DNA of 56,587 nt. It comes from an uncultured Bacteroidales bacterium (GTDB taxonomy: Bacteria > Bacteroidota > Bacteroidia > Bacteroidales > F082). Both the position numbers and the translations under genes were made by a program. The stretch's first letter is position 1, and every line of letters begins with the position of its first letter. The DNA is taken from the NCBI GenBank assembly GCA_905236635.1, contig CAJOCJ010000010.1, forward strand, positions 1-56,587, given 5' to 3'. This document shows, piece after piece, positions 1 through 56,587 of the stretch. The notes beneath the pieces were generated by a model. The model did not search any database, was not told the origin of the DNA, and saw nothing but the letters and a program-made list of their open reading frames with translations.

Positions 1-510
1 ACCGCAAACGGTCAGCGGGTATGATTCGTTTCCGTTTTCAATCGATATCTGCCGTCCGACTGGGTCTTTGTCGCCGAAATGTGCGTTGGCGAACTCCTCG
101 CTCACCATGCAGCGGTCACCCGAGATTCTCCAGTCGTCTTTCGAGCCTTTCACAAGGTCGTAGCTAAACATCTCGAAGAAGCATGAGTCGACAGCGATGG
201 TGTTGCCATAAACGGTCTCGCCGTCGATTTTGTACTCAGAGGCGATCGACACATTGGCCACGCATGTCGATTTCTCTATCTCAGGAAACTGCCCGCGCAG
301 ATGTTTGTCGAGCCAGTATCCCATGTTGACGCTTTCCTCGTTGGTGATGACGTAAATGCGGTCAGCGTTCTTCTGGAATGCGTCAGTGGAGAGTTGTCGC
401 TGCACATACACCGCCAGCAGCAGCACGAAAGCCATCGAGACTGTCAGCCCCAGCAGGTTAATCAGGGCGTAAAGCTTGTTTCTTTTCAGGAAGTTTATAA
501 ATGAGTTCAT
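1..510 (-). CDS. ABC transporter permease, MacB/FtsX type (partial, C-terminus outside window)
   Basis: The first 170 residues of an ABC permease are present; the gene runs off the left edge. It opens with MNSFINFLKRNKLYALI, then one hydrophobic segment at about residues 15-35, then a soluble extracytoplasmic part (residues about 40-170) of the MacB periplasmic core type, with a segment MVSEEFANAHFGDKDPVG that is typical of Bacteroidota permeases of this family. The start lies 11 bases after the stop of the membrane fusion protein gene, so TolC-like channel, fusion protein and permease form one minus-strand operon. Known members of this family drive export of peptides, lipids or drugs through a tripartite pump; the substrate here cannot be read. 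The ATPase is not in the window. Confidence 0.85.
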   Translation of the reverse strand, partial: MNSFINFLKRNKLYALINLLGLTVSMAFVLLLAVYVQRQLSTDAFQKNADRIYVITNEESVNMGYWLDKHLRGQFPEIEKSTCVANVSIASEYKIDGETVYGNTIAVDSCFFEMFSYDLVKGSKDDWRISGDRCMVSEEFANAHFGDKDPVGRQISIENGNESYPLTVCG

Positions 511-521
511 GGTTAATTTTA

Positions 522-1778
522 TTAGAATATCAAGACATCTGAATCTCCGAAGTTGTCATACGATGAAGTAATCACCCTCTCCCCTGGTTCCAATCCGTCA
601 ATAACCTCGTAATATTGAGGGTTCTGGCGACCGATGCGGATATCACGGCGAGTGGCTTTTGTGCCATCTGATGACACCACATATATCCATTTGCCGCCTG
701 TCTTCTGATAGAAGGCGCCACGAGGGATGAGCATCGCCTCCACGGGCTGTCCGAGCTGCAGGTTGAGGTAGTAGGTCTGGCCGCTGCGGATGTTCTCTGG
801 CTGCTGCTCCATGAACTTGAAGTCGGCCTTGAACTTGCCGTCGCGCACCTCAGGATACACCTTACGGATCTGTGCCTGATAGCGCTCGCTCTGACGCTCG
901 AAAGTGGCTTGCAGACCTGCCGTCACACGGTCGATGTAATGCTCATCGATCTGAGCCTCAATCTTATAGCTGTCGAGGTTGTTGATCTGCCCGATCTTGG
1001 CACCGGCGCTCACCGACTGTCCGAGGACGACGTCCAGCAGTCCCAGCTCGCCGTCGATAGGAGCTTTTATCGTGAGGTTGTCCTTACGTTTGCGAATCAT
1101 AAGCATGTTTTGGCGCATGTTTTCGAGGCTCTCCTGCATACGGATGACCTGCACCGATCGGTAGAGGCTGTCTTGCTTGGCGCGGTTTTCCACCAGCTTG
1201 AGGCGACTGTCGGAGAGGTAGTAGTCTTCCTCGGCTTTCAGATAGTCTTCTTTCGAGATGAGGCCGTCGTCGTACAGCGATTTCTGTGCCTCGTAGTTAC
1301 GTTTGTTGCGGCGCACGTCCATCTGCAGCTGCAGCTTCTCCTGCTCCACGCTCAGCTTCTGTTGTTCCATCTGTATCAAGGTGTTGCGGAGGATGTTTTC
1401 TTTCTCGGCAAGGTCGGCTTCCGAGTTAAGAATCTGCATGTCGAGGCTCTCGTTGCTCAAGATGAGGATTACGTCGCCTTTCTTGATTACACTGCCTTCT
1501 TCTGTAACAATCTCCTGCACCACGCCGCCTTCGAGTGGACTTATCTGGATGGTTGTGATAGGTGCCACCTGACCGCTGATGCGGATGTAGTCGTTAAACT
1601 GTCCGAGGCTCACGGTGTTGATACTGATGTTGTCGGCATCGATGCGGAGCTTCTTCGAGTCATCGCGAAACACCAGCCAGAGGATGAAAATCAATAGCAG
1701 TGCGCCAAGCCAATATGGCAGTGCTTTCTTGGTAAAAGCGAGGTTTAGACCTTTTTTCTTTTCAATTTTTCTATCCAT
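522..1778 (-). CDS. HlyD/MacA-type periplasmic membrane fusion protein
   Basis: A 418-residue adaptor linking an inner-membrane ABC permease to a TolC-type channel. A single N-terminal membrane segment lies at about residues 20-38. The split lipoyl domain is visible as a first half around residues 75-105 (PLEGGVVQEIVTEEGSVIKKG) and a second half around 235-260 (IKAPIDGELG), separated by a long charged helical hairpin (about 105-230) expected to form the coiled coil. Beta-barrel and membrane-proximal domains follow (VYPEVRDGKFKADFKF; GLEPGERVITS near the end). It lies between the TolC-like gene upstream and the MacB-like permease downstream. Family is clear; the exported substrate is not. Confidence 0.92.
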   Translation of the reverse strand: MDRKIEKKKGLNLAFTKKALPYWLGALLLIFILWLVFRDDSKKLRIDADNISINTVSLGQFNDYIRISGQVAPITTIQISPLEGGVVQEIVTEEGSVIKKGDVILILSNESLDMQILNSEADLAEKENILRNTLIQMEQQKLSVEQEKLQLQMDVRRNKRNYEAQKSLYDDGLISKEDYLKAEEDYYLSDSRLKLVENRAKQDSLYRSVQVIRMQESLENMRQNMLMIRKRKDNLTIKAPIDGELGLLDVVLGQSVSAGAKIGQINNLDSYKIEAQIDEHYIDRVTAGLQATFERQSERYQAQIRKVYPEVRDGKFKADFKFMEQQPENIRSGQTYYLNLQLGQPVEAMLIPRGAFYQKTGGKWIYVVSSDGTKATRRDIRIGRQNPQYYEVIDGLEPGERVITSSYDNFGDSDVLIF

Positions 1779-1809
1779 AGTATCTAATTTTTATATTTCT
1801 TCAATTTTT

Positions 1810-1902
1810 TCTCACAGATTTCACAGATATTCACAGATTTGTCCTTCCAAATAGATTTGGTTCGCAAGCGAACAGATTTGCACAGAACTCCAATCTGTGA
1901 GA
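1810..1902. repeat. 93-bp element bounded by 11-bp inverted repeats, inside the efflux operon
   Basis: The only spacer of note in the efflux operon. TCTCACAGATT at 1810-1820 is repeated exactly inverted as AATCTGTGAGA at 1892-1902. Inside, the unit TCACAGAT occurs three times (from 1812, 1821 and 1831), and an internal palindrome GTTCGC-AA-GCGAAC lies at 1860-1873. This looks like a small palindromic repeat element and not a regulatory site of a single gene. Its RNA could fold between the two cistrons. Confidence 0.6.
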
Positions 1903-1907
1903 GATTA

Positions 1908-3230
1908 TTATTGTTCAAGATACGGCACACCTTTGTAATATAATACAACGGATTTTTTTATAAAATGCTGCATCTTGGCGTTGAGTTTCTCGGCGAGGGC
2001 GTTCAAGTAGGTGTTCGACGCGGTCTGATATTCAATAGACGATATCAGTCCCTGTTCGAAGCGTTTTGCATTGAGGTTGAATGCCTCGTGTTGCAATGTG
2101 GCGCGTGTCTCGGCTTGTCGCAAGGCATCGGCGGCGCCGTCGCGGTCAGCGACGGCCTCAACTTGTTGCAGCGACTGCTGATATTCAGCCTCCGCACGCT
2201 CGAAAGCGTTCCGCTTTCTCGCGATGTTAGAATGTCTCGACAAGTGGTTAAAAATAGGTATGTTAAGTGACAACTGAACGTACTCGCCACGGTTGTTTCT
2301 CAGCTGGTCTGCATAAGGTGTGGTCACATAATCCGCCATGCCCGGATAGGTGAAGTAGTTGGTCGAGAACCCACTGTACAGCGACAACGTCGGCAACAGC
2401 TGCCAACGGGCGGTTCTCAACGACCTGCGGGCGTTGTCCATCGTCATCTCTGCCAAGAGCACGTTGGGCATTATCTCTTTGGCGTTGTCAACCAATGAGT
2501 TAATGTCCTCAGGCATGTCGAAGACAACCTCCTCACCGAAGTCGTTGTCGACCTTAAGAGGCTCCTCGATAGGCCAAAACATCACGTCTTTCAAGGTGAT
2601 GACGGCGTCGTTGTAACGGTTTTTGCAATTTGTCAATTGATACTGCCTTTCAGCTAAATCGGCCTGCATCTGCACCACGTCGGCGTGCGACTTCTGACCG
2701 AGTTTCTCCTGACGTTCGGCGAGTAGAACAGCTTCCTCTGCGGTCTCGACCTGCGCCACCAAGGCTTTTTCAAGTTCCGAGAAATAAATCACGTTGCAAT
2801 AAGCCTCCATCGTGGCAAGGCATATCTGATCCTCGATCTGCTGCGAGCGTGTCTTGCCCATCAGCTGCGAGGTCTTGGTGATTTTCAGGTTGTTGACCGC
2901 CTCAAAACCGTTGAACAAATCGATGCCTGCCGACAAACTATATCCGTTGTGGAACGATGTCACGGTGCTGTAGGTGTTGGTCTCCGGGTCGATGCTACGT
3001 CCGAAGTTGTAGTAGGCGTATGTGCCGCCGCTCACCTGTGGCGTGAAGGCCGTCAGCACCGCATCACGACGAGCCACATCGGCATCGGCGTTATCGGCAT
3101 TCTGGATCTTAACCTTCGTGGAGTGCTCCACCGCATACCGCATGCAGTCCTTTAACCCCATCACCACCGTGTCCTGCCCGTGCATCAACATCGGAATCAA
3201 AAGTGTTAAAAAAAGAAACGACTTTTTCAT
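1908..3230 (-). CDS. TolC-family outer membrane channel protein
   Basis: A 440-residue outer membrane efflux protein. It begins with a signal peptide (MKKSFLFLTLLIPMLMHG, cleavage probably before Q/D near residue 19). The rest is the usual two-fold repeat of long helices with short strands: first half with SGGTYAYYNFGRSIDPET and GIDLFNGFEAVNNLK, second half with PTLSLYSGFSTNYF and LNIPIFNHLSRHSN. Length is normal for the family. It is the first gene of the operon, followed by the fusion protein and permease, so it should be the dedicated exit duct of this pump. A palindromic site just upstream (3324-3344) suggests local repression. Confidence 0.92.
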   Translation of the reverse strand: MKKSFLFLTLLIPMLMHGQDTVVMGLKDCMRYAVEHSTKVKIQNADNADADVARRDAVLTAFTPQVSGGTYAYYNFGRSIDPETNTYSTVTSFHNGYSLSAGIDLFNGFEAVNNLKITKTSQLMGKTRSQQIEDQICLATMEAYCNVIYFSELEKALVAQVETAEEAVLLAERQEKLGQKSHADVVQMQADLAERQYQLTNCKNRYNDAVITLKDVMFWPIEEPLKVDNDFGEEVVFDMPEDINSLVDNAKEIMPNVLLAEMTMDNARRSLRTARWQLLPTLSLYSGFSTNYFTYPGMADYVTTPYADQLRNNRGEYVQLSLNIPIFNHLSRHSNIARKRNAFERAEAEYQQSLQQVEAVADRDGAADALRQAETRATLQHEAFNLNAKRFEQGLISSIEYQTASNTYLNALAEKLNAKMQHFIKKSVVLYYKGVPYLEQ

Positions 3231-3323
3231 ATTTAATAATTTTACATTATTAATATTGCAAAAGCCATGCCAAACTCATAACACCTTGATTATCAGTGTT
3301 TTTAAAATTAGACAAAAATGAAA

Positions 3324-3344
3324 AGTGTAAAGATTTTTTACACT
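3324..3344. promoter_or_regulatory. Inverted repeat (candidate operator) upstream of efflux operon
   Basis: AGTGTAAA at 3324-3331 is repeated exactly inverted as TTTACACT at 3337-3344, with a 5-base spacer. On the minus strand a near-consensus -7 element CATTTTTG (3313-3320) follows directly downstream, so a protein bound here would cover the promoter. Size and symmetry suit a dimeric repressor. No regulator gene lies next to it. Inferred from sequence only. Confidence 0.45.
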
Positions 3345-3362
3345 GCTGTAAAATTTTTTTAC

Positions 3363-3396
3363 AAAAAAAAGACGCCGTAAACTGATACGACGTCTT
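3363..3396 (-). terminator. Intrinsic terminator of the OmpA-family gene
   Basis: Read on the minus strand: arms AAGACGTCGTA (3386-3396) and TACGGCGTCTT (3369-3379), an 11-bp stem with one T-G pair and a 6-base loop, followed by eight T residues (3363-3370). It begins 22 bases after the stop of the OmpA-family gene. Confidence 0.85.
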
Positions 3397-3417
3397 ATAT
3401 CAATAAAGGTGTTGTCA

Positions 3418-5073
3418 TCAATAAATCACCCTGACTTCCACACGGCGGTTCAGCGCTTTGTTTTCGTCGGTGTCGTTAGGCACCACGGGGTTGTTAGCGC
3501 CATAACCCACCGTCGTCATTCTTTCTTTATCAACGCCGTATTCTACGAGGGCATCTCTCACTGCATCTGCACGTTTCATCGACAGTATGAGATTATGCTC
3601 GTCCGTGCCAGTATTGTCGGTATAACCCGCTATTTCAATGTTTATCGACGGATTCTCTTTCAGGAATTCAGACAGCTTGTCTATCACATAGTATGCCGAT
3701 TTTGAGAGGGCCTGACTATCGATGGTGAACATAACGTTACGTAGCATGAAACGGGTCATGTCGATGGTATCTGGGGCATCAACTCTGTCCAGATCAAAGA
3801 CATATATGTCATAGCCGCCCATACCGCCGTCACGGTCGGTGGAGATATAACCTTTCTTACCGTCTGAACTGACCACGAAGCTAATCTCGTTTTTCTCCGA
3901 ATTGATAGGATATCCAAGGTTTTTCGGTGTACTCCACTCCCCTCTCGGAAGTTTCTTGCACATAAAGATATCGTATCCGCCCATTCCTGGCAGACCGTCG
4001 GAAGCGAAATACAAAGTGTTTCCATCAGGATGGATAAACGGACTCATCTCATTACCCTTGGTGTTAGCAGGCACTATAGGTTTTGGATTTGACCATTTTC
4101 CTTGATAAAACTGACTATAATAAAGATCGGTACTCTCGTAGGTGCGCGAATATCTAGCGAAGTACAGCTCTGTCCCGTCAGCACTGATGCATGGTTGCGA
4201 TTCCATGGTTGAAGTGTTAACTATGTTACCAAGGTTTTCAGGTGTACTCCATCTATTATCAACAAGTTCCGAGCAATAGATGTCGCCTCTTCCATGGCTG
4301 TCAATAAAGTCGATGCCAACAAAATACATCTTACGCTGATTAGGAGCGATGCTCACAGCCCCCATTCTCTTGTTGTTGTGCCAATCAAGATTCAGCGGCA
4401 AAGCCGGCATATAGTCACCATTGACTATCGACGAAGAATAGATAAACTCCTCTCTGAGTCCGTGTTTGTCAATGACATCACCACGACGGGTGAAATAAAT
4501 ACGGCTATTGTCAGGCATAATCTGGTTGATATACTCATCACCTGCAGTATTGACGTTTTCGCCAAGATTTATAGGGTCATAGACGACAGGATTATTGTAA
4601 GTCTTGTCTCTAAACTCCGCCACAACCAACAAATCTTTCGCCTGTGATGTCAGTGTCGACTTCTGATTTGGCACCTTCACATACCATTTCAATATATCGA
4701 CAGCATCGCCAAAGCGGAAATTCTTCATATACAGGTTGGCCAATGATATTGCTGACTTCGGGAATGCCATAGAATCGGCGGCAAACATCTTCTCGAAGCT
4801 CTCGATAGCCTGTTCGTCGTCGTCCAGCTTCATCGAAAGCTCTGCCTTCAGCAGCAAAGCATCAGAGAATTTGGCATCGATATCCAAAGCCTTGTTAAGG
4901 TATTTGTATGTCTTCGGATATTTTTTCTTATCATACATCTTCTTAGCGGTCTTATAATTTTTTATCGCCTTTTTAGAATTAGTATGATAACTCTGAGCGT
5001 ATGATGCCAACGGCGCCGTCGTCATCGACAGCATTACCAATAGGCTGATTATCAAACACTTAATACTCTTCAT
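3418..5073 (-). CDS. TPR-PD40-OmpA envelope protein (PorE-like architecture)
   Basis: 551 residues. A signal peptide (about residues 1-26, ending SYA) without a lipobox cysteine is followed by a TPR region (about 30-140; YKYLNKALDIDAKFSDALLL), a WD40-like beta-propeller of PD40 repeats (about 165-430; SQPCISADGTELYFARYS, MSPFIHPDGNTLYFASD, GGYDIFMCKK) and a C-terminal OmpA peptidoglycan-binding domain (about 440-551; IAGYTDNTGTDEHN and NRRVEVRVIY). This order matches P. gingivalis PorE, the T9SS component that anchors the machine to peptidoglycan. PorE, however, is a lipoprotein with an extra carboxypeptidase-regulatory domain, and neither is present here. Bacteroidota carry several such paralogues, so a T9SS role is only a possibility. 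It follows folD by 18 bases and ends in a strong terminator. Confidence 0.85.
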   Translation of the reverse strand: MKSIKCLIISLLVMLSMTTAPLASYAQSYHTNSKKAIKNYKTAKKMYDKKKYPKTYKYLNKALDIDAKFSDALLLKAELSMKLDDDEQAIESFEKMFAADSMAFPKSAISLANLYMKNFRFGDAVDILKWYVKVPNQKSTLTSQAKDLLVVAEFRDKTYNNPVVYDPINLGENVNTAGDEYINQIMPDNSRIYFTRRGDVIDKHGLREEFIYSSSIVNGDYMPALPLNLDWHNNKRMGAVSIAPNQRKMYFVGIDFIDSHGRGDIYCSELVDNRWSTPENLGNIVNTSTMESQPCISADGTELYFARYSRTYESTDLYYSQFYQGKWSNPKPIVPANTKGNEMSPFIHPDGNTLYFASDGLPGMGGYDIFMCKKLPRGEWSTPKNLGYPINSEKNEISFVVSSDGKKGYISTDRDGGMGGYDIYVFDLDRVDAPDTIDMTRFMLRNVMFTIDSQALSKSAYYVIDKLSEFLKENPSINIEIAGYTDNTGTDEHNLILSMKRADAVRDALVEYGVDKERMTTVGYGANNPVVPNDTDENKALNRRVEVRVIY

Positions 5074-5091
5074 GTTATTATTTATTTCGTG

Positions 5092-5970
5092 TTATTTTCT
5101 TTTCTTGGCTTGCAAAGTGTTGTAAAGCAGCGACACTATCGTCATCGGACCCACGCCGCCTGGCACAGGGGTGATTTTCGATGCTACTTTCGCAACCTCG
5201 TTGAAGTCGACGTCGCCTTCTATGCGATAGCCTTTTTCTGTCGTCGGGTCCTCGATACGGTGGATGCCCACGTCGATGACGACGGCGCCTGGCTTCACCA
5301 TGTCGGCTTTGAGGAACAACGGCTTACCGATGGCTACCACAAGGATGTCGGCCTGACGTGTTATCTCCGGCAGGTTCTGCGTCTTGCTGTGGCATATCGT
5401 CACTGTGGCGTCGGCGCCTTTACGTGACAGCATGACGCTGATAGGTGTTCCCACGATGTTGGAACGTCCCAGCACCACCACGTGTTTTCCTGCCGTCTCC
5501 ACACCGCTGCGTTTCAGGAGCTCCACTATGCCTGCTGGTGTCGCCGGCAAGAAGCAAGGCTCGCCGAGCTGCATCAGACCGATATTGAAAGGTGTGAACC
5601 CGTCGACGTCTTTTTTCGGGTTGATGGAGTGGATGACCTTAGTCTCGTTGATATGTTTCGGCAGTGGCAGCTGGATGATATATCCGTCGATCTCCTCGTC
5701 ATTGTTAAGGAAATCGATGAGTTTCAGAAGCTCTTCCTCTGTGGTGTTGGCTGGCATACGGTACACCGAGCTCGTCATGCCCACTGATTGGCAGGCCTTT
5801 TCCTTCGATGCCACGTAGGTCTGTGATGCGCCGTCCTCACCTACTATCACTGCTGCGAGATGTGGGGCGTCCATGCCTTTGTCCAACATTCCGGCCACTT
5901 CAGCCGCTATTTCTTTTTTCATTGCGTCGGCAATGGCTTTGCCGTCGATAATCTTATCTTCTATATTCAT
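5092..5970 (-). CDS. folD: Bifunctional methylenetetrahydrofolate dehydrogenase/cyclohydrolase
   Basis: 292 residues, normal length. FolD interconverts methylene-, methenyl- and formyl-tetrahydrofolate in cytosolic one-carbon metabolism using NADP. Family motifs are all present: TYVASKEKA with the catalytic lysine (about residues 50-58), GYIIQLPLPKHIN (about 97-109), DVDGFTPFNIG, the dinucleotide-binding segment VVLGRSNIVGTP, GAVVIDVGIH and the C-terminal TPVPGGVGPMT. The gene starts 10 bases after the stop of ffh and is followed closely by the OmpA-family gene, so it probably shares the ffh promoter. Confidence 0.97.
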   Translation of the reverse strand: MNIEDKIIDGKAIADAMKKEIAAEVAGMLDKGMDAPHLAAVIVGEDGASQTYVASKEKACQSVGMTSSVYRMPANTTEEELLKLIDFLNNDEEIDGYIIQLPLPKHINETKVIHSINPKKDVDGFTPFNIGLMQLGEPCFLPATPAGIVELLKRSGVETAGKHVVVLGRSNIVGTPISVMLSRKGADATVTICHSKTQNLPEITRQADILVVAIGKPLFLKADMVKPGAVVIDVGIHRIEDPTTEKGYRIEGDVDFNEVAKVASKITPVPGGVGPMTIVSLLYNTLQAKKRK

Positions 5971-5980
5971 GGTTAAACTG

Positions 5981-7315
5981 TTAACGTCTACGTTTTGCCT
6001 GTTGCATCATCTGCATCATTTTCTTGGCGCCGCCTGTGGTCATCATACGCATCATCTTCGAGGTCTCGTCAAACTGTTTGATGATACGGTTCACCTCTTC
6101 GATGCTGTTGCCCGAGCCCATGGCTATCCTGCGTTTACGGCTGCCGTTCATGAGTTTCGGGTTCTCGCGTTCCTCAGGTGTCATGGAGCCGATGACGGCC
6201 TCGATGCTCTTGAAGGCGTCGTCGTCGATCTCCTCGTCGTTGATTTTGTTCATTCCAGGAATCATCTTGGCGAGATCCTTGATGCTTCCCATCTTCTTGA
6301 CCTGCTGTATCTGCTTGAGGAAATCGTTATAGTTGAACTCGTTTTTCGCAAGTTTCTTCTTCAGCTTGGCTGCCTCTTCGGCGTCGAACTGCTCCTGTGC
6401 CTTCTCCACGAGTGATACGATATCGCCCATGCCGAGGATACGGTCGGCCATACGTTTCGGGTAGAAGATGTCGAGGGCGTCCATTTTCTCACCGAGACCC
6501 ACAAATTTGATAGGTTTCTCGACGACTGTGCGTATCGTGAGAGCAGCACCACCACGTGTGTCGCCGTCGAGTTTGGTGAGCACCACACCGTCGAAGTCGA
6601 GGCGGTCGTTGAAGGCCTTGGCTGTGTTGACAGCATCCTGACCTGTCATGGCGTCGACCACAAAGAGGGTCTCCTGAGGCTTCACCGTCTCTTTGATCTT
6701 CGCTATCTCGTTCATCATCTCCTCGTCGACAGCCAGACGACCGGCGGTATCGATGATGACCACGTTCTTGTTCTGTGCCTTGGCATGCTCAATGGCGTGT
6801 TGGGCTATCTGGACCGGATTATTGTTGCCGTCTTCAGAATAGACCTCCACTCCCACCTGCTCTCCGAGGACCTTGAGCTGGTCGATAGCGGCTGGACGGT
6901 AAACGTCACCTGCCACTAGGAGCACGCTCTTGCCTTTCTTGGATTTGAGGAAATTGGCGAGTTTTGCCGAGAATGTGGTCTTACCGGAACCTTGGAGACC
7001 TGCGATGAGCACCACGGCCGGACTGCCTTTGATGTTGATTTCAGAATGTTCGCCACCCATGAGCTCTGCCAGCTCGTCATGAACAATTTTCACCATCAAC
7101 TGACTTGGCGAAACAGACGTCAAGATCTTCTGACCTATGGCTTTTTCTTTAATCTCGTTGGTGACATCCTTAGCGATCTTATAGCTGACATCGGCGTCAA
7201 GCAAGGCCTTGCGGACCTCCTTAACTGTCTCAGCCACATTGATTTCCGTAATATATCCCTGTCCTTTAAGAATCTTAAAAGAACGTTCCAGTTTCTCGGT
7301 TAAGCCTTCAAACAT
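5981..7315 (-). CDS. ffh: Signal recognition particle protein Ffh (SRP54)
   Basis: 444 residues. Ffh binds 4.5S RNA and the signal sequences of nascent membrane proteins and docks on FtsY. The N domain covers about residues 1-90. The NG GTPase domain shows G1 GLQGSGKTTFSAKL (about 107-120), G3 DTAGRLAVDEEMM and G4 TKLDGDTRGGA. The M domain follows, ending in a methionine- and arginine-rich tail (MMRMMTTGGAKKMMQMMQQ, then KRRR). Length and motifs are normal. It is the first gene of a likely ffh-folD-OmpA transcript and has a good TAnnTTTG element 30 bases upstream. Confidence 0.98.
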   Translation of the reverse strand: MFEGLTEKLERSFKILKGQGYITEINVAETVKEVRKALLDADVSYKIAKDVTNEIKEKAIGQKILTSVSPSQLMVKIVHDELAELMGGEHSEINIKGSPAVVLIAGLQGSGKTTFSAKLANFLKSKKGKSVLLVAGDVYRPAAIDQLKVLGEQVGVEVYSEDGNNNPVQIAQHAIEHAKAQNKNVVIIDTAGRLAVDEEMMNEIAKIKETVKPQETLFVVDAMTGQDAVNTAKAFNDRLDFDGVVLTKLDGDTRGGAALTIRTVVEKPIKFVGLGEKMDALDIFYPKRMADRILGMGDIVSLVEKAQEQFDAEEAAKLKKKLAKNEFNYNDFLKQIQQVKKMGSIKDLAKMIPGMNKINDEEIDDDAFKSIEAVIGSMTPEERENPKLMNGSRKRRIAMGSGNSIEEVNRIIKQFDETSKMMRMMTTGGAKKMMQMMQQAKRRR

Positions 7316-7344
7316 ATCTCTTTTTTAAATTTTACTCAAACTTG

Positions 7345-7352
7345 CAAATATA
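7345..7352 (-). promoter_or_regulatory. -7 promoter element for ffh
   Basis: TATATTTG on the minus strand matches the Bacteroidota -7 consensus TAnnTTTG. It ends 29 bases before the ffh ATG, leaving a short normal leader. No convincing -33 element was seen. Confidence 0.6.
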
Positions 7353-7363
7353 CAAATTATTTT

Positions 7364-9241
7364 TTAATACTGGTTAAATAAATCGAAATGATACTGCATA
7401 TAAGCCTTTCCTTCGCGCACCAGGCTGTCGGATTGCTCCTCAGGGAAGGTGTTTTTCAAGACGTTATCGTTGTTGATAACCACCTCGCCCTCGTCCGTCT
7501 TCCAGCCCAAACCGCTGTAAAGCTCAAAGAATGCAAATGGTTTATAGCATTTGTTAAAGATATTCTTACTCCAGATAAACTCATCGTGATCAACGTCAAG
7601 TTGTGCCAGGATTGTGGCAGGAATATCGGTATTGCCGCATATCTTGTCGAATGTGGTGCCACGCAATGAATCCTCGAGCGGCTCGCCGCATATCAAGAGC
7701 GGAATCTTATGATACTCAAACGATTCGAGCGGATAGTTCTTATACGACGGATGGCTATGGTCGGCCATGAAGAGGAAGATGGTGTTGTCGTACCAAGGCT
7801 GTTGTTTTGCCGTCTCCATGAACAGTTTTATTGCCACGTCGGTATATTTTCCTGAGTTCACGAACACTTTCTCCAGCTGAGGCCATTCCAGCTCCTCGAA
7901 ATAACCTTTCGGGTAGTCGTAAGGCGAATGGGTGCTAAGGGTGAAGATGGTTGTGAAGAACGGTTCTGGCTGGCTTGTGATGGACTTAGCCGCCCATGGG
8001 AGCATGTCGGTGTCCTGGATTCCCAGTTTCCCTTTATGGAAACGCTCATCGACGTCTCTGCCTTCTACGATACGGTTGAATCCGTTATAACGCAGGTACG
8101 ACATGATGTTGCCGTAGTTAAGCTCGCCGCCGAAGTAGAAGCTCGAGTAATATCCGAGGCTGTCGAGGGCCGGTAATATCGACGGGATGGCGTAATATTT
8201 CTCCTGATGGTTGGTAATTGTCGTCACTGGAAGACCCGGGAGACCGCCGAAAATGGAGGCTATGGCCTGTTGTGAGCGGTTGGCGGAGGCGTAGAAGTTG
8301 GTAAATAGTAGTCCGTCTTTCTCCAGCTCGTGGAAGTTAGGCGCTATGCTCGGGTCGCCGCCCAGCGACTCGATGAGGTCGGCCGACCAGCTCTCGAGGA
8401 GGATGATGACCATGTTAGGACGTTCAGTCTTGAAGATCTTCACGGTAGAGTCGCATTCCACCTGGTGAGTCTCTTCGGTGACAGCCTTAGCGGTGTCGAA
8501 ATCCATATAGTTGAAATGTGCGTTGTCTTTGACTTTCGCAGCATTTGTGAGGTTTTCCGCGAGGTTGTATGCCGGGTTCACCGTCATTATGTTGACGATC
8601 TTATAGTTGCTGAAGTAGCCCGAGCTAGTGGATATTGGGATCTCGCTGAAGCCGCCGCGCATGCCGAGGAACATCAGGCCGAAGCTGAGGATGAACACGG
8701 CAGGATACATAAACCAGTCGAGTTTGCGCTCATGTATGACCTCTCTTGATGGCTCGATCCAGCGGACGTACCACCAGCAGAAGAGGAGGGTGAAGCATGC
8801 CCACAGCGAGAGAAGAAGCACGGTCTGTTGTGTTGAGGCCGTGTTCATCACCTCGGAAGGATTTTCGAGGTACGCCAAGGCCTTGGCGCTCAGCTTCGTG
8901 CCCCATTCGCCGTAGATGCCGATCTCGCCCATGACTGTGAGGACATAGGCGGCGATGATGATATAGAAATACCAGCGCATCCAGCGGTAGTTGATGTTAC
9001 GGTCGAAGCAGACGCAGATGAACATCACCAATGCCGGGATAGGCATGATGAAGCATGCTGTGGCGATGTCGAGAGGCAGTGCTTTTATGAAGCCTTTTAT
9101 TATCTCAGTAAACGGCACCATATCGACGTTGACGAGATGCCAGTAGTTGACGATAAACACCACGCGCATTGCCGCAAACAGCACCAGCAAGAATATCAAT
9201 ATCTTAACAAGGTAAACTACGTATTTTTTCATCGTTTTCAT
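7364..9241 (-). CDS. LTA synthase family sulfatase (membrane-anchored phosphoglycerol transferase type)
   Basis: 625 residues. Five hydrophobic segments fill the first third (about residues 10-205). The rest is an alkaline-phosphatase/sulfatase-fold domain outside the membrane. Metal and active-site motifs of the LtaS family are visible: ILLESWSADLIESLGG (metal-binding Glu, about 285), NRSQQAIASIFGGLP at about 320 where the nucleophile is expected, STHSPYDYP and FLFMADHSHP (metal-binding Asp-His). Known relatives transfer phosphoglycerol, phosphoethanolamine or similar groups to envelope glycans or lipids; the acceptor is unknown. The expected nucleophile position carries Ser, where I expect Thr. 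A second ATG at 9232 (MKKYVVYLVK) may be the real start, because the promoter -7 element lies only 7 bases before the first ATG. Confidence 0.88.
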   Translation of the reverse strand: MKTMKKYVVYLVKILIFLLVLFAAMRVVFIVNYWHLVNVDMVPFTEIIKGFIKALPLDIATACFIMPIPALVMFICVCFDRNINYRWMRWYFYIIIAAYVLTVMGEIGIYGEWGTKLSAKALAYLENPSEVMNTASTQQTVLLLSLWACFTLLFCWWYVRWIEPSREVIHERKLDWFMYPAVFILSFGLMFLGMRGGFSEIPISTSSGYFSNYKIVNIMTVNPAYNLAENLTNAAKVKDNAHFNYMDFDTAKAVTEETHQVECDSTVKIFKTERPNMVIILLESWSADLIESLGGDPSIAPNFHELEKDGLLFTNFYASANRSQQAIASIFGGLPGLPVTTITNHQEKYYAIPSILPALDSLGYYSSFYFGGELNYGNIMSYLRYNGFNRIVEGRDVDERFHKGKLGIQDTDMLPWAAKSITSQPEPFFTTIFTLSTHSPYDYPKGYFEELEWPQLEKVFVNSGKYTDVAIKLFMETAKQQPWYDNTIFLFMADHSHPSYKNYPLESFEYHKIPLLICGEPLEDSLRGTTFDKICGNTDIPATILAQLDVDHDEFIWSKNIFNKCYKPFAFFELYSGLGWKTDEGEVVINNDNVLKNTFPEEQSDSLVREGKAYMQYHFDLFNQY

Positions 9242-9248
9242 TTTTTTG

Positions 9249-9256
9249 CAAAAATA
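9249..9256 (-). promoter_or_regulatory. -7 promoter element for the LTA-synthase-like gene
   Basis: TATTTTTG on the minus strand fits TAnnTTTG and ends 7 bases before the first possible ATG (9241). Transcription should start about 9243-9245, so the mRNA would be nearly leaderless for that ATG or have a short leader for the second ATG at 9232. A 28-bp heptamer repeat occupies the -33 region. Confidence 0.6.
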
Positions 9257-9263
9257 ATAAAAA

Positions 9264-9291
9264 AGACCTTAGACTTTAGACCTTAGACCTT
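9264..9291. repeat. Four tandem heptamers (AGACCTT type) in divergent promoter region
   Basis: AGACCTT, AGACTTT, AGACCTT, AGACCTT lie head to tail, exactly 28 bases. The array sits between two divergent promoters, directly upstream of the minus-strand -7 element. Copy-number change would move any upstream element by 7 bases per unit. It shares the seven-base period with the linkers at 10030, 15785, 17498, 24311 and 27193. Confidence 0.75.
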
Positions 9292-9329
9292 AATTTTTTA
9301 TTTCTTAATGAACTTTACAAACTTTTTAC

Positions 9330-9337
9330 TAATTTTG
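9330..9337 (+). promoter_or_regulatory. -7 promoter element for the YggS-type gene
   Basis: TAATTTTG matches TAnnTTTG exactly. It decides the start of the following gene: an upstream in-frame TTG at 9340 would lie before or at the transcription start, so the ATG at 9361 is preferred. A TTTAC at about 9314 could serve as the upstream element. Confidence 0.65.
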
Positions 9338-9360
9338 CATTGTTAAAAAACTTTGTCATC

Positions 9361-10029
9361 ATGGTCAAAGAAAATTTGGAAACGATAAGGAAGACTATTC
9401 CTTCGGGAGTTTTGCTTGTGGCAGTGTCGAAAACCAAGCCGGTGGAAGACATTCAGGAGGCATACGACGCCGGACAGCGTGTCTTCGGCGAGAACCATGC
9501 GCTGGAGATGCGCGACAAACATGAGGTTTTGCCGAAAGACATCGACTGGCATTTCATCGGTCATCTGCAGACAAATAAGATAAAATACATCATTCAGTTT
9601 GCGCGGATGATTCATTCCATCGACACATTTAATCTGTTGCAAGCCGTGAATAAAGAAGCGGCAAAGCACGATAGGGTTGTCGATTGTCTGCTACAGTTCC
9701 ACATTGCCGAAGAGGAGACAAAATTCGGCCTAAGCATGGAAGAAGCCGAGGAGATTTTGAATTCCGACATTTTCAAAGCAATGAAAAACGTGCGTATCTG
9801 CGGCGTGATGGGCATGGCGACGAATACCGACGATATGGTGCAGGTCCGCAAGGAATTTAAACATCTGAAGGAGATTTTTAATACCTTAAAAACGAAGTAT
9901 TTCGCTGATAATGAATGGTTTAAAGAAATCTCAATGGGAATGTCGCATGATTATCCGATTGCCATCGAAGAAGGAAGCACTATGGTGAGAGTAGGAAGTA
10001 AGATTTTTGGAGAAAGAATTTATCACTAG
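9361..10029 (+). CDS. YggS/PLPBP family pyridoxal phosphate homeostasis protein
   Basis: 222 residues from the ATG at 9361; the frame stays open to a TTG at 9340, but the promoter makes that unlikely. This is a single-domain PLP-binding TIM barrel of the alanine-racemase-like fold, with the cofactor lysine in LLVAVSKTKP (about residues 19-28), GQRVFGENHA, HFIGHLQTNKI, and near the end GMSHDYPIAIEEGSTMVRVGS, which holds the phosphate. Known members have no firm catalytic role and buffer free PLP. It is divergent from the LTA-synthase-like gene and is followed by nadE after 63 bases of heptamer-period linker. Confidence 0.93.
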   Translation: MVKENLETIRKTIPSGVLLVAVSKTKPVEDIQEAYDAGQRVFGENHALEMRDKHEVLPKDIDWHFIGHLQTNKIKYIIQFARMIHSIDTFNLLQAVNKEAAKHDRVVDCLLQFHIAEEETKFGLSMEEAEEILNSDIFKAMKNVRICGVMGMATNTDDMVQVRKEFKHLKEIFNTLKTKYFADNEWFKEISMGMSHDYPIAIEEGSTMVRVGSKIFGERIYH

Positions 10030-10057
10030 TTTAGAGTTGAGAGTGTAGAGTTGAGAG
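10030..10057. repeat. Heptamer-period linker between YggS gene and nadE
   Basis: TTTAGAG, TTGAGAG, TGTAGAG, TTGAGAG: four degenerate heptamers in exact register, starting one base after the YggS stop codon. AT-rich sequence of the same character (AGTCAAA, AGTTTAA, AAGTTAA) continues to the nadE start at 10093. Same family as the linkers at 15785 and 17498. Confidence 0.7.
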
Positions 10058-10092
10058 TCAGTCAAAAGTTTAAAAGTTAAATAGTTATAAAG

Positions 10093-10845
10093 ATGAAAGA
10101 ATATAGTTTTGATGCAAAAACAGTTAAAAACCAGGTAGTTCAATGGATTAGAGACTGGTTTGAGGTTAACGGCAAAGGTTGTAACGCTGTCATCGGCATC
10201 TCGGGCGGCAAAGACAGCTCGATAGTGGTCGGGTTGTGCGTCGAGGCACTCGGCAAGGACCGTGTGATAGGCGTGACTATGCCAAACGGAGTGCAGAAAG
10301 ACATCTCCGACAGCATGAAGCTCATCAACCATCTGGGAATAAAGTATTGCTGCGTGAACATTGGCGAGACATATAACGCCTTGATGGCAGAGGTGAAAGT
10401 ACAGCTCGGGACATTAGGCAAAGACGTTGCTAATCAGACAGTTATCAATATGCCGCCGCGTCTCCGCATGACGGCATTGTATGCCGTCTCACAGTCATGC
10501 AACGGACGCGTGGCGAACACCTGCAACCTCTCGGAAGACTGGGTGGGCTATTCGACGAGATACGGAGACGCGGCGGGCGACTTCTCCCCTCTCGGCGGCC
10601 TCACAGTACAGGAAGTGAAAGCCATCGGAAAAGAGCTGGGACTGCCGATAGAACTTGTTGAAAAGACCCCATCGGACGGCTTGTGCGGCAAGAGCGACGA
10701 GGACAACCTCGGATTCACGTACGCCACCTTAGATAAATATATCAGAACTGGAGTCTGCGAAGATGCGGCTATCAAAGCTAAGATCGATGACAAGCATGCG
10801 AAGAATCTGTTCAAGCTGGAGCCAATTCCTCACTTCAGTTTATAA
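10093..10845 (+). CDS. nadE: NAD synthetase, ammonia-dependent type
   Basis: 250 residues: the synthetase domain only, with no N-terminal glutaminase, so free ammonia should be the nitrogen donor for converting deamido-NAD to NAD. The ATP-pyrophosphatase P-loop GISGGKDSS is at about residues 34-42. Further motifs are ANTCNLSEDWVGYSTRYGD, GDFSPLGGLTVQEVKAIG and PSDGLCGKSDEDNLGF near the C-terminus, which shape the NaAD site. Length is normal for a stand-alone NadE. A strong intrinsic terminator starts a few bases after the stop codon. Confidence 0.95.
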   Translation: MKEYSFDAKTVKNQVVQWIRDWFEVNGKGCNAVIGISGGKDSSIVVGLCVEALGKDRVIGVTMPNGVQKDISDSMKLINHLGIKYCCVNIGETYNALMAEVKVQLGTLGKDVANQTVINMPPRLRMTALYAVSQSCNGRVANTCNLSEDWVGYSTRYGDAAGDFSPLGGLTVQEVKAIGKELGLPIELVEKTPSDGLCGKSDEDNLGFTYATLDKYIRTGVCEDAAIKAKIDDKHAKNLFKLEPIPHFSL

Positions 10846-10850
10846 ACAAC

Positions 10851-10880
10851 AAAAAAGGCACCATTTCTGGTGCCTTTTTT
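10851..10880 (+). terminator. Intrinsic terminator after nadE
   Basis: GGCACC (10857-10862), 6-base loop, GGTGCC (10869-10874), then six T residues; six A residues precede the stem, so it can also work for the converging minus-strand gene that ends at 10899. Confidence 0.92.
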
Positions 10881-10898
10881 GTATTATATCAAATGCGA

Positions 10899-12704
10899 TT
10901 AGTGGACTAAACGAACTGAACTTCCATAGTATCTATACATTCCTGAATCAGTAATGGTTAAATCTGTTTTGCCAGATCCTACGCTGACAAAACAAGCATT
11001 GTTATTTCCACTTGGCGTCTTTGACCAATAATAGCCATTAGTTCCTGTACTAACTTGATTCGAAGCCAAAACATTGGTACCGTTTCTCATACCAGCTGCT
11101 GGCAAAAACACAGCGCCCATAGCAGCGTATGTGTTCCAATCTTCATCGGATAAAACCGCCCAATTACCATTATTGTATGTGCCCGAGCACTTATCCGGAA
11201 GAATAATAGCACCACGGACATCATGAATCTGTCCTCTACCTATTTTTACACTACCATTTGCACAAGAGCTTAACGTTTTCCATTCTTTGGCAGTTAATGT
11301 ACGCCAATCGCTATATCCATCAAGAGTAACATTAAAATCGGTACTCCACGAATAATCCGACGATGTTGTAGTTGAGAGGTATGGACTCTTACCATCACCC
11401 CATGTTCCCCAGCCGAACAAGTCTATCCAACCCTCATAATCAGACGCAATATATTTATTATTGCATTGCACCAACTCTCCGCCAATCGTTTCATACACAT
11501 TACCATAAGTTATACTGTTTTTAACAGTTCCGCCAACGAAATCCCACTGGTTTTGAGCAAAGCGCCATGTTTGTGTAGATGCCTGATACTGCAGGTTGCC
11601 CGGTGAGAACTGCACCACATTGCCATTATCGCTTACTACAAACAGATTCTTAGTTGATTGGGCACCACTATTATTAATCCGTTTTGCATTACTGCCGTAT
11701 ATATAATCATTAGCCTCTATAACGTCCATGTCTGCCATGTCATAGTAATAATATTCATTATCCAGATAGCCATAAGTCACTCTTGCAATGGCAACCCTTG
11801 ATGATCCAGGCAGAAGAATAGCCCACTTGTTTCTCGAATTTTGTTCTGTACGATAAAGAGTTATTGCATCGACATCACCAGTTGGAGTAATTCCAGGGTT
11901 GGCAAAATCTATCTTTGCTACAGACAACATATTACAAACCTTCACAGTCCATGATGTCGCATTGTCGAGTTTAAACTCCACCAAAGCGCATTTGTTGTGA
12001 AGGTTGCATGAGATGCTGTTGCTGCCGTTGTAAGTCGCAGTTGTGTATGAGAGCACAGGAAGCTTGCTGCTTTGGTTGCTGATATCGACAGTAAAATCAG
12101 TGGTAGTGCCTGCTTCCAGTGTTGTGCTCGGAGTGAGGCCTCCTACGAAGTAGAAATGCAGGACATCATCAATGTTAGGGGCAATAATGTCGCCTTCGAA
12201 AGATGCGTTGTTACCATCTGCGTCGCTTGCCACGGTACATGTCAAAGTGCCAATGTAGCTTGTGCCGTTACCGACATAGACAACATCATTGACGAGATAT
12301 CTCACCGGAACGTAACCGTCTTCGTTCGGGATGATTTCGTGGCGGCTGTTATTACCCACATTCAAAGTAATATGAATCATATTGTTCGGGTCGGAAACAA
12401 CAGTCTCAACACGTTTTTTGCACTGTGTCATGCCTAAAATAAGGGCAAATGCCAACAACAGTGTGGTGCCTTTACGCAACGAACGTTTGCGGCGGGCGAC
12501 AGCGTAACCTGCGCCGGCGATAGTCAAAACAAGCAATCCACTGCCGACAGGAACAGGTTTCTCACCAAAAGGATCATTGCCGAATGTAAAACCTTCAGTG
12601 GCGCGATTGTCGTAAATATCCTCATTCTCATTCTTAAAGAACATGTCGGATTTCTGCGCTGTTAAAGACACAGGAATAATAAAGGCAGCCAAAAAATGGC
12701 ACAA
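10899..12704 (-). CDS. Surface protein with C-terminal FISUMP-like domain (N-terminus frameshifted)
   Basis: 601 codons, but the annotated frame opens only with a TTG. Adding one T to the T6 run (12691-12696) would join it to an ATG at 12739 and restore a good signal peptide ending in LTAQ. Along the chain: a short linker (FGEKPVPVG); a hydrophobic stretch plus RRKR (about residues 53-75) that resembles a C-terminal sorting tail; at once a second hydrophobic stretch ending LGMTQCKK, which looks like a lipoprotein signal (about 77-97); an Ig-like or adhesin-like middle; and from about 370 a domain common in Bacteroidales surface proteins (FSPGNLQYQ, WIDLFGWGTWG, GAVFLPAAGMR, ending SSVRLV) resembling the Fibrobacter FISUMP domain. 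It may be two genes fused. Function unknown; AT-richer than its neighbours. Confidence 0.65.
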   Translation of the reverse strand: MCHFLAAFIIPVSLTAQKSDMFFKNENEDIYDNRATEGFTFGNDPFGEKPVPVGSGLLVLTIAGAGYAVARRKRSLRKGTTLLLAFALILGMTQCKKRVETVVSDPNNMIHITLNVGNNSRHEIIPNEDGYVPVRYLVNDVVYVGNGTSYIGTLTCTVASDADGNNASFEGDIIAPNIDDVLHFYFVGGLTPSTTLEAGTTTDFTVDISNQSSKLPVLSYTTATYNGSNSISCNLHNKCALVEFKLDNATSWTVKVCNMLSVAKIDFANPGITPTGDVDAITLYRTEQNSRNKWAILLPGSSRVAIARVTYGYLDNEYYYYDMADMDVIEANDYIYGSNAKRINNSGAQSTKNLFVVSDNGNVVQFSPGNLQYQASTQTWRFAQNQWDFVGGTVKNSITYGNVYETIGGELVQCNNKYIASDYEGWIDLFGWGTWGDGKSPYLSTTTSSDYSWSTDFNVTLDGYSDWRTLTAKEWKTLSSCANGSVKIGRGQIHDVRGAIILPDKCSGTYNNGNWAVLSDEDWNTYAAMGAVFLPAAGMRNGTNVLASNQVSTGTNGYYWSKTPSGNNNACFVSVGSGKTDLTITDSGMYRYYGSSVRLVH

Positions 12705-12739
12705 ATAGCCAAGGTCTTGCTTTTGAATAGTTTAAACAT
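12662..12739 (-). other. Displaced signal-peptide start of the 10899-12704 gene
   Basis: ATG at 12739 gives MFKLFKSKTLAICAIF, the first half of a signal peptide. It then leaves the frame at the T6 run (plus-strand A6, 12691-12696) and stops at 12662. A T7 run would continue into LAAFIIPVSLTAQ. The promoter at 12783-12790 points to this ATG. Sequencing error, slippage-based phase variation or a real mutation are all possible. Confidence 0.65.
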
Positions 12740-12782
12740 GATATTAGTTTTTTTTGTTATACTTTGCCTCCAAAAAAGCCCG

Positions 12783-12790
12783 CAAAGATA
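12783..12790 (-). promoter_or_regulatory. -7 promoter element for the FISUMP-like surface gene
   Basis: TATCTTTG on the minus strand fits TAnnTTTG and lies 43 bases before the ATG at 12739. The spacer between stop 12821 and this gene holds nothing else. Confidence 0.6.
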
Positions 12791-12820
12791 CAACAGATTT
12801 TAATACGATGTTTTAAAAAA

Positions 12821-14026
12821 CTAAATATTTTTTAAAGAAGTAGGGCGAATGATTCTTATTATCAATAAAATAAGGCCAATGTAAACCATCCACAATGCGG
12901 CTGTCCACCAATATGAGACATGGTCGAGGCGCTGTATTTCTATGTTCGCGCTTTCGTGACGTGTGACGGGGTTGAGCCACATAAAGCTGTTGTCGAAAAA
13001 CTGCACGACGGTGCGCACATATTGGTCTTCGGGCCTTATCTTATACGACGAGCAGTAGAGAGTGTCTCCACGTCTGATCTGTTGCTCCTGCAAGATGGTG
13101 CCGTTTTGACCGATAAACTTGATGTTTTTTATTGGTTCCGTTACACTTACCGTAAATTCATCGCCATTGAGTTTTGCGCTGTTGAGATAAGGGATGTCGC
13201 GTTTGAAGCGGACCACCTTATCCTCCATTTTCTCTTCTCTGTCGAGATAAAAATCGACACCCACTGCCTTGCCGGAAAGAAGCGCATCGAAGAGCTGGTC
13301 GGCGTCGTTGTCTTTAGTGTTGAGATACGTTATCTTCAGAGCTATGTCGTTGACTTTCATAACGTCATGAGTATCATCGTCGGCTATGAGATATATCAGA
13401 TGGCCGTTGGATAGCGCCATATCCCAGTGTTCAGGCGAGTTGACGAAACCGTTGAGCACCTCCATGATACGATAGTTGCTGAGATACTTCATGTCGCGGA
13501 CTTTATAGCTGCCGTCAACGAAACTCGGATGAGCCACAACAACAACCTTGTTTTGGTCAGCTAACATGTTGAGAGTGTGTTGCTTATGACTTAATGTCTG
13601 ATAGAGGAAATAATCGATACGACGCACTTTCTTGGTACCGAGACACAGCTGATGGGTCTTCCACACGTTATATCCATGCTCATAACCCGGGATAAAACCA
13701 GGATCAATGCCATCTTCAAAATTATTCACCTTATTATAATCTGAGATTCCCACATGGTCATAGCCGAACATGCGATACATGCTGTCGTAGATATAATTGC
13801 CGTTGTTACGTCCGTTGGTCACACCGGCGTACTGACGTGTATGTCCGTGAAAGTTACAGCATTTCCAATAGGTTGAGTCGATATCCTGATAAGGGTTATG
13901 AAGATACTCGCCATGAAAAGGCACCGGCTCGTCATAGACATAAACCGGCACAAAGATGTTCATTGCAATTATTATGGCAATGATAAGGCCAAGAAGGTAA
14001 AGACAGTATTTTAAGATTTTTTTCAT
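12821..14026 (-). CDS. Membrane-anchored PHP-domain phosphoesterase-like protein
   Basis: 401 residues with a membrane segment at each end (about 5-27 and 373-392), so the central part is probably held outside the inner membrane. PHP-type metal ligands can be picked out: CCNFHGHTRQ (about 57-66), YDHVGISDYN, GYEHGYN, VVVAHPSF and LIADDDTHD. The order and spacing fit the PHP (polymerase and histidinol phosphatase) fold of trinuclear-metal phosphoesterases. A beta-sandwich-like tail follows (about 285-365). Substrate unknown. The gene stands alone between two promoters; its stop is about 80 bases from the start of the next minus gene. Confidence 0.75.
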   Translation of the reverse strand: MKKILKYCLYLLGLIIAIIIAMNIFVPVYVYDEPVPFHGEYLHNPYQDIDSTYWKCCNFHGHTRQYAGVTNGRNNGNYIYDSMYRMFGYDHVGISDYNKVNNFEDGIDPGFIPGYEHGYNVWKTHQLCLGTKKVRRIDYFLYQTLSHKQHTLNMLADQNKVVVVAHPSFVDGSYKVRDMKYLSNYRIMEVLNGFVNSPEHWDMALSNGHLIYLIADDDTHDVMKVNDIALKITYLNTKDNDADQLFDALLSGKAVGVDFYLDREEKMEDKVVRFKRDIPYLNSAKLNGDEFTVSVTEPIKNIKFIGQNGTILQEQQIRRGDTLYCSSYKIRPEDQYVRTVVQFFDNSFMWLNPVTRHESANIEIQRLDHVSYWWTAALWMVYIGLILLIIRIIRPTSLKNI

Positions 14027-14040
14027 TACAGTTCAAAAAA

Positions 14041-14073
14041 CAAAATTAACAATATTTTCTATATAACGGCAAA
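14041..14073 (-). promoter_or_regulatory. Promoter of the PHP-domain gene
   Basis: On the minus strand, TTTG (14070-14073), 21 bases, then TAATTTTG (14041-14048): both Bacteroidota promoter elements at about the expected spacing. The start codon is 14 bases further on. Confidence 0.65.
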
Positions 14074-14112
14074 AATTCGTATTTTATTTTACAAAATTTG
14101 ATAAAAAATAAT

Positions 14113-14120
14113 TAATTTTG
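14113..14120 (+). promoter_or_regulatory. -7 promoter element for the EamA transporter gene (near-leaderless)
   Basis: TAATTTTG ends only 4 bases before the ATG at 14125, so transcription should begin at or within a base or two of the start codon. Confidence 0.6.
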
Positions 14121-14124
14121 CAGT

Positions 14125-15018
14125 ATGAAAAACAGAGGGTATTTAGTTCACATCGCAGGCGTTATCGCTATGATTATCTGGGGGTTATCGTTCATCTGGT
14201 CGACACAGGTGTACCGCAACCTCAACCCGACGGCGACGATATTTCTGCGCCTGGTTGTGGCTACTGTTTTCTTTACCGCGTTACTGTTTATCTTCGGCTT
14301 GAACGAGAAGGTGGAGAGAAAACACCTCGGGCTGTTCGCTTTGGCGGCGATGTTTGAGCCGTTTCTATACTTCATTTTCGAAGGCTATGGTTTGAAGCAC
14401 ACCTCCCCCATCATCGGGTCGGCTATCATCGCCATGATTCCGTTGGTGACGCCTGTGGCAGCGACGATTTTCCTGAAGGAGAAACTCTCGCCGATGAACA
14501 TCGTTGGCTTTATCGTGTCGTTTGTCGGCATGATGATAATGTTGATTAACAAAGACTTAGAGTTTATCGCTTCAACAAAAGGTGTAATATTTTTGTTCTG
14601 CGCGGTGATTGTGGCGGTAGGCTATTCCATCTCGTTGGCAAAGCTGACGAAGCTTTATAAACCGTTGACTATCACATGGGTGCAGAATATCATTGGCATG
14701 ATTTATTTCCTGCCGATGACCATCGTGATGGAACAGTTCGAGCCGTCGAATTTTGGCAACGTGGGCGAATACATAGTGCCGTTGGTATGTCTGGGCGTGC
14801 TTTGCAGTGCCGTCGCCTATTCGTTATGGGCGTTTGCATTCAGCAAGCTCGGCGCTTCAAGAGCCAATGTATATAGCAACCTGATACCAGTGTTTACTGG
14901 CATTTTCAGTTTCATATTAGGCATCGAGGCGCTGTCCAGCAACAAGATTCTGGGCATCGTATTAGTCGTTGTCGGTTTGATATTTTCGCAAATCAGAAAG
15001 AAGGAGGCCAAGGTATGA
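14125..15018 (+). CDS. EamA/DMT family membrane transporter
   Basis: 297 residues with about ten hydrophobic segments arranged as two five-helix repeats, the normal form of the drug/metabolite transporter superfamily. Typical residues of the first repeat are IWGLSFIWSTQVYR and PTATIFLRLVVATVF; the second repeat has GVLCSAVAYSLWAFAFSKLGASRAN and IPVFTGIFSFILGIE. Members export or import amino acids, nucleosides and other metabolites; no substrate can be inferred. Its TGA stop overlaps the ATG of the methyltransferase gene (ATGA at 15015-15018), so the two are translationally coupled. Confidence 0.92.
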   Translation: MKNRGYLVHIAGVIAMIIWGLSFIWSTQVYRNLNPTATIFLRLVVATVFFTALLFIFGLNEKVERKHLGLFALAAMFEPFLYFIFEGYGLKHTSPIIGSAIIAMIPLVTPVAATIFLKEKLSPMNIVGFIVSFVGMMIMLINKDLEFIASTKGVIFLFCAVIVAVGYSISLAKLTKLYKPLTITWVQNIIGMIYFLPMTIVMEQFEPSNFGNVGEYIVPLVCLGVLCSAVAYSLWAFAFSKLGASRANVYSNLIPVFTGIFSFILGIEALSSNKILGIVLVVVGLIFSQIRKKEAKV

Positions 15019-15791
15019 TTACTAGCAAGACCAACCCTAAGATAAAGAATATCATCAAGTTAGAGAAGGCCTCGGAGCGCCGAGCGCAGAACCGCATCCT
15101 TATTGAGGGGCGGCGTGAAATCGAGCGCGCCGTGGCGTGCGGCTTCGAGGTAGACACGTTGTTCGTGTGTCCGGACATCGCGCAGAATGGTGCCGGCATA
15201 GCGGCACGCTCGATTGAGGAGGTTTCCTTGGATGTGTTCGAGAAAATCGCCTACCGTGAAGGCAGCGACGGACTGTTGGCCGTGGCCATCCCTAGATACG
15301 CGGACTTGCAGTCGTTCCGGCCTCGCAGGAAGAACCCGCTCATCATAGTGTTGGAGACCGTGGAGAAGCCCGGAAACCTCGGGGCGGTGCTGCGCACCGC
15401 CGACGCCGCCGGTGTAGATGCTGTCATCATCGCCGACCCTCGGACAGACCTATATAACCCCAACGCTATCCGCGCCAGCGTGGGATGCATCTTCTCGGTG
15501 CCGCTGTTCGCATGCTCGTCGGAAGAATGCATCAAGTGGCTGAAAGACAACAACATAACGATATATTGCACATATCTCAAAGCTTCCATAGACTACCTCG
15601 ACGCCGACTTCAGGAAAGCCTCGGCGATAGTGATGGGGACAGAGGCGACAGGCATCTCACAGCAGTGGGTCGACGCCGCCGACCATAACATCATCATCCC
15701 GATGAACGGCATCGCCGACTCACTCAACGTCAGCGTGACGACGGCAATAGTTACGTTTGAGGCAGTGAGACAGCGCAGAGTTAAAGTGTAA
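15015..15791 (+). CDS. SpoU/TrmH family RNA 2'-O-methyltransferase
   Basis: 258 residues. An N-terminal L30e-like substrate-binding domain (about 1-95; ITSKTNPKIKNIIKLEKA) is followed by the SPOUT trefoil-knot methyltransferase domain. The three SpoU motifs are clear: EKPGNLGAVLRTADAAG (about 117-133, motif 1 Arg), IVMGTEATGIS (motif 2) and IPMNGIADSLNVSVTTAI (motif 3). It methylates a ribose in rRNA or tRNA using SAM; the target cannot be read. It is coupled by overlap to the EamA gene and followed by a heptamer-period linker. Confidence 0.93.
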   Translation: MITSKTNPKIKNIIKLEKASERRAQNRILIEGRREIERAVACGFEVDTLFVCPDIAQNGAGIAARSIEEVSLDVFEKIAYREGSDGLLAVAIPRYADLQSFRPRRKNPLIIVLETVEKPGNLGAVLRTADAAGVDAVIIADPRTDLYNPNAIRASVGCIFSVPLFACSSEECIKWLKDNNITIYCTYLKASIDYLDADFRKASAIVMGTEATGISQQWVDAADHNIIIPMNGIADSLNVSVTTAIVTFEAVRQRRVKV

Positions 15792-15840
15792 AGTTTAGAG
15801 TTTAGAGTTTAGAGCAGTTTTAAAGTTTAAAGTATAGAGT
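15785..15840. repeat. Heptamer-period linker between SpoU and acyl-ACP thioesterase genes
   Basis: Eight consecutive heptamers in register: AGTGTAA, AGTTTAG three times, AGCAGTT, TTAAAGT twice, ATAGAGT. The first unit contains the stop codon of the SpoU gene, so the repeat has invaded or grown from the coding end. The order of units is nearly the same as in the linker at 17498-17553. Confidence 0.8.
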
Positions 15841-15847
15841 TAAAAGA

Positions 15848-16579
15848 ATGGAAAATAACCAGTTTTCAAGAGAGTTCAAGGTTTGGTCGAGCTATTGCGA
15901 CAGCGCGAACAGACTCAGTCCGCACATGATGCAGACGCTGTTTGAGGAGCTCGCCGACGCCAACGCCATGATGCTCGGCATCGACCAGCCCACGCTCGGC
16001 GAACGTGACAACGCCTTCTGGGTGGTTCGACGCATAAAATTCGAGTTCAAGAGCGTGGTACACGACCATGACGACGTCATACTCAAGACATGGCCATCGG
16101 GACCTGAGGTATTGAAGTGTTTCCGTTCGTACCAGATTCTGAAAAGCAACAACGAACCTGCCGTCAACGCCGTGGCTGAATGGGTGATTTTAGATAAAGA
16201 GACAAGACGCCTGCGCAAGACCGACAGTGTGCATTATCCTGATATTCAATTCATTACAGAGAAAGCGATAGAACCGACGTTCAAGAGATTCAAGGACGAC
16301 TACACTGAAGACGACTTCGTTTACGAGAAGACGATAAAAGCCTCCGACATCGACATCTCACGTCACACCAACAACACCAAATACTGCATGATGATCCTCG
16401 ACTCATTTTCCGTCAAGGAGCAGGAGAACATGACCATCAAAGAGTTGGAGATTCATTACGAAGCCGAGAGTCTGGAAGGCGACGTGCTCCGCATCTATCG
16501 CAAAAAAATGGATGACGAATGGCATTTCGCTATAAAGAAAGCCGGCAAAGTCGTCACATACGCTTATTTGAAGATTTAA
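15848..16579 (+). CDS. Acyl-ACP thioesterase (FatA/FatB-like, double hotdog)
   Basis: 243 residues forming two hotdog domains (about 1-125 and 145-243). It hydrolyses acyl-ACP to release fatty acids from the cytosolic synthesis cycle. The first half shows SANRLSPHMMQTLFEELADA and FWVVRRIKFEF. The second half has the active-site stretch DIDISRHTNNTKY (about residues 173-185), corresponding to the plant FatB motif D-x-N-x-H-x-NN. Asp and His are kept, but the catalytic-loop Asn is Ser here. It is followed 18 bases later by a lipid kinase gene, which suggests a lipid-metabolism pair. Confidence 0.88.
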   Translation: MENNQFSREFKVWSSYCDSANRLSPHMMQTLFEELADANAMMLGIDQPTLGERDNAFWVVRRIKFEFKSVVHDHDDVILKTWPSGPEVLKCFRSYQILKSNNEPAVNAVAEWVILDKETRRLRKTDSVHYPDIQFITEKAIEPTFKRFKDDYTEDDFVYEKTIKASDIDISRHTNNTKYCMMILDSFSVKEQENMTIKELEIHYEAESLEGDVLRIYRKKMDDEWHFAIKKAGKVVTYAYLKI

Positions 16580-16597
16580 AATTTAATTGGAAACGAG

Positions 16598-17503
16598 ATG
16601 AAGCATATTTTCATAGTCAATACTGTTGCCGGCGAGCATTCATGCCTCAACGAGGTAAAAGATGCCATTGCACGTGAGAACGAAGTCATTGACTATGAAA
16701 TATTTACGCCCAACTCCGCAAAAGACAACATCAGTCAGATCAAGGATTATCTTGAGGCTCATCCCGACGAGGAGGTTCGTTTTTACGCTTGTGGCGGCGA
16801 TGGCACTATAAATAAGGTGGCAAGCGGCATCTACGGCTATCCCAATGCCAGCATGGCAGTGTTAGCCTACGGCAGCGGCAACGATTACATCAAGTATTTC
16901 GCTGATTTGCAGACGTTTAGAGATGTCGAGAAAGTGATGCATGGCACCGAGACAAAGGTCGACATCATGCGGGTGAACGACAGATATGCATTAAACGCCA
17001 CACATTTCGGTCTGGATTCCGCTGTAGCAAAGACGATGAACAAAATCCGCCGCTACCCTATCATCGGAGGCAAGATGTGCTATCCCATCGCGGTGTTTAA
17101 GGCGTTTCTCACTGGCATGCGCACCCGATGCACCATTTATGCCGACGGCGAGAAACTCAATGATGGCAAGATATGCCTCTGCACCATCGCTAACGGCAAA
17201 TACGTGGGTGGCAGCTACAAATGCGCACCACGCTCATCGAACGAGGACGGACTGTTGGAGGTTTGTATCATCAAGCCGGTATCGAGAATCCAATTTATGA
17301 GATTGAAAAAGTCATACACCAACGGTACACATCTCGACAATCCGAAATTCAACAAATATGTTGTATATCGCCAAGCAAGACAGGTGGTTATCGAAGGCGG
17401 AAAAGGATTTTGCGTATCCATCGACGGCGAGATTTTGAGGGACGAGAAGATTGTGGTTGAAAACAACCAACAAGCGATAAGGTTTATTGTGCCTAATAGT
17501 TGA
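16598..17503 (+). CDS. Diacylglycerol/lipid kinase family protein
   Basis: 301 residues of the DAGK/YegS catalytic fold. The nucleotide-binding motif ACGGDGTINKVASGI is at about residues 64-78 and is followed by VLAYGSGNDYIKYF. A C-terminal beta-sandwich part contains GKICLCTIANGKYVGG and ends with GFCVSIDGEIL, as usual. Relatives phosphorylate diacylglycerol or related lipids at the membrane. It sits directly behind the acyl-ACP thioesterase gene. The stop codon lies inside the first heptamer of the linker that follows. Confidence 0.9.
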   Translation: MKHIFIVNTVAGEHSCLNEVKDAIARENEVIDYEIFTPNSAKDNISQIKDYLEAHPDEEVRFYACGGDGTINKVASGIYGYPNASMAVLAYGSGNDYIKYFADLQTFRDVEKVMHGTETKVDIMRVNDRYALNATHFGLDSAVAKTMNKIRRYPIIGGKMCYPIAVFKAFLTGMRTRCTIYADGEKLNDGKICLCTIANGKYVGGSYKCAPRSSNEDGLLEVCIIKPVSRIQFMRLKKSYTNGTHLDNPKFNKYVVYRQARQVVIEGGKGFCVSIDGEILRDEKIVVENNQQAIRFIVPNS

Positions 17504-17553
17504 GAGTTTAGAGTGTAGAGTTTAGAGTAGTTTTGAAGTTGAGAGTTTTTAGT
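17498..17553. repeat. Heptamer-period linker after the lipid kinase gene
   Basis: Eight units in register: AGTTGAG, AGTTTAG, AGTGTAG, AGTTTAG, AGTAGTT, TTGAAGT, TGAGAGT, TTTTAGT. The gene's TGA stop lies in the first unit. Unit order parallels that at 15785-15840, which argues for a common origin and not for chance AT richness. Confidence 0.8.
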
Positions 17554-17592
17554 TTTAAAAAATATTAATTATAAAAATCCGATAAATAATCG

Positions 17593-17600
17593 TATTTTTG
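17593..17600 (+). promoter_or_regulatory. -7 promoter element for the ADP-forming acyl-CoA synthetase gene
   Basis: TATTTTTG fits TAnnTTTG exactly, 33 bases before the ATG at 17634, leaving a leader of about 28 bases. Confidence 0.65.
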
Positions 17601-17633
17601 CAGAAAATTGGAACAAATTAAAAATTAAGATAT

Positions 17634-19694
17634 ATGATCGCAAGAGAACTTTTAAATCCGAAGAGCATCGTGGTGTGCGGTGCGTCGAGTGACATCCACA
17701 AACCTGGTGGAAAAGCTTTGAAAAACCTTCTTGAGAGCCCTTTCAGAGGTCCTGTCTATGCGGTGAACCCGAAAGAGACTGAGGTGCAGGGCGTGAAATG
17801 CTACGCCAGCGTCAACGAGCTTCCGAATGTGGAATGCGCCATCATCTGCATCGCAGCCAAGTTCTGCGCACAGACCGTCGATGTTTTGGCAAAAGAGAAA
17901 GGCTGCAAGGGCTTCATCATCATCAGTGCAGGATTCTCGGAGGAGAACCACGAGGGTGCCTTGATTGAAAAACATATCGTCGACACCATCAACAGCGTCG
18001 GCGGCAGCCTGATAGGCCCTAACTGCACAGGCTTCCTCAACGTGAACTACGCAGGATGCTTCGACACCCCTATCCCGACACTTGACCCGAAAGGCGTCGA
18101 CTTCATCACAGGCTCGGGCGCTACAGCAGTGTTCATTAAGGAATACGGCATGAGCAACGGACTGAAGTTCAACAGCGTGTGGGCAGTGGGTAACAGCGCT
18201 CAACTCGGCATCGAGGACGTGCTAGAACACCTCGACGAGACCTTCGACCCAGTGAAGTCGAGCCATGTCATCATGCTTTACATGGAGAAGATCGGTGACC
18301 CACAGAGACTGCTCAAACATAGCCGCAGCCTCATCAACAAAGGATGCCATATCGCAGCTATCAAGTCTGGCGGCTCGGCAGCAGGCAGCCGCGCAGCGTC
18401 ATCACATACAGGCGCCCTCGCCACCAACGACGCCGTTGTTGACGCATTGTTCAAGAAAGCAGGCATCGTGCGTTGCCAGAACCGTCAGGAGCTTACGACA
18501 GTGTGCGGCGTGTTCATGCACCCTGAAATCAAAGGCAAACGCTGCGCGGTGATAACACACGCCGGCGGTCCGGCCGTCATGCTGACAGACGTATTGTCGA
18601 ACGGCGGTATGGAAGTGCCTTCACTCAAAGACCATCCGGCAAGCCCTGCCCTGCTTGAGAAACTCTTCGCAGGCTCATCAGTGGGCAACCCTATCGACTT
18701 CCTCGCGACAGGAACAGCCGAGCAGCTCGGATATATCATCGACACCGTCGAGAACGAATACACCGACATCGACTTCTCGGTTGTCATCTTTGGCTCACCA
18801 GGATTGTTCAGCAACAAAGAGGTATATGACCTGCTCGACGCTAAGATGAAGACATGCAAAAAGCCTATCTTCCCTGTTTTGCCTTCAATCATCAACGTGA
18901 AAGATGAGATTGAAGACTTCATCGCAAAAGGCCGTATCAACTTCCCAGAAGAGTGCGTGTTGGGTAATGCTATCTGCAAGGTCTATAACACTCCGAAGCC
19001 ACAGCCTGAGAATGTGGAGATGCCAAAGGTCGACACAGCCCGCATCCGCAAGTGCATCGACAGCTGCGAGAACGGATATATCGCTCCTGATAAGATTTAC
19101 GAACTCCTCGACGCAGCAGGCATCGCACAGAAACAGATCCGCGTCGTCGACAAGAAACAGCAGGCATTGGACTTCGCCAACGAGGTGGGTTATCCTCTCG
19201 TGATGAAGGTCGTCGGCCCTGTCCACAAGTCAGACGTGGGCGGCGTGACCTTGAACGTTCGCGACATCGAGACCGTCGGCAAGGAGTTTGACCGTTTGAT
19301 GGCTATCAAAGACACCTACGCAGTGGAGATGTACCCTATGCTTGACGGCACTGAGGTTTACATCGGAGCCATTCGCGACAAGAAGTTCGGACATCAGGTG
19401 TTCTTTGGCTTGGGCGGCATCTTCATCGAGGTCTTGAAAGACGTCCAGAGCTCATTGGTGCCAATCAGCGCTGATGAAGCCAAGGAAGCCCTCACCCACC
19501 TCCGTGGATACAAAATCTTGCAAGGCGTTCGCGGTCAGCAGCCAGTCAACGTCAATGTCTATGCTGAGCAGATTGCAAGAGTAGCCGCCTTGGTGATGGC
19601 AGCTCCTGAGATTGCTGAGATGGACCTCAACCCGTTGCTTGGCAATCCGAAGAACGTGGTGGCTGTCGATGCACGTATCAGAATTGAGAAATAG
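17634..19694 (+). CDS. Acetate/acyl-CoA ligase (ADP-forming), fused alpha-beta
   Basis: 686 residues. Domain order: CoA-binding Rossmann domain (about 5-130), flavodoxin-like succinyl-CoA-synthetase domains (about 150-450) and a C-terminal ATP-grasp domain (about 470-686). The catalytic His is at residue 258 in SSHTGALATND, the usual phosphohistidine position. ATP-grasp features include GYPLVMKVVGPVHKSDVGG and MDLNPLLGNP. The enzyme converts acyl-CoA plus ADP and phosphate to acid, CoA and ATP, giving substrate-level ATP when acetate or branched-chain acids are excreted. All parts are present, so it should be active. It has its own promoter; the CotH gene follows after 18 bases. Confidence 0.93.
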   Translation: MIARELLNPKSIVVCGASSDIHKPGGKALKNLLESPFRGPVYAVNPKETEVQGVKCYASVNELPNVECAIICIAAKFCAQTVDVLAKEKGCKGFIIISAGFSEENHEGALIEKHIVDTINSVGGSLIGPNCTGFLNVNYAGCFDTPIPTLDPKGVDFITGSGATAVFIKEYGMSNGLKFNSVWAVGNSAQLGIEDVLEHLDETFDPVKSSHVIMLYMEKIGDPQRLLKHSRSLINKGCHIAAIKSGGSAAGSRAASSHTGALATNDAVVDALFKKAGIVRCQNRQELTTVCGVFMHPEIKGKRCAVITHAGGPAVMLTDVLSNGGMEVPSLKDHPASPALLEKLFAGSSVGNPIDFLATGTAEQLGYIIDTVENEYTDIDFSVVIFGSPGLFSNKEVYDLLDAKMKTCKKPIFPVLPSIINVKDEIEDFIAKGRINFPEECVLGNAICKVYNTPKPQPENVEMPKVDTARIRKCIDSCENGYIAPDKIYELLDAAGIAQKQIRVVDKKQQALDFANEVGYPLVMKVVGPVHKSDVGGVTLNVRDIETVGKEFDRLMAIKDTYAVEMYPMLDGTEVYIGAIRDKKFGHQVFFGLGGIFIEVLKDVQSSLVPISADEAKEALTHLRGYKILQGVRGQQPVNVNVYAEQIARVAALVMAAPEIAEMDLNPLLGNPKNVVAVDARIRIEK

Positions 19695-19712
19695 TTTCGA
19701 CTTATACTATAG

Positions 19713-21515
19713 ATGATGAAGAAGATATGCTTCGTTGCATTCTTATTGATGATGTTACAGATTTGTCTGTATTCGCAAGATACCGTAACATTCTCACACT
19801 CAGGAGGTTTCTACGATAACAGCTTCAATCTCGAGTTAACATGCAACAAAGCACATCATATTCGTTATACAACCAACGGAGGCACTCCTACGGCGAATTC
19901 TATGCTGTACGAAGCGCCTCTGTTTTTGGATGAGAGTCTGTATTCGCATTCAAACATCTACACAATACAAATCTCGCCTGAAGACCTTATTTATGTGCCA
20001 GAATCTGTGAATCATTGTATTGTGATAAGGGCTGCCGCTTTTGACGATGACGGGAATTGTGTCAGCGACGTGCTTACTAACAGTTATTTCATAAATACTC
20101 TTGGCTGCGACTCTCATGGGTTGCCTGTAATATCGATATGCGCCGATTCGCTGGATTTATTTGATTATTACACTGGGATTTTCGTCCCAGGTGTGTATTT
20201 TGACCCACAAGATCCCTATTGGACTGGCAATTATTATCAGTCGGGACGTGATTGGGAGATAATGATGAATATCGAGTTTTATGAAATCGACAACACCGGC
20301 ATCAACCAGAAAGCGGGATTGAGGACTCACGGAGGAAATGGACGACGTTTCCAACAGAAAGGCATGAAGATTTATGCCAGGGAGGAATATGGCAAAAAAC
20401 GCTTCAAACACAAATTTTTCGACAACATCTCCCTTAACGATTTCAAGCATCTCACAATAAAGCCATTAAGGAGCTCCTGGAATCAGGCGGGAATACAAGA
20501 CCATGTATGCAACATGATTGTAAGTAGCGGTCTTGACATCGAGCCGTTGGCTTCACGGCCGATTATACTATTCCTAAACGGCGAGTATTGGGGTATTTAT
20601 TTCATCCATGAGAAGCCTGACGAACGCTACCTCGAGAACCATTTGAACGCCGACCTTGAGTCATTGAACATCATGTCGAATTGGGAACATCTGGTCGATT
20701 ACGGCGATGGAACGCAATTTATCAACATGATGTTGTGGCTTGAGACAGCCGATCTCTCAAACCCAGATGATTACGCTATTGTTGACAATTTCTTCGATAT
20801 AAGTAGCTTTATCGACTACCAGATTTTCGAATTATACAGCGCAAATCTCGACTGGCCCTCAAACAACATGTGCAGTTGGCAGCAAGAAGGTGGGAAATGG
20901 AGATTTTTCTTCAAGGACGGCGACGCATGTTTCATAGGCATAAATTTTGATGTGTTCGCAAACGCCACAACCGACGGTCAGTTAGCGACTTTATTATTTA
21001 GAAAGCTTCTTGCAAATGAGGGTTTTGTCGCAAGGTTTTCAGAAAGGTTCGTGGAACTAATGGACACACACCTCTCCTATTCTAAGATTTCGCACCATCT
21101 TACAGAAGTTAAAAACGATATACAGCAGGAGATTCCAACACAAAGCCAGAGATTCGGTTATCCACAGAATTATGATACTTGGATGGAAGATATAAACTAT
21201 ACCGATTTTTTTCTTCGTAAAAGGACACAATACTTGAGAGAAATGCTGAATGAATTCATTAGTTATTATGAAATCGATGAGCATATTGTCAAAATTTATC
21301 CGAACATAACATCCGGTCAAATAAACATCATTATTACGGGTTCGCTCAAGAGACAATCTGAAATCAGCATTTACGATATGATGGGGAAAATAGTGTTTTC
21401 AAAACCTCTGGACAACGCCTATGAGGGAGATGTCATTTCATTCAACCCTAATCTCAAACCAGGAATTTATCTATTAAAAATCGGAGTTTTCACTCAACGA
21501 ATTGTAATTCAATAA
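19713..21515 (+). CDS. T9SS-sorted CotH kinase family surface protein
   Basis: 600 residues. Signal peptide about 1-22 (ending CLYSQ). Then a chitobiase-C-like strand domain (about 30-85; HIRYTTNGGTPTANSMLYE) and the CotH domain (about 190-500; GLRTHGGNGRRFQQKGMKIYA, IHEKPDERYLENHL, WRFFFKDGDACF as the kinase-like metal motif). The C-terminus is a type A T9SS sorting domain (about 525-600; VKIYPNITSGQINI, ending GIYLLKIGVFTQRIVIQ). It should be exported and attached to the cell surface. CotH homologues are atypical protein kinases or cellulosome-type binding proteins; the substrate here is unknown. It is AT-richer than the preceding synthetase gene. Confidence 0.88.
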   Translation: MMKKICFVAFLLMMLQICLYSQDTVTFSHSGGFYDNSFNLELTCNKAHHIRYTTNGGTPTANSMLYEAPLFLDESLYSHSNIYTIQISPEDLIYVPESVNHCIVIRAAAFDDDGNCVSDVLTNSYFINTLGCDSHGLPVISICADSLDLFDYYTGIFVPGVYFDPQDPYWTGNYYQSGRDWEIMMNIEFYEIDNTGINQKAGLRTHGGNGRRFQQKGMKIYAREEYGKKRFKHKFFDNISLNDFKHLTIKPLRSSWNQAGIQDHVCNMIVSSGLDIEPLASRPIILFLNGEYWGIYFIHEKPDERYLENHLNADLESLNIMSNWEHLVDYGDGTQFINMMLWLETADLSNPDDYAIVDNFFDISSFIDYQIFELYSANLDWPSNNMCSWQQEGGKWRFFFKDGDACFIGINFDVFANATTDGQLATLLFRKLLANEGFVARFSERFVELMDTHLSYSKISHHLTEVKNDIQQEIPTQSQRFGYPQNYDTWMEDINYTDFFLRKRTQYLREMLNEFISYYEIDEHIVKIYPNITSGQINIIITGSLKRQSEISIYDMMGKIVFSKPLDNAYEGDVISFNPNLKPGIYLLKIGVFTQRIVIQ

Positions 21516-21518
21516 AAT

Positions 21519-22208
21519 ATGAAAATATCAGACAAAATCACCATTATTGTTATAGCCGCAGTCATCTGCGGCTTCGCTTTTATCCCGGGAGCATGGGACT
21601 GGTTTATCCGCAACACCAATAACCACGGGCTTCTGATGAGTTTCTTCAAGTTCGCGATTTTAGGGACATTTGGCGAGATGCTCTCATTGAGAATCAGAGA
21701 AGGCGTTTACCTAAAAAAAGGCTTCGGACTCCTGCCGAAGATGCTCGTATGGGGCGTTTTAGGCGTTGTCATCGCCTCCGCAATGACGATTTTCAAGACC
21801 GGAACGGTGGTCTTGCTCGACAAAGGCTTCCACCTCAACGGTAAGGCGGCTATGTGGTTCATAGGCAACCTCAGCTGGGGCAAGTTTTTCGTTGCGTTGT
21901 GCGTCAGCGTGCTGATGAACACCCTGTTTGCGCCGGTTTTCATGACGTTCCACAAGATCACCGACATCCACATCGCCGAGACTGGTGGCAGCTTGGCCGG
22001 CTTTTTCAGCAGTCCACTTTGCATTCAGCAGACCATGGCAGAAAAAATCAACTGGAACATACAATACGGCTTCGTGTTCAAGAAGACTATACCGCTGTTT
22101 TGGTATCCAGCTCACACCATAACCTTCTTATTGCCAGGCACTTACCAGGTGTTGTTTGCAGCTGCCTTGGGAGTGGCGTTAGGTGTTATCCTAAGCATAA
22201 AAAAATAA
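21519..22208 (+). CDS. Mpv17/PMP22-like integral membrane protein
   Basis: 229 residues with at least five hydrophobic segments (about 8-25, 40-58, 72-92, 110-138, 195-222). The C-terminal part (WNIQYGFVFKKTIPLFWYPAHTITFLLP) resembles the Mpv17/PMP22 signature in which an aromatic-rich loop precedes the last helix. This is a recognition from pattern only; bacterial members have no established function. Three bases separate it from the CotH gene, so it may be co-transcribed. No terminator was found behind it. Confidence 0.65.
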   Translation: MKISDKITIIVIAAVICGFAFIPGAWDWFIRNTNNHGLLMSFFKFAILGTFGEMLSLRIREGVYLKKGFGLLPKMLVWGVLGVVIASAMTIFKTGTVVLLDKGFHLNGKAAMWFIGNLSWGKFFVALCVSVLMNTLFAPVFMTFHKITDIHIAETGGSLAGFFSSPLCIQQTMAEKINWNIQYGFVFKKTIPLFWYPAHTITFLLPGTYQVLFAAALGVALGVILSIKK

Positions 22209-22233
22209 TTTTTAAAATTTTTTCACTTTTTTC

Positions 22234-22263
22234 TTGACATGTAAAAAATTTGTTGTATTTTTG
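22234..22263 (+). promoter_or_regulatory. Promoter of the ABC-GntR operon
   Basis: TTGAC (22234-22238), 17 bases, then TATTTTTG (22256-22263). This is the clearest two-element promoter in the window. The leader to the ATG at 22317 is about 48 bases, and the GntR protein encoded at the operon end is the obvious candidate to bind here. Confidence 0.75.
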
Positions 22264-22316
22264 CAGTGTATTAGATGACTAGTACAGCATAAAATTAACA
22301 ACAAATATTATATAAC

Positions 22317-23141
22317 ATGATCAAAATCAACAACTTGGACTTCGCGTACAAAAACACGCAAGTCTTCAGAAGAATCAGCCTGGAGTTCCAGAAGGGCAAC
22401 ATCTACGGGCTCTTGGGCGAGAACGGCGTCGGCAAGACCACCTTATTAAAATTAATATGCGGTCTGCAGAAGCCACAGCATGGAGAAGTCACCGTCGACG
22501 GCTTCGTGCCATCAGAGAGGAAACCGGAATTCCTGCAAAACGTGTATTTCCTGCCAGAGGAAGTGATAACCGAGGACACAACACCTGAGAAATTCATCAA
22601 AAAAACAGGTGTCTTCTACCCTCGCTACGATTACGAGCTCTTTAACAAACTGATGAAGGAGCTTGAAGTCGATCTTAACAAGAAATTCAATGAGCTGTCG
22701 CATGGTCAGAAGAAGAAAGCCCTCCTCGCCTGTGCCATGTCGTTGAAGACCGACTATCTCTTCTTGGACGAGCCTACCAACGGCCTCGACATCCCTTCGA
22801 AAGCCTTGTTCCGCAAGGTTATTTCGCAATATTGCAACGACGAGACCACCGTCATCATCTCGACACACCAGGTGAAAGATGTGGAGAACCTCATCGACCC
22901 TATCGTCATCCTCGACCGCGACGACGTGCTGCTCAACGCCAGCTTCTCGCAGATCACTGAGAAGATTTTCTTCGAATACGGTCCAGAGAGACTCGACAAC
23001 GCTTACTACACTGAGATGCTGCCAGGCGGCTACATCAACGTGATGCGCAATGTGAACAACGAAGAGAGCAACATCAACATTGAGGCGCTGTTCAATGCTG
23101 TTATGAAAAACAAAGAAACCATCAAAAACTTAATGAAATGA
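22317..23141 (+). CDS. ABC transporter ATP-binding protein
   Basis: 274 residues. Walker A GLLGENGVGKTTLL (about 33-46), signature ELSHGQKKKALLA (about 125-137), Walker B YLFLDEPTNGLD (about 145-156) and switch His in IISTHQVKD are all intact, so it should hydrolyse ATP. A C-terminal extension of about 60 residues follows. It overlaps the next gene by 4 bases (ATGA), and that gene encodes the membrane partner. Together with the GntR gene this is a YtrA-type operon as known from envelope-stress systems; the substrate is unknown. Confidence 0.92.
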   Translation: MIKINNLDFAYKNTQVFRRISLEFQKGNIYGLLGENGVGKTTLLKLICGLQKPQHGEVTVDGFVPSERKPEFLQNVYFLPEEVITEDTTPEKFIKKTGVFYPRYDYELFNKLMKELEVDLNKKFNELSHGQKKKALLACAMSLKTDYLFLDEPTNGLDIPSKALFRKVISQYCNDETTVIISTHQVKDVENLIDPIVILDRDDVLLNASFSQITEKIFFEYGPERLDNAYYTEMLPGGYINVMRNVNNEESNINIEALFNAVMKNKETIKNLMK

Positions 23142-23974
23142 ACAATACACTAAATATCAACAGATTAGGGAAAGTCATCAAATATGATGGCGCCAGTTTC
23201 TTCCATAACTTGAGCCTTACTCTCATCATTTTATGGGCAATCCCTGTGGCATTATGGCTCATCGCCAGTTTGACACCTAACGATGGTCACATGGAGGCTT
23301 ATATGCGCATCAGCATGATCGAGTCGCTGACAAAAATCCTCTTGATCCTCACCCCTGCCGCGCTTTACAAGTCGTGCAACGATGCCCGTAAAGGCATAGG
23401 ATACGCCATGATGCCGGCATCGGCCTTGGAGAAATTCATCAGCATGGTGTTTTACTGCGCCATAGCAGCACCTATAGTATATATAGCGGGCGCACTCGCA
23501 GTCGACTCAATTCTCGCATTGTTTGGCGGGCCTTACGAAGGCTTTGCAATCGCCGGTTATTTCAACCAATACGAGCAGATAAGAAATGTGTTTGAGACTA
23601 ATATGATGATGAATCCAGAAGAATTTGATAAATATACAAGTATGATGACGCCAGCATGGATTATCTTTTCCGACATCTTCAGCGTATTGATGCTTTCATC
23701 TATTTTCATGTTTGGAAACATGATCTTCAAAAAGCGTAAGACAGGCAAGATGATTGGCATTATCGTGCTTTTAATCATACTCTTCCTGATTGTTTTTGTC
23801 AATTATGTGACAAATCATAGAACGATGTTTACCTACATGGACGCAGATAACGCCGAAGAAATCATCAAGCGTTTCATTTACATCATGATACGCGTCGCCT
23901 TCGTGGTTGAAATCGTGATTTCAGTAGTGATGCTTTGGCTTACCTATTTTAAAATTAAGACACAAAAATATTAA
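23138..23974 (+). CDS. ABC transporter membrane subunit
   Basis: 278 residues with about six hydrophobic segments (about 22-42, 60-80, 100-128, 175-198, 205-227, 245-270). The segment YAMMPASALEKFISMVFYC after the second helix is typical of the ABC-2-like permeases paired with small ATPases in Bacteroidota. Its start codon overlaps the ATPase stop, so the two are translated together. Recognised by context and topology, not by a catalytic motif. Confidence 0.8.
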   Translation: MNNTLNINRLGKVIKYDGASFFHNLSLTLIILWAIPVALWLIASLTPNDGHMEAYMRISMIESLTKILLILTPAALYKSCNDARKGIGYAMMPASALEKFISMVFYCAIAAPIVYIAGALAVDSILALFGGPYEGFAIAGYFNQYEQIRNVFETNMMMNPEEFDKYTSMMTPAWIIFSDIFSVLMLSSIFMFGNMIFKKRKTGKMIGIIVLLIILFLIVFVNYVTNHRTMFTYMDADNAEEIIKRFIYIMIRVAFVVEIVISVVMLWLTYFKIKTQKY

Positions 23975-23976
23975 TT

Positions 23977-24330
23977 ATGGATTTTAGTAAAAACAAGCCG
24001 ATATACCTGCAGATTTACGACCTGATATGCGAGCGTATCCTGAATGACGAGTTCAGGAGCGGCGACAGAGTCGTTTCGGTGAGGGAGCTTGGCATTGAGC
24101 TCGGCGTGAACCCCAACACCGTGATGAGGTCGTTCGAACGCCTGCAGAACAAGGGAATCATAGCTACAAAGCGTGGCATCGGCTTCTATGTTTGTGAAAA
24201 TGCCCGCGAGATGATTCTCGAAGAGCAGAAAACGGAGTTTCTGGAAACGGAAGTGCCAGAGTTTTTCAAGAAAATGGAAATGTATGGAATTTCTTTTGAA
24301 GATTTAATAAAGTTAAAAGATAATAGATAA
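23977..24330 (+). CDS. GntR family transcriptional regulator, YtrA subfamily
   Basis: 117 residues: an N-terminal winged helix (about 8-75; IYLQIYDLICERIL, RVVSVRELGIELGVNPNTVMRSFERLQNKGI) and only a short C-terminal helix region, the YtrA type without a metabolite-binding domain. Such proteins usually repress the ABC operon they sit in. Here it is the last gene, 2 bases behind the permease. Its final codons and stop lie inside a heptamer-period linker (AGTTAAA, AGATAAT, AGATAAA). Confidence 0.93.
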   Translation: MDFSKNKPIYLQIYDLICERILNDEFRSGDRVVSVRELGIELGVNPNTVMRSFERLQNKGIIATKRGIGFYVCENAREMILEEQKTEFLETEVPEFFKKMEMYGISFEDLIKLKDNR

Positions 24331-24345
24331 AAGTTAAAAGAAATG
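24311..24345. repeat. Heptamer-period linker joining GntR and M16 peptidase genes
   Basis: AGTTAAA, AGATAAT, AGATAAA, AGTTAAA, AGAAATG in register. The array covers the last codons and stop of the GntR gene and ends in the ATG of the peptidase gene. No separate promoter is visible, so the peptidase may be read from the ABC-operon promoter. Confidence 0.6.
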
Positions 24346-27198
24346 AAAAGATTATTATTAGTATTAGCTATCTTGTTGAGCGTCAACATTGCAAACGCTC
24401 AGCTGAAAGTCAAGACCACGACACTTGACAACGGATTGAAGGTGGTGATGTGCGAGGACCACAGCTCACCGCAGGCTTACGGCGCTGTTTATGTGCACGC
24501 CGGAAGCAAGAACGACCCTGCCGACGCTACAGGTATGGCTCACTATTTCGAGCATATCATGTTCAAAGGCACCGACCGCATCGGCACCATCAACTGGGAA
24601 GCCGAGAAGGTGTATCTCGACAGCATCGATATCATGTACGACAAGCTTCATGAGACCACCGACGCCGAGGCTCGTGCTGCTATACAAAAGAAAATCAACG
24701 AGTTATCAATCGCCTCAACCGACTACGCCATCCCGAACGAGGTCGACGTCATCCTCACCAAGATGGGCGGCACAGGTTTGAATGCAGGCACAGCTTACGA
24801 CCAGACGATGTATTTCAACGCCTTCCCGTCAAACCAGATTGAGAAATGGATGGACGTGTATGTGGAGCGCTTCCGCAACCCTGTGTTCCGTCTGTTCCAG
24901 AGCGAGCTTGAGACCGTATATGAAGAGAAGAACATGTACGGCGACGGTCCTATCAACGCCTTCCAAGAGTATATGTTCAAGAAAATCTTCGGCGATCATC
25001 CTTACGGCCGTCCTATCATCGGTCTGACAGAGCATCTGAAGAACCCTCAGACCAGCAAGATGCGCGAGTTCTACAACACCTATTATGTTGCTAACAACAT
25101 GACCCTTATCCTCGTTGGCGACTTCAACATCGACGAGATTGAGCCTATCGTGGCAAAGAAATTCGGCACATGGCGCAAAGGTGAACTCCCGAAACAGCCT
25201 GAATATACTTTGCCTGAATTCAATGGCGCCACTATCGATGAGGTGAGAATGACCCCAGTAAAAATTGGCGTTTTGGCATGGAAAGGTGTGAAGATTTCAG
25301 ATCCAGACTATCTGCCATTGTCGATAGCTTGCGAAGTGTTCACCAACGGCGAGACAGGTATCATGGACAAAGACATGCTCGAAGGCAACATCATGGCTGC
25401 CATGCTTATGCCATTGTCACTTGAAGACCACGGAGCCAACATCATCCTCTATATCCCAAAACTCGTGGGACAGTCGCACGAGGACGCCGAAAGCTATGTC
25501 TTCGCCAGCTTGAACAAACTGAAGAATGGTGAATTCAGCGACGACCTCTTCGAGGCTATCCGCACCAACATGCTGAAAGAACGCGAACGTGAATCAGAGA
25601 GCCTCGGCCGTCTTGCAAACCTCTTCCTTGAACTCGAGCAGCGCGGCATGACTTACGATGAGTATCTCTCTGAGACTGAACGTATTAAAACCATCACAAA
25701 AGACGAGATAGTTAACATCGCCAACAAATACTTCGGCGATGACTACCTCGACATTCGCTCGAAGATGGGATTCCCGGAGAAGGATAAAGTCGACAAACCG
25801 AACTGGAAACCTATCGAGGCCAAGAATACCGATGCCAAGTCGGAGTTCGCCAAGATGATCGAAGCAGAAGAAGTGCCGGCAGTGAAGCCACAGGTCATCG
25901 ACTTCAACAAGGATGTCAACATCACAAAGGTAAACGACTGTTACACAATGATTTCCACAAAGAATCCATATAACGACATCTTCACATTAAACATAATATT
26001 AAACTATGGAACCCTTGACGATCCCGACCTTGAGCGCGCTATGCAATACTGGAGCATGCAAGGCACCGAGAGCATGGATTTCGAACAGTTCAGCCTTGAG
26101 CTTCAGAAACTTGGTGCAGACCTTGCCATCTTCGCCGACGCAAGCACCAACACTATCCAGATTTCAGGTTTCGAGAAAGACCTGGACCGCATCTTGGAGC
26201 TCTGCGAAGAAAAACTCACAAGACCAGCCAATGACGAGAAAAAGATAAACATCATCGTACAAGAAGAACTCATGGCTGAGGAGACTTTGAAAGAAGACGC
26301 TTCAGAATGGGGCCAAGCGGTACGCCAATATGCACTTTACGGCGAGAAATCAAGCTATCTCAGCGAGACACCTATCAAGAAATGGAAGAAAAACAGTGGC
26401 GAGAACCTCCTCAACGAGGTCAAGACAGCCCACAACTACAGCGGCGTCATCGCATTTGTCGGAAACTTGAAAAATCAAGAGGTTATAGATGCATTGACAA
26501 AACACAACATCATCAAGTCGGATGCTGTTAAGGTCGAAAAGAAATTTAAAGCCGAGAACAACTTCACTGATAATCAGGTGTTTATCGCCCATAACAAGAA
26601 GTTCCGCCAGAGCAACATCTTCATGCATGTGCCGAGCGAGACCTTGAATGAGCACGACAAAGCCGTGGCACAGGTATTCAACAAATACTTCGGCACCGAT
26701 ATGTATTCAATTGTGTTCCAAGAAATTAGAGAGTTCCGTTCGCTGGGTTATACCGCCTATGGTTATTTCATGTCTGACTATCTCAACAGAAAGCCAGGAT
26801 TCCTATTCACCTTCCTCGGAACGCAGTCCGACAAGACCAACGACGGCATTGAGGCATTACGCGAACTCATCACCGACATGCCTGAACGTATGGAGAAGTT
26901 CAACGCCTCAAAAGACGCTTTGATATTGTCACGTGCCTCTGACTACATCGGTTTCAGACAGATGCCTATCAGCGTAAACAATTGGCTGGAGCAGGGCTAC
27001 AAAGAGGACCCACGTCAGAAGACAACTGACATCATCAAGAAGACCGAGTACAAAGACGTTTACGACTTCTACAAGAAGAACATCGCCGACCGTCCTATCA
27101 TCATCATGATGTCGGGCAACAAGAAACAGATCGACATGAAAGCTCTTGGTAAGTTTGGAACTGTCAAGGAGTTGAAGTACAAGGAAATCTTTAGATAA
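24343..27198 (+). CDS. M16 family zinc metallopeptidase (fused two-unit form)
   Basis: 951 residues, with signal peptide (MKRLLLVLAILLSVNIANA). Two M16 units are fused. The first carries the inverted zinc motif HxxEH at residues 67-71 (GMAHYFEHIMFKGT) and the downstream Glu in ELETVYEEKNMY. The second (from about 540) lacks the motif and is the usual inactive clamp half. The enzyme is expected to degrade peptides in the periplasm. Length fits fused bacterial M16 proteins. It directly follows the GntR gene across a heptamer linker, and its stop lies at the start of another such linker. Confidence 0.95.
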   Translation: MKRLLLVLAILLSVNIANAQLKVKTTTLDNGLKVVMCEDHSSPQAYGAVYVHAGSKNDPADATGMAHYFEHIMFKGTDRIGTINWEAEKVYLDSIDIMYDKLHETTDAEARAAIQKKINELSIASTDYAIPNEVDVILTKMGGTGLNAGTAYDQTMYFNAFPSNQIEKWMDVYVERFRNPVFRLFQSELETVYEEKNMYGDGPINAFQEYMFKKIFGDHPYGRPIIGLTEHLKNPQTSKMREFYNTYYVANNMTLILVGDFNIDEIEPIVAKKFGTWRKGELPKQPEYTLPEFNGATIDEVRMTPVKIGVLAWKGVKISDPDYLPLSIACEVFTNGETGIMDKDMLEGNIMAAMLMPLSLEDHGANIILYIPKLVGQSHEDAESYVFASLNKLKNGEFSDDLFEAIRTNMLKERERESESLGRLANLFLELEQRGMTYDEYLSETERIKTITKDEIVNIANKYFGDDYLDIRSKMGFPEKDKVDKPNWKPIEAKNTDAKSEFAKMIEAEEVPAVKPQVIDFNKDVNITKVNDCYTMISTKNPYNDIFTLNIILNYGTLDDPDLERAMQYWSMQGTESMDFEQFSLELQKLGADLAIFADASTNTIQISGFEKDLDRILELCEEKLTRPANDEKKINIIVQEELMAEETLKEDASEWGQAVRQYALYGEKSSYLSETPIKKWKKNSGENLLNEVKTAHNYSGVIAFVGNLKNQEVIDALTKHNIIKSDAVKVEKKFKAENNFTDNQVFIAHNKKFRQSNIFMHVPSETLNEHDKAVAQVFNKYFGTDMYSIVFQEIREFRSLGYTAYGYFMSDYLNRKPGFLFTFLGTQSDKTNDGIEALRELITDMPERMEKFNASKDALILSRASDYIGFRQMPISVNNWLEQGYKEDPRQKTTDIIKKTEYKDVYDFYKKNIADRPIIIMMSGNKKQIDMKALGKFGTVKELKYKEIFR

Positions 27199-27227
27199 AA
27201 GATAATAGATAATAGATAAAAGTTAAA
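27193..27227. repeat. Heptamer-period linker after the M16 peptidase gene
   Basis: AGATAAA, AGATAAT, AGATAAT, AGATAAA, AGTTAAA in exact register. The stop codon of the peptidase gene is in the first unit. The last unit forms one arm of the hairpin at 27221-27269. Confidence 0.7.
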
Positions 27228-27269
27228 AGAGCGCGAAGCGACGTATTTATCCTTTGCGTTCTTTTAACT
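27221..27269. terminator. Long hairpin between converging M16 and recN genes
   Basis: AGTTAAAAGAGCGCGAAG (27221-27238) pairs with CTTTGCGTTCTTTTAACT (27252-27269): an 18-bp stem with two G-T pairs and a 13-base loop. The right arm includes the recN stop codon. It lacks a proper T-run, but its place between converging genes and AT-rich outer stem fit a two-way terminator. Confidence 0.55.
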
Positions 27270-28919
27270 CTTAATAAGTACCTCGGCGGCACGGATTGCT
27301 TCCGGGGTTATTTTATCGTTGGAAAGCATCTTTGCGATTTCCGTAACACGCTCATCGTGAGACAACAATCTTATGCATGAGCGTGATTTTTGTTCGCTCT
27401 CGTCCTTATACACAAAGAAATGGTTCTTGGCTTTTGATGCGATCTGTGGCAGATGCGTAATAGAGATAATCTGCAGGCTCTCCCCCATTTTCTGCATAAT
27501 GTCGCCCAATTTTGACGCCACCTCGCCGGAGACGCCTGTATCTATCTCATCGAAAATCAAAGTGGGGATATAGTTGCTCTCGGCCGCCACCGCCTTGATA
27601 GCCAGCATCAGACGTGAGAGTTCGCCACCAGAAGCCACGCGGCTCATATCATCGGGTTTCACGCCCTTGTTAGCCGAGAACATGAAACGAACCTTATCCT
27701 TGCCTGTCTCCGAAAACTCAGTATTATCTGAAATTGCAATCTCGAAAACAGCATGAGGCATCTTCAGCTGCTTCAATATCTCTGTCACCGATTTCTCGAA
27801 CGACACCTTTACTTTTTTACGTTTAACCGACAGATTATCAGCAAGTTGCGCTAGCTCTTTCTCGCATTCCTTGAATTCCTGTTCTTTCTTGGCGATCTGT
27901 TCGTCAATATTAGCAAAGGCACCCACTTTTTGTTGAAGTTCTTCCCTAATCCTCAGCAAATCCTCGTAATTCTGAACGTGATGTTTCAACATCAATCGCT
28001 GGATAAGGTCAAAACGTTCTTGTATCTCACTCAAAGATTCAGCGTCAAATTGGGTGCTATCTTGAAGAGAATCAAGGTCTTGCGCTATGTCTTTAAGTTC
28101 TATTTTGGTCGATTCAAGTCGCTCAAGATATTGCTCCGCCTCCGGAATATATCTTCTCAAACGCTCCACAGTGGATTTCAATTCGTTAAGCTGGTTGAGA
28201 ATCGAGATTTCCGAATCCTGTAACAGATTGGTCGACTGGGCAAGCAATGTCTTCACCTCCTCAGCGTTTTCAAGGAGTTCGAGCCGTTGACTCACTTCTT
28301 CATACTCGCCATCCTGCAAGTCAGCCTTCACCAGTTCGTCAAGTTGGAATGCCAGAAAATCGTTTTCAGCAACATTTTTCTGTGACATCTCGCGAAGCGA
28401 TTTCAATTCATTTCTTAAAGAAACAAATTTATGATAAACTTGTTGATAATCAAGTAGTAACAGAGTATTATCAGCAGCGTCGTCGACAATTTTCAGCTGG
28501 AAATCGGCATTAGTCAGCAGCAGCGAATCGTGTTGTGAATGGATGTCAACCAGTTGGTTACCAAGTTCTTTCAACTGCTGGGCTGTTACAGGCGTGTCGT
28601 TAATGAAAGCTCTGGATTTCTTTGTAGGCGTCAGTTCACGACGTAAGATCAGCTCTTCATCAAAGTCAAGGTCGTTTTCTTCAAAGAATGATTTAAATCT
28701 CTCATTATCAACGACAAACGTCGCTTCCACGGTACATTTCTTCGACTCATCGAGCATAATGCTTGAGTCGGAACGCTCACCGAGGACGAAGCCTAAAGCG
28801 CCAAGTAATATTGATTTTCCTGCTCCAGTCTCGCCGGTAATAGCGCTAAACCCATCATCGAACGATATTGACAATGAATCGATTAGGGCGTAGTTACCGA
28901 TAGCGAGATGTTTCAGCAT
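27264..28919 (-). CDS. recN: DNA repair protein RecN
   Basis: 551 residues, SMC-like. Walker A ITGETGAGKSILLG (about 27-40) stands in the N-terminal head, a long coiled coil spans about 150-380, and the C-terminal head has the signature RVASGGELSRLMLAIK (about 420-435) and Walker B LIFDEIDTGVSGE. RecN acts in double-strand-break repair by holding DNA ends or sister chromatids. Length and motifs are normal. It is the last gene of the bamD-rpoZ-coaBC-DUF4835-recN transcript and starts 3 bases after the DUF4835 stop. Confidence 0.97.
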   Translation of the reverse strand: MLKHLAIGNYALIDSLSISFDDGFSAITGETGAGKSILLGALGFVLGERSDSSIMLDESKKCTVEATFVVDNERFKSFFEENDLDFDEELILRRELTPTKKSRAFINDTPVTAQQLKELGNQLVDIHSQHDSLLLTNADFQLKIVDDAADNTLLLLDYQQVYHKFVSLRNELKSLREMSQKNVAENDFLAFQLDELVKADLQDGEYEEVSQRLELLENAEEVKTLLAQSTNLLQDSEISILNQLNELKSTVERLRRYIPEAEQYLERLESTKIELKDIAQDLDSLQDSTQFDAESLSEIQERFDLIQRLMLKHHVQNYEDLLRIREELQQKVGAFANIDEQIAKKEQEFKECEKELAQLADNLSVKRKKVKVSFEKSVTEILKQLKMPHAVFEIAISDNTEFSETGKDKVRFMFSANKGVKPDDMSRVASGGELSRLMLAIKAVAAESNYIPTLIFDEIDTGVSGEVASKLGDIMQKMGESLQIISITHLPQIASKAKNHFFVYKDESEQKSRSCIRLLSHDERVTEIAKMLSNDKITPEAIRAAEVLIKS

Positions 28920-28922
28920 TGC

Positions 28923-29834
28923 TTAGAGTTTCGGTTTGGCGGTCAGCAGTTGCTCGTACTCCTCGGAATGTGTCGGGTCAAGTTCACGGAAGATATTGAC
29001 AGCTTTGGTACGTTCCTGCTGAGGTCCTTCTGAATAGACGTTTTTCCATTCGTCGCGTTTGGTGTCGTTGAGTATCTGAAGGAAATACAGATTAGGCTTG
29101 CTGCTATACACAGCTTTCACATAATCGAGCGATTTCGTCATATTGGCACGCCCTTCATCGACCTTGCCACTCCCCATCACATCAAGTCCAAGTCTATGAT
29201 ACTCATACATATACTGACGAAGCGGGCGATAAGCCGTGTTGGTGAAGTTCTCGAGCAGCCAATAGCGGTTACGATAGCTGTCGAAGGCTTTCCATCCTGC
29301 CTCGGTGGAGCTCTGAGCCTGTGTCACAATCTGGTCGGCCACCTGATACATCGGGTCTCCGCCATAAAGTCCGAATGTGTCGAAATACAATCCGAGTCCG
29401 TAATAAGCATAAAACGCCAACATTGAGGTGAGGTTCGACAAGAATGCGTTCTCATTGAAATCGAGCGGTTCCGACTCCATGTATGTGAAGTTGAAGTCGG
29501 TGTCGACGTAATTCAATATCGGCGAGTTGTAATTAGACTTATACACCGGACGGCGAAAAGCGATGTTCAATTCACTCGAAATATGGTTACCCTCGCGGTC
29601 TTTCACCACTATAACCATTGATCCTTCGATACGTTCATGCTCTTCAAATCTGATGTTTGTCCAAGCGCGGTTGTTCATGAAATTCATCACCGCCTCTTGC
29701 AGCGCCTCATAGATACGTTGGTCGGTACCTGCCACCTGTCTCGTGTTGACTGTCACCTGGATATTAAACTCCTGGGCGCTCATCTGCGACAGGAAACAGA
29801 GTAAAAACAATATCGGAAGGATTATTTTTTTCAT
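28923..29834 (-). CDS. DUF4835 family protein
   Basis: 303 residues with a signal peptide (MKKIILPILFLLCFLSQMSA). The mature part is predicted globular and periplasmic or surface exposed, with FNIQVTVNTRQVAGTDQRIY at its start and a DPTHSEEYEQLL tail. It corresponds to the Bacteroidota-specific DUF4835 family, whose genes usually lie between coaBC and recN as here. No function is established. Gaps of 5 bases to coaBC and 3 to recN indicate one transcript. Confidence 0.85.
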   Translation of the reverse strand: MKKIILPILFLLCFLSQMSAQEFNIQVTVNTRQVAGTDQRIYEALQEAVMNFMNNRAWTNIRFEEHERIEGSMVIVVKDREGNHISSELNIAFRRPVYKSNYNSPILNYVDTDFNFTYMESEPLDFNENAFLSNLTSMLAFYAYYGLGLYFDTFGLYGGDPMYQVADQIVTQAQSSTEAGWKAFDSYRNRYWLLENFTNTAYRPLRQYMYEYHRLGLDVMGSGKVDEGRANMTKSLDYVKAVYSSKPNLYFLQILNDTKRDEWKNVYSEGPQQERTKAVNIFRELDPTHSEEYEQLLTAKPKL

Positions 29835-29839
29835 AATAA

Positions 29840-31045
29840 TTATTTTGCAACTAATTGATAAACAGCGTTTAACACATCTTTAGCCACCTCGCTCTTCGGT
29901 TTGAGCTCATAGGCGGTTATCTTATCGTCTTTAGTGATGATGTTCACCTTGTTGGTCTTCGTCTTGAATCCCACGCCAGCCTCATTCATCGTGTTTAGAA
30001 CGATCATGTCGAGGTTTTTAGTGTGCAGTTTCTTCTTCGCGTTCTCAATGCCGTTCTCCGTCTCGAGTGCGAATCCCACTAGTATCTGGTTGTTTTTCTT
30101 GTTCTCGCCTAAGGTCTTGAGGATATCCTCCGTCTTGACGAGCTTCAGTGTCATCGTGTCCTTTCCAGGTTCTTTCTTGATTTTCTGGTTTGCCGCCTCT
30201 TCCGGACGGAAGTCAGCGACGGCTGCACTCAATACTGCGATGTCGGCTTTCTTGAATGCTGCTGTCGTGGCGTTGAACATCTCTTTCGCCGATGTCACCG
30301 GAATCACTTGTATATTGCTTCTCTCCGGGCGTATCGACGACGGTCCGAGCACCAGCGACACGTCGGCACCCTGGTCGGCGAAGGCACGCGCTATCTCTAT
30401 ACCCATAAGACCCGAGCTGTGGTTGCCGATGAAACGGACAGGGTCGATGGCTTCGTATGTCGGCCCCGCTGTCACCACCACTTTCTTGCCTGCGAAACGT
30501 TGTTCATTTTGGAAATATTCCTTGATGCGGTTGTATATCTCCTGTGGTTCTTCCATCCTGCCCTCCCCACAGAGCCCCGACGCCAGCTCACCCGATGCCG
30601 GCGCTATGAAACGGTATCCGCGACTGATGAGCGTGCGGATGTTTTCCTGTGTGGCAGGGTGTTTGTACATGTCGAGGTCCATCGCCGGAGCGAACATTAT
30701 CGGGCATTTCGCCGACAGACACACCGTGAGGAGGTAGTTGTCGGCAGCGCCCATCGCCATCTTGGCTATGGTGTTGGCCGAGGCAGGAGCTATCACGAAG
30801 AGGTCGGCCCACAGACCAAGCTCCACGTGACTGTTCCACTTGCCTGTCTCAGGGTCGAAGCCCTTCGATAAAACGGGCAAACCACTCAGCGTTGCTAACG
30901 TGAGTGGTGTTACGAAATCTTTTGCCGCATCGGTCATCACGACCTGAACCTCATGTCCATCCTTCTTCAGGAGTCGAACCAGAAGGGGAATCTTGTAGGC
31001 GGCAATGCTTCCAGTAATCCCGATCAGAATCTTTTTAGAAGTCAC
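29840..31045 (-). CDS. coaBC: Bifunctional phosphopantothenoylcysteine decarboxylase/synthase
   Basis: 401 residues. The N-terminal flavoprotein decarboxylase (CoaC, about 1-180) has ITGSIAAYK, the His-containing segment WNSHVELGLWADL and APASANTIAKMA. The C-terminal synthetase (CoaB, about 185-401) begins VVVTAGPTYEAIDPVRFIGNHSSG. Together they turn 4'-phosphopantothenate and cysteine into 4'-phosphopantetheine on the way to CoA. The start is a GTG that lies inside the end of rpoZ (11-base overlap), a strong sign of coupling. Confidence 0.96.
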   Translation of the reverse strand: MTSKKILIGITGSIAAYKIPLLVRLLKKDGHEVQVVMTDAAKDFVTPLTLATLSGLPVLSKGFDPETGKWNSHVELGLWADLFVIAPASANTIAKMAMGAADNYLLTVCLSAKCPIMFAPAMDLDMYKHPATQENIRTLISRGYRFIAPASGELASGLCGEGRMEEPQEIYNRIKEYFQNEQRFAGKKVVVTAGPTYEAIDPVRFIGNHSSGLMGIEIARAFADQGADVSLVLGPSSIRPERSNIQVIPVTSAKEMFNATTAAFKKADIAVLSAAVADFRPEEAANQKIKKEPGKDTMTLKLVKTEDILKTLGENKKNNQILVGFALETENGIENAKKKLHTKNLDMIVLNTMNEAGVGFKTKTNKVNIITKDDKITAYELKPKSEVAKDVLNAVYQLVAK

Positions 31046-31373
31046 CTTCGTTCTGCTTGTTAGGATTACGATAGTAAAGCTTGTCGTTCAAGAACTCGTC
31101 GATGGCGATAAGTGTAGGCTTCGGCAGTCTCTCATAGAACTTTGCCACCTCGATCTGTTCCTTGTTCTCGAAAACTTCCTCAAGAGAATCGTTCTGTGAA
31201 GCGAACTCCTCAATCTTCTTGTTGAGCTCCTGCTTCTCTTCTGTTGCTATCTGGTTTGCTCTCTTGGCAAGGATGGCAACGGTTTCGTAGATATTACCTG
31301 TTCCAACATAGAACTGGTCTTTCTGACGTGTGATTGCGGTTGTTTCCGTCTTAACTTTTCTGAAATCTATCAT
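31035..31373 (-). CDS. rpoZ: RNA polymerase omega subunit (Rpb6-like, Bacteroidota type)
   Basis: 112 residues. It starts MIDFRKVKTETTAITR and contains TGNIYETVAILAKRANQIA (about residues 26-44), the omega/Rpb6 helix that clasps the beta' C-terminus. A charged linker and the Bacteroidota tail (PTLIAIDEFLNDKLYYRNP) follow. Position between bamD and coaBC is the conserved one in this phylum. The gene begins one base after the bamD stop and overlaps coaBC. Confidence 0.88.
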   Translation of the reverse strand: MIDFRKVKTETTAITRQKDQFYVGTGNIYETVAILAKRANQIATEEKQELNKKIEEFASQNDSLEEVFENKEQIEVAKFYERLPKPTLIAIDEFLNDKLYYRNPNKQNEGDF

Positions 31374-31374
31374 T

Positions 31375-32184
31375 TTATTTATTCGATTTGTATTGTTCTA
31401 ATTTCTCTCTGATTTTCTTAACAGTAGGCTCCAGTTTTTCGATATATTCGCTATCCGGGAAGACATAACAGAGTGTGTTATATTTCTCCAATGCCAGCTC
31501 ATAACGCTCACGCTGTTTCGACTTGACACTGTTTTCGGCGTAACGATAATAGTTGATAACCATGTTGTTAAGGATCTCCTCACGATATTTCGTTGCCGGA
31601 TAATCTTTCAAAAACGCCTCGTAACTGGTGATTGCGGCCTGATATTCCTCCATCTTGAAATATAGCCTGCAGATGTCGTAATCCTTATCCTCCAGCTTTG
31701 TACGAAGAGTGTCGATGCGTGCATTAGCCTCTGCCACCCTCGGACTTTGCGGATAGACATCGGTAAAAGTCTGAAACTCTTTTATCGCGGTGTAGGTATC
31801 CGACTGGTCGAGACTTGTCTTCGGCGAGATGATATAATAACACATCGCGCTCTTAAACATGGCATCTTCGGCATTTACCGAAAGAGGATAACGCGTCACG
31901 AAACGTTTGTAATAGCTGCTTGCGATGTAATAGTCCTTCTTATTGTAATAGCATTCCGCAGTGAGATAAGAGATCGTCTCACCTTCTGGCTTGGTGCGGT
32001 AATACGCCTGCATCACGTCGAAGAGCTGTAAGGCACGGTCATAATTCTTCTTTTCATAATATTCCAAGGCGGCCTTATACTTCGCCTCGTTGTCCGTTCC
32101 TTTCAGCAACTTCTTGTATTTACTGCACGAAACGCACAGCATCAGACATACAAGCACCGATAAGAAAAACCTATTTTTAAGCAT
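31375..32184 (-). CDS. bamD: Outer membrane assembly lipoprotein BamD
   Basis: 269 residues with a lipoprotein signal (MLKNRFFLSVLVCLMLCVSC, lipidated Cys at about 20). Five TPR-type helix pairs follow (YYEKKNYDRALQLFDVMQAYYR, YPLSVNAEDAMFKSAMCYY, YPQSPRVAEANARIDTLR), the normal BamD form. It is the lipoprotein partner of BamA in outer membrane protein insertion. It heads the rpoZ-coaBC-DUF4835-recN transcript. Its -7 promoter element ends only 4 bases before the ATG. Confidence 0.92.
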   Translation of the reverse strand: MLKNRFFLSVLVCLMLCVSCSKYKKLLKGTDNEAKYKAALEYYEKKNYDRALQLFDVMQAYYRTKPEGETISYLTAECYYNKKDYYIASSYYKRFVTRYPLSVNAEDAMFKSAMCYYIISPKTSLDQSDTYTAIKEFQTFTDVYPQSPRVAEANARIDTLRTKLEDKDYDICRLYFKMEEYQAAITSYEAFLKDYPATKYREEILNNMVINYYRYAENSVKSKQRERYELALEKYNTLCYVFPDSEYIEKLEPTVKKIREKLEQYKSNK

Positions 32185-32188
32185 GCTG

Positions 32189-32196
32189 CAAAATTA
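32189..32196 (-). promoter_or_regulatory. -7 promoter element for the bamD operon (near-leaderless)
   Basis: TAATTTTG on the minus strand ends 4 bases before the bamD ATG, the same spacing as at the EamA gene (14113-14120). The mRNA should have almost no 5' leader. Confidence 0.6.
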
Positions 32197-32249
32197 CTAT
32201 TTTTTTAGCTATCTCTAAACGTCTTTTCAAAGAAAATTATTGTGGATTA

Positions 32250-34778
32250 TTATTCCACGACAATTCTCTTGATTATCTGGGTTCCGTCGCAATCGATGTT
32301 GAGGAAATAAATTCCCGATTCAACATCTTTCACATTGATTTCCAATGAGTTGACAGCAGTCATCACAACTTGTCCTTGAAGGTTGATGATCTTCACCTCA
32401 AGATTTGTGAAGTCGTTCAGTCCGCCGATGTTGAGCACCGATGAGACAGGATTTGGATATACCGATACATTCTCAGCTATATTTTCATCAACATCCAAGC
32501 AACCAGTTACCGTGAATTGGACTGAAGCCGTCGCCGTTGTGACGCCGTCGGTGACTGTCACTGTGTATGTATAGTCACCTATCTCTCCAGGTGTAAACAC
32601 TGGATTGGCCGTATTCGCGTTGTTGAGATAAGTGGCTGGCGACCACGAATAGGTGTAGTTTTCTGTTCCACCCGCTGCAACAACGTGCAATGTATTGGTT
32701 TGTGCTGTGCATATCGTGTCCATTTCGACAGATGCTATTGCTGTCACTGCAGAGATACCGACACAGCCGACATGAGCGACCCAGCCGAACTTGTTCACGC
32801 TATAGTCTGAGGTAAATCTGAATGTCAGTGCACCTGCAGCATTTGTTGCCGTTACTGTGCCCGGACTATTATTGCCGGTATATTGACCAATTTGTGGGGC
32901 GCTCGTTGACGTTCCATTATAGATGTAAAGGATGTCGTATGTGTTTTCTAATTCAAATGATTGGAATGCCACTTCGACAATACCGCCTTCTGTTGCAGGT
33001 GTAAATGTCATCGTGTAGTCTTTACTATCGGTGTAGTTGGCATTCGGGCCTCCGTCATCGTAAAACATTGCATCACAGGTGCTTACAGTGCCATTTGTCA
33101 TGTTGTATGCCGATTCAACCGAGATATAACTTGGCATATATTTGGTGTCGCTGTCTCCAGCCGCGTTAGTCACGGTGAGACGAACTCCGAATGAACCAGC
33201 TGCATTGTATGTCACGGTAGGATTCTGTGCTGTCGAAGTGGCAGGTGTACCGCCTTCGAACTCCCAGTCCCAGTTGGTAATCTGAGCAGCCCACGACATG
33301 TCGGTGAAATGTACGCTGGTGCCGATGTTAACAGTGGTGGCATCCGCTTCGAAATCAGCGGTAACGCCTGTGAGACCAACCAGTTCAATATTTAATGTAA
33401 TTGCCTCATTGTCAACCACTATCACCGTTGTCTCGTATGGCTCATAACCATTCTTGGTAACTCTGACGGTGTAAGTCCCTGCCTTCACCGGACGATGGAA
33501 GTCACCGCCAGGAAGCTGTGTCTCAACCTTTGAATACTGGTCGTCGTGACCTGACAGAGTGATTGTAGCGCCACCTATCGGAGCCTTTGACTCAGCATCA
33601 ACAACTGTGCCGTGGATGCCGTTGAGGACCTGGTTCATAAAGGCAAAAATAGAGTTTTTGTTGATATTCCAGAAATTTGGCATCTGGCTGGCGCTTGGGC
33701 ATTTGGTGTTTGAGCACTCAATTGTCATCTCACGGCAGTTTGCGTAGCCGTTCATATAATCCTGACGGCCACCGCCAATCATATACCATTGTGCGCCGTT
33801 GGTAATACCATTGTTGTAACCGGTCATGTAACTTGAACTCACCGCGTGGCATAAGTTGGCATATTCATGAGAGATAAGTTGATACCAAGCATCGTCAGCA
33901 TGGAGTGTGTAGGTGTTGTCCCAAGGATAGTTCATGACTTCTGCACCACCGTGGTAGTTGGCACCCATCACAAAGTTGTTGTCAGCAGCGAACTGCATAA
34001 ACCACTGTGTTTCTTGCTGATATGCCTCGCCATCAGGATGTGGTCCCTCATGTGGATCTGCGTAGTTACGGTTCATATCAACACCATTGGCGTTGTAACG
34101 TGTAGCACCACTCACGCTGTTGTTGCCGCCATGGTATGTGCCGTCAGGGTTGGTGTTAGGACCAACATAGAGGTCAATGTTTTCCAACACGTTAGCGCAC
34201 TCAGGAAGTGTAGGGTTTTCAAGGATGTAATCAATCATACGGAGCATCAACATCCAGCCTGTTGTCTCGTCACCATGGATAGTCGAGGTGTACAAGAACT
34301 TAGGTTTTCCCGCGCCGCTTCCGTTGTTGATGTGTGCTATCAAAATCTTACGGTTGCTCGGCAGTGTTCCGAGTTCAATGATCTCGCATTTGTCAGGATG
34401 GTCTGTTGCGAACTGATACATCATAGCTTCGTATGCCGGATATGTAGGGTACTGATCCCAGTCGTAAGCGGCGCGGTTGTTGCCATCCCACATCACGTGT
34501 TCTTCTAACATTGAAGGAGGTGTCTGAAGTGTGATTTCGTAACCCATCTTCTGGAACTCAGCGAATTCCTTGTTGTTGGCATAAGCTGTGACGATGTTAC
34601 CGTCGACACGGTCAACAGAAATCGTATGGGCAATCTTCTTCAGGTTGTCGTTTCCATTCAACTCAAAAGTGAAATAGTACTCATTGCGTTCTTGCATGAG
34701 TTTGTTAAGGTTCTTTTCCTGTGCTGTCAATCCCAATGACAGAAGCAAACAGATGATTAAGAATAATTTGTTTTTCAT
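32250..34778 (-). CDS. T9SS-sorted M14 zinc carboxypeptidase with CpeD, PKD and CUB-like modules
   Basis: 842 residues, secreted. Signal peptide about 1-19. Peptidase M14 catalytic domain about 115-400: zinc ligands in STIHGDETTGW (HxxE) and ANYHGGAEVMNYPWD, catalytic Glu in REMTIECSN. Then a carboxypeptidase-regulatory-like domain (about 405-480; GTVVDAESKAPIGGATITL), a PKD domain (about 485-560; NWDWEFEGGTPATS), a CUB-like region (about 570-680), a second PKD-like domain and a type A T9SS sorting domain (about 765-842; VSVYPNPVSSVLNIGG, ending IIKRIVVE). All catalytic residues are present, so it should be an active surface peptidase. It lies 16 bases behind dapA and may share its transcript. 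Confidence 0.93.
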   Translation of the reverse strand: MKNKLFLIICLLLSLGLTAQEKNLNKLMQERNEYYFTFELNGNDNLKKIAHTISVDRVDGNIVTAYANNKEFAEFQKMGYEITLQTPPSMLEEHVMWDGNNRAAYDWDQYPTYPAYEAMMYQFATDHPDKCEIIELGTLPSNRKILIAHINNGSGAGKPKFLYTSTIHGDETTGWMLMLRMIDYILENPTLPECANVLENIDLYVGPNTNPDGTYHGGNNSVSGATRYNANGVDMNRNYADPHEGPHPDGEAYQQETQWFMQFAADNNFVMGANYHGGAEVMNYPWDNTYTLHADDAWYQLISHEYANLCHAVSSSYMTGYNNGITNGAQWYMIGGGRQDYMNGYANCREMTIECSNTKCPSASQMPNFWNINKNSIFAFMNQVLNGIHGTVVDAESKAPIGGATITLSGHDDQYSKVETQLPGGDFHRPVKAGTYTVRVTKNGYEPYETTVIVVDNEAITLNIELVGLTGVTADFEADATTVNIGTSVHFTDMSWAAQITNWDWEFEGGTPATSTAQNPTVTYNAAGSFGVRLTVTNAAGDSDTKYMPSYISVESAYNMTNGTVSTCDAMFYDDGGPNANYTDSKDYTMTFTPATEGGIVEVAFQSFELENTYDILYIYNGTSTSAPQIGQYTGNNSPGTVTATNAAGALTFRFTSDYSVNKFGWVAHVGCVGISAVTAIASVEMDTICTAQTNTLHVVAAGGTENYTYSWSPATYLNNANTANPVFTPGEIGDYTYTVTVTDGVTTATASVQFTVTGCLDVDENIAENVSVYPNPVSSVLNIGGLNDFTNLEVKIINLQGQVVMTAVNSLEINVKDVESGIYFLNIDCDGTQIIKRIVVE

Positions 34779-34794
34779 TTTATTAAATTTTAAT

Positions 34795-35679
34795 TTATTT
34801 CAAATTTGTATCATATTCATTTTCAATATCTTGACGCACGTTATCGCTCACTGGCACCAATGGCAGACGAAGCACGTTCTTGCAAAGACCCGCATGAGCC
34901 ATAAGAGCCTTAATACCAGCAGGGTTGCCGTCGGCGAAAATCAGACCGTTCATCTTCAGCATCTGATAATGCAGTTTCAGAGCTTCATCCTGCTTACCTT
35001 CCAGCATGCAATGCACCATCTTGCAGAATGGCTTAGGATAGCCATTCGCTGCTACAGATATCACGCCTTTTGCGCCCAGAGCCATCATTGGCTGAGTGAT
35101 GCCGTCGTCGCCTGATAGCACTGTAAAATCTGATGGTTTGTCGCGCAATATCTCCATGATCTGCTGCAGGTTGCCAGACGCCTCTTTCACCGCGATGATG
35201 TTCGGATGCTTGGCAAGGTCCACTGTCGTGGCGGCCTGAAGGTTCACTCCCACCCTGCCCGGCACGTTGTAAAGCACCACCGGCACCGGCGACACGTCGG
35301 CGACATGCAGAAAATGGGCTTTCATGCCGCGCTGGTTGGGTTTGTTATAGTATGGCACGACGCTCAATATGCCATCGATGCCTTTGAAGTCTTGATTTCT
35401 GATGTTGTCGATAAGCGCAGAGGTGTTGTTTCCGCCCATGCCCAGCAATATCGGACAGCGTCCGTTGGCGGTCTCGATGATGGTCTTGGTGACTTTCGCC
35501 TTCTCCTCAGAATTCATCGTAGGAGCCTCGGAGGTGGTGCCAAGAGCCACAAGGAAATCGGCGCCATTCTGCAAAGTATAATCAACAATATCCCTTAACG
35601 ATTGATAGTCAACGGAATAATCGTCATTAAACGGAGTAATCAGTGCAACTCCTGTACCTATAAACGGGTTCTTTTTCAT
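34795..35679 (-). CDS. dapA: 4-hydroxy-tetrahydrodipicolinate synthase
   Basis: 294 residues, normal TIM-barrel length. It condenses pyruvate with aspartate semialdehyde in lysine and diaminopimelate synthesis. GTGVALITPF opens the chain; ALGTTSEAPTM (about 45-55) holds the conserved Thr pair; VVLYNVPGRVG carries the catalytic Tyr; and IIAVKEASGNL (about 160-170) carries the Schiff-base Lys. Its ATG overlaps the stop of the DUF6913 gene by 4 bases, and the M14 peptidase gene follows. Confidence 0.96.
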   Translation of the reverse strand: MKKNPFIGTGVALITPFNDDYSVDYQSLRDIVDYTLQNGADFLVALGTTSEAPTMNSEEKAKVTKTIIETANGRCPILLGMGGNNTSALIDNIRNQDFKGIDGILSVVPYYNKPNQRGMKAHFLHVADVSPVPVVLYNVPGRVGVNLQAATTVDLAKHPNIIAVKEASGNLQQIMEILRDKPSDFTVLSGDDGITQPMMALGAKGVISVAANGYPKPFCKMVHCMLEGKQDEALKLHYQMLKMNGLIFADGNPAGIKALMAHAGLCKNVLRLPLVPVSDNVRQDIENEYDTNLK

Positions 35680-36209
35680 CTTTGTCCTAATAACATTGAC
35701 AGATAATTTTTCAAAATCTCTATCCTGTGCAACATATCGTCTTCGTTTTTCGAATCAATGACCATGTCGTACAAGGCAGGACATGTATTTCCGAAAGTCA
35801 TCCTGAACGTATTGTTAATCAACGTCATGATGTAAGTGTTAGTCAGCAGTTCGTCAGGCATCTTGGTGAAATCAATGACCAGGTCGAACGACAGGCACAG
35901 CAGCGACTCTTTTTTATTCTGTTTTATCAGTCCCCAGAAGTTGAAATCCTCTTTTCTGATAAAGAAATAACGGTCGGTCTGCATCACGTCTTTCGGCAGT
36001 GCGTCGACGTACACGATGAAGGTATAACGTTTAAGTGTGAAGAGTCGTCTCAGCGTTGCCTCAATCTCTTTATAGTTCTTAAACTGGTCCTGGTCAAGCA
36101 AAATAGCTATCGACGGATACTTTGCGATATCCGGGAGGACACAGGATTTCTTGCGTTTGAGGAATCCATTTATCGCTCTTTGCCTAAAAAACCTGACTAT
36201 AGCCTTCAT
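35676..36209 (-). CDS. DUF6913-like hypothetical protein
   Basis: 177 residues with no signal peptide and no membrane segment. A basic start (MKAIVRFFRQRAINGFLKRKK) is followed by an alternating strand/helix chain that includes SIAILLDQDQFKNYKEIEATL and CLSFDLVIDFTKMPDELL. I take it for the Bacteroidota DUF6913 family, which is often next to dapA, but this is recall of pattern and context only. The stop overlaps the dapA start (4 bases), so the two are coupled. No function is known. Confidence 0.7.
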   Translation of the reverse strand: MKAIVRFFRQRAINGFLKRKKSCVLPDIAKYPSIAILLDQDQFKNYKEIEATLRRLFTLKRYTFIVYVDALPKDVMQTDRYFFIRKEDFNFWGLIKQNKKESLLCLSFDLVIDFTKMPDELLTNTYIMTLINNTFRMTFGNTCPALYDMVIDSKNEDDMLHRIEILKNYLSMLLGQR

Positions 36210-36236
36210 CTTACTGATGACATACTAACAAACTTG

Positions 36237-36244
36237 CAAAGATA
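36237..36244 (-). promoter_or_regulatory. -7 promoter element for DUF6913-dapA
   Basis: TATCTTTG on the minus strand fits TAnnTTTG and lies 27 bases before the ATG at 36209. It is one of two divergent promoters in a spacer of 111 bases. Confidence 0.65.
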
Positions 36245-36295
36245 CGAATTTTATATTAAATAGCGATATTTTTTCGTTATTTGCAATGATTTTTT

Positions 36296-36303
36296 TATCT
36301 TTG
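36296..36303 (+). promoter_or_regulatory. -7 promoter element for the MBL-fold gene
   Basis: TATCTTTG fits TAnnTTTG, 17 bases before the ATG at 36321 (a second ATG follows at 36324). Confidence 0.65.
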
Positions 36304-36320
36304 CATCGATTTTTAAGACT

Positions 36321-37103
36321 ATGATGAAGGTTACCATATTAGGCTGCGGCACATCGCAGGGCGTTCCCGTAATCGGCTGTGACTGTGAGGTTTGCCGTTC
36401 GACAGACCCCCGCGATAAGCGTCTGCGCACGTCCATTTTGATACAGACGGAGCGAACGACTGTATGCGTCGATGCGGGTCCGGATTTCCGTCAGCAGATG
36501 CTGCGCGAGAACGTGAAGCACCTCGACGCCATCCTCATCACGCACCAGCACAAGGATCACATCGGAGGCTTGGACGACGTGCGCTCGTTCAATTTTCTGC
36601 AGGACATCTCTATGCCGATATACGCCTCTCCTGAAGCGCAAGAAGAAATCAAACGCGAATACTCTTACGCATTCGTCGATAAGAGCGAGCTCTATCCTGG
36701 CGCACCGACTTATAACCTCATTGACATAGAAGACGGCAAACCCATAGTTATCAACGATTTAACCATCGAGCCGATACCGCTGTTGCATCTCAAGATGTTG
36801 TGCTACGCATTCCGTATAGGCAACTTCGCATACGTCACCGACTTTAACTATATCTCAGAAGAGAGTCTCAAAAAGCTCGAAGGCGTGGAATACCTCGTCA
36901 TCGAGGCGTTACGTCACGAGAAGCACTACTCGCATATCAGCTTGTCGGAAGCGGTAGAGATTGCTCAGAAACTGAATGTCAAGAAAGCATGGTTCACCCA
37001 CATCAGCCATTCAATGGGAAAGGCCGAGGATGTCAATAAGACACTGCCGTCGAACATGATGTTAGCTTACGACGGATTGAGCATCACGATTGAAAACAAC
37101 TAA
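36321..37103 (+). CDS. MBL-fold metallo-hydrolase, PhnP-like
   Basis: 260 residues. An N-terminal segment VTILGCGTSQGVPVIGC with CEVC (about residues 4-27) is followed by the metal site ITHQHKDHIGGLDDVR (about 73-88), where the first His of the usual HxHxDH stays and the order H-x-H-K-D-H is intact. A later Asp stands in YVTDFNYIS and a His in WFTHISHSMG. The family contains PhnP phosphodiesterase and other phosphoesterases with two metal ions. The substrate cannot be read. Its last 42 bases overlap, tail to tail, the end of the zinc-ribbon gene on the other strand. Confidence 0.88.
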   Translation: MMKVTILGCGTSQGVPVIGCDCEVCRSTDPRDKRLRTSILIQTERTTVCVDAGPDFRQQMLRENVKHLDAILITHQHKDHIGGLDDVRSFNFLQDISMPIYASPEAQEEIKREYSYAFVDKSELYPGAPTYNLIDIEDGKPIVINDLTIEPIPLLHLKMLCYAFRIGNFAYVTDFNYISEESLKKLEGVEYLVIEALRHEKHYSHISLSEAVEIAQKLNVKKAWFTHISHSMGKAEDVNKTLPSNMMLAYDGLSITIENN

Positions 37104-37457
37104 AGTCACCCTGCCCTGCGGTTCAAAACTATACGCCTGGTCATATACCAGATAATACGCTCTGCCCTTACGTGTTTTGTGAATACCAGTAAAGCACTGA
37201 AAGTCAAAGCCTTGTTCTTCAAGATAATGCTTAGCCACCGACGTCCTTCCGGAGGGATTCACCGACTTGAGGATTCTGTGGTTCTTCAGCAGTATTTTGT
37301 TGATATTTCGGATATATTCCTTTTGCTCGTTTTTGACTTTATAGTAATAGTTGTTACGGCATCTGTCGTCGCAGAAAAGCTTGTCGGCACGCCCGCTCAG
37401 CACGCTGTTGCAATACTGGCAGCGTTTTGGCGTGATATCGTTTTCAGTCTTGTTCAT
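37062..37457 (-). CDS. Small zinc-ribbon protein of unknown function
   Basis: 131 residues from the ATG at 37457, one base after the stop of the DUF4159 gene; the frame is open 12 codons further, but that would overlap the neighbour. The N-terminal half holds a zinc ribbon: CQYC (about residues 12-15) and, further on, CDDRC, within a basic region (RNNYYYKVKNEQKEYIRNINKIL). The C-terminal half (QCFTGIHKTRKGRAYYLVYD) is predicted as beta strands. Such proteins are usual in Bacteroidota and may bind nucleic acid, but no function is known. The 3' end overlaps the MBL gene by 42 bases. Confidence 0.75.
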   Translation of the reverse strand: MNKTENDITPKRCQYCNSVLSGRADKLFCDDRCRNNYYYKVKNEQKEYIRNINKILLKNHRILKSVNPSGRTSVAKHYLEEQGFDFQCFTGIHKTRKGRAYYLVYDQAYSFEPQGRVTLVVFNRDAQSVVS

Positions 37458-37458
37458 T

Positions 37459-38109
37459 TTAATGAGAAAAAACGTACTGAATGATGTTGGCACCCATCTT
37501 CAGCGCTTTGAGTCTCGTCTCGTCCGAGTCCTTATGTACTCGCTGGTCTTCCCATCCGTCGCCGAGGTCGCATTCGTACGTAAATAGGCATATCAGGCGG
37601 CCTTCGTATATCATGCCGAATGCCTGCGGAGTCTTAAGGTCATGTTCATGAATCTTGGGCAAACCGTTAGGAAAAGCGTATGGTTCTTTGAAAATCTCAT
37701 GCGAATATGGCAGTTCCACCCACTCCAGCTCGGGAAACACCTTCTGCATCTGTGGCATGATGAAATCCTTGAGTCCGTAGTTGTCGTCGATATGTAGGAA
37801 CCCGCCTGCCAGCATGTAGTTTCGCAGGTTTTCGCATTCTGCCTTGTTGAACGTCACGTTGCCGTGACCCGTCATGTGCACAAACGGATAGTTGAAGATA
37901 TCAGGGCTTCCTGCCTCCACTGTCGCGATGTCTTGGCTTAGGTCGGTGTGCAACTCCTGGTTGCAGAACTTCACCAGATTAGGCAAGGACGTAGGGTTAG
38001 CATACCAGTCACCACCGCCCCTGTATTTCAGAAGCGCTATCTGCGTCTGCTGGGCGCTCAGCCCCATCATCAGAAGCAGAAAAACGACTGTAAAAAACCT
38101 CTTTATCAT
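37459..38109 (-). CDS. DUF4159 domain-containing protein
   Basis: 216 residues from the ATG at 38109, which overlaps the rsmE stop (ATGA); this start gives a proper signal peptide (MIKRFFTVVFLLLMMGLSA), while the longer frame would not. The mature part is one DUF4159 domain with LLKYRGGGDWYANPTSLPNL, FVHMTGHGNV, GGFLHIDDNYG and LGDGWEDQ. It resembles the class-I glutamine-amidotransferase-like fold seen in related envelope proteins of Bacteroidota. Function not established. Coupled to rsmE upstream and to the zinc-ribbon gene downstream. Confidence 0.88.
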   Translation of the reverse strand: MIKRFFTVVFLLLMMGLSAQQTQIALLKYRGGGDWYANPTSLPNLVKFCNQELHTDLSQDIATVEAGSPDIFNYPFVHMTGHGNVTFNKAECENLRNYMLAGGFLHIDDNYGLKDFIMPQMQKVFPELEWVELPYSHEIFKEPYAFPNGLPKIHEHDLKTPQAFGMIYEGRLICLFTYECDLGDGWEDQRVHKDSDETRLKALKMGANIIQYVFSH

Positions 38110-38816
38110 TTGGTCATCTGGTTTATCAGGTTCACCGTGTGGCATGCCACCACTGCCGCCGTCTCTGTGCGAAGTCGCGCGTCGCCTAGGCTTACAGGGA
38201 TGAAGCCGTTGTCTTTCGCGAGCTGCACCTCCTCTGGACTGAAGTCGCCCTCCGGACCGATGAGAATAAGAGCGTTTTGTCCTTTCTCGTATTTATCGCA
38301 CAGCAGCTCCGTCACGTCGTCGTCGATCCATGCTATGAATTTCTGCCCGTCGAACGGCTGTTTTACCAGTTTATTAAAATCCACAACATCCTGAATATCA
38401 GGAAGTTTCGATTTTATCGACTGTTTCATCGCGGCTATCATCACCTTGCGGAAACGCTCCACGTTGGCGACACGGCGCTCGGAATGATATGACGCAAACA
38501 GCTGTACCTTGTCGATGCCTATCTCGGTGGCTTTTTCCAGAAACCACTCGGTGCGCTCGTTGAGTTTGGTAGGCGCTATTGCTATCTCTAGTCTGAACGT
38601 CTTGTTGTCGTACCCTGCGCGTTTGTTGCTCAAGCAGGCGACCGCACGTTTGGGGTGTGCCTCCACCAGCTCCGCGTCGTACAACGAGCCTTTGCCGTCG
38701 GTGACGCAGAAACGGTCCCCCTCCTGCATCCTCAGAACTTTGACACAGTGTTTCGATTCCTCCTCAGGGAAGGAGACCATTCCATTTTGAGCGTCAGGTA
38801 AATAAAAAACGTTCAT
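38106..38816 (-). CDS. rsmE: 16S rRNA m3U1498 methyltransferase RsmE
   Basis: 236 residues. The N-terminal PUA-like part (about 1-70; SKHCVKVLRMQEGDRFCVTDG) binds RNA. The SPOUT domain (about 75-236) has IAIAPTKLNERTEWFLEKATEIG, RVANVERFRKVMIAAMKQS, LILIGPEGDFSPEEV and the C-terminal SLGDARLRTETAAVVA, which form the knot and SAM site. Length and motifs are normal. The start lies 14 bases behind the argS stop, so it is probably transcribed with argS. Confidence 0.96.
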   Translation of the reverse strand: MNVFYLPDAQNGMVSFPEEESKHCVKVLRMQEGDRFCVTDGKGSLYDAELVEAHPKRAVACLSNKRAGYDNKTFRLEIAIAPTKLNERTEWFLEKATEIGIDKVQLFASYHSERRVANVERFRKVMIAAMKQSIKSKLPDIQDVVDFNKLVKQPFDGQKFIAWIDDDVTELLCDKYEKGQNALILIGPEGDFSPEEVQLAKDNGFIPVSLGDARLRTETAAVVACHTVNLINQMTK

Positions 38817-38829
38817 ACCACACTTATCT

Positions 38830-40641
38830 TTACATTCTCTCAGGCATCTGCATTCCCAACAGCTCGCCTGCGTTACGCAACAAACGCGCCGTCATGGCTG
38901 CCAGCTGCAATCTAAACACCCTGCGTTTCTCGTCTTGTTCCTTCAGGATACTGCATTCCTGGTAGAACTGGTTGAATCCTTTGCAGAGGTCGTAGATGTA
39001 GTTGGCAATCATCGCCGGACTGCGGTTTATCGCCGCTTGTTCAAGCACGCCAGGCCAAGTATGAATGTTAGTCAGCAGAGGCTTCTCATTAGGCAAGATA
39101 CTCTCCACCTCGACCTTGTCGCCCACTGCGATGCCGGCTTCTGCAGCCTTACGCAGCACCGAGCAGATACGAGCGTGAGTATACTGAATGAAAGAGCCTG
39201 TATTGCCGTTGAAATCGATTGATTCTTTCGGGTCGAAAAGCATCGTCTTCTTCGGGTCCACCTTCAAGATGAAGTACTTCAGAGCGCCGAGTCCTATCAT
39301 GTGATACAGCTTGTTGGCCTCTTCTTCACTCAATCCGTGGGCTTTTCCAAGTTCTTCCGACACGTTTCTCGCCGTTGCCACCATCTCGTCCATCAGGTCG
39401 TCGGCGTCAACCACCGTTCCTTCCCTTGACTTCATCTTACCGCTTGGCAGCTCAACCATACCATAGGACAGATGCTCAATGTCGTTACCCCATTCGAAGC
39501 CCAATCTCACCAGCACCCGTTTCAAAACATCGAAATGATAGTTCTGTTCGTTGCCGACCACATAGATCAGTTTCTTCGGATGGAACTCGTCATAACGCAA
39601 TTGTGCAGTTCCAAGGTCTTGAGTCATGTAAACAGAAGTTCCGTCCTTACGAAGCAACAGCTTCTCGTCGAGACCCTCATCGCGGAGGTCGCACCACACC
39701 GAGTTATCCTCTCTTTGATACAGAACGCCCTTCTTCAAGCCATCCATCACGGTGCTCTTACCTAACAGGTAGGTCTGCGACTCGTAATATATCTTGTCGA
39801 ACGACACTCCGAGACGTTTGTACGTCACGTCAAAGCCTTGATAAACCCAGTTGTTCATCATCTCCCAAAGTTCGCGCACTTCTTTGTCGCCGGCCTCCCA
39901 TTTACGGAGCATCTCGCGTGTCTCCTGCATCAGTGGAGAAGCGTTCTCAGCCTCTGCTTTTGCCTTTTCTTTCTCCTCATCGCTGAGTTCGTCGTAGTTG
40001 GCAGGCAGCAAGCTCTTCACTTCTTCCTTAAAATGCTTGTCGAACATCACATAGAAATCTCCAATCAGGTGGTCGCCCTTCTTCCCTGTCGATTCCGGAG
40101 TGCATCCGTTACCCCATTTCTGCCATGCTATCATGCTCTTGCAGATATGGATACCGCGGTCGTTCACGAGATTCACTCTCACCACGTTCTCGCCGTTGGC
40201 TTGTAGGATCTCACTCACGCTCCATCCGAGCAAATTGTTACGGATATGTCCAAGGTGCAAAGGTTTGTTGGTGTTTGGCGAAGAATACTCCACCACCACT
40301 GGTTTTCCCGAAACCTCTTTTCGTCCGAACTTCTCATTCTGATGATTCTTCTGCATGAAGTCGATCCAGTAGCTATCAGCAATCAACAAATTGAGGAAGC
40401 CTTTCACCACGTTGTATTTCGCAATAAACGGGCTCTCGTTCATCATCTCGGTGCCAAGTTCGTTGGCTAGTGCCTCTGGGGCTTTTCCTGCCAGCTTGGT
40501 AAACGGGAACACCACGATGGTGACGTCGCCTTCAAATTCGGGACGCGTCTTCTGGAAGCTCACTTGCTGAGCGTTAGGCTCCTGTCCGTAAAGCTTCTTA
40601 AAAGCGTCAATAAAGAGTTGTTTCAAAATCAGTTCCAACAT
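38830..40641 (-). CDS. argS: Arginyl-tRNA synthetase
   Basis: 603 residues, class I. An N-terminal Add-1 domain (about 1-100) is followed by the HIGH-type motif SSPNTNKPLHLGHIRNN (about 122-138), QDLGTAQLRYDE in the catalytic fold, the KMSKS-equivalent region SGKMKSREGTVVDADDL (about 400), and an anticodon-binding helical domain ending in NAGELLGMQMPERM. Complete and of usual length. It heads the argS-rsmE-DUF4159-zinc-ribbon transcript and has a clear -7 element 29 bases upstream. Confidence 0.98.
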   Translation of the reverse strand: MLELILKQLFIDAFKKLYGQEPNAQQVSFQKTRPEFEGDVTIVVFPFTKLAGKAPEALANELGTEMMNESPFIAKYNVVKGFLNLLIADSYWIDFMQKNHQNEKFGRKEVSGKPVVVEYSSPNTNKPLHLGHIRNNLLGWSVSEILQANGENVVRVNLVNDRGIHICKSMIAWQKWGNGCTPESTGKKGDHLIGDFYVMFDKHFKEEVKSLLPANYDELSDEEKEKAKAEAENASPLMQETREMLRKWEAGDKEVRELWEMMNNWVYQGFDVTYKRLGVSFDKIYYESQTYLLGKSTVMDGLKKGVLYQREDNSVWCDLRDEGLDEKLLLRKDGTSVYMTQDLGTAQLRYDEFHPKKLIYVVGNEQNYHFDVLKRVLVRLGFEWGNDIEHLSYGMVELPSGKMKSREGTVVDADDLMDEMVATARNVSEELGKAHGLSEEEANKLYHMIGLGALKYFILKVDPKKTMLFDPKESIDFNGNTGSFIQYTHARICSVLRKAAEAGIAVGDKVEVESILPNEKPLLTNIHTWPGVLEQAAINRSPAMIANYIYDLCKGFNQFYQECSILKEQDEKRRVFRLQLAAMTARLLRNAGELLGMQMPERM

Positions 40642-40669
40642 ATCACAAATGCGTTAAAATATTTGGGTG

Positions 40670-40677
40670 CAAAGATA
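40670..40677 (-). promoter_or_regulatory. -7 promoter element for argS
   Basis: TATCTTTG on the minus strand fits TAnnTTTG, 28 bases before the argS ATG. No hairpin terminator of the preceding RHS gene was found in this 51-base spacer. Confidence 0.65.
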
Positions 40678-40692
40678 GTAAAAAAACGCTAA

Positions 40693-43600
40693 TTACCCAC
40701 CATTTTTAAAAAATAACGACCTAAATTGGCTATAACAATAGTTCATATCGCTGCCAAACTTGCTCATTACGCCTTTCAAGTCGAATTGTAAAAGCTTGTT
40801 AGAGATATTGGAAAGCGTTTCCGAGCCGCCTTCAAACTCAAGGTTATCGGCACAGATGGCTGCGACACATTCTACGTATGGCACAATATCTTCAAGGTTG
40901 TTTTTCGTTATTCCGAATCCATCAAATATCTTTCTGCCAGCAAACAGATTCCCTGTGATTTTCTTTGTCGCCATCTCAAGAATCCTACGATTGCCCTTGT
41001 CTTTGCACAACATGCTGGCTATCGTCTTTCCATCATCGGAATCAGTGGGTTGCACCAGATAGGCGTTCAGCACAGATTTCGCCAGATTTGAGCCCAAAGC
41101 ATACATGACATCGCTCTTAAAGGCACTTGTTTTCATCAGACTCCAGTCAAGCCCATTACCAGTATTACGTTTCACAAAACTGTTAACCCCTGATTTCAGT
41201 GTTGTTCCGGCAACATTTCCCGCGACCTGCAGAGCCCAAGAGCACTCCGACAGACCTTGTGACAATGCGCCACTGACGAATCCGGCTCCGAATGACAAAG
41301 CGCCCTCAGCGAAAGTATCGATAGATTCAGCATTCAACACCATGTTGACCACACCATTGAACACTCCATACATCAGCCATTCAACCCATTCGCCCGAGGG
41401 GTCATAATATGTCAGTGGATTGTTGTAACAATAAGCGTAACGGTTGTAATTCTGCGAAAAATCAGGGTTTTGGATGTTGTCATCCGGACTCATCATCATC
41501 GAAAGCATAGGATCATACGCCCTGCCATTCATATTGATAATGCCAAATGCCGACAGATGCTCATGTCCTGTAAAACCTCTGTCAAACATGAGTTCACCTT
41601 GCGGATTACCCCATGCATCATAACTCGTCCTCTGAACTATCTTCGCATCTTCATCAGTAATCAGGCACCAAGATTCGAGATTGTCTTTGTGGATATAAAA
41701 AATCGAATTGTTACCCTCGGCATCGGTACGACAGACCGCGAAAACACCCATGGGACCTTTCAGGTAAGTGTAAATGTTGATATCTTTATTGTCGTTAACA
41801 AATTCACAATCACCGACATACACCTTTTCTTTCTCTTTTTCATCATACGTCTCTATTGAGCGAATTCTATTATGATCAAATCCATATTCTATTGACAATG
41901 AACGCTTTCCCTTATAAATTCTCGACATTTTGTCAAAAGGAGTATAACTGATTTGCTGATTGTATTCGTCTAACTCATCCAAAGCAGTCTTCACTTTTGT
42001 AACTTCATAAGGGCAACTACCTTCGTATCGAGCATCATAAAACACATCAATGCCGTCCATCATCTTTGAGATAATGTTCCCATAATCGTCATATTCCATC
42101 ATGCCTGTTATTGCCCCATTTTGACTGATTCCGACAAGACGGTTCATGTTGTCGTACGTAAAATTCTCGCTTTTGGCACCGCCGGTTTTGCTTGTCCTGT
42201 TTATCAGATTTCCGAATCCGTCAAACCTGTACGAAAGATTCTGTATCGGTTTTTTATTGACTTTCGCGACAATCCCTTTTAAAAGATATGTTTTATCATC
42301 ATAAGTCCGCTGTGTCACGATTCCATTTCCCAATTGATAATCAGTAATATATCCCATAGCATTGACTGCATCGGTTTGCCATAAAACAGTCTCAGATCCA
42401 GACTCAAGCATCGTCCTGTAGTACCCCGTATTCGAATATTTCTTCTGGATTTTTAAGCCACTGGGATATCCCACATGCTCTTCCCTATTTGCCGCATCGT
42501 AGGCATACTTGGTGACATATGTTTCTCCATTGATTTTTTCGGTACTTTTTATCACTCTCAACAAATCATCATACTCATACGTAACTCCATGCAAATCGCC
42601 ATAAGCGACACATGATAACGTACCAAGCTTGCCTTTTGTGTTATCATAAACCCAGTGAGTGATAACAGCTTTGCCCTCATTTCCATCAACTTCGGAACGC
42701 CTGACAATATCTCCCGCATTATTATAACTATAGGTTGTAGTGCAGCCCCTTGCTGTTTTTTGCGTCTTTAATTCCCCGTATGCATTGTATTCATACGAAG
42801 TCTCGCCCTTAGCCGGGTCTTTCATTTTCGTTAATTTGCGTCTTCCGTCATACTCATATTCCACTTTGGTCGATGGATTCCCGTTTATTAAAGTACTTTT
42901 TAGCATTCCATCGCTAAAATACTCATAATCAATAACATTACCGCCAATATCAATAGTTTGGACACGCCATCCCATCGGATTGTAAGTCTCAACAACAATT
43001 TGCGAAACGCCATTGGGCGATATAGTATTGATAGTCTTTTGCAGCCCGTCATAGCCATAGTTTTTCACCAATCCGTTCGGCCATATTTCCTCAACAAGAC
43101 GGTTTTGGTTGTCATACACATAATAATAGCGATTGATAGCGTCACCAGCAATGTAAGGCAGTGATTTCGAAACCATATTGCCATAGGAATCATACTGCAC
43201 ATCAACATAAACAGCCTCTCCGTTCAGTCCGCGAGTCATGTCTCGCAATACATTGCCATTTTTATTAAAGAATGAGATTTTCTCAGCATTTCCAGAGGTT
43301 TTCGTCCATACATAATACAAGGCTCCATCTGGTGAATGCTCGTTACCGTTAGCCCATCGTTTTGCCGAGACATACTTGGTGCCGTCAGGAGAAACCACTT
43401 CTTTTGTGATCTCAAACGGATCTGAGTCGGTCGCTGTCGCAAAGTGGTTATAGTCAGTGGTGGACAACATATTACCATAATCACCATCGTATGAATAAGT
43501 TATCTCCCAGCCGTTTTCATTGGTCTTTGAAGTAGGAAATCTGTTGTTATACTCCTCCCCATATTCGACACTGGTAATCCTCGCACTCCGTTCAGACGGC

Positions 43601-46600
43601 GATGTCAACGTCTGTGTAACTATATGACCCACAGCATCATACGAATAATCAGCCACTATTTTCAGCGGATCTGCATAATTCATATTGGCGTTAGGCAATG
43701 AAAGCCTTCTAGTTATCTGATATGAGTTTGCACCAGAATAATCAAAAATCTCACATTCGCCAACAGCGTCACTGTAATTGTAATGCTGAGTTTTCGTTAT
43801 AGATATCGGACGCGACACTATCCATTGGGATGGTATATTGTCATACGTGTACCCCATTTCAACCCAATAAGAACACGATGCTGCATCATCGCCTATATAA
43901 TGCCCATCAACGCCATCGATGCATATGCCGACATTAACAATATCCGAATACGAATAACCCGACATATCACTTTGATAATCAATGTTTCTGATATTGGATT
44001 TTAAGATCGAACCAAAGTCATAAAAAACTGTTTTTCTGGTTGATAAAAGCGGCATCACAACCTTGTCATTTTGCGAGCATGAATATTTATCATAGGTGTA
44101 CTGCTCAAACGATGTCATCTGGTTGTTGCCATCGTATTTGGAACATGATTTCGGCAAAACCAAATAATTCCCGCTCATCGTCTCAATGTCTTTTTCGAAA
44201 ATGGCCCTCTCTTTTAACAAATTGTTAATCAAAAGTTTACACTCTCCTATTTTGAAACCGAGCAAACCATGTCCCTTGGTGTGATACAGCGCATTGCTAT
44301 ATGAATATTTGGAAATACATGGCACATCATTAGTATACACAGTATCTGCGGACAAAGCCCGCATCGGCAATGCCACGGTCCTTAAATCAGGGTTAATCCA
44401 TTGATATTCATAGGCATAAAAATCGCATGGCATCAGATAATCATACTTAAAACCATGACTGTTCCCCATGCCGTCGGTGATTCGCTCCACACTGTATTTC
44501 GAAAAATGAGGATTCAGCGAAACAATTTTGGGGATCTCAGTATTATACGGAGTACTTCTTACACTGCCCAAAATGCTGGCATTTTCGCACCCCAGAAAAT
44601 TACCTATATGAATATACTGGTGCGAATGGTTGATATTCAGATAAAAGCGCCGGATATCTCCAAAACCATAGCTATTATTGGCTTCTTCCCGCATCAAAAA
44701 CCCCACTTCAAGATAATAATTGCCACCTGAGTTTTTAAACACTCCCACATCCGTCTTGCCATCACCGTCAAAATCCATGGTTCGTATTGTAACTGAAGGC
44801 ATTGGCAAGTCTTTCAAAGAACAAGTGTATCTGTCAACCGGAGCCAAATCAAGACCATTCAGCAGATTATTGTTCAGGCAGGCAACAGGACTTTGGAAAC
44901 CAACGCCATTTGAAAACACCACTTTCCAGTATGTTTGATTGTCATACTTTAGGATATCAGTATATCCATCGCCATTGAAATCGCCAGAAAACATGAAGTC
45001 ATCGCTGTCGAAATAAGAATTTTGACCTGTATGGAAAAACACATACTGATTATAATACTTAACGATTTTTGCTGTCACACACGAGCTTTCCATCAAATAC
45101 ATGACTTCTGTGATGCCATCGCCATTGATATCTTCCGTGAATACCCGTTCGGGAATATATGAATATGACTCTATGCCAAGCGATTGCGTCGTCAGCGCAT
45201 CGTTTTCACAAAAAACAAACCGAGGATAATACGTGGCACTCCCCTCATTGTAAAAATTCAAGAAAAAGCCGACTTTCTTATCGCCCAAATAATCACCCGA
45301 ATATACTGTAAAATACCTGTCAGAGCTGTATGTTCCTGCATTAATGAAAGAGTTTCCCCTGTTCAGATAAACACTTATCTTGGATTTCCAACTTGCGCCT
45401 TCACTATAGTCGGCATAAAACGGAGCCACGTCATCAAGTCCATCGCCGTCAAAATCAATAACATAAACCCATTCCAAAGTTCTGTCGAAGCTGAATGTAT
45501 AATAGGCATCATCTTCAAAGGAGCCGTCACCATTGTTGATAATAACGGAAGCTTGAACATTTTCCGAATAAGTGTTACTTAATTTATAAGGCACAGTGAT
45601 TACGTCCGAATAGCCATCCCCATTGAAATCGCCCACAAACGGCACTTTGTTGAACATGTTTTGAGGTTGGGAATATGACAGGAATTTATCGGGATAATGA
45701 CTGCTTTTGTTCCAGCTGATAATTGTAGGATTTATCTTCATCCCGTTTGCTGAAAGTCCGATTTCTCTTAGCCTGTAATACATTGATTTAAAATCACTTG
45801 AGTAATTTCCAGGCTCCAGATAAGTAAACGTATACTCATACAGAACTGCTCCTGACATCATGTTTTTTATGGTGATGCCAGTCAAAATCTTTTTTATAGA
45901 AACTTTATTTCCATAAACAAAAAACGACTCTTCGTCCTGTCTTTCCTCATAATTGAAACACACCCGATACATCGAATTGATTCCAGCAGTAGCATTTAAG
46001 GTATAGTCGATGTAATTGATATATGATTCGCCCTCGTTTTTATTTTCCAAGTAATTGAAAATTATCGAGTTACCGGATGGGTCGCTAATTTTATTAACAA
46101 GCCACATCAACGCCTTATTGTTTAGATTTTGAGGTTCCACCATTGAATCATCGGTACCGCCATATTCCCATGTTGTGCCATCGCTTTTCTTCACAATGAA
46201 ACGTGCCGGACCGCTGTAACCGTCAGTATATGCGACTATTTTGCTCATCTCGTCGATTTCGGTTTTATACACCGAACCATTACCGCCGTAACTCCCACAG
46301 CATAGCATAAGTCTTTTGCCATCAAGCAAGAATCTGTCGTTGGCAAAATCCACAACCGATTGGCTGCCATCATGATATATGGTCTGCCCGGTTCTTGTTA
46401 TAGAGGACAGTCCGCTAATGTTCCATCCCCATCCCAACATTCCATTACCCGCCTGACTGTTGTATGTTATAGCTATCTCGGGTGTCATGTCACCGATGCC
46501 ACTTGGCATCATGATGGGGATAGTGTAAACAGCGGCGCCCATATCGCTGACGTTCAGATTGCCAGGCAGTGCCCCGACTACGCCTTCTTGAGCAGACATA

Positions 46601-46857
46601 GGTGGTCCGCCAACCATTCCCTCATCAGGTGGAACGACGATATATCGGTTGACAGACAACAACACCGAATTCTCATTGACTGGATTACAATAAAAGCCTG
46701 GCAACACTTTGATTGACGTTGACGCTTCATAGACAACGCTCTGATCATCCGAGACCATCGAATTGAGTTCCATGTCGGCTTGTTGATACAGTTGCGAGCG
46801 GGGCACTGCCGCAATCGACAACAACAATAAAAATAACAGTATTCTTTTCATAATCAT
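40693..46857 (-). CDS. Giant SpvB/RHS-repeat secreted protein
   Basis: 2054 residues. Signal peptide at the start (MKRILLFLLLLSIAA after an initial MI; true start may be the Met at 46851). SpvB/TcaC-type domain from about 100 (EIAITYNSQAGNGMLGWGW about 123-141). FG-GAP/VCBS calcium-type repeats about 405-700 (GDFNGDGYSDVI, DFDGDGLDDVA, DINGDGITEV, GDFNGDGYTDI, DFDGDGKTDVG). YD/RHS repeats about 1060-1720 (YSYDAVGHIV, VQYDSYGNMV, YEYDGRRKL). RHS-associated core about 1730-1823 (GFTGHEHL, YDPMLSMMMSPDD, ending YYDPSGE). Then an unrecognised tail of 231 residues. TcC/RHS relatives form a hollow shell that encloses a C-terminal toxin. No T9SS sorting domain is seen, so its export route is unclear. 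It is the last gene of a five-gene cluster and AT-richer than the flanking argS. Confidence 0.88.
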   Translation of the reverse strand: MIMKRILLFLLLLSIAAVPRSQLYQQADMELNSMVSDDQSVVYEASTSIKVLPGFYCNPVNENSVLLSVNRYIVVPPDEGMVGGPPMSAQEGVVGALPGNLNVSDMGAAVYTIPIMMPSGIGDMTPEIAITYNSQAGNGMLGWGWNISGLSSITRTGQTIYHDGSQSVVDFANDRFLLDGKRLMLCCGSYGGNGSVYKTEIDEMSKIVAYTDGYSGPARFIVKKSDGTTWEYGGTDDSMVEPQNLNNKALMWLVNKISDPSGNSIIFNYLENKNEGESYINYIDYTLNATAGINSMYRVCFNYEERQDEESFFVYGNKVSIKKILTGITIKNMMSGAVLYEYTFTYLEPGNYSSDFKSMYYRLREIGLSANGMKINPTIISWNKSSHYPDKFLSYSQPQNMFNKVPFVGDFNGDGYSDVITVPYKLSNTYSENVQASVIINNGDGSFEDDAYYTFSFDRTLEWVYVIDFDGDGLDDVAPFYADYSEGASWKSKISVYLNRGNSFINAGTYSSDRYFTVYSGDYLGDKKVGFFLNFYNEGSATYYPRFVFCENDALTTQSLGIESYSYIPERVFTEDINGDGITEVMYLMESSCVTAKIVKYYNQYVFFHTGQNSYFDSDDFMFSGDFNGDGYTDILKYDNQTYWKVVFSNGVGFQSPVACLNNNLLNGLDLAPVDRYTCSLKDLPMPSVTIRTMDFDGDGKTDVGVFKNSGGNYYLEVGFLMREEANNSYGFGDIRRFYLNINHSHQYIHIGNFLGCENASILGSVRSTPYNTEIPKIVSLNPHFSKYSVERITDGMGNSHGFKYDYLMPCDFYAYEYQWINPDLRTVALPMRALSADTVYTNDVPCISKYSYSNALYHTKGHGLLGFKIGECKLLINNLLKERAIFEKDIETMSGNYLVLPKSCSKYDGNNQMTSFEQYTYDKYSCSQNDKVVMPLLSTRKTVFYDFGSILKSNIRNIDYQSDMSGYSYSDIVNVGICIDGVDGHYIGDDAASCSYWVEMGYTYDNIPSQWIVSRPISITKTQHYNYSDAVGECEIFDYSGANSYQITRRLSLPNANMNYADPLKIVADYSYDAVGHIVTQTLTSPSERSARITSVEYGEEYNNRFPTSKTNENGWEITYSYDGDYGNMLSTTDYNHFATATDSDPFEITKEVVSPDGTKYVSAKRWANGNEHSPDGALYYVWTKTSGNAEKISFFNKNGNVLRDMTRGLNGEAVYVDVQYDSYGNMVSKSLPYIAGDAINRYYYVYDNQNRLVEEIWPNGLVKNYGYDGLQKTINTISPNGVSQIVVETYNPMGWRVQTIDIGGNVIDYEYFSDGMLKSTLINGNPSTKVEYEYDGRRKLTKMKDPAKGETSYEYNAYGELKTQKTARGCTTTYSYNNAGDIVRRSEVDGNEGKAVITHWVYDNTKGKLGTLSCVAYGDLHGVTYEYDDLLRVIKSTEKINGETYVTKYAYDAANREEHVGYPSGLKIQKKYSNTGYYRTMLESGSETVLWQTDAVNAMGYITDYQLGNGIVTQRTYDDKTYLLKGIVAKVNKKPIQNLSYRFDGFGNLINRTSKTGGAKSENFTYDNMNRLVGISQNGAITGMMEYDDYGNIISKMMDGIDVFYDARYEGSCPYEVTKVKTALDELDEYNQQISYTPFDKMSRIYKGKRSLSIEYGFDHNRIRSIETYDEKEKEKVYVGDCEFVNDNKDINIYTYLKGPMGVFAVCRTDAEGNNSIFYIHKDNLESWCLITDEDAKIVQRTSYDAWGNPQGELMFDRGFTGHEHLSAFGIINMNGRAYDPMLSMMMSPDDNIQNPDFSQNYNRYAYCYNNPLTYYDPSGEWVEWLMYGVFNGVVNMVLNAESIDTFAEGALSFGAGFVSGALSQGLSECSWALQVAGNVAGTTLKSGVNSFVKRNTGNGLDWSLMKTSAFKSDVMYALGSNLAKSVLNAYLVQPTDSDDGKTIASMLCKDKGNRRILEMATKKITGNLFAGRKIFDGFGITKNNLEDIVPYVECVAAICADNLEFEGGSETLSNISNKLLQFDLKGVMSKFGSDMNYCYSQFRSLFFKNGG

Positions 46858-46862
46858 TGTTT

Positions 46863-47291
46863 TTATTGTTTTAAAACTATCTCTGAGATGACATCATCGC
46901 CGTTTTTTATCCTCAAAAGATACACTCCGGCCGCATATTTTCCGATATCAACATCGGTCTCATCCCCATAAATGTTGCCATTGGAAATCAGCCAGCCATT
47001 GACATCAAACAATTCATAATAAGCATTGTCACTTCTAATGTTTTCGGGCAGTACCACCTTGAAACTACCATTTGTAGGATTAGGATAAACTTTCACGGCA
47101 TCGTCTGATGGCTCCTCATCTTGCTCTTCCGCTACTTCTCGACCGACTTGACAAAATTTGTTTATTGTCCTACTGATTCTATTGCCATTGGCGTCATATT
47201 TAAACGTTAGACATTTTTGTGAAAAAGCCTTGTTGTTGAAACCAAAAGACAATAATAAAGCAAGAAATATCAAATAATACTTCATCTTCAT
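46863..47291 (-). CDS. Small T9SS-sorted protein with a single YD/RHS-like motif
   Basis: 142 residues. Signal peptide about 1-24 (ending KAFSQ). The mature protein begins with a single YD-type motif (FKYDANGNRISRTI, about residues 29-42), the same motif that repeats in the giant RHS protein. After a short acidic linker (EEQDEEPSD) comes a type A T9SS sorting domain (about 65-142; KVYPNPTNGSFKVVLPE, ending ISEIVLKQ). Almost nothing but a YD strand and a sorting domain is left, so it may act as an anchor for the RHS shell. It lies 5 bases upstream of the RHS gene. Confidence 0.8.
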   Translation of the reverse strand: MKMKYYLIFLALLLSFGFNNKAFSQKCLTFKYDANGNRISRTINKFCQVGREVAEEQDEEPSDDAVKVYPNPTNGSFKVVLPENIRSDNAYYELFDVNGWLISNGNIYGDETDVDIGKYAAGVYLLRIKNGDDVISEIVLKQ

Positions 47292-47311
47292 AACAACAAT
47301 GGTTTAAATTC

Positions 47312-48295
47312 TTAATGATTCTCTTTCAGCTGCTCAACAATCCGCTTCTGGCTTTCAAGCTCCCGCTGTAATTCAATGGCATAAAGCGTCAGTTCTTCTA
47401 TCTTCTTAAGCAGAGCACCCTCCATCTCGACCATATTATAACCGTTTTCAAGCACATCAGTCTCTGTCGGCATTTCAGGGAGGTGCCCGTTGGCATGGAT
47501 ATAATCCGCCAAGTCATTCAAGGACATAAGCTTATAGTCATCGGAAAAGACATGATCGTGCCATTCATCGACTTCTTTCACAAACACTTCAGTGGTTAAT
47601 ATGCCACCTTTCACCGCCAAAGTATAGTTGTAATCACCCGTGAAACTATTATCAATGTTTACGCCCACTTTACCTTTCATACTGATTTTGCCTGCCTCAA
47701 GTGCCATCGCATCTTCGGGCGATGTGATTCTCATACCAGTTTTCGACACCTCTATTTTGTGCTTGTCATCATAAAACTGCAAATATGCAGATTTGCTTTT
47801 GTTCGATGTCTCCAAGATAAAACCCGCATCCTCATTAGAATCCGACACCATGTGCAGCTTTGCTTGAGGATTGACGACGTTTCCTATACCGATTTTGCCT
47901 GTCGTTGACAGTCCGCTCGACGGTCCGACAAACAACGTGGGTTTGTTGCTGTTAAAGCCCACCATCAAACTTCCAGAATAATTGTTAATCAACGCTTTAG
48001 CCTCAGTATCGCCCATTCCGCCGCCTATCACGATGGCGTTGGTTGCTCTCGCCCAAGCGAATTTCCCCAATGCGAACGAGGCCGCTCCAAACGTCCGGTT
48101 TGCTTGCCCGACCGTCATCGAGTTTGCACCGTTGGTGATGTTCGACATGCCAACAGCGGCAGAATAATTGCCATTAACCTGGTTTTGCGATGTCCCCGAT
48201 GGTCCACACAAGTCGCAGCCACCCCTATCCTGCGCTCTAATCACGCCACTAATGGCAAGTGATAACATCATAAATAATAAAATACGCGGTTTCAT
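47312..48295 (-). CDS. Secreted protein with YadA-head-like repeats and coiled-coil tail
   Basis: 327 residues. Signal peptide about 1-21. Residues about 38-95 carry YadA-head-type units with a period near 14 (NYSAAVGMSNITNGANS, SFALGKFAWARATNAI). A beta-rich middle (KIGIGNVVNPQAKLHM) follows, then a segment common at the end of Bacteroidota fibre proteins (DEWHDHVFSDDYKLMS, ANGHLPEMPTETDV) and a final coiled coil (about 292-327; KKIEELTLYAIELQRELE). It looks like a trimeric fibre, comparable with autotransporter or tail-fibre stalks, but no anchor domain is visible. It lies 20 bases upstream of the small T9SS gene in the same cluster. Confidence 0.7.
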   Translation of the reverse strand: MKPRILLFMMLSLAISGVIRAQDRGGCDLCGPSGTSQNQVNGNYSAAVGMSNITNGANSMTVGQANRTFGAASFALGKFAWARATNAIVIGGGMGDTEAKALINNYSGSLMVGFNSNKPTLFVGPSSGLSTTGKIGIGNVVNPQAKLHMVSDSNEDAGFILETSNKSKSAYLQFYDDKHKIEVSKTGMRITSPEDAMALEAGKISMKGKVGVNIDNSFTGDYNYTLAVKGGILTTEVFVKEVDEWHDHVFSDDYKLMSLNDLADYIHANGHLPEMPTETDVLENGYNMVEMEGALLKKIEELTLYAIELQRELESQKRIVEQLKENH

Positions 48296-48315
48296 AATTC
48301 AAAAATTTAATGTTA

Positions 48316-49794
48316 CTAATTTTTCACAAACTTTCCTTTTTGTGTGTTGTGTCCGCCAACAACCACCTCATAGAAATACGCTCCCTTATCCAGATTCGAG
48401 ACGTCAAGAGTCAGCAAAACACCCCCAACTTCTACCGTTTGCTCGAAATATTTTCGTCCGCAAATGTCAAATACCGACACAATATATTGACTATCAGCAT
48501 CATCCAAAACGATATTCAAATAATCATCTGTCGGATTAGGGTAAGCGTTCTGGTGTGGCAAGACCTCCGGCGATTCATTCAACGTCCATGGAATTACAAA
48601 ATCTTCAGGCAACAACTTCCAAACACATACCGATTCAACACCATAAGCACTCTTACATTGCCCGTAAACCAAACACCCTCCTCCAGAAGTCGTCTGACAA
48701 TGCATTATTCTAACTTTAGTGTCATCAATTTTCAAGCGTTTCGTCCCCTTTAGATTCAAATCATTGTCTATCAAGCAAATAACAGCATCAGACGGCAGGT
48801 CATTATCTCCACTTTCCCAATACGTTGCGACGTAAATAACGTCCTCGGCAACATATGCCATACTCCCAAACTGAGCAGTATAGTCCGCTGTATCAGCCCT
48901 GTCATAAAGCAAAGTGTCAACATAATGCCCCATCTCATCGACCTCAAAAACAGCCGCATATATCGAGTTGTCACCCATTCCAATATGATGGCTCGTCGAT
49001 GACATCAAAAAATGCCCGTTATCCTTCCAACAATCTGTGTAATTCCATACATTTTCAAGCACTGGCAGCGGATAAGAACCTATCTTGTTTAGGTCGCTGT
49101 CGATATAGCAAACGCTATGACCGTTCGTAGCACAAAAACCTTTCCCAAGTATCATTATATTATCGCTATCAGGCACCCTTTTCAAACCGGTAGGCCTTGC
49201 TCCATTCGCCCCGTGTCCTTCAGAGAAATACTGACTTTTCAGCACATTCCCATGCGTATCGCATTTGAACACAACGTACACACCATTCGTCATAAAAGGA
49301 TAATTGTATCTGCTGACATCTGCCAAAACTATCACATCTCCATTGTTATCAAGCTCCAGATAAACATCCGTAGTCCAGGTGATATAAGGCTCAACAAGCG
49401 GATATTCACGCTCCTCAACGATCTCCAATTCTGGCGTAATTACCGCAATCCATAAGGTATCATACAAATGATTCACCGGCATGCCTCCTTTAACTCCAAC
49501 AGCAAAAGCATTGCCATCGTCCAAGCAGACAGCGCTACACAGATGCGACTTATATCCTTCAAAATGAAATCTCTTGTCGATATAACTGCCATCATTGTCA
49601 ACATACATTGCATAAGCATCAACATAGCCCAAACCCTCATAATCGTTGTAAGCACCGAAGATATAGTTGCCGTCTCCGTTACCTGCGCCACCGACGAGCA
49701 CAACACCTTCCTCAACAGGATAAGATATCACCCATTGCTGCGAATGCATCTCTAACGCCATAAGACATAATGCCAAAGCCAACACCCTTTTCAT
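48316..49794 (-). CDS. T9SS-sorted secreted protein, beta-propeller-like, unknown function
   Basis: 492 residues. Signal peptide about 1-18 (MKRVLALALCLMALEMHS). The main part (about 20-405) alternates short strands with a repeated pattern of aromatic and acidic residues (YVDAYAMYVDNDGSYIDKRF, YVVFKCDTHGNVLKSQYF, YAAVFEVDEMGHYVDTLLY) that suggests a propeller of blades about 45-50 residues long. A type A T9SS sorting domain ends it (about 415-492; AYPNPTDDYLNIVLDD, ending KGKFVKN). Expected on the cell surface. No catalytic motif seen. Gap of 20 bases to the next gene downstream. Confidence 0.75.
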   Translation of the reverse strand: MKRVLALALCLMALEMHSQQWVISYPVEEGVVLVGGAGNGDGNYIFGAYNDYEGLGYVDAYAMYVDNDGSYIDKRFHFEGYKSHLCSAVCLDDGNAFAVGVKGGMPVNHLYDTLWIAVITPELEIVEEREYPLVEPYITWTTDVYLELDNNGDVIVLADVSRYNYPFMTNGVYVVFKCDTHGNVLKSQYFSEGHGANGARPTGLKRVPDSDNIMILGKGFCATNGHSVCYIDSDLNKIGSYPLPVLENVWNYTDCWKDNGHFLMSSTSHHIGMGDNSIYAAVFEVDEMGHYVDTLLYDRADTADYTAQFGSMAYVAEDVIYVATYWESGDNDLPSDAVICLIDNDLNLKGTKRLKIDDTKVRIMHCQTTSGGGCLVYGQCKSAYGVESVCVWKLLPEDFVIPWTLNESPEVLPHQNAYPNPTDDYLNIVLDDADSQYIVSVFDICGRKYFEQTVEVGGVLLTLDVSNLDKGAYFYEVVVGGHNTQKGKFVKN

Positions 49795-49824
49795 GACTCA
49801 ATTACTAATTTCTAAAACTTTCAC

Positions 49825-50910
49825 CTAATTGTTTAACAAATCCCTTTGCGGCGGAAGCACATGTGACGGGATATCCAGACTGCTGCCATATATGACATAA
49901 TTATTGTGGTGATAATAGCTGCCATTACCGACATAACCCATCATTCCGACGATGTCAACTTCGATAAAAGCAGGTGGTGCAGGCATTATACCTTGTGCGA
50001 CCAAATCGGCAGGCAACAAATGCAGCAGCACTTCCAGTTCCCTCGTATAGTAATAATTAAGCAAATCGCCATTAAGATAAGTAGGAGGATTGCCATTCGT
50101 ACTATAAAAATACAAATAAGGATTTCCGTCGCTATCAAAATACTCGCTACCTTCTAGAGAAACCATCAACATATCATGATGCAGTTTTCTGAATCCACTC
50201 TGAGGAACTTTAGTTCCATGATAATAATAGTTGATTGTATCCTCAATAATTTCTGCTGCATCGCCAAAAACAGAAGGGTCGTCGCAAGTTCCGCCATATT
50301 CGCCGAAATACCAACAGTCGTCAGGACCAAATGGACCAGGAACGGGATCTTTAAAACTCACGCTACTATCTTCCATTTTACCTGAAACGACACAAACCTT
50401 AAGCGTCACCCTATTCCCAACAGTTTCACCTTTGTCAACGACAACAGCCATCAGCGATTTGTCGGTGTTGATACCGTCATTGGCATATGCCTGTCGCACC
50501 GAAGAAGTTATTTCATCATACAAATCGGCAACCACATCGAAAGGAGCCTCGCCATCAGCATTCACATCGACAAAAAACTCCAATTCTTGTCGTACCGTCT
50601 CAGAATATTTCCGCTCTGAGAACGTATATTCCGCGTTGAACAGAGCCTCCACATTCCAAATGATACTGTCGATAGGCATATAAAGACCACTTCGTGTAAC
50701 ATACTCTCTATCATCGAGCTGCTGCTTGAATTTCATAATTTTACCCGCCACAACTTTAGCTTCCCCGGTATATCCCGGATACTCATTTTGACCCATATTA
50801 TTATTAGGTGTCACAATATCTTTCTTGCATGCTGCAAGATAAACAGCAGTTCCAACCGCCAAAAGCACAATAAGTGCAAAACCTTTGAATTTTTTCCGTT
50901 TCATAAACAT
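49825..50910 (-). CDS. Hypothetical lipoprotein heading the RHS cluster
   Basis: 361 residues. Lipoprotein signal: after the basic start (KRKKFKG) a hydrophobic run ends in LAACKKD, with lipidated Cys at about residue 28. A Met at residue 3 (50904) is the alternative start. The mature part contains acidic, asparagine-rich stretches and a cysteine pair (DDCWYFGEYGGTCDD) that may form a disulfide. C-terminal residues YHHNNYVIYGSSLD are rich in aromatics. I do not recognise the family. It is the first complete gene of the cluster. The sequence around its start (TTCTAAAAT, ATG, AAACGG) is nearly repeated around the short ORF 122 bases upstream. Confidence 0.7.
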   Translation of the reverse strand: MFMKRKKFKGFALIVLLAVGTAVYLAACKKDIVTPNNNMGQNEYPGYTGEAKVVAGKIMKFKQQLDDREYVTRSGLYMPIDSIIWNVEALFNAEYTFSERKYSETVRQELEFFVDVNADGEAPFDVVADLYDEITSSVRQAYANDGINTDKSLMAVVVDKGETVGNRVTLKVCVVSGKMEDSSVSFKDPVPGPFGPDDCWYFGEYGGTCDDPSVFGDAAEIIEDTINYYYHGTKVPQSGFRKLHHDMLMVSLEGSEYFDSDGNPYLYFYSTNGNPPTYLNGDLLNYYYTRELEVLLHLLPADLVAQGIMPAPPAFIEVDIVGMMGYVGNGSYYHHNNYVIYGSSLDIPSHVLPPQRDLLNN

Positions 50911-50978
50911 GATTTTAGAAAATTAATAATTTGTTAATAAACGCACATTAAACCTTTTCTTGTCGTCACCTGCGATTA

Positions 50979-51032
50979 CTAGTGCACACACCACAGGCTC
51001 AGACAAATCGTCTTGAGAACAATCCGTTTCAT
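50979..51032 (-). other. Short ORF (17 codons) in the leader of the RHS cluster
   Basis: ATG at 51032, stop TAG at 50979-50981. It encodes MKRIVLKTICLSLWCVH, basic then hydrophobic, like a cut-off lipoprotein signal. It lies about 20 bases behind a good promoter. Its start context copies that of the lipoprotein gene at 50910. It could be a leader peptide or the remnant of a duplicated gene start. The rest of the 501-base spacer 50911-51411 holds this promoter and, on the other strand, the pyrB leader. Confidence 0.4.
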
Positions 51033-51056
51033 AATTTTAGAATTTAATTATCGCTG

Positions 51057-51064
51057 CAAAATTA
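51057..51064 (-). promoter_or_regulatory. -7 promoter element for the lipoprotein-to-RHS cluster
   Basis: TAATTTTG on the minus strand fits TAnnTTTG. It is the only good element upstream of the five cluster genes, whose gaps are 5 to 30 bases, so all five are probably read from here. The leader to the lipoprotein gene is about 145 bases. Confidence 0.6.
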
Positions 51065-51233
51065 TAATGAAAATTTTCATTTGTCAAGAAAAAAATTGTA
51101 AAATTATTTTTACAAATCCTTCATTTTCATACAATTAGTGTTAAAAATTTTTTACAAATCATCGCTATCCCCATTGTTGATATAATGTTTAAAAAAATTA
51201 TTAATTTTTTCATCCAGCAAAAGTTTTTTGTCG

Positions 51234-51241
51234 TATTTTTG
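51234..51241 (+). promoter_or_regulatory. -7 promoter element for pyrBI
   Basis: TATTTTTG fits TAnnTTTG, 170 bases before the pyrB ATG. Transcription should start about 51245-51248, at or just before the ATG of the leader ORF (51249). Confidence 0.65.
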
Positions 51242-51248
51242 CATTCCG

Positions 51249-51437
51249 ATGATACTACAAAAATTGTTATCGGACAAGCGCCAAAATGGCGTAAAAAAAG
51301 GAAGCAATTCCACTACTTTTCATCATTTTTCATCAGCTGACGGCCATTTGAAGCCGTCATTTTTTTGCTTGAAAATCATATATTTAACAAACAAAATAAA
51401 TCATTATCACAATGTCAATCTCTTTGAAAAATCGTAG
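51249..51437 (+). CDS. Candidate pyrBI leader peptide ORF (62 codons)
   Basis: The ATG at 51249 opens a frame of 62 codons that starts [14 protein letters not shown], passes through two hairpins, a U-rich tract and the terminator stem at 51338-51366, and stops at 51435-51437, 26 bases inside pyrB in another frame. In enterobacterial pyrBI a leader ORF (pyrL) likewise crosses the attenuator. The protein itself resembles nothing and is probably not functional. A weak point is that the ATG lies within a few bases of the expected mRNA start, so it would be translated as a leaderless message. Confidence 0.45.
51278..51330 (+). promoter_or_regulatory. Pause-type hairpins and U-rich tract in the pyrB leader
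   Basis: Stem GCGCC/GGCGT (51278-51282 with 51288-51292), then a small hairpin GGAA-GCAA-TTCC (51300-51311) with a GNRA tetraloop, then a T-rich tract with runs of four and five T (51317-51330). A hairpin followed by a U-rich stretch just before a terminator is the arrangement at which polymerase pauses when UTP is low in enterobacterial pyrBI. Confidence 0.5.
51338..51366 (+). terminator. Intrinsic terminator (attenuator) in the pyrB leader
   Basis: TGACGGC (51338-51344), 8-base loop, GCCGTCA (51353-51359): a perfect 7-bp GC-rich stem followed by seven T (51360-51366). It lies 45 bases before the pyrB ATG and after the pyrB promoter, so it must either stop transcription or be controlled. 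It closes no upstream plus-strand gene, because the region before it is the divergent RHS cluster. Confidence 0.85.
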
Positions 51438-52332
51438 CCTGATTTCAATCAGCGACTATACGCCTGAAGAAATATGCCATGTTTTGGACGTAGCCGAGGA
51501 CTTTGAAAAGAACCCGCACCAGAACCTGCTCAACGGCCGTATCATCGCCTCATTGTTCTTCGAGCCGTCAACACGTACGCGTCTCAGCTTCGAGACCGCC
51601 ATCCAGCTGCTAGGCGGCAACGTCATCGGATTCAGCAGCACCGCCGGCACCAGCGTCCAGAAAGGTGAATCGCTGGCCGACACCATCACCATGGTGGCAT
51701 CATACGCCGACCTCATCGTGATGCGCAACCCTATCGAAGGCTCAGCACGCTTCGCCTCAGAAGTGTCGAAAGTGCCGGTCATCAACGCTGGTGACGGCGC
51801 CAACCAACACCCGACACAGTGCATGCTCGACCTCTACAGCATCCGCAAGACCCAGGGAACACTGGAGAACCTCGAGATCACCCTCGTGGGCGACCTCAAA
51901 TACGGACGTACCGTGCACAGCCTCGTCGAAGCCATGTGCCACTTTAACGCCAAGTTCAACCTCGTCTCCCCTGTCGAGCTCAAGCTCCCGAGCGTGGTGA
52001 AACAGCATATCAAAGACAAAAACCTTGAGTATCATCAATATACGGAGCTAGAAGAAGCCATCCCGCACTCAGATATCATCTACATGACTCGTATCCAGCG
52101 CGAGCGCTTCCCAGATCCTGAGGAATACGAAAAAGTAAAGAATTCATATGTCTTGCGTAACGCAATGCTCGAGAACTCAAAGCCTAACTGCCGCGTTCTG
52201 CACCCGCTTCCACGCGTCAACGAGATCCATGTGGATGTCGACGCCAACCCGAAGGCTTACTACTTCCAACAAGCCCAAAACGGCGTCTACGCACGTGAGG
52301 CTCTTATCGCAACAATTTTAGGACTGAAGTAG
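51412..52332 (+). CDS. pyrB: Aspartate carbamoyltransferase catalytic subunit
   Basis: 306 residues, normal length. It joins carbamoyl phosphate and aspartate, the first committed step of pyrimidine synthesis. The carbamoyl-phosphate motif [13 protein letters not shown] is at about residues 49-61. Further motifs are [17 protein letters not shown] (about 127-143), [21 protein letters not shown] and HPLPRVNEI. It is followed by pyrI after a 60-base spacer, so the enzyme should be the allosteric dodecamer. The leader upstream holds promoter, pause hairpins, a leader ORF and an attenuator-type terminator. Confidence 0.98.
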
Positions 52333-52336
52333 TATT

Positions 52337-52392
52337 AGGGTTAAAAGATATAAAAGAGTAAAGTTAAAAGAGAAAAAGAAAAGAGAAAAGTT
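52337..52392. repeat. Purine-rich, weakly heptamer-periodic linker between pyrB and pyrI
   Basis: Sequence made of GGTTAAA, AGATATA, AAAGAGT, AAAGTTA, AAAGAGA and similar units leads up to the pyrI ATG. The unit AGTTAAAAGA is shared with linkers at 24311 and 27193, but the period is less strict here. Confidence 0.4.
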
Positions 52393-52860
52393 ATGGAAAA
52401 GAGAAAAGAATTGATTGTATCCGCCATTGAAAACGGTACAGTTATCGACCATATCCCAGCCGACAAAGTGTTTCAAGTCGTTAAAATCCTCGGACTTGAG
52501 AAAGTGAATAACCCCGTATATTTCGGCACCAACGTTGACAGTAAGAAATACGGCAAAAAAGGCTTCATAAAGGTGTCAGACAAGTACTTCAACCTTGAAG
52601 ACGTCAACAAAATCGGTTTGGTGGCTCCTACAGCAACCATCATCGAGATCAAAGATTTTGAAGTCATTAAGAAACAAACAGTTACGCTTCCTGAAAGCAT
52701 CGAGCATATAGTGAAATGCTTCAACCCGAACTGCGTCACCAACAAGGAACACGACGTCCCAACCAAGTTCCGCGTCATCAAAGACAAAGACGGAAACATC
52801 AAACTGCATTGCCACTACTGCGAAAAGAACACCACGCAGGACAAGCTGGAATTTATATAA
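52393..52860 (+). CDS. pyrI: Aspartate carbamoyltransferase regulatory subunit
   Basis: 155 residues. The allosteric domain (about 1-100) begins KELIVSAIENGTVIDHIPAD, the segment that binds CTP and ATP. The zinc domain has four cysteines in the usual pattern: CFNPNC (about 112-117) and CHYC (about 142-145). All zinc ligands are present, so it should assemble with PyrB and give CTP inhibition. An intrinsic terminator follows 10 bases after the stop. Confidence 0.97.
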   Translation: MEKRKELIVSAIENGTVIDHIPADKVFQVVKILGLEKVNNPVYFGTNVDSKKYGKKGFIKVSDKYFNLEDVNKIGLVAPTATIIEIKDFEVIKKQTVTLPESIEHIVKCFNPNCVTNKEHDVPTKFRVIKDKDGNIKLHCHYCEKNTTQDKLEFI

Positions 52861-52863
52861 AAT

Positions 52864-52892
52864 AAAAAAGCTCGGCGTTGCCGAGCTTTTTT
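52864..52892. terminator. Bidirectional intrinsic terminator between pyrI and DUF3467
   Basis: GCTCGGC (52870-52876), loop GTT, GCCGAGC (52880-52886); A-run before and T-run after the stem. It serves pyrI on the plus strand and, read the other way, the DUF3467 gene that ends at 52896. Confidence 0.92.
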
Positions 52893-52895
52893 ATT

Positions 52896-53198
52896 TTATG
52901 CCTCCCCTGCTGACCCCATCGTAAACGGCGCAGGCACATCGTTGACATCCTTAATAGGACCGAAATTCTGCTCGTATTTCTGCAGATTTTCCGCCAATGC
53001 CCTGTAAAGCCTCTTAGCGTTCTGAGGTGTCATAATGACTCTCGAACGTACCTTTGCCTTCTGCATAGCAGGCGCTATCTGTGCGAAATCCACCACAAAC
53101 TCAGTCGGCGAATGGCTGATGATAGCCAGGTTTGAATATACTCCGTCAGCAACGCTTTCCGGCAAATCAATATTCAGTTGTTTCTTGTTGTTTTCCAT
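52896..53198 (-). CDS. DUF3467 domain-containing protein
   Basis: 100 residues from the ATG at 53198 (MENNKKQLNIDLPESVADG); a longer frame to 53255 would run into the rpoC terminator hairpin and is unlikely. The single DUF3467 domain shows VYSNLAIISHSPTEFVVDFAQI and ARVIM-like segment SRVIMTPQNAKRLYRAL. Members are small cytosolic proteins, often encoded right after rpoC in Bacteroidota; function unknown. Separated from rpoC by a strong hairpin, so expression may depend on read-through. Confidence 0.92.
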   Translation of the reverse strand: MENNKKQLNIDLPESVADGVYSNLAIISHSPTEFVVDFAQIAPAMQKAKVRSRVIMTPQNAKRLYRALAENLQKYEQNFGPIKDVNDVPAPFTMGSAGEA

Positions 53199-53216
53199 AA
53201 TGTTTGATTTTTTATT

Positions 53217-53252
53217 AAAAAACGTAGAGACGTCACAATGTGGCGTCTCTAC
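53217..53252 (-). terminator. Terminator-like hairpin between rpoC and DUF3467
   Basis: Plus-strand arms GTAGAGACGTCACA (53224-53237) and TGTGGCGTCTCTAC (53239-53252), pairing almost fully with one T-G pair. On the minus strand the stem is followed by G and six T (53217-53222). The outer sequence GTAGAGACG...CGTCTCTAC resembles a dispersed palindromic repeat seen in many Bacteroidota genomes, so it may be a repeat element used as a terminator. Confidence 0.8.
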
Positions 53253-53268
53253 CATTTGTAATTAATTA

Positions 53269-56200
53269 TTACGCCTCAACGGTTTCTTCCGTTGCTGGCT
53301 CCGGTTCAGGCATCATGTCCTCTTTCGAACCGACAATCAAATCGTCGTATTCGCGCAAACCTGTACCTGCTGGGATCTTGTGACCCACGATGACGTTCTC
53401 CTTCATACCCTCGAGGTAGTCGGTTTTGGCGCTGATAGCAGCCTGTGTCAAGACCTTCGTAGTCTCCTGGAATGAAGCAGCCGAGATAAAGCTGTCCGTC
53501 TGCAAAGCAGCGCGGGTGATACCCTGAAGCACCTGATGCGCCGTTGCTGGTCTCGCATCACGGGCCTGAACAAGCTTAAGGTCGCGACGTTTCAATGATG
53601 AGTTCTCGTCACGCAACCTTCTTGCCGAGATAATCTGTCCCTCGCGCAATGACTCTGAATCACCCGGGTCAGTAACAAAGACCTTGCCGAAGATATCGTC
53701 GTTGGTCTCCTGGAATGCGATCTTGTTAACCAACTCGCCTTCAAGATACTTCGTGTCACCTGGATTGTCGATTTCAACCTTACGCATCATCTGACGAACG
53801 ATGACCTCAAAGTGCTTACCGTTGATGGTAACACCCTGTGAACGATACACCTCCTGGATGTTGTTGACGATGTATTCCTGAACCTTCATCGGGCCTTCGA
53901 TAGCCAAGATGTTGGCCGGTGTGATGGCACCTTCCGATAACGGCTGACCTGCTTTCACATAGTCGTTTTCTGAAGCGAGCACCTCTTTCGTTGTAGGAAT
54001 GAGATATTTCTTCGCCTCACCAACCTTCGGTGTGACAACCAACACACGGTTACCACGGAGGAGTTTCTTCTCGAACGAGACCTCACCGTCAATTTCTGAG
54101 ATGATAGCCGGTTCTGAAGAGTTACGTGCCTCAAACAACTCGGTAACACGTGGAAGACCACCGGTGATATCGCCTAAACCTCCTGTAGCACGCGGCTTCT
54201 TGGTCAGGATGTCACCAGCTTTGATCTTGTCACCATCCTCAACCATGATATGTGCACCAACAGGTAAGTCGTATGACTTGATAACCTCGCCATTCTTGTC
54301 AACGATGGCAATAGACGGGTTCTTCGAGAACTTACGACCTTCGATGATAACACGCTCGTTGTAACCAGTCTGCTCATCTGATTCATTACGGAATGTTACG
54401 TTTTCAACGATGTTGTCGAAACGTGCCTTACCATCATGTTCAGAGATGATAAGTGAGTTATACTTATCCCATTCGCAGATGATGTCGCCTTGGTTGACGT
54501 CCTTGCCTGCCGGGATGTACAACTTCGAACCGTAAGGGATGTTCTCTGTGACGAGAGCAACGCCTGTGTTGTGGTCCAAAATCTTCATCTCAGAAGCACG
54601 GCTCACCACGACCTGATACTTGTTACCATCTTTATCTTTGTAGTCAACAGCACGCAAGTCGTTGATAATCATCTTACCACTGTAGTCAGCCTTAATCATT
54701 GAGTCTTCTGATGTGCTCGATGCAGTACCACCTTGGTGGAATGTACGCAGAGTCAACTGTGTACCAGGCTCACCGATGGATTGTGCAGCGATGACACCCA
54801 CAGCCTCACCACGCTGGACGAGCTTGCCTGACGACAGGTTACGTCCGTAGCAATTGGCGCAGACACCCTTCCTCGACTCGCACGTCAACACGGAACGAAT
54901 CTCGATGGTCTGGTCTTTCAACGGTGAGTCGCAGATTCTCTTTGCAATGTCCTCGGTGATTTCATCACCACCATGGCAGAGCAACTCGCCTGTCTGAGGA
55001 TGGTAGATATCGTGCAAAGCCACACGGCCGAGGATACGGTCATACAATGACTCGACAACCTCTTTACCGCGTTTCAAAGCACCGATCGACAAACCTCTCA
55101 AAGTGCCGCAGTCTTTCTCTGTAATGATAACATCGTGTGCAACGTCGACCAGACGACGGGTCAAGTAACCAGCGTCAGCGGTCTTCAAAGCGGTATCAGC
55201 CAAACCCTTACGGGCACCGTGAGTTGAGATAAAGTACTCAAGCACCGACAAACCTTCCTTGAAGTTAGAAAGAATCGGGTTCTCGATAATCTCAGCACCA
55301 CCGGCTGCTGTCGATTTCTGCGGCTTCGCCATCAAACCTCTCATACCGCAAAGCTGACGAATCTGCTCTTTACTACCACGAGCTCCAGAATCCAACATCA
55401 TATACACTGGGTTGAATCCCTGGTCGTCCTGAGGTAACAGCTTCATAACCTCGTCGGTAAGCTTGGTGACAACGTGTCCCCAAATATCGATAATCTTGTT
55501 GTAACGCTCGTTGCCGGTGATGAAACCCATGTTGTATTCCTCACGGATGGCGTTCACTTCCTCATTAGCCTGACGGATCAACTCTTCCTTGACAGAAGGA
55601 ATCAACACGTTGCCGAGGTTGAACGACAAACCGCCCTTGTAAGCCATGTAGTAACCCATGTTCTTGATATCATCCAAGAACTTGGTTGTGACAGCTGTAC
55701 CAAGGAGTTTCACCATATCACCGATGATGTCACGCAAAGCCTTCTTATTTAACAAGCGGTTGATGTAGCCAAATCCTGCAGGAACAACCTGGTTGAACTT
55801 GACACGACCGACTGTTGTCTCCACCATCTCCTCAACGATTGAGCCATCTTCCTTGCGGACCGGCACCTTCACGTAGATGATGGCGTGCATATCGACCTTC
55901 TTCTCGTTATAGGCGATGATAACCTCTTCTGCTGAATAGAATTTCTTACCTTCACCCTTGACGATATGGTCTGGAGTGCTCTTACGTGGCTTTGTGATAT
56001 AATACAGACCCAAAACCATGTCTTGCGAAGGCACCGTGATAGGAGCTCCGTTGGCAGGGTTAAGGATGTTGTGTGATGCGAGCATCAGAATCTGGGCCTC
56101 CAAGATAGCGGCGTTGCCTAACGGCAAGTGCACAGCCATCTGGTCACCATCGAAGTCAGCGTTGAAAGCCGTACATACCAATGGGTGCAAGCGGATAGCC

Positions 56201-56587
56201 TTACCTTCGACGAGTTTCGGCTGGAACGCCTGTATACCCAAACGGTGCAATGTAGGAGCACGGTTCAACAGAATCGGGTGTCCCTTCAAAATGTTCTCGA
56301 GGATATCCCAAACGACTGGGTCTTTCCTATCGACAATCTTCTTTGCCGACTTCACTGTCTTCACGATACCTCTTTCAATCATCTTACGGATGACGAATGG
56401 TTTGTAAAGCTCAGCTGCCATATCCTTCGGGAGACCGCATTCGTTCATGTTCAAATCCGGACCGACCACGATAACCGAACGGCCTGAGTAGTCAACACGT
56501 TTACCGAGCAAGTTCTGACGGAAACGTCCCTGCTTACCTTTCAAGCTGTCGCTCAATGACTTAAGCGGACGGTTAGAGTCAGTCTTC
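53269..56587 (-). CDS. rpoC: RNA polymerase beta' subunit (partial, N-terminus outside window)
   Basis: The C-terminal 1105 residues are present; the frame is open to the right edge, entering with [19 protein letters not shown], and the apparent TTG start at 56556 is only internal. The catalytic Mg-binding loop [12 protein letters not shown] is at about residue 140 of the fragment. Bridge-helix and trigger-loop regions follow ([45 protein letters not shown]), and the second zinc site shows [15 protein letters not shown]. The C-terminal end is acidic ([12 protein letters not shown]). Its usual partner rpoB should lie just beyond the edge. Confidence 0.97.

Follow-up and report, generated by a model that had tools for sequence, protein, structure and literature searches.

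The window, a 56,587-nucleotide stretch of DNA from an uncultured Bacteroidales bacterium, carries pyrB and pyrI, the genes for the catalytic and regulatory subunits of aspartate carbamoyltransferase, and both score above the cut-offs of NCBIfam equivalog models (Table 1). It belongs to a genome (G000) of 2.05 Mb that is 90.6% complete, and the nearest relatives of its pyrB come from Bacteroidales MAGs. About 500 bp separate pyrBI from a divergent gene without a Pfam match (49825-50910). In this gap an earlier note, made from the sequence alone, had listed a promoter box, an ATG opening a 62-codon frame, several stems, T-runs, a terminator and a leader stop codon overlapping pyrB, and we found every one of these elements. 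The leader ATG occupies 51249-51251 and the stop 51435-51437, 26 bases inside pyrB, and the encoded peptide has no NCBIfam or Pfam match. The segment 51241-51375 folds at -37 kcal/mol, compared with a mean of -22.8 for shuffled sequences (z -3.96, with 0/200 shuffles as stable). An Rfam scan of the window returned no family at gathering score, and a scan around the leader with E up to 5 returned matches far under the gathering scores, none of them useful. At the other end of the operon, a strong terminator stem (GCTCGGC-GTT-GCCGAGC followed by T, window 52858-52892) lies 9 nt beyond the end of pyrI; passages of PMC7819879 and PMC7858274 describe a spacing like this for bacteria with uncoupled transcription.

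Table 1. Features of the pyrB leader and of pyrBI in the window.
Feature	Coordinates	Strand	Basis
-7 promoter box TATTTTTG (consensus TAnnTTTG)	51234..51241	+	sequence
Predicted start-site cluster T6 C7 C8 G9	51245..51248	+	counted from end of -10-like hexamer 51234-51239
Hairpin P1 (predicted), 51245-51254 with 51265-51274	51245..51274	+	fold, arm permutation, pair counts, further genera
Leader reading frame, 62 codons + stop	51249..51437	+	sequence; open frame conserved
Middle stem GCGCC/GGCGU, possible pause hairpin	51278..51292	+	fold
GGAA-GCAA-UUCC (GNRA) hairpin	51300..51311	+	fold
U-rich tract, candidate UTP-sensitive pause	51317..51330	+	T enrichment before terminator, genus and family
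Intrinsic terminator TGACGGC(CATTTGAA)GCCGTCA + T7	51338..51366	+	7-bp stem, 8-nt loop; sequence, fold
pyrB, aspartate carbamoyltransferase catalytic subunit	51412..52332	+	TIGR00670, 370.6 bits, cut-off 236.95
pyrI, aspartate carbamoyltransferase regulatory subunit	52393..52860	+	TIGR00240, 151.8 bits, cut-off 148.55

Our comparison covered the GTDB family with 104 unique pyrB leaders; the window's genus contributed 51 of them and other genera 53. Within the genus, one locus with a partial pyrB (L067) was excluded before extraction and 60 other upstream regions were kept. Two of these had no box (L042, L069) and four had no terminator (L039, L043, L065, L066), so that a TAnnTTTG-type box upstream of a leader and a terminator were both present in 54/60 loci; removal of three duplicates (L048, L063, L090) left the 51 unique leaders. 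The genus set used for hairpin analysis (n=55) includes the four leaders without a terminator, and the genus alignment A1 (53 leaders) excludes L039 and L043. In other genera we found 68 pyrB places and fetched 66 of them (40, then 26), G158 and G135 having no upstream sequence. The first set consisted of the 40 and 4 named loci, from which 6 duplicates and two loci that gave no result (L135, L147) were removed to leave 36 unique leaders. Of the 26 loci in the second set, 17 were scored, and none repeats a leader of the first. Four others were dropped by rule, three without a terminator (L284, L289, L299) and one without a box (L296), these being alike by eye, and five needed a hand-set pyrB start and stand outside the totals (L297, L302, L303, L305, L306). 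One MAG holds two pyrB copies with identical leaders (L062 and L063; JAFYNJ010000003.1 and JAFYNJ010000013.1), which could be either a true duplication or an assembly artefact. The comparison, which the earlier note had suggested as a check, showed that promoter, open reading frame, U-rich tract and terminator are conserved over most of the family.

With few exceptions, these leaders have an open reading frame that reaches the terminator. The frame that starts at the first ATG stays open to the 5' arm of the terminator in 97/104 unique leaders, with 7, 227 and 121 stops in frames 0, +1 and +2, counts that do not represent independent trials because the leaders are related to one another. Within the genus it is open in 50/51 leaders (frames +1 and +2: 1 and 26; stops 1/119/55), in the first set from other genera in 35/36 (3 and 10; stops 1/78/48), and in the second in 12/17 (0 and 5; stops 5/30/18). 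It is also open in both L305 and L306, two of the leaders with a hand-set pyrB start that were kept outside the totals. The single exceptions in the genus and in the first set end 11 nt (L068) and 9 nt (L138) before the terminator stem. Among the five exceptions of the second set, four end 5-16 nt before the stem, where a stopped ribosome would still partly cover it, and one ends 51 nt before it (L293).

The peptide shows no comparable constancy. Among equal-length genus leaders, taken as two subsets of 15 unique leaders each, differences at codon positions 1/2/3 numbered 823/986/912 and 1015/1187/1157, and single-base codon changes divided into synonymous and nonsynonymous at 158:571 and 279:666; between genera the peptides differ. 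Because the frame is kept open while the three codon positions vary about equally, selection appears to act on openness and not on the peptide. A drifting peptide in an open frame is as would be expected if the frame serves only to bring a ribosome as far as the terminator, and an open frame with an irrelevant peptide is, as far as sequence can tell, the logic of E. coli pyrL/pyrBI. Attenuation that senses the peptide or particular codons (trp-type) is disfavoured by the equal divergence at codon positions.

The T-runs of the U-rich tract lie at 51317-51320 and 51326-51330. Over the leaders, the mean T fraction is 0.50-0.57 in the 15-20 nt preceding the terminator versus about 0.2-0.3 further upstream, an enrichment with which UTP sensing would be consistent. 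The two hairpins between the leader ATG and this tract, to which the earlier note had drawn attention, are present in the window, but the family as a whole does not share them. Folds of the middle region have a mean z of -1.68 against shuffles in the genus (z <= -1.5 in 22/41) and of -0.34 in other genera (6/35), and stems resembling GGAA..UUCC are seen, by eye, in part of the genus only. We therefore rejected a middle pause hairpin as a general family feature, since it does better than shuffles in the genus only.

The start of the transcript can be predicted from the box, although two lines of reasoning give different positions. Excerpts of PMC9723704 place a TAnnTTTG-type box at -12 to -5 in F. 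psychrophilum, and +1 is therefore predicted at 51246 (C7). In B. thetaiotaomicron, according to parts of PMC7366714, a purine is found at 86% of starts, which speaks against C7 and favours G9 or A10; a start position that moves could reconcile the two. Position 9 is G in 90/91 unique family leaders, and only two of the 91 have anything other than pyrimidines at positions 6-8. This start context, TTTG-nnn-YCCG (pattern TANNTTTGNNNYCCG), is found at 19 places in G000 versus 5 in a reversed control. Many of the 18 places other than pyrB lie upstream of ribosomal-protein and stable-RNA genes, namely those for ribosomal proteins L34, S20, S15, L31 and L21, three tRNA genes and RNase P RNA, and a YceD-domain protein gene is also among them. 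With 18 other promoter-like sites that carry it, the context is no peculiarity of pyrB, and this counts against start switching. The complement CGG lies in the P1 window at 5/18 of these places (three tRNA, RNase P RNA and L202) and is absent in 13. As an observation in its own right, the recurrence of TTTG-nnn-YCCG(A) before ribosomal-protein, tRNA, RNase P and YceD genes in G000 (L192-L210) may mark growth-rate-controlled promoters in the window's genus. One of these loci (L202, about 1511-1538) has, by eye, the look of an rRNA leader, with a strong first hairpin in the register of P1 (-13.4 kcal/mol), and it gave no Rfam match.

What the earlier note had missed is a conserved hairpin at the very 5' end, here called P1. 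In the window its 10 predicted base pairs cover the predicted start, and the leader ATG sits in its 5' arm. In folds of 45 nt per leader, the first P1 pair lies 4-5 nt after TTTG in 47/55 genus leaders and 33/36 leaders of the first set from other genera. Single leaders are not strong evidence for P1, as only 28/55 and 19/36, respectively, have <=5/100 shuffles as stable. The pairing is more evident when leaders are considered together. The complement of positions 7-9 lies downstream in 84/91 leaders, versus a mean of 66.7 (max 75) when arms are permuted and a mean of 21.8 (max 32) in shuffled windows. When the 5' bases change, so do their partners: in these 91 leaders, CGG accompanies CCG in 68/71, CGA accompanies TCG in 4/4 and CAG accompanies CTG in 3/3, with CGG in none of the TCG or CTG leaders. 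In the second set from other genera, CAG accompanies CTG in 12/12, and 15/17 of the whole set contain their own complement. The TTG leaders, 9/12 of which contain CAA, say nothing, because CAA is common (53/71 CCG leaders also contain it). Nor does the covariation extend to position 6, where leaders contain the complement of their own 4-mer in 54/91 cases, not above permutations (mean 43.0, max 56).

Pairs were also counted on alignments, for the genus and for other genera separately. In the genus alignment, 87.3% of P1 cells are paired versus 86.4% after shuffling (31/500 as high) and at most 48.8% when the arms are slid, and the covariation score is 0.188 (24/500 shuffles as high; 0.192 when slid by -1); within the genus, then, conservation and not covariation dominates P1. 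In other genera, 72.8% are paired versus 67.4% after shuffling (0/500 as high) and at most 41.5% when slid, and for 8/9 pairs there are leaders in which both partners differ. Such double changes affect 18 cells versus 8.8 in shuffles, but 22 when slid by -1; the count of 18 is lowered by several alignment rows that are visibly out of register. The predicted outer pairs of P1 covary between genera (CCG:CGG, UCG:CGA, CUG:CAG). Since positions 7-8 keep their partners, we infer that transcripts should, at least in part, begin at or before positions 7-8.

P1 also stays with the start codon of the leader frame. The first ATG lies in the 5' arm of the predicted hairpin in 50/50 genus leaders. In other genera (n=33) it lies in the 5' arm in 6, in the loop in 5, in the 3' arm in 17 and 0-2 nt after the hairpin in 5, so that 83/83 leaders with a predicted P1 have their first ATG within the hairpin or 0-2 nt behind it; in the second set it is inside P1 or <=3 nt from it in 14/14. 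One leader of genus g5 (L091, the same locus as L112) has an intermediate look, with CCGATGAC, which gives a 5'-arm ATG, versus CCGRTAAC elsewhere, and a 3' arm that reads ACGTTAACGG versus ATGTTAACGG and has no ATG. By its predicted fold, then, the hairpin keeps the start codon although the arm that holds it changes between genera. The earlier note had regarded the nearly leaderless ATG as a weak point; the ATG is indeed near the 5' end, but this is the site where P1 could act. A version of P1 with the arms TTTGNNNYYYGRTAACA-N2..20-TGTTARCG is found in 13/149 family genomes and 3/16 genera, at one place each (the reversed control gave one place), and only beside pyrB, 12 upstream of known pyrB places and one (L281) upstream of a pyrB frame. 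The distance between the arms is 25 nt in 43/48 genus leaders and 13-33 nt in other genera.

The predicted stability of P1 depends on the first base of the RNA. In the window, folds from T6/C7/C8/G9 reach -10.0/-8.7/-5.6/-3.9 kcal/mol over 45 nt and -13.2/-11.9/-8.8/-6.8 kcal/mol over 46 nt. A fold from T6 reaches -8 kcal/mol or lower in 32 of the 55 genus leaders, 25 of which stay above -4.0 when folded from G9. In a 100-nt fold of the window leader, the AUG is paired even from G9 and opens partly only from A10.

Not all leaders carry these elements. In the genus, L039 and L043 have a box close before pyrB without P1 or terminator, and L069 has no such promoter, its pyrB following another gene and a terminator. 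A subclade of the genus (L077, L080-L082, L084, L086, L087) has a TTTGATG start, a 5' fold of 0 to -2.9 kcal/mol and almost no P1, and genus g11 (L149, L290, L291, L293) lacks P1. In other families of the order we scanned 63 upstream regions by script, in a sample that is uneven because it was drawn from best matches and a hand-picked 40 genomes. Among the families sampled, pyrB frequently lies behind another gene that has a plain terminator, and leader frames that run into a terminator recur without P1. Ten regions had a box, a terminator and an ATG; the frame is open in 7/10 (+1 and +2: 1 and 3; stops 6/20/16), with two of the seven (L222, L226) resting on a doubtful pyrB start. In L103 the frame is open only from the second ATG. 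Frames ending in or near a terminator before pyrB, without a 5' hairpin, were observed in L223, L228, L240, L173, L103 and L107, and by eye only in L224, L234 and L245; the peptides look alike within a family by eye (e.g. L224, L240). Among the other pyrimidine genes of G000, pyrD lies closely behind an upstream open frame, with no box followed by a leader of this kind in the stretch read, and pyrE is preceded by a box of its own and by a short untranslated leader that has neither P1 nor a terminator. For carA, the best TIGR01368 match reached 36.6 bits, short of the cut-off; at 90.6% completeness, the gene could be either missing from the assembly or absent from the genome.

When UTP is low, polymerase transcribing E. 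coli pyrBI pauses at a U-rich tract, the ribosome on the leader catches up, and the terminator is blocked. Passages of PMC10135430 and PMC5021804 set out this mechanism for the attenuator with its leader, pyrL. For comparison we used the pyrBI (L215) and pyrC (L216) leaders of MG1655. Like pyrBI, the leaders described here have a frame that runs from shortly after the start, via the terminator, to the start of pyrB, and a U-rich stretch ahead of the terminator; the window and pyrL both have 89 nt between the ATG and the terminator stem. The pyrL stop lies 3 nt before pyrB, and family leaders often stop 4 nt before it. Unlike in E. coli pyrBI, the leader ATG sits in a 5'-terminal hairpin, and the T-rich peak is directly at the terminator instead of about 15-20 nt before it. 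E. coli pyrBI starts with AATTTG and undergoes reiterative transcription (parts of PMC6245113), whereas the start region of the window has no TTT after the start. That the TTT start of the TTTGATG subclade would suit UTP-dependent slippage is speculation.

The 5' end recalls a different E. coli gene. In E. coli and Salmonella, pyrC and pyrD choose their start sites in a nucleotide-sensitive manner and a 5' hairpin blocks translation, pyrC starting at C7 when CTP is in excess and otherwise at G9; this start choice and its hairpin were reportedly described by Wilson in 1992, by Sorensen in 1993 and by Liu and Turnbough in 1994. The MG1655 pyrC leader reads TATCCT-TTGTG-TCCGG...CCGGA, that is, T6 C7 C8 G9 and a hairpin made from those bases. 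The window likewise has TCCG at positions 6-9 after the -10 hexamer, and those bases form the 5' arm. The pyrC folds over 46 nt from T6/C7/C8/G9 are -9.7/-8.7/-5.6/-3.6 kcal/mol, so the energy steps on 5' shortening are similar; only the steps are comparable and not the totals, because the window's 46 nt include part of a second hairpin. The difference is in what the hairpin covers, which in pyrC is the gene's own ribosome-binding site and here would be the initiation site of a leader frame whose target is a terminator. Two genus leaders, L065 and L066 (both at 2459-2504), have P1 directly before pyrB without a leader frame or terminator; these are closer to pyrC, and on their sequence they are a natural pyrC-like arrangement. 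A further parallel is B. subtilis pyrG, where CTP-sensitive initiation feeds attenuation and G residues added by reiterative transcription prevent termination (passages of PMC4448216). As there, events at the RNA 5' end would decide whether a terminator forms before a pyrimidine gene, but no such repeat is needed here, and the two would be connected through translation of the leader frame.

These observations suggest a leader that works in three steps. With plentiful pyrimidine nucleotides, no ribosome would be close, the terminator would form and pyrBI would be off. With scarce pyrimidines, polymerase would slow at the U-rich tract, the ribosome would catch up and block the terminator, and pyrBI would be on. 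P1 would set how often ribosomes start on the leader frame. RNAs that begin at C7 or upstream would form the full hairpin and hide the ATG, and those that begin at G9 or A10 (51248-51249) would lose the outer pairs and expose the ATG more; by analogy with E. coli pyrC, the choice of start could track the CTP level. The parts of this model differ in strength. We consider pyrBI-type termination and readthrough, the first two steps, to be likely. The gating of the leader frame by P1 is, on balance, favoured. The two combined, with start switching kept out of the claim, make the reading we prefer, and we hold it to be reasonably probable. The earlier proposal of a pyrBI-like attenuator thus agrees with the anatomy of the leader but was incomplete, as it lacked the ATG-holding hairpin. 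Nucleotide-sensitive start choice at the pyrB leader is a more doubtful proposition, and we are equally tentative about its consequence, two sensors in series in which CTP-sensitive start choice would act through P1 and the ATG, and the ribosome together with UTP pausing would then decide the fate of the terminator.

The strongest competitor is attenuation of the plain pyrBI type, in which sensing is by UTP pausing alone and P1 either stabilises the 5' end or plays no part in regulation. In its favour, no pyrBI part is missing, the TTTGATG subclade and genus g11 largely do without P1, and so do frames and terminators in some other families. Against this, the pairing of P1 is kept despite sequence change, the start codon remains within or next to the hairpin even though the arm differs, and a mere stabiliser would not need to hold a start codon; we give this reading a minority chance, though a serious one. 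It is improbable that the leader frame mainly aids pyrB translation by termination-reinitiation, with the terminator as a fixed dampener outside pyrimidine control. Many leaders do have their stop close to the start of pyrB, 4 nt upstream in 11/51 genus leaders and with an overlap in others, including the window. The stops range, however, from 56 nt within pyrB to 70 nt upstream of it, and where a frame already ends in the terminator or shortly before it, as some do, pyrB would be poorly reinitiated.

Slightly less probable still is that the inverted repeat is a regulator site, bound either in the DNA, as an operator across the start, or in the RNA, by a PyrR-like protein. A repeat does cover the predicted start, and the half CGRTAAC/GTTARCG is conserved in three genera, but arm sequences differ between genera, the CGRTAACA version is found at pyrB only, and arm distances of 13-33 nt in other genera are unlike a fixed operator. 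A DNA operator of fixed spacing is disfavoured by these distances; the near-constant 25 nt of the genus does not speak against it. In Bacillus, PyrR-dependent attenuation of the pyr genes uses a terminator in the pyrimidine operon leader. The leaders described here share that terminator, but unlike in the PyrR system no PyrR (NF003549) scored over cut-off in 40 genomes (0/40, with weak phosphoribosyltransferase matches in 31; controls over cut-off 6/14), and no alternative pairing is above chance. The chance that an antiterminator hairpin or riboswitch governs the terminator independently of translation is very nearly negligible. With the 3' arm omitted, the terminator 5' arm can pair upstream over >=5 bases in 24/51 genus leaders and 8/36 others, but a shuffled middle region gives means of 26.3 and 13.9, and the openness of the frame would be left unexplained.

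Ribosome-assisted antitermination, on which a pyrBI-type attenuator gated by P1 would depend, requires a ribosome near the polymerase. We surveyed 457 kb of G000 with 327 reading frames of >= 120 aa, 22 of which have a terminator within 120 nt, 9 at <12 nt from the stop codon, 2 at 12-19 and 11 at 20-59. This spacing favours neither of the two patterns, coupled and uncoupled, described in passages of PMC7819879 and PMC7858274, and because 9/22 terminators lie <12 nt from the stop codon, coupling in G000 is uncertain. That the leader frame has been kept open argues that coupling matters at the pyrB leader. Among the open-access papers searched, we found none on pyrimidine attenuation in Bacteroidota. 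If the proposed mechanism is true, the choice of transcription start would control termination via translation of a frame whose peptide is irrelevant, and if the start-choice part is true, a single leader would combine controls that are found apart in E. coli, at pyrC and at pyrBI. Because the frame stays open across the family while its peptide drifts, it provides evidence that translation acts on transcription at the pyrB leader, which would make this leader a natural reporter of ribosome-polymerase closeness in Bacteroidota.
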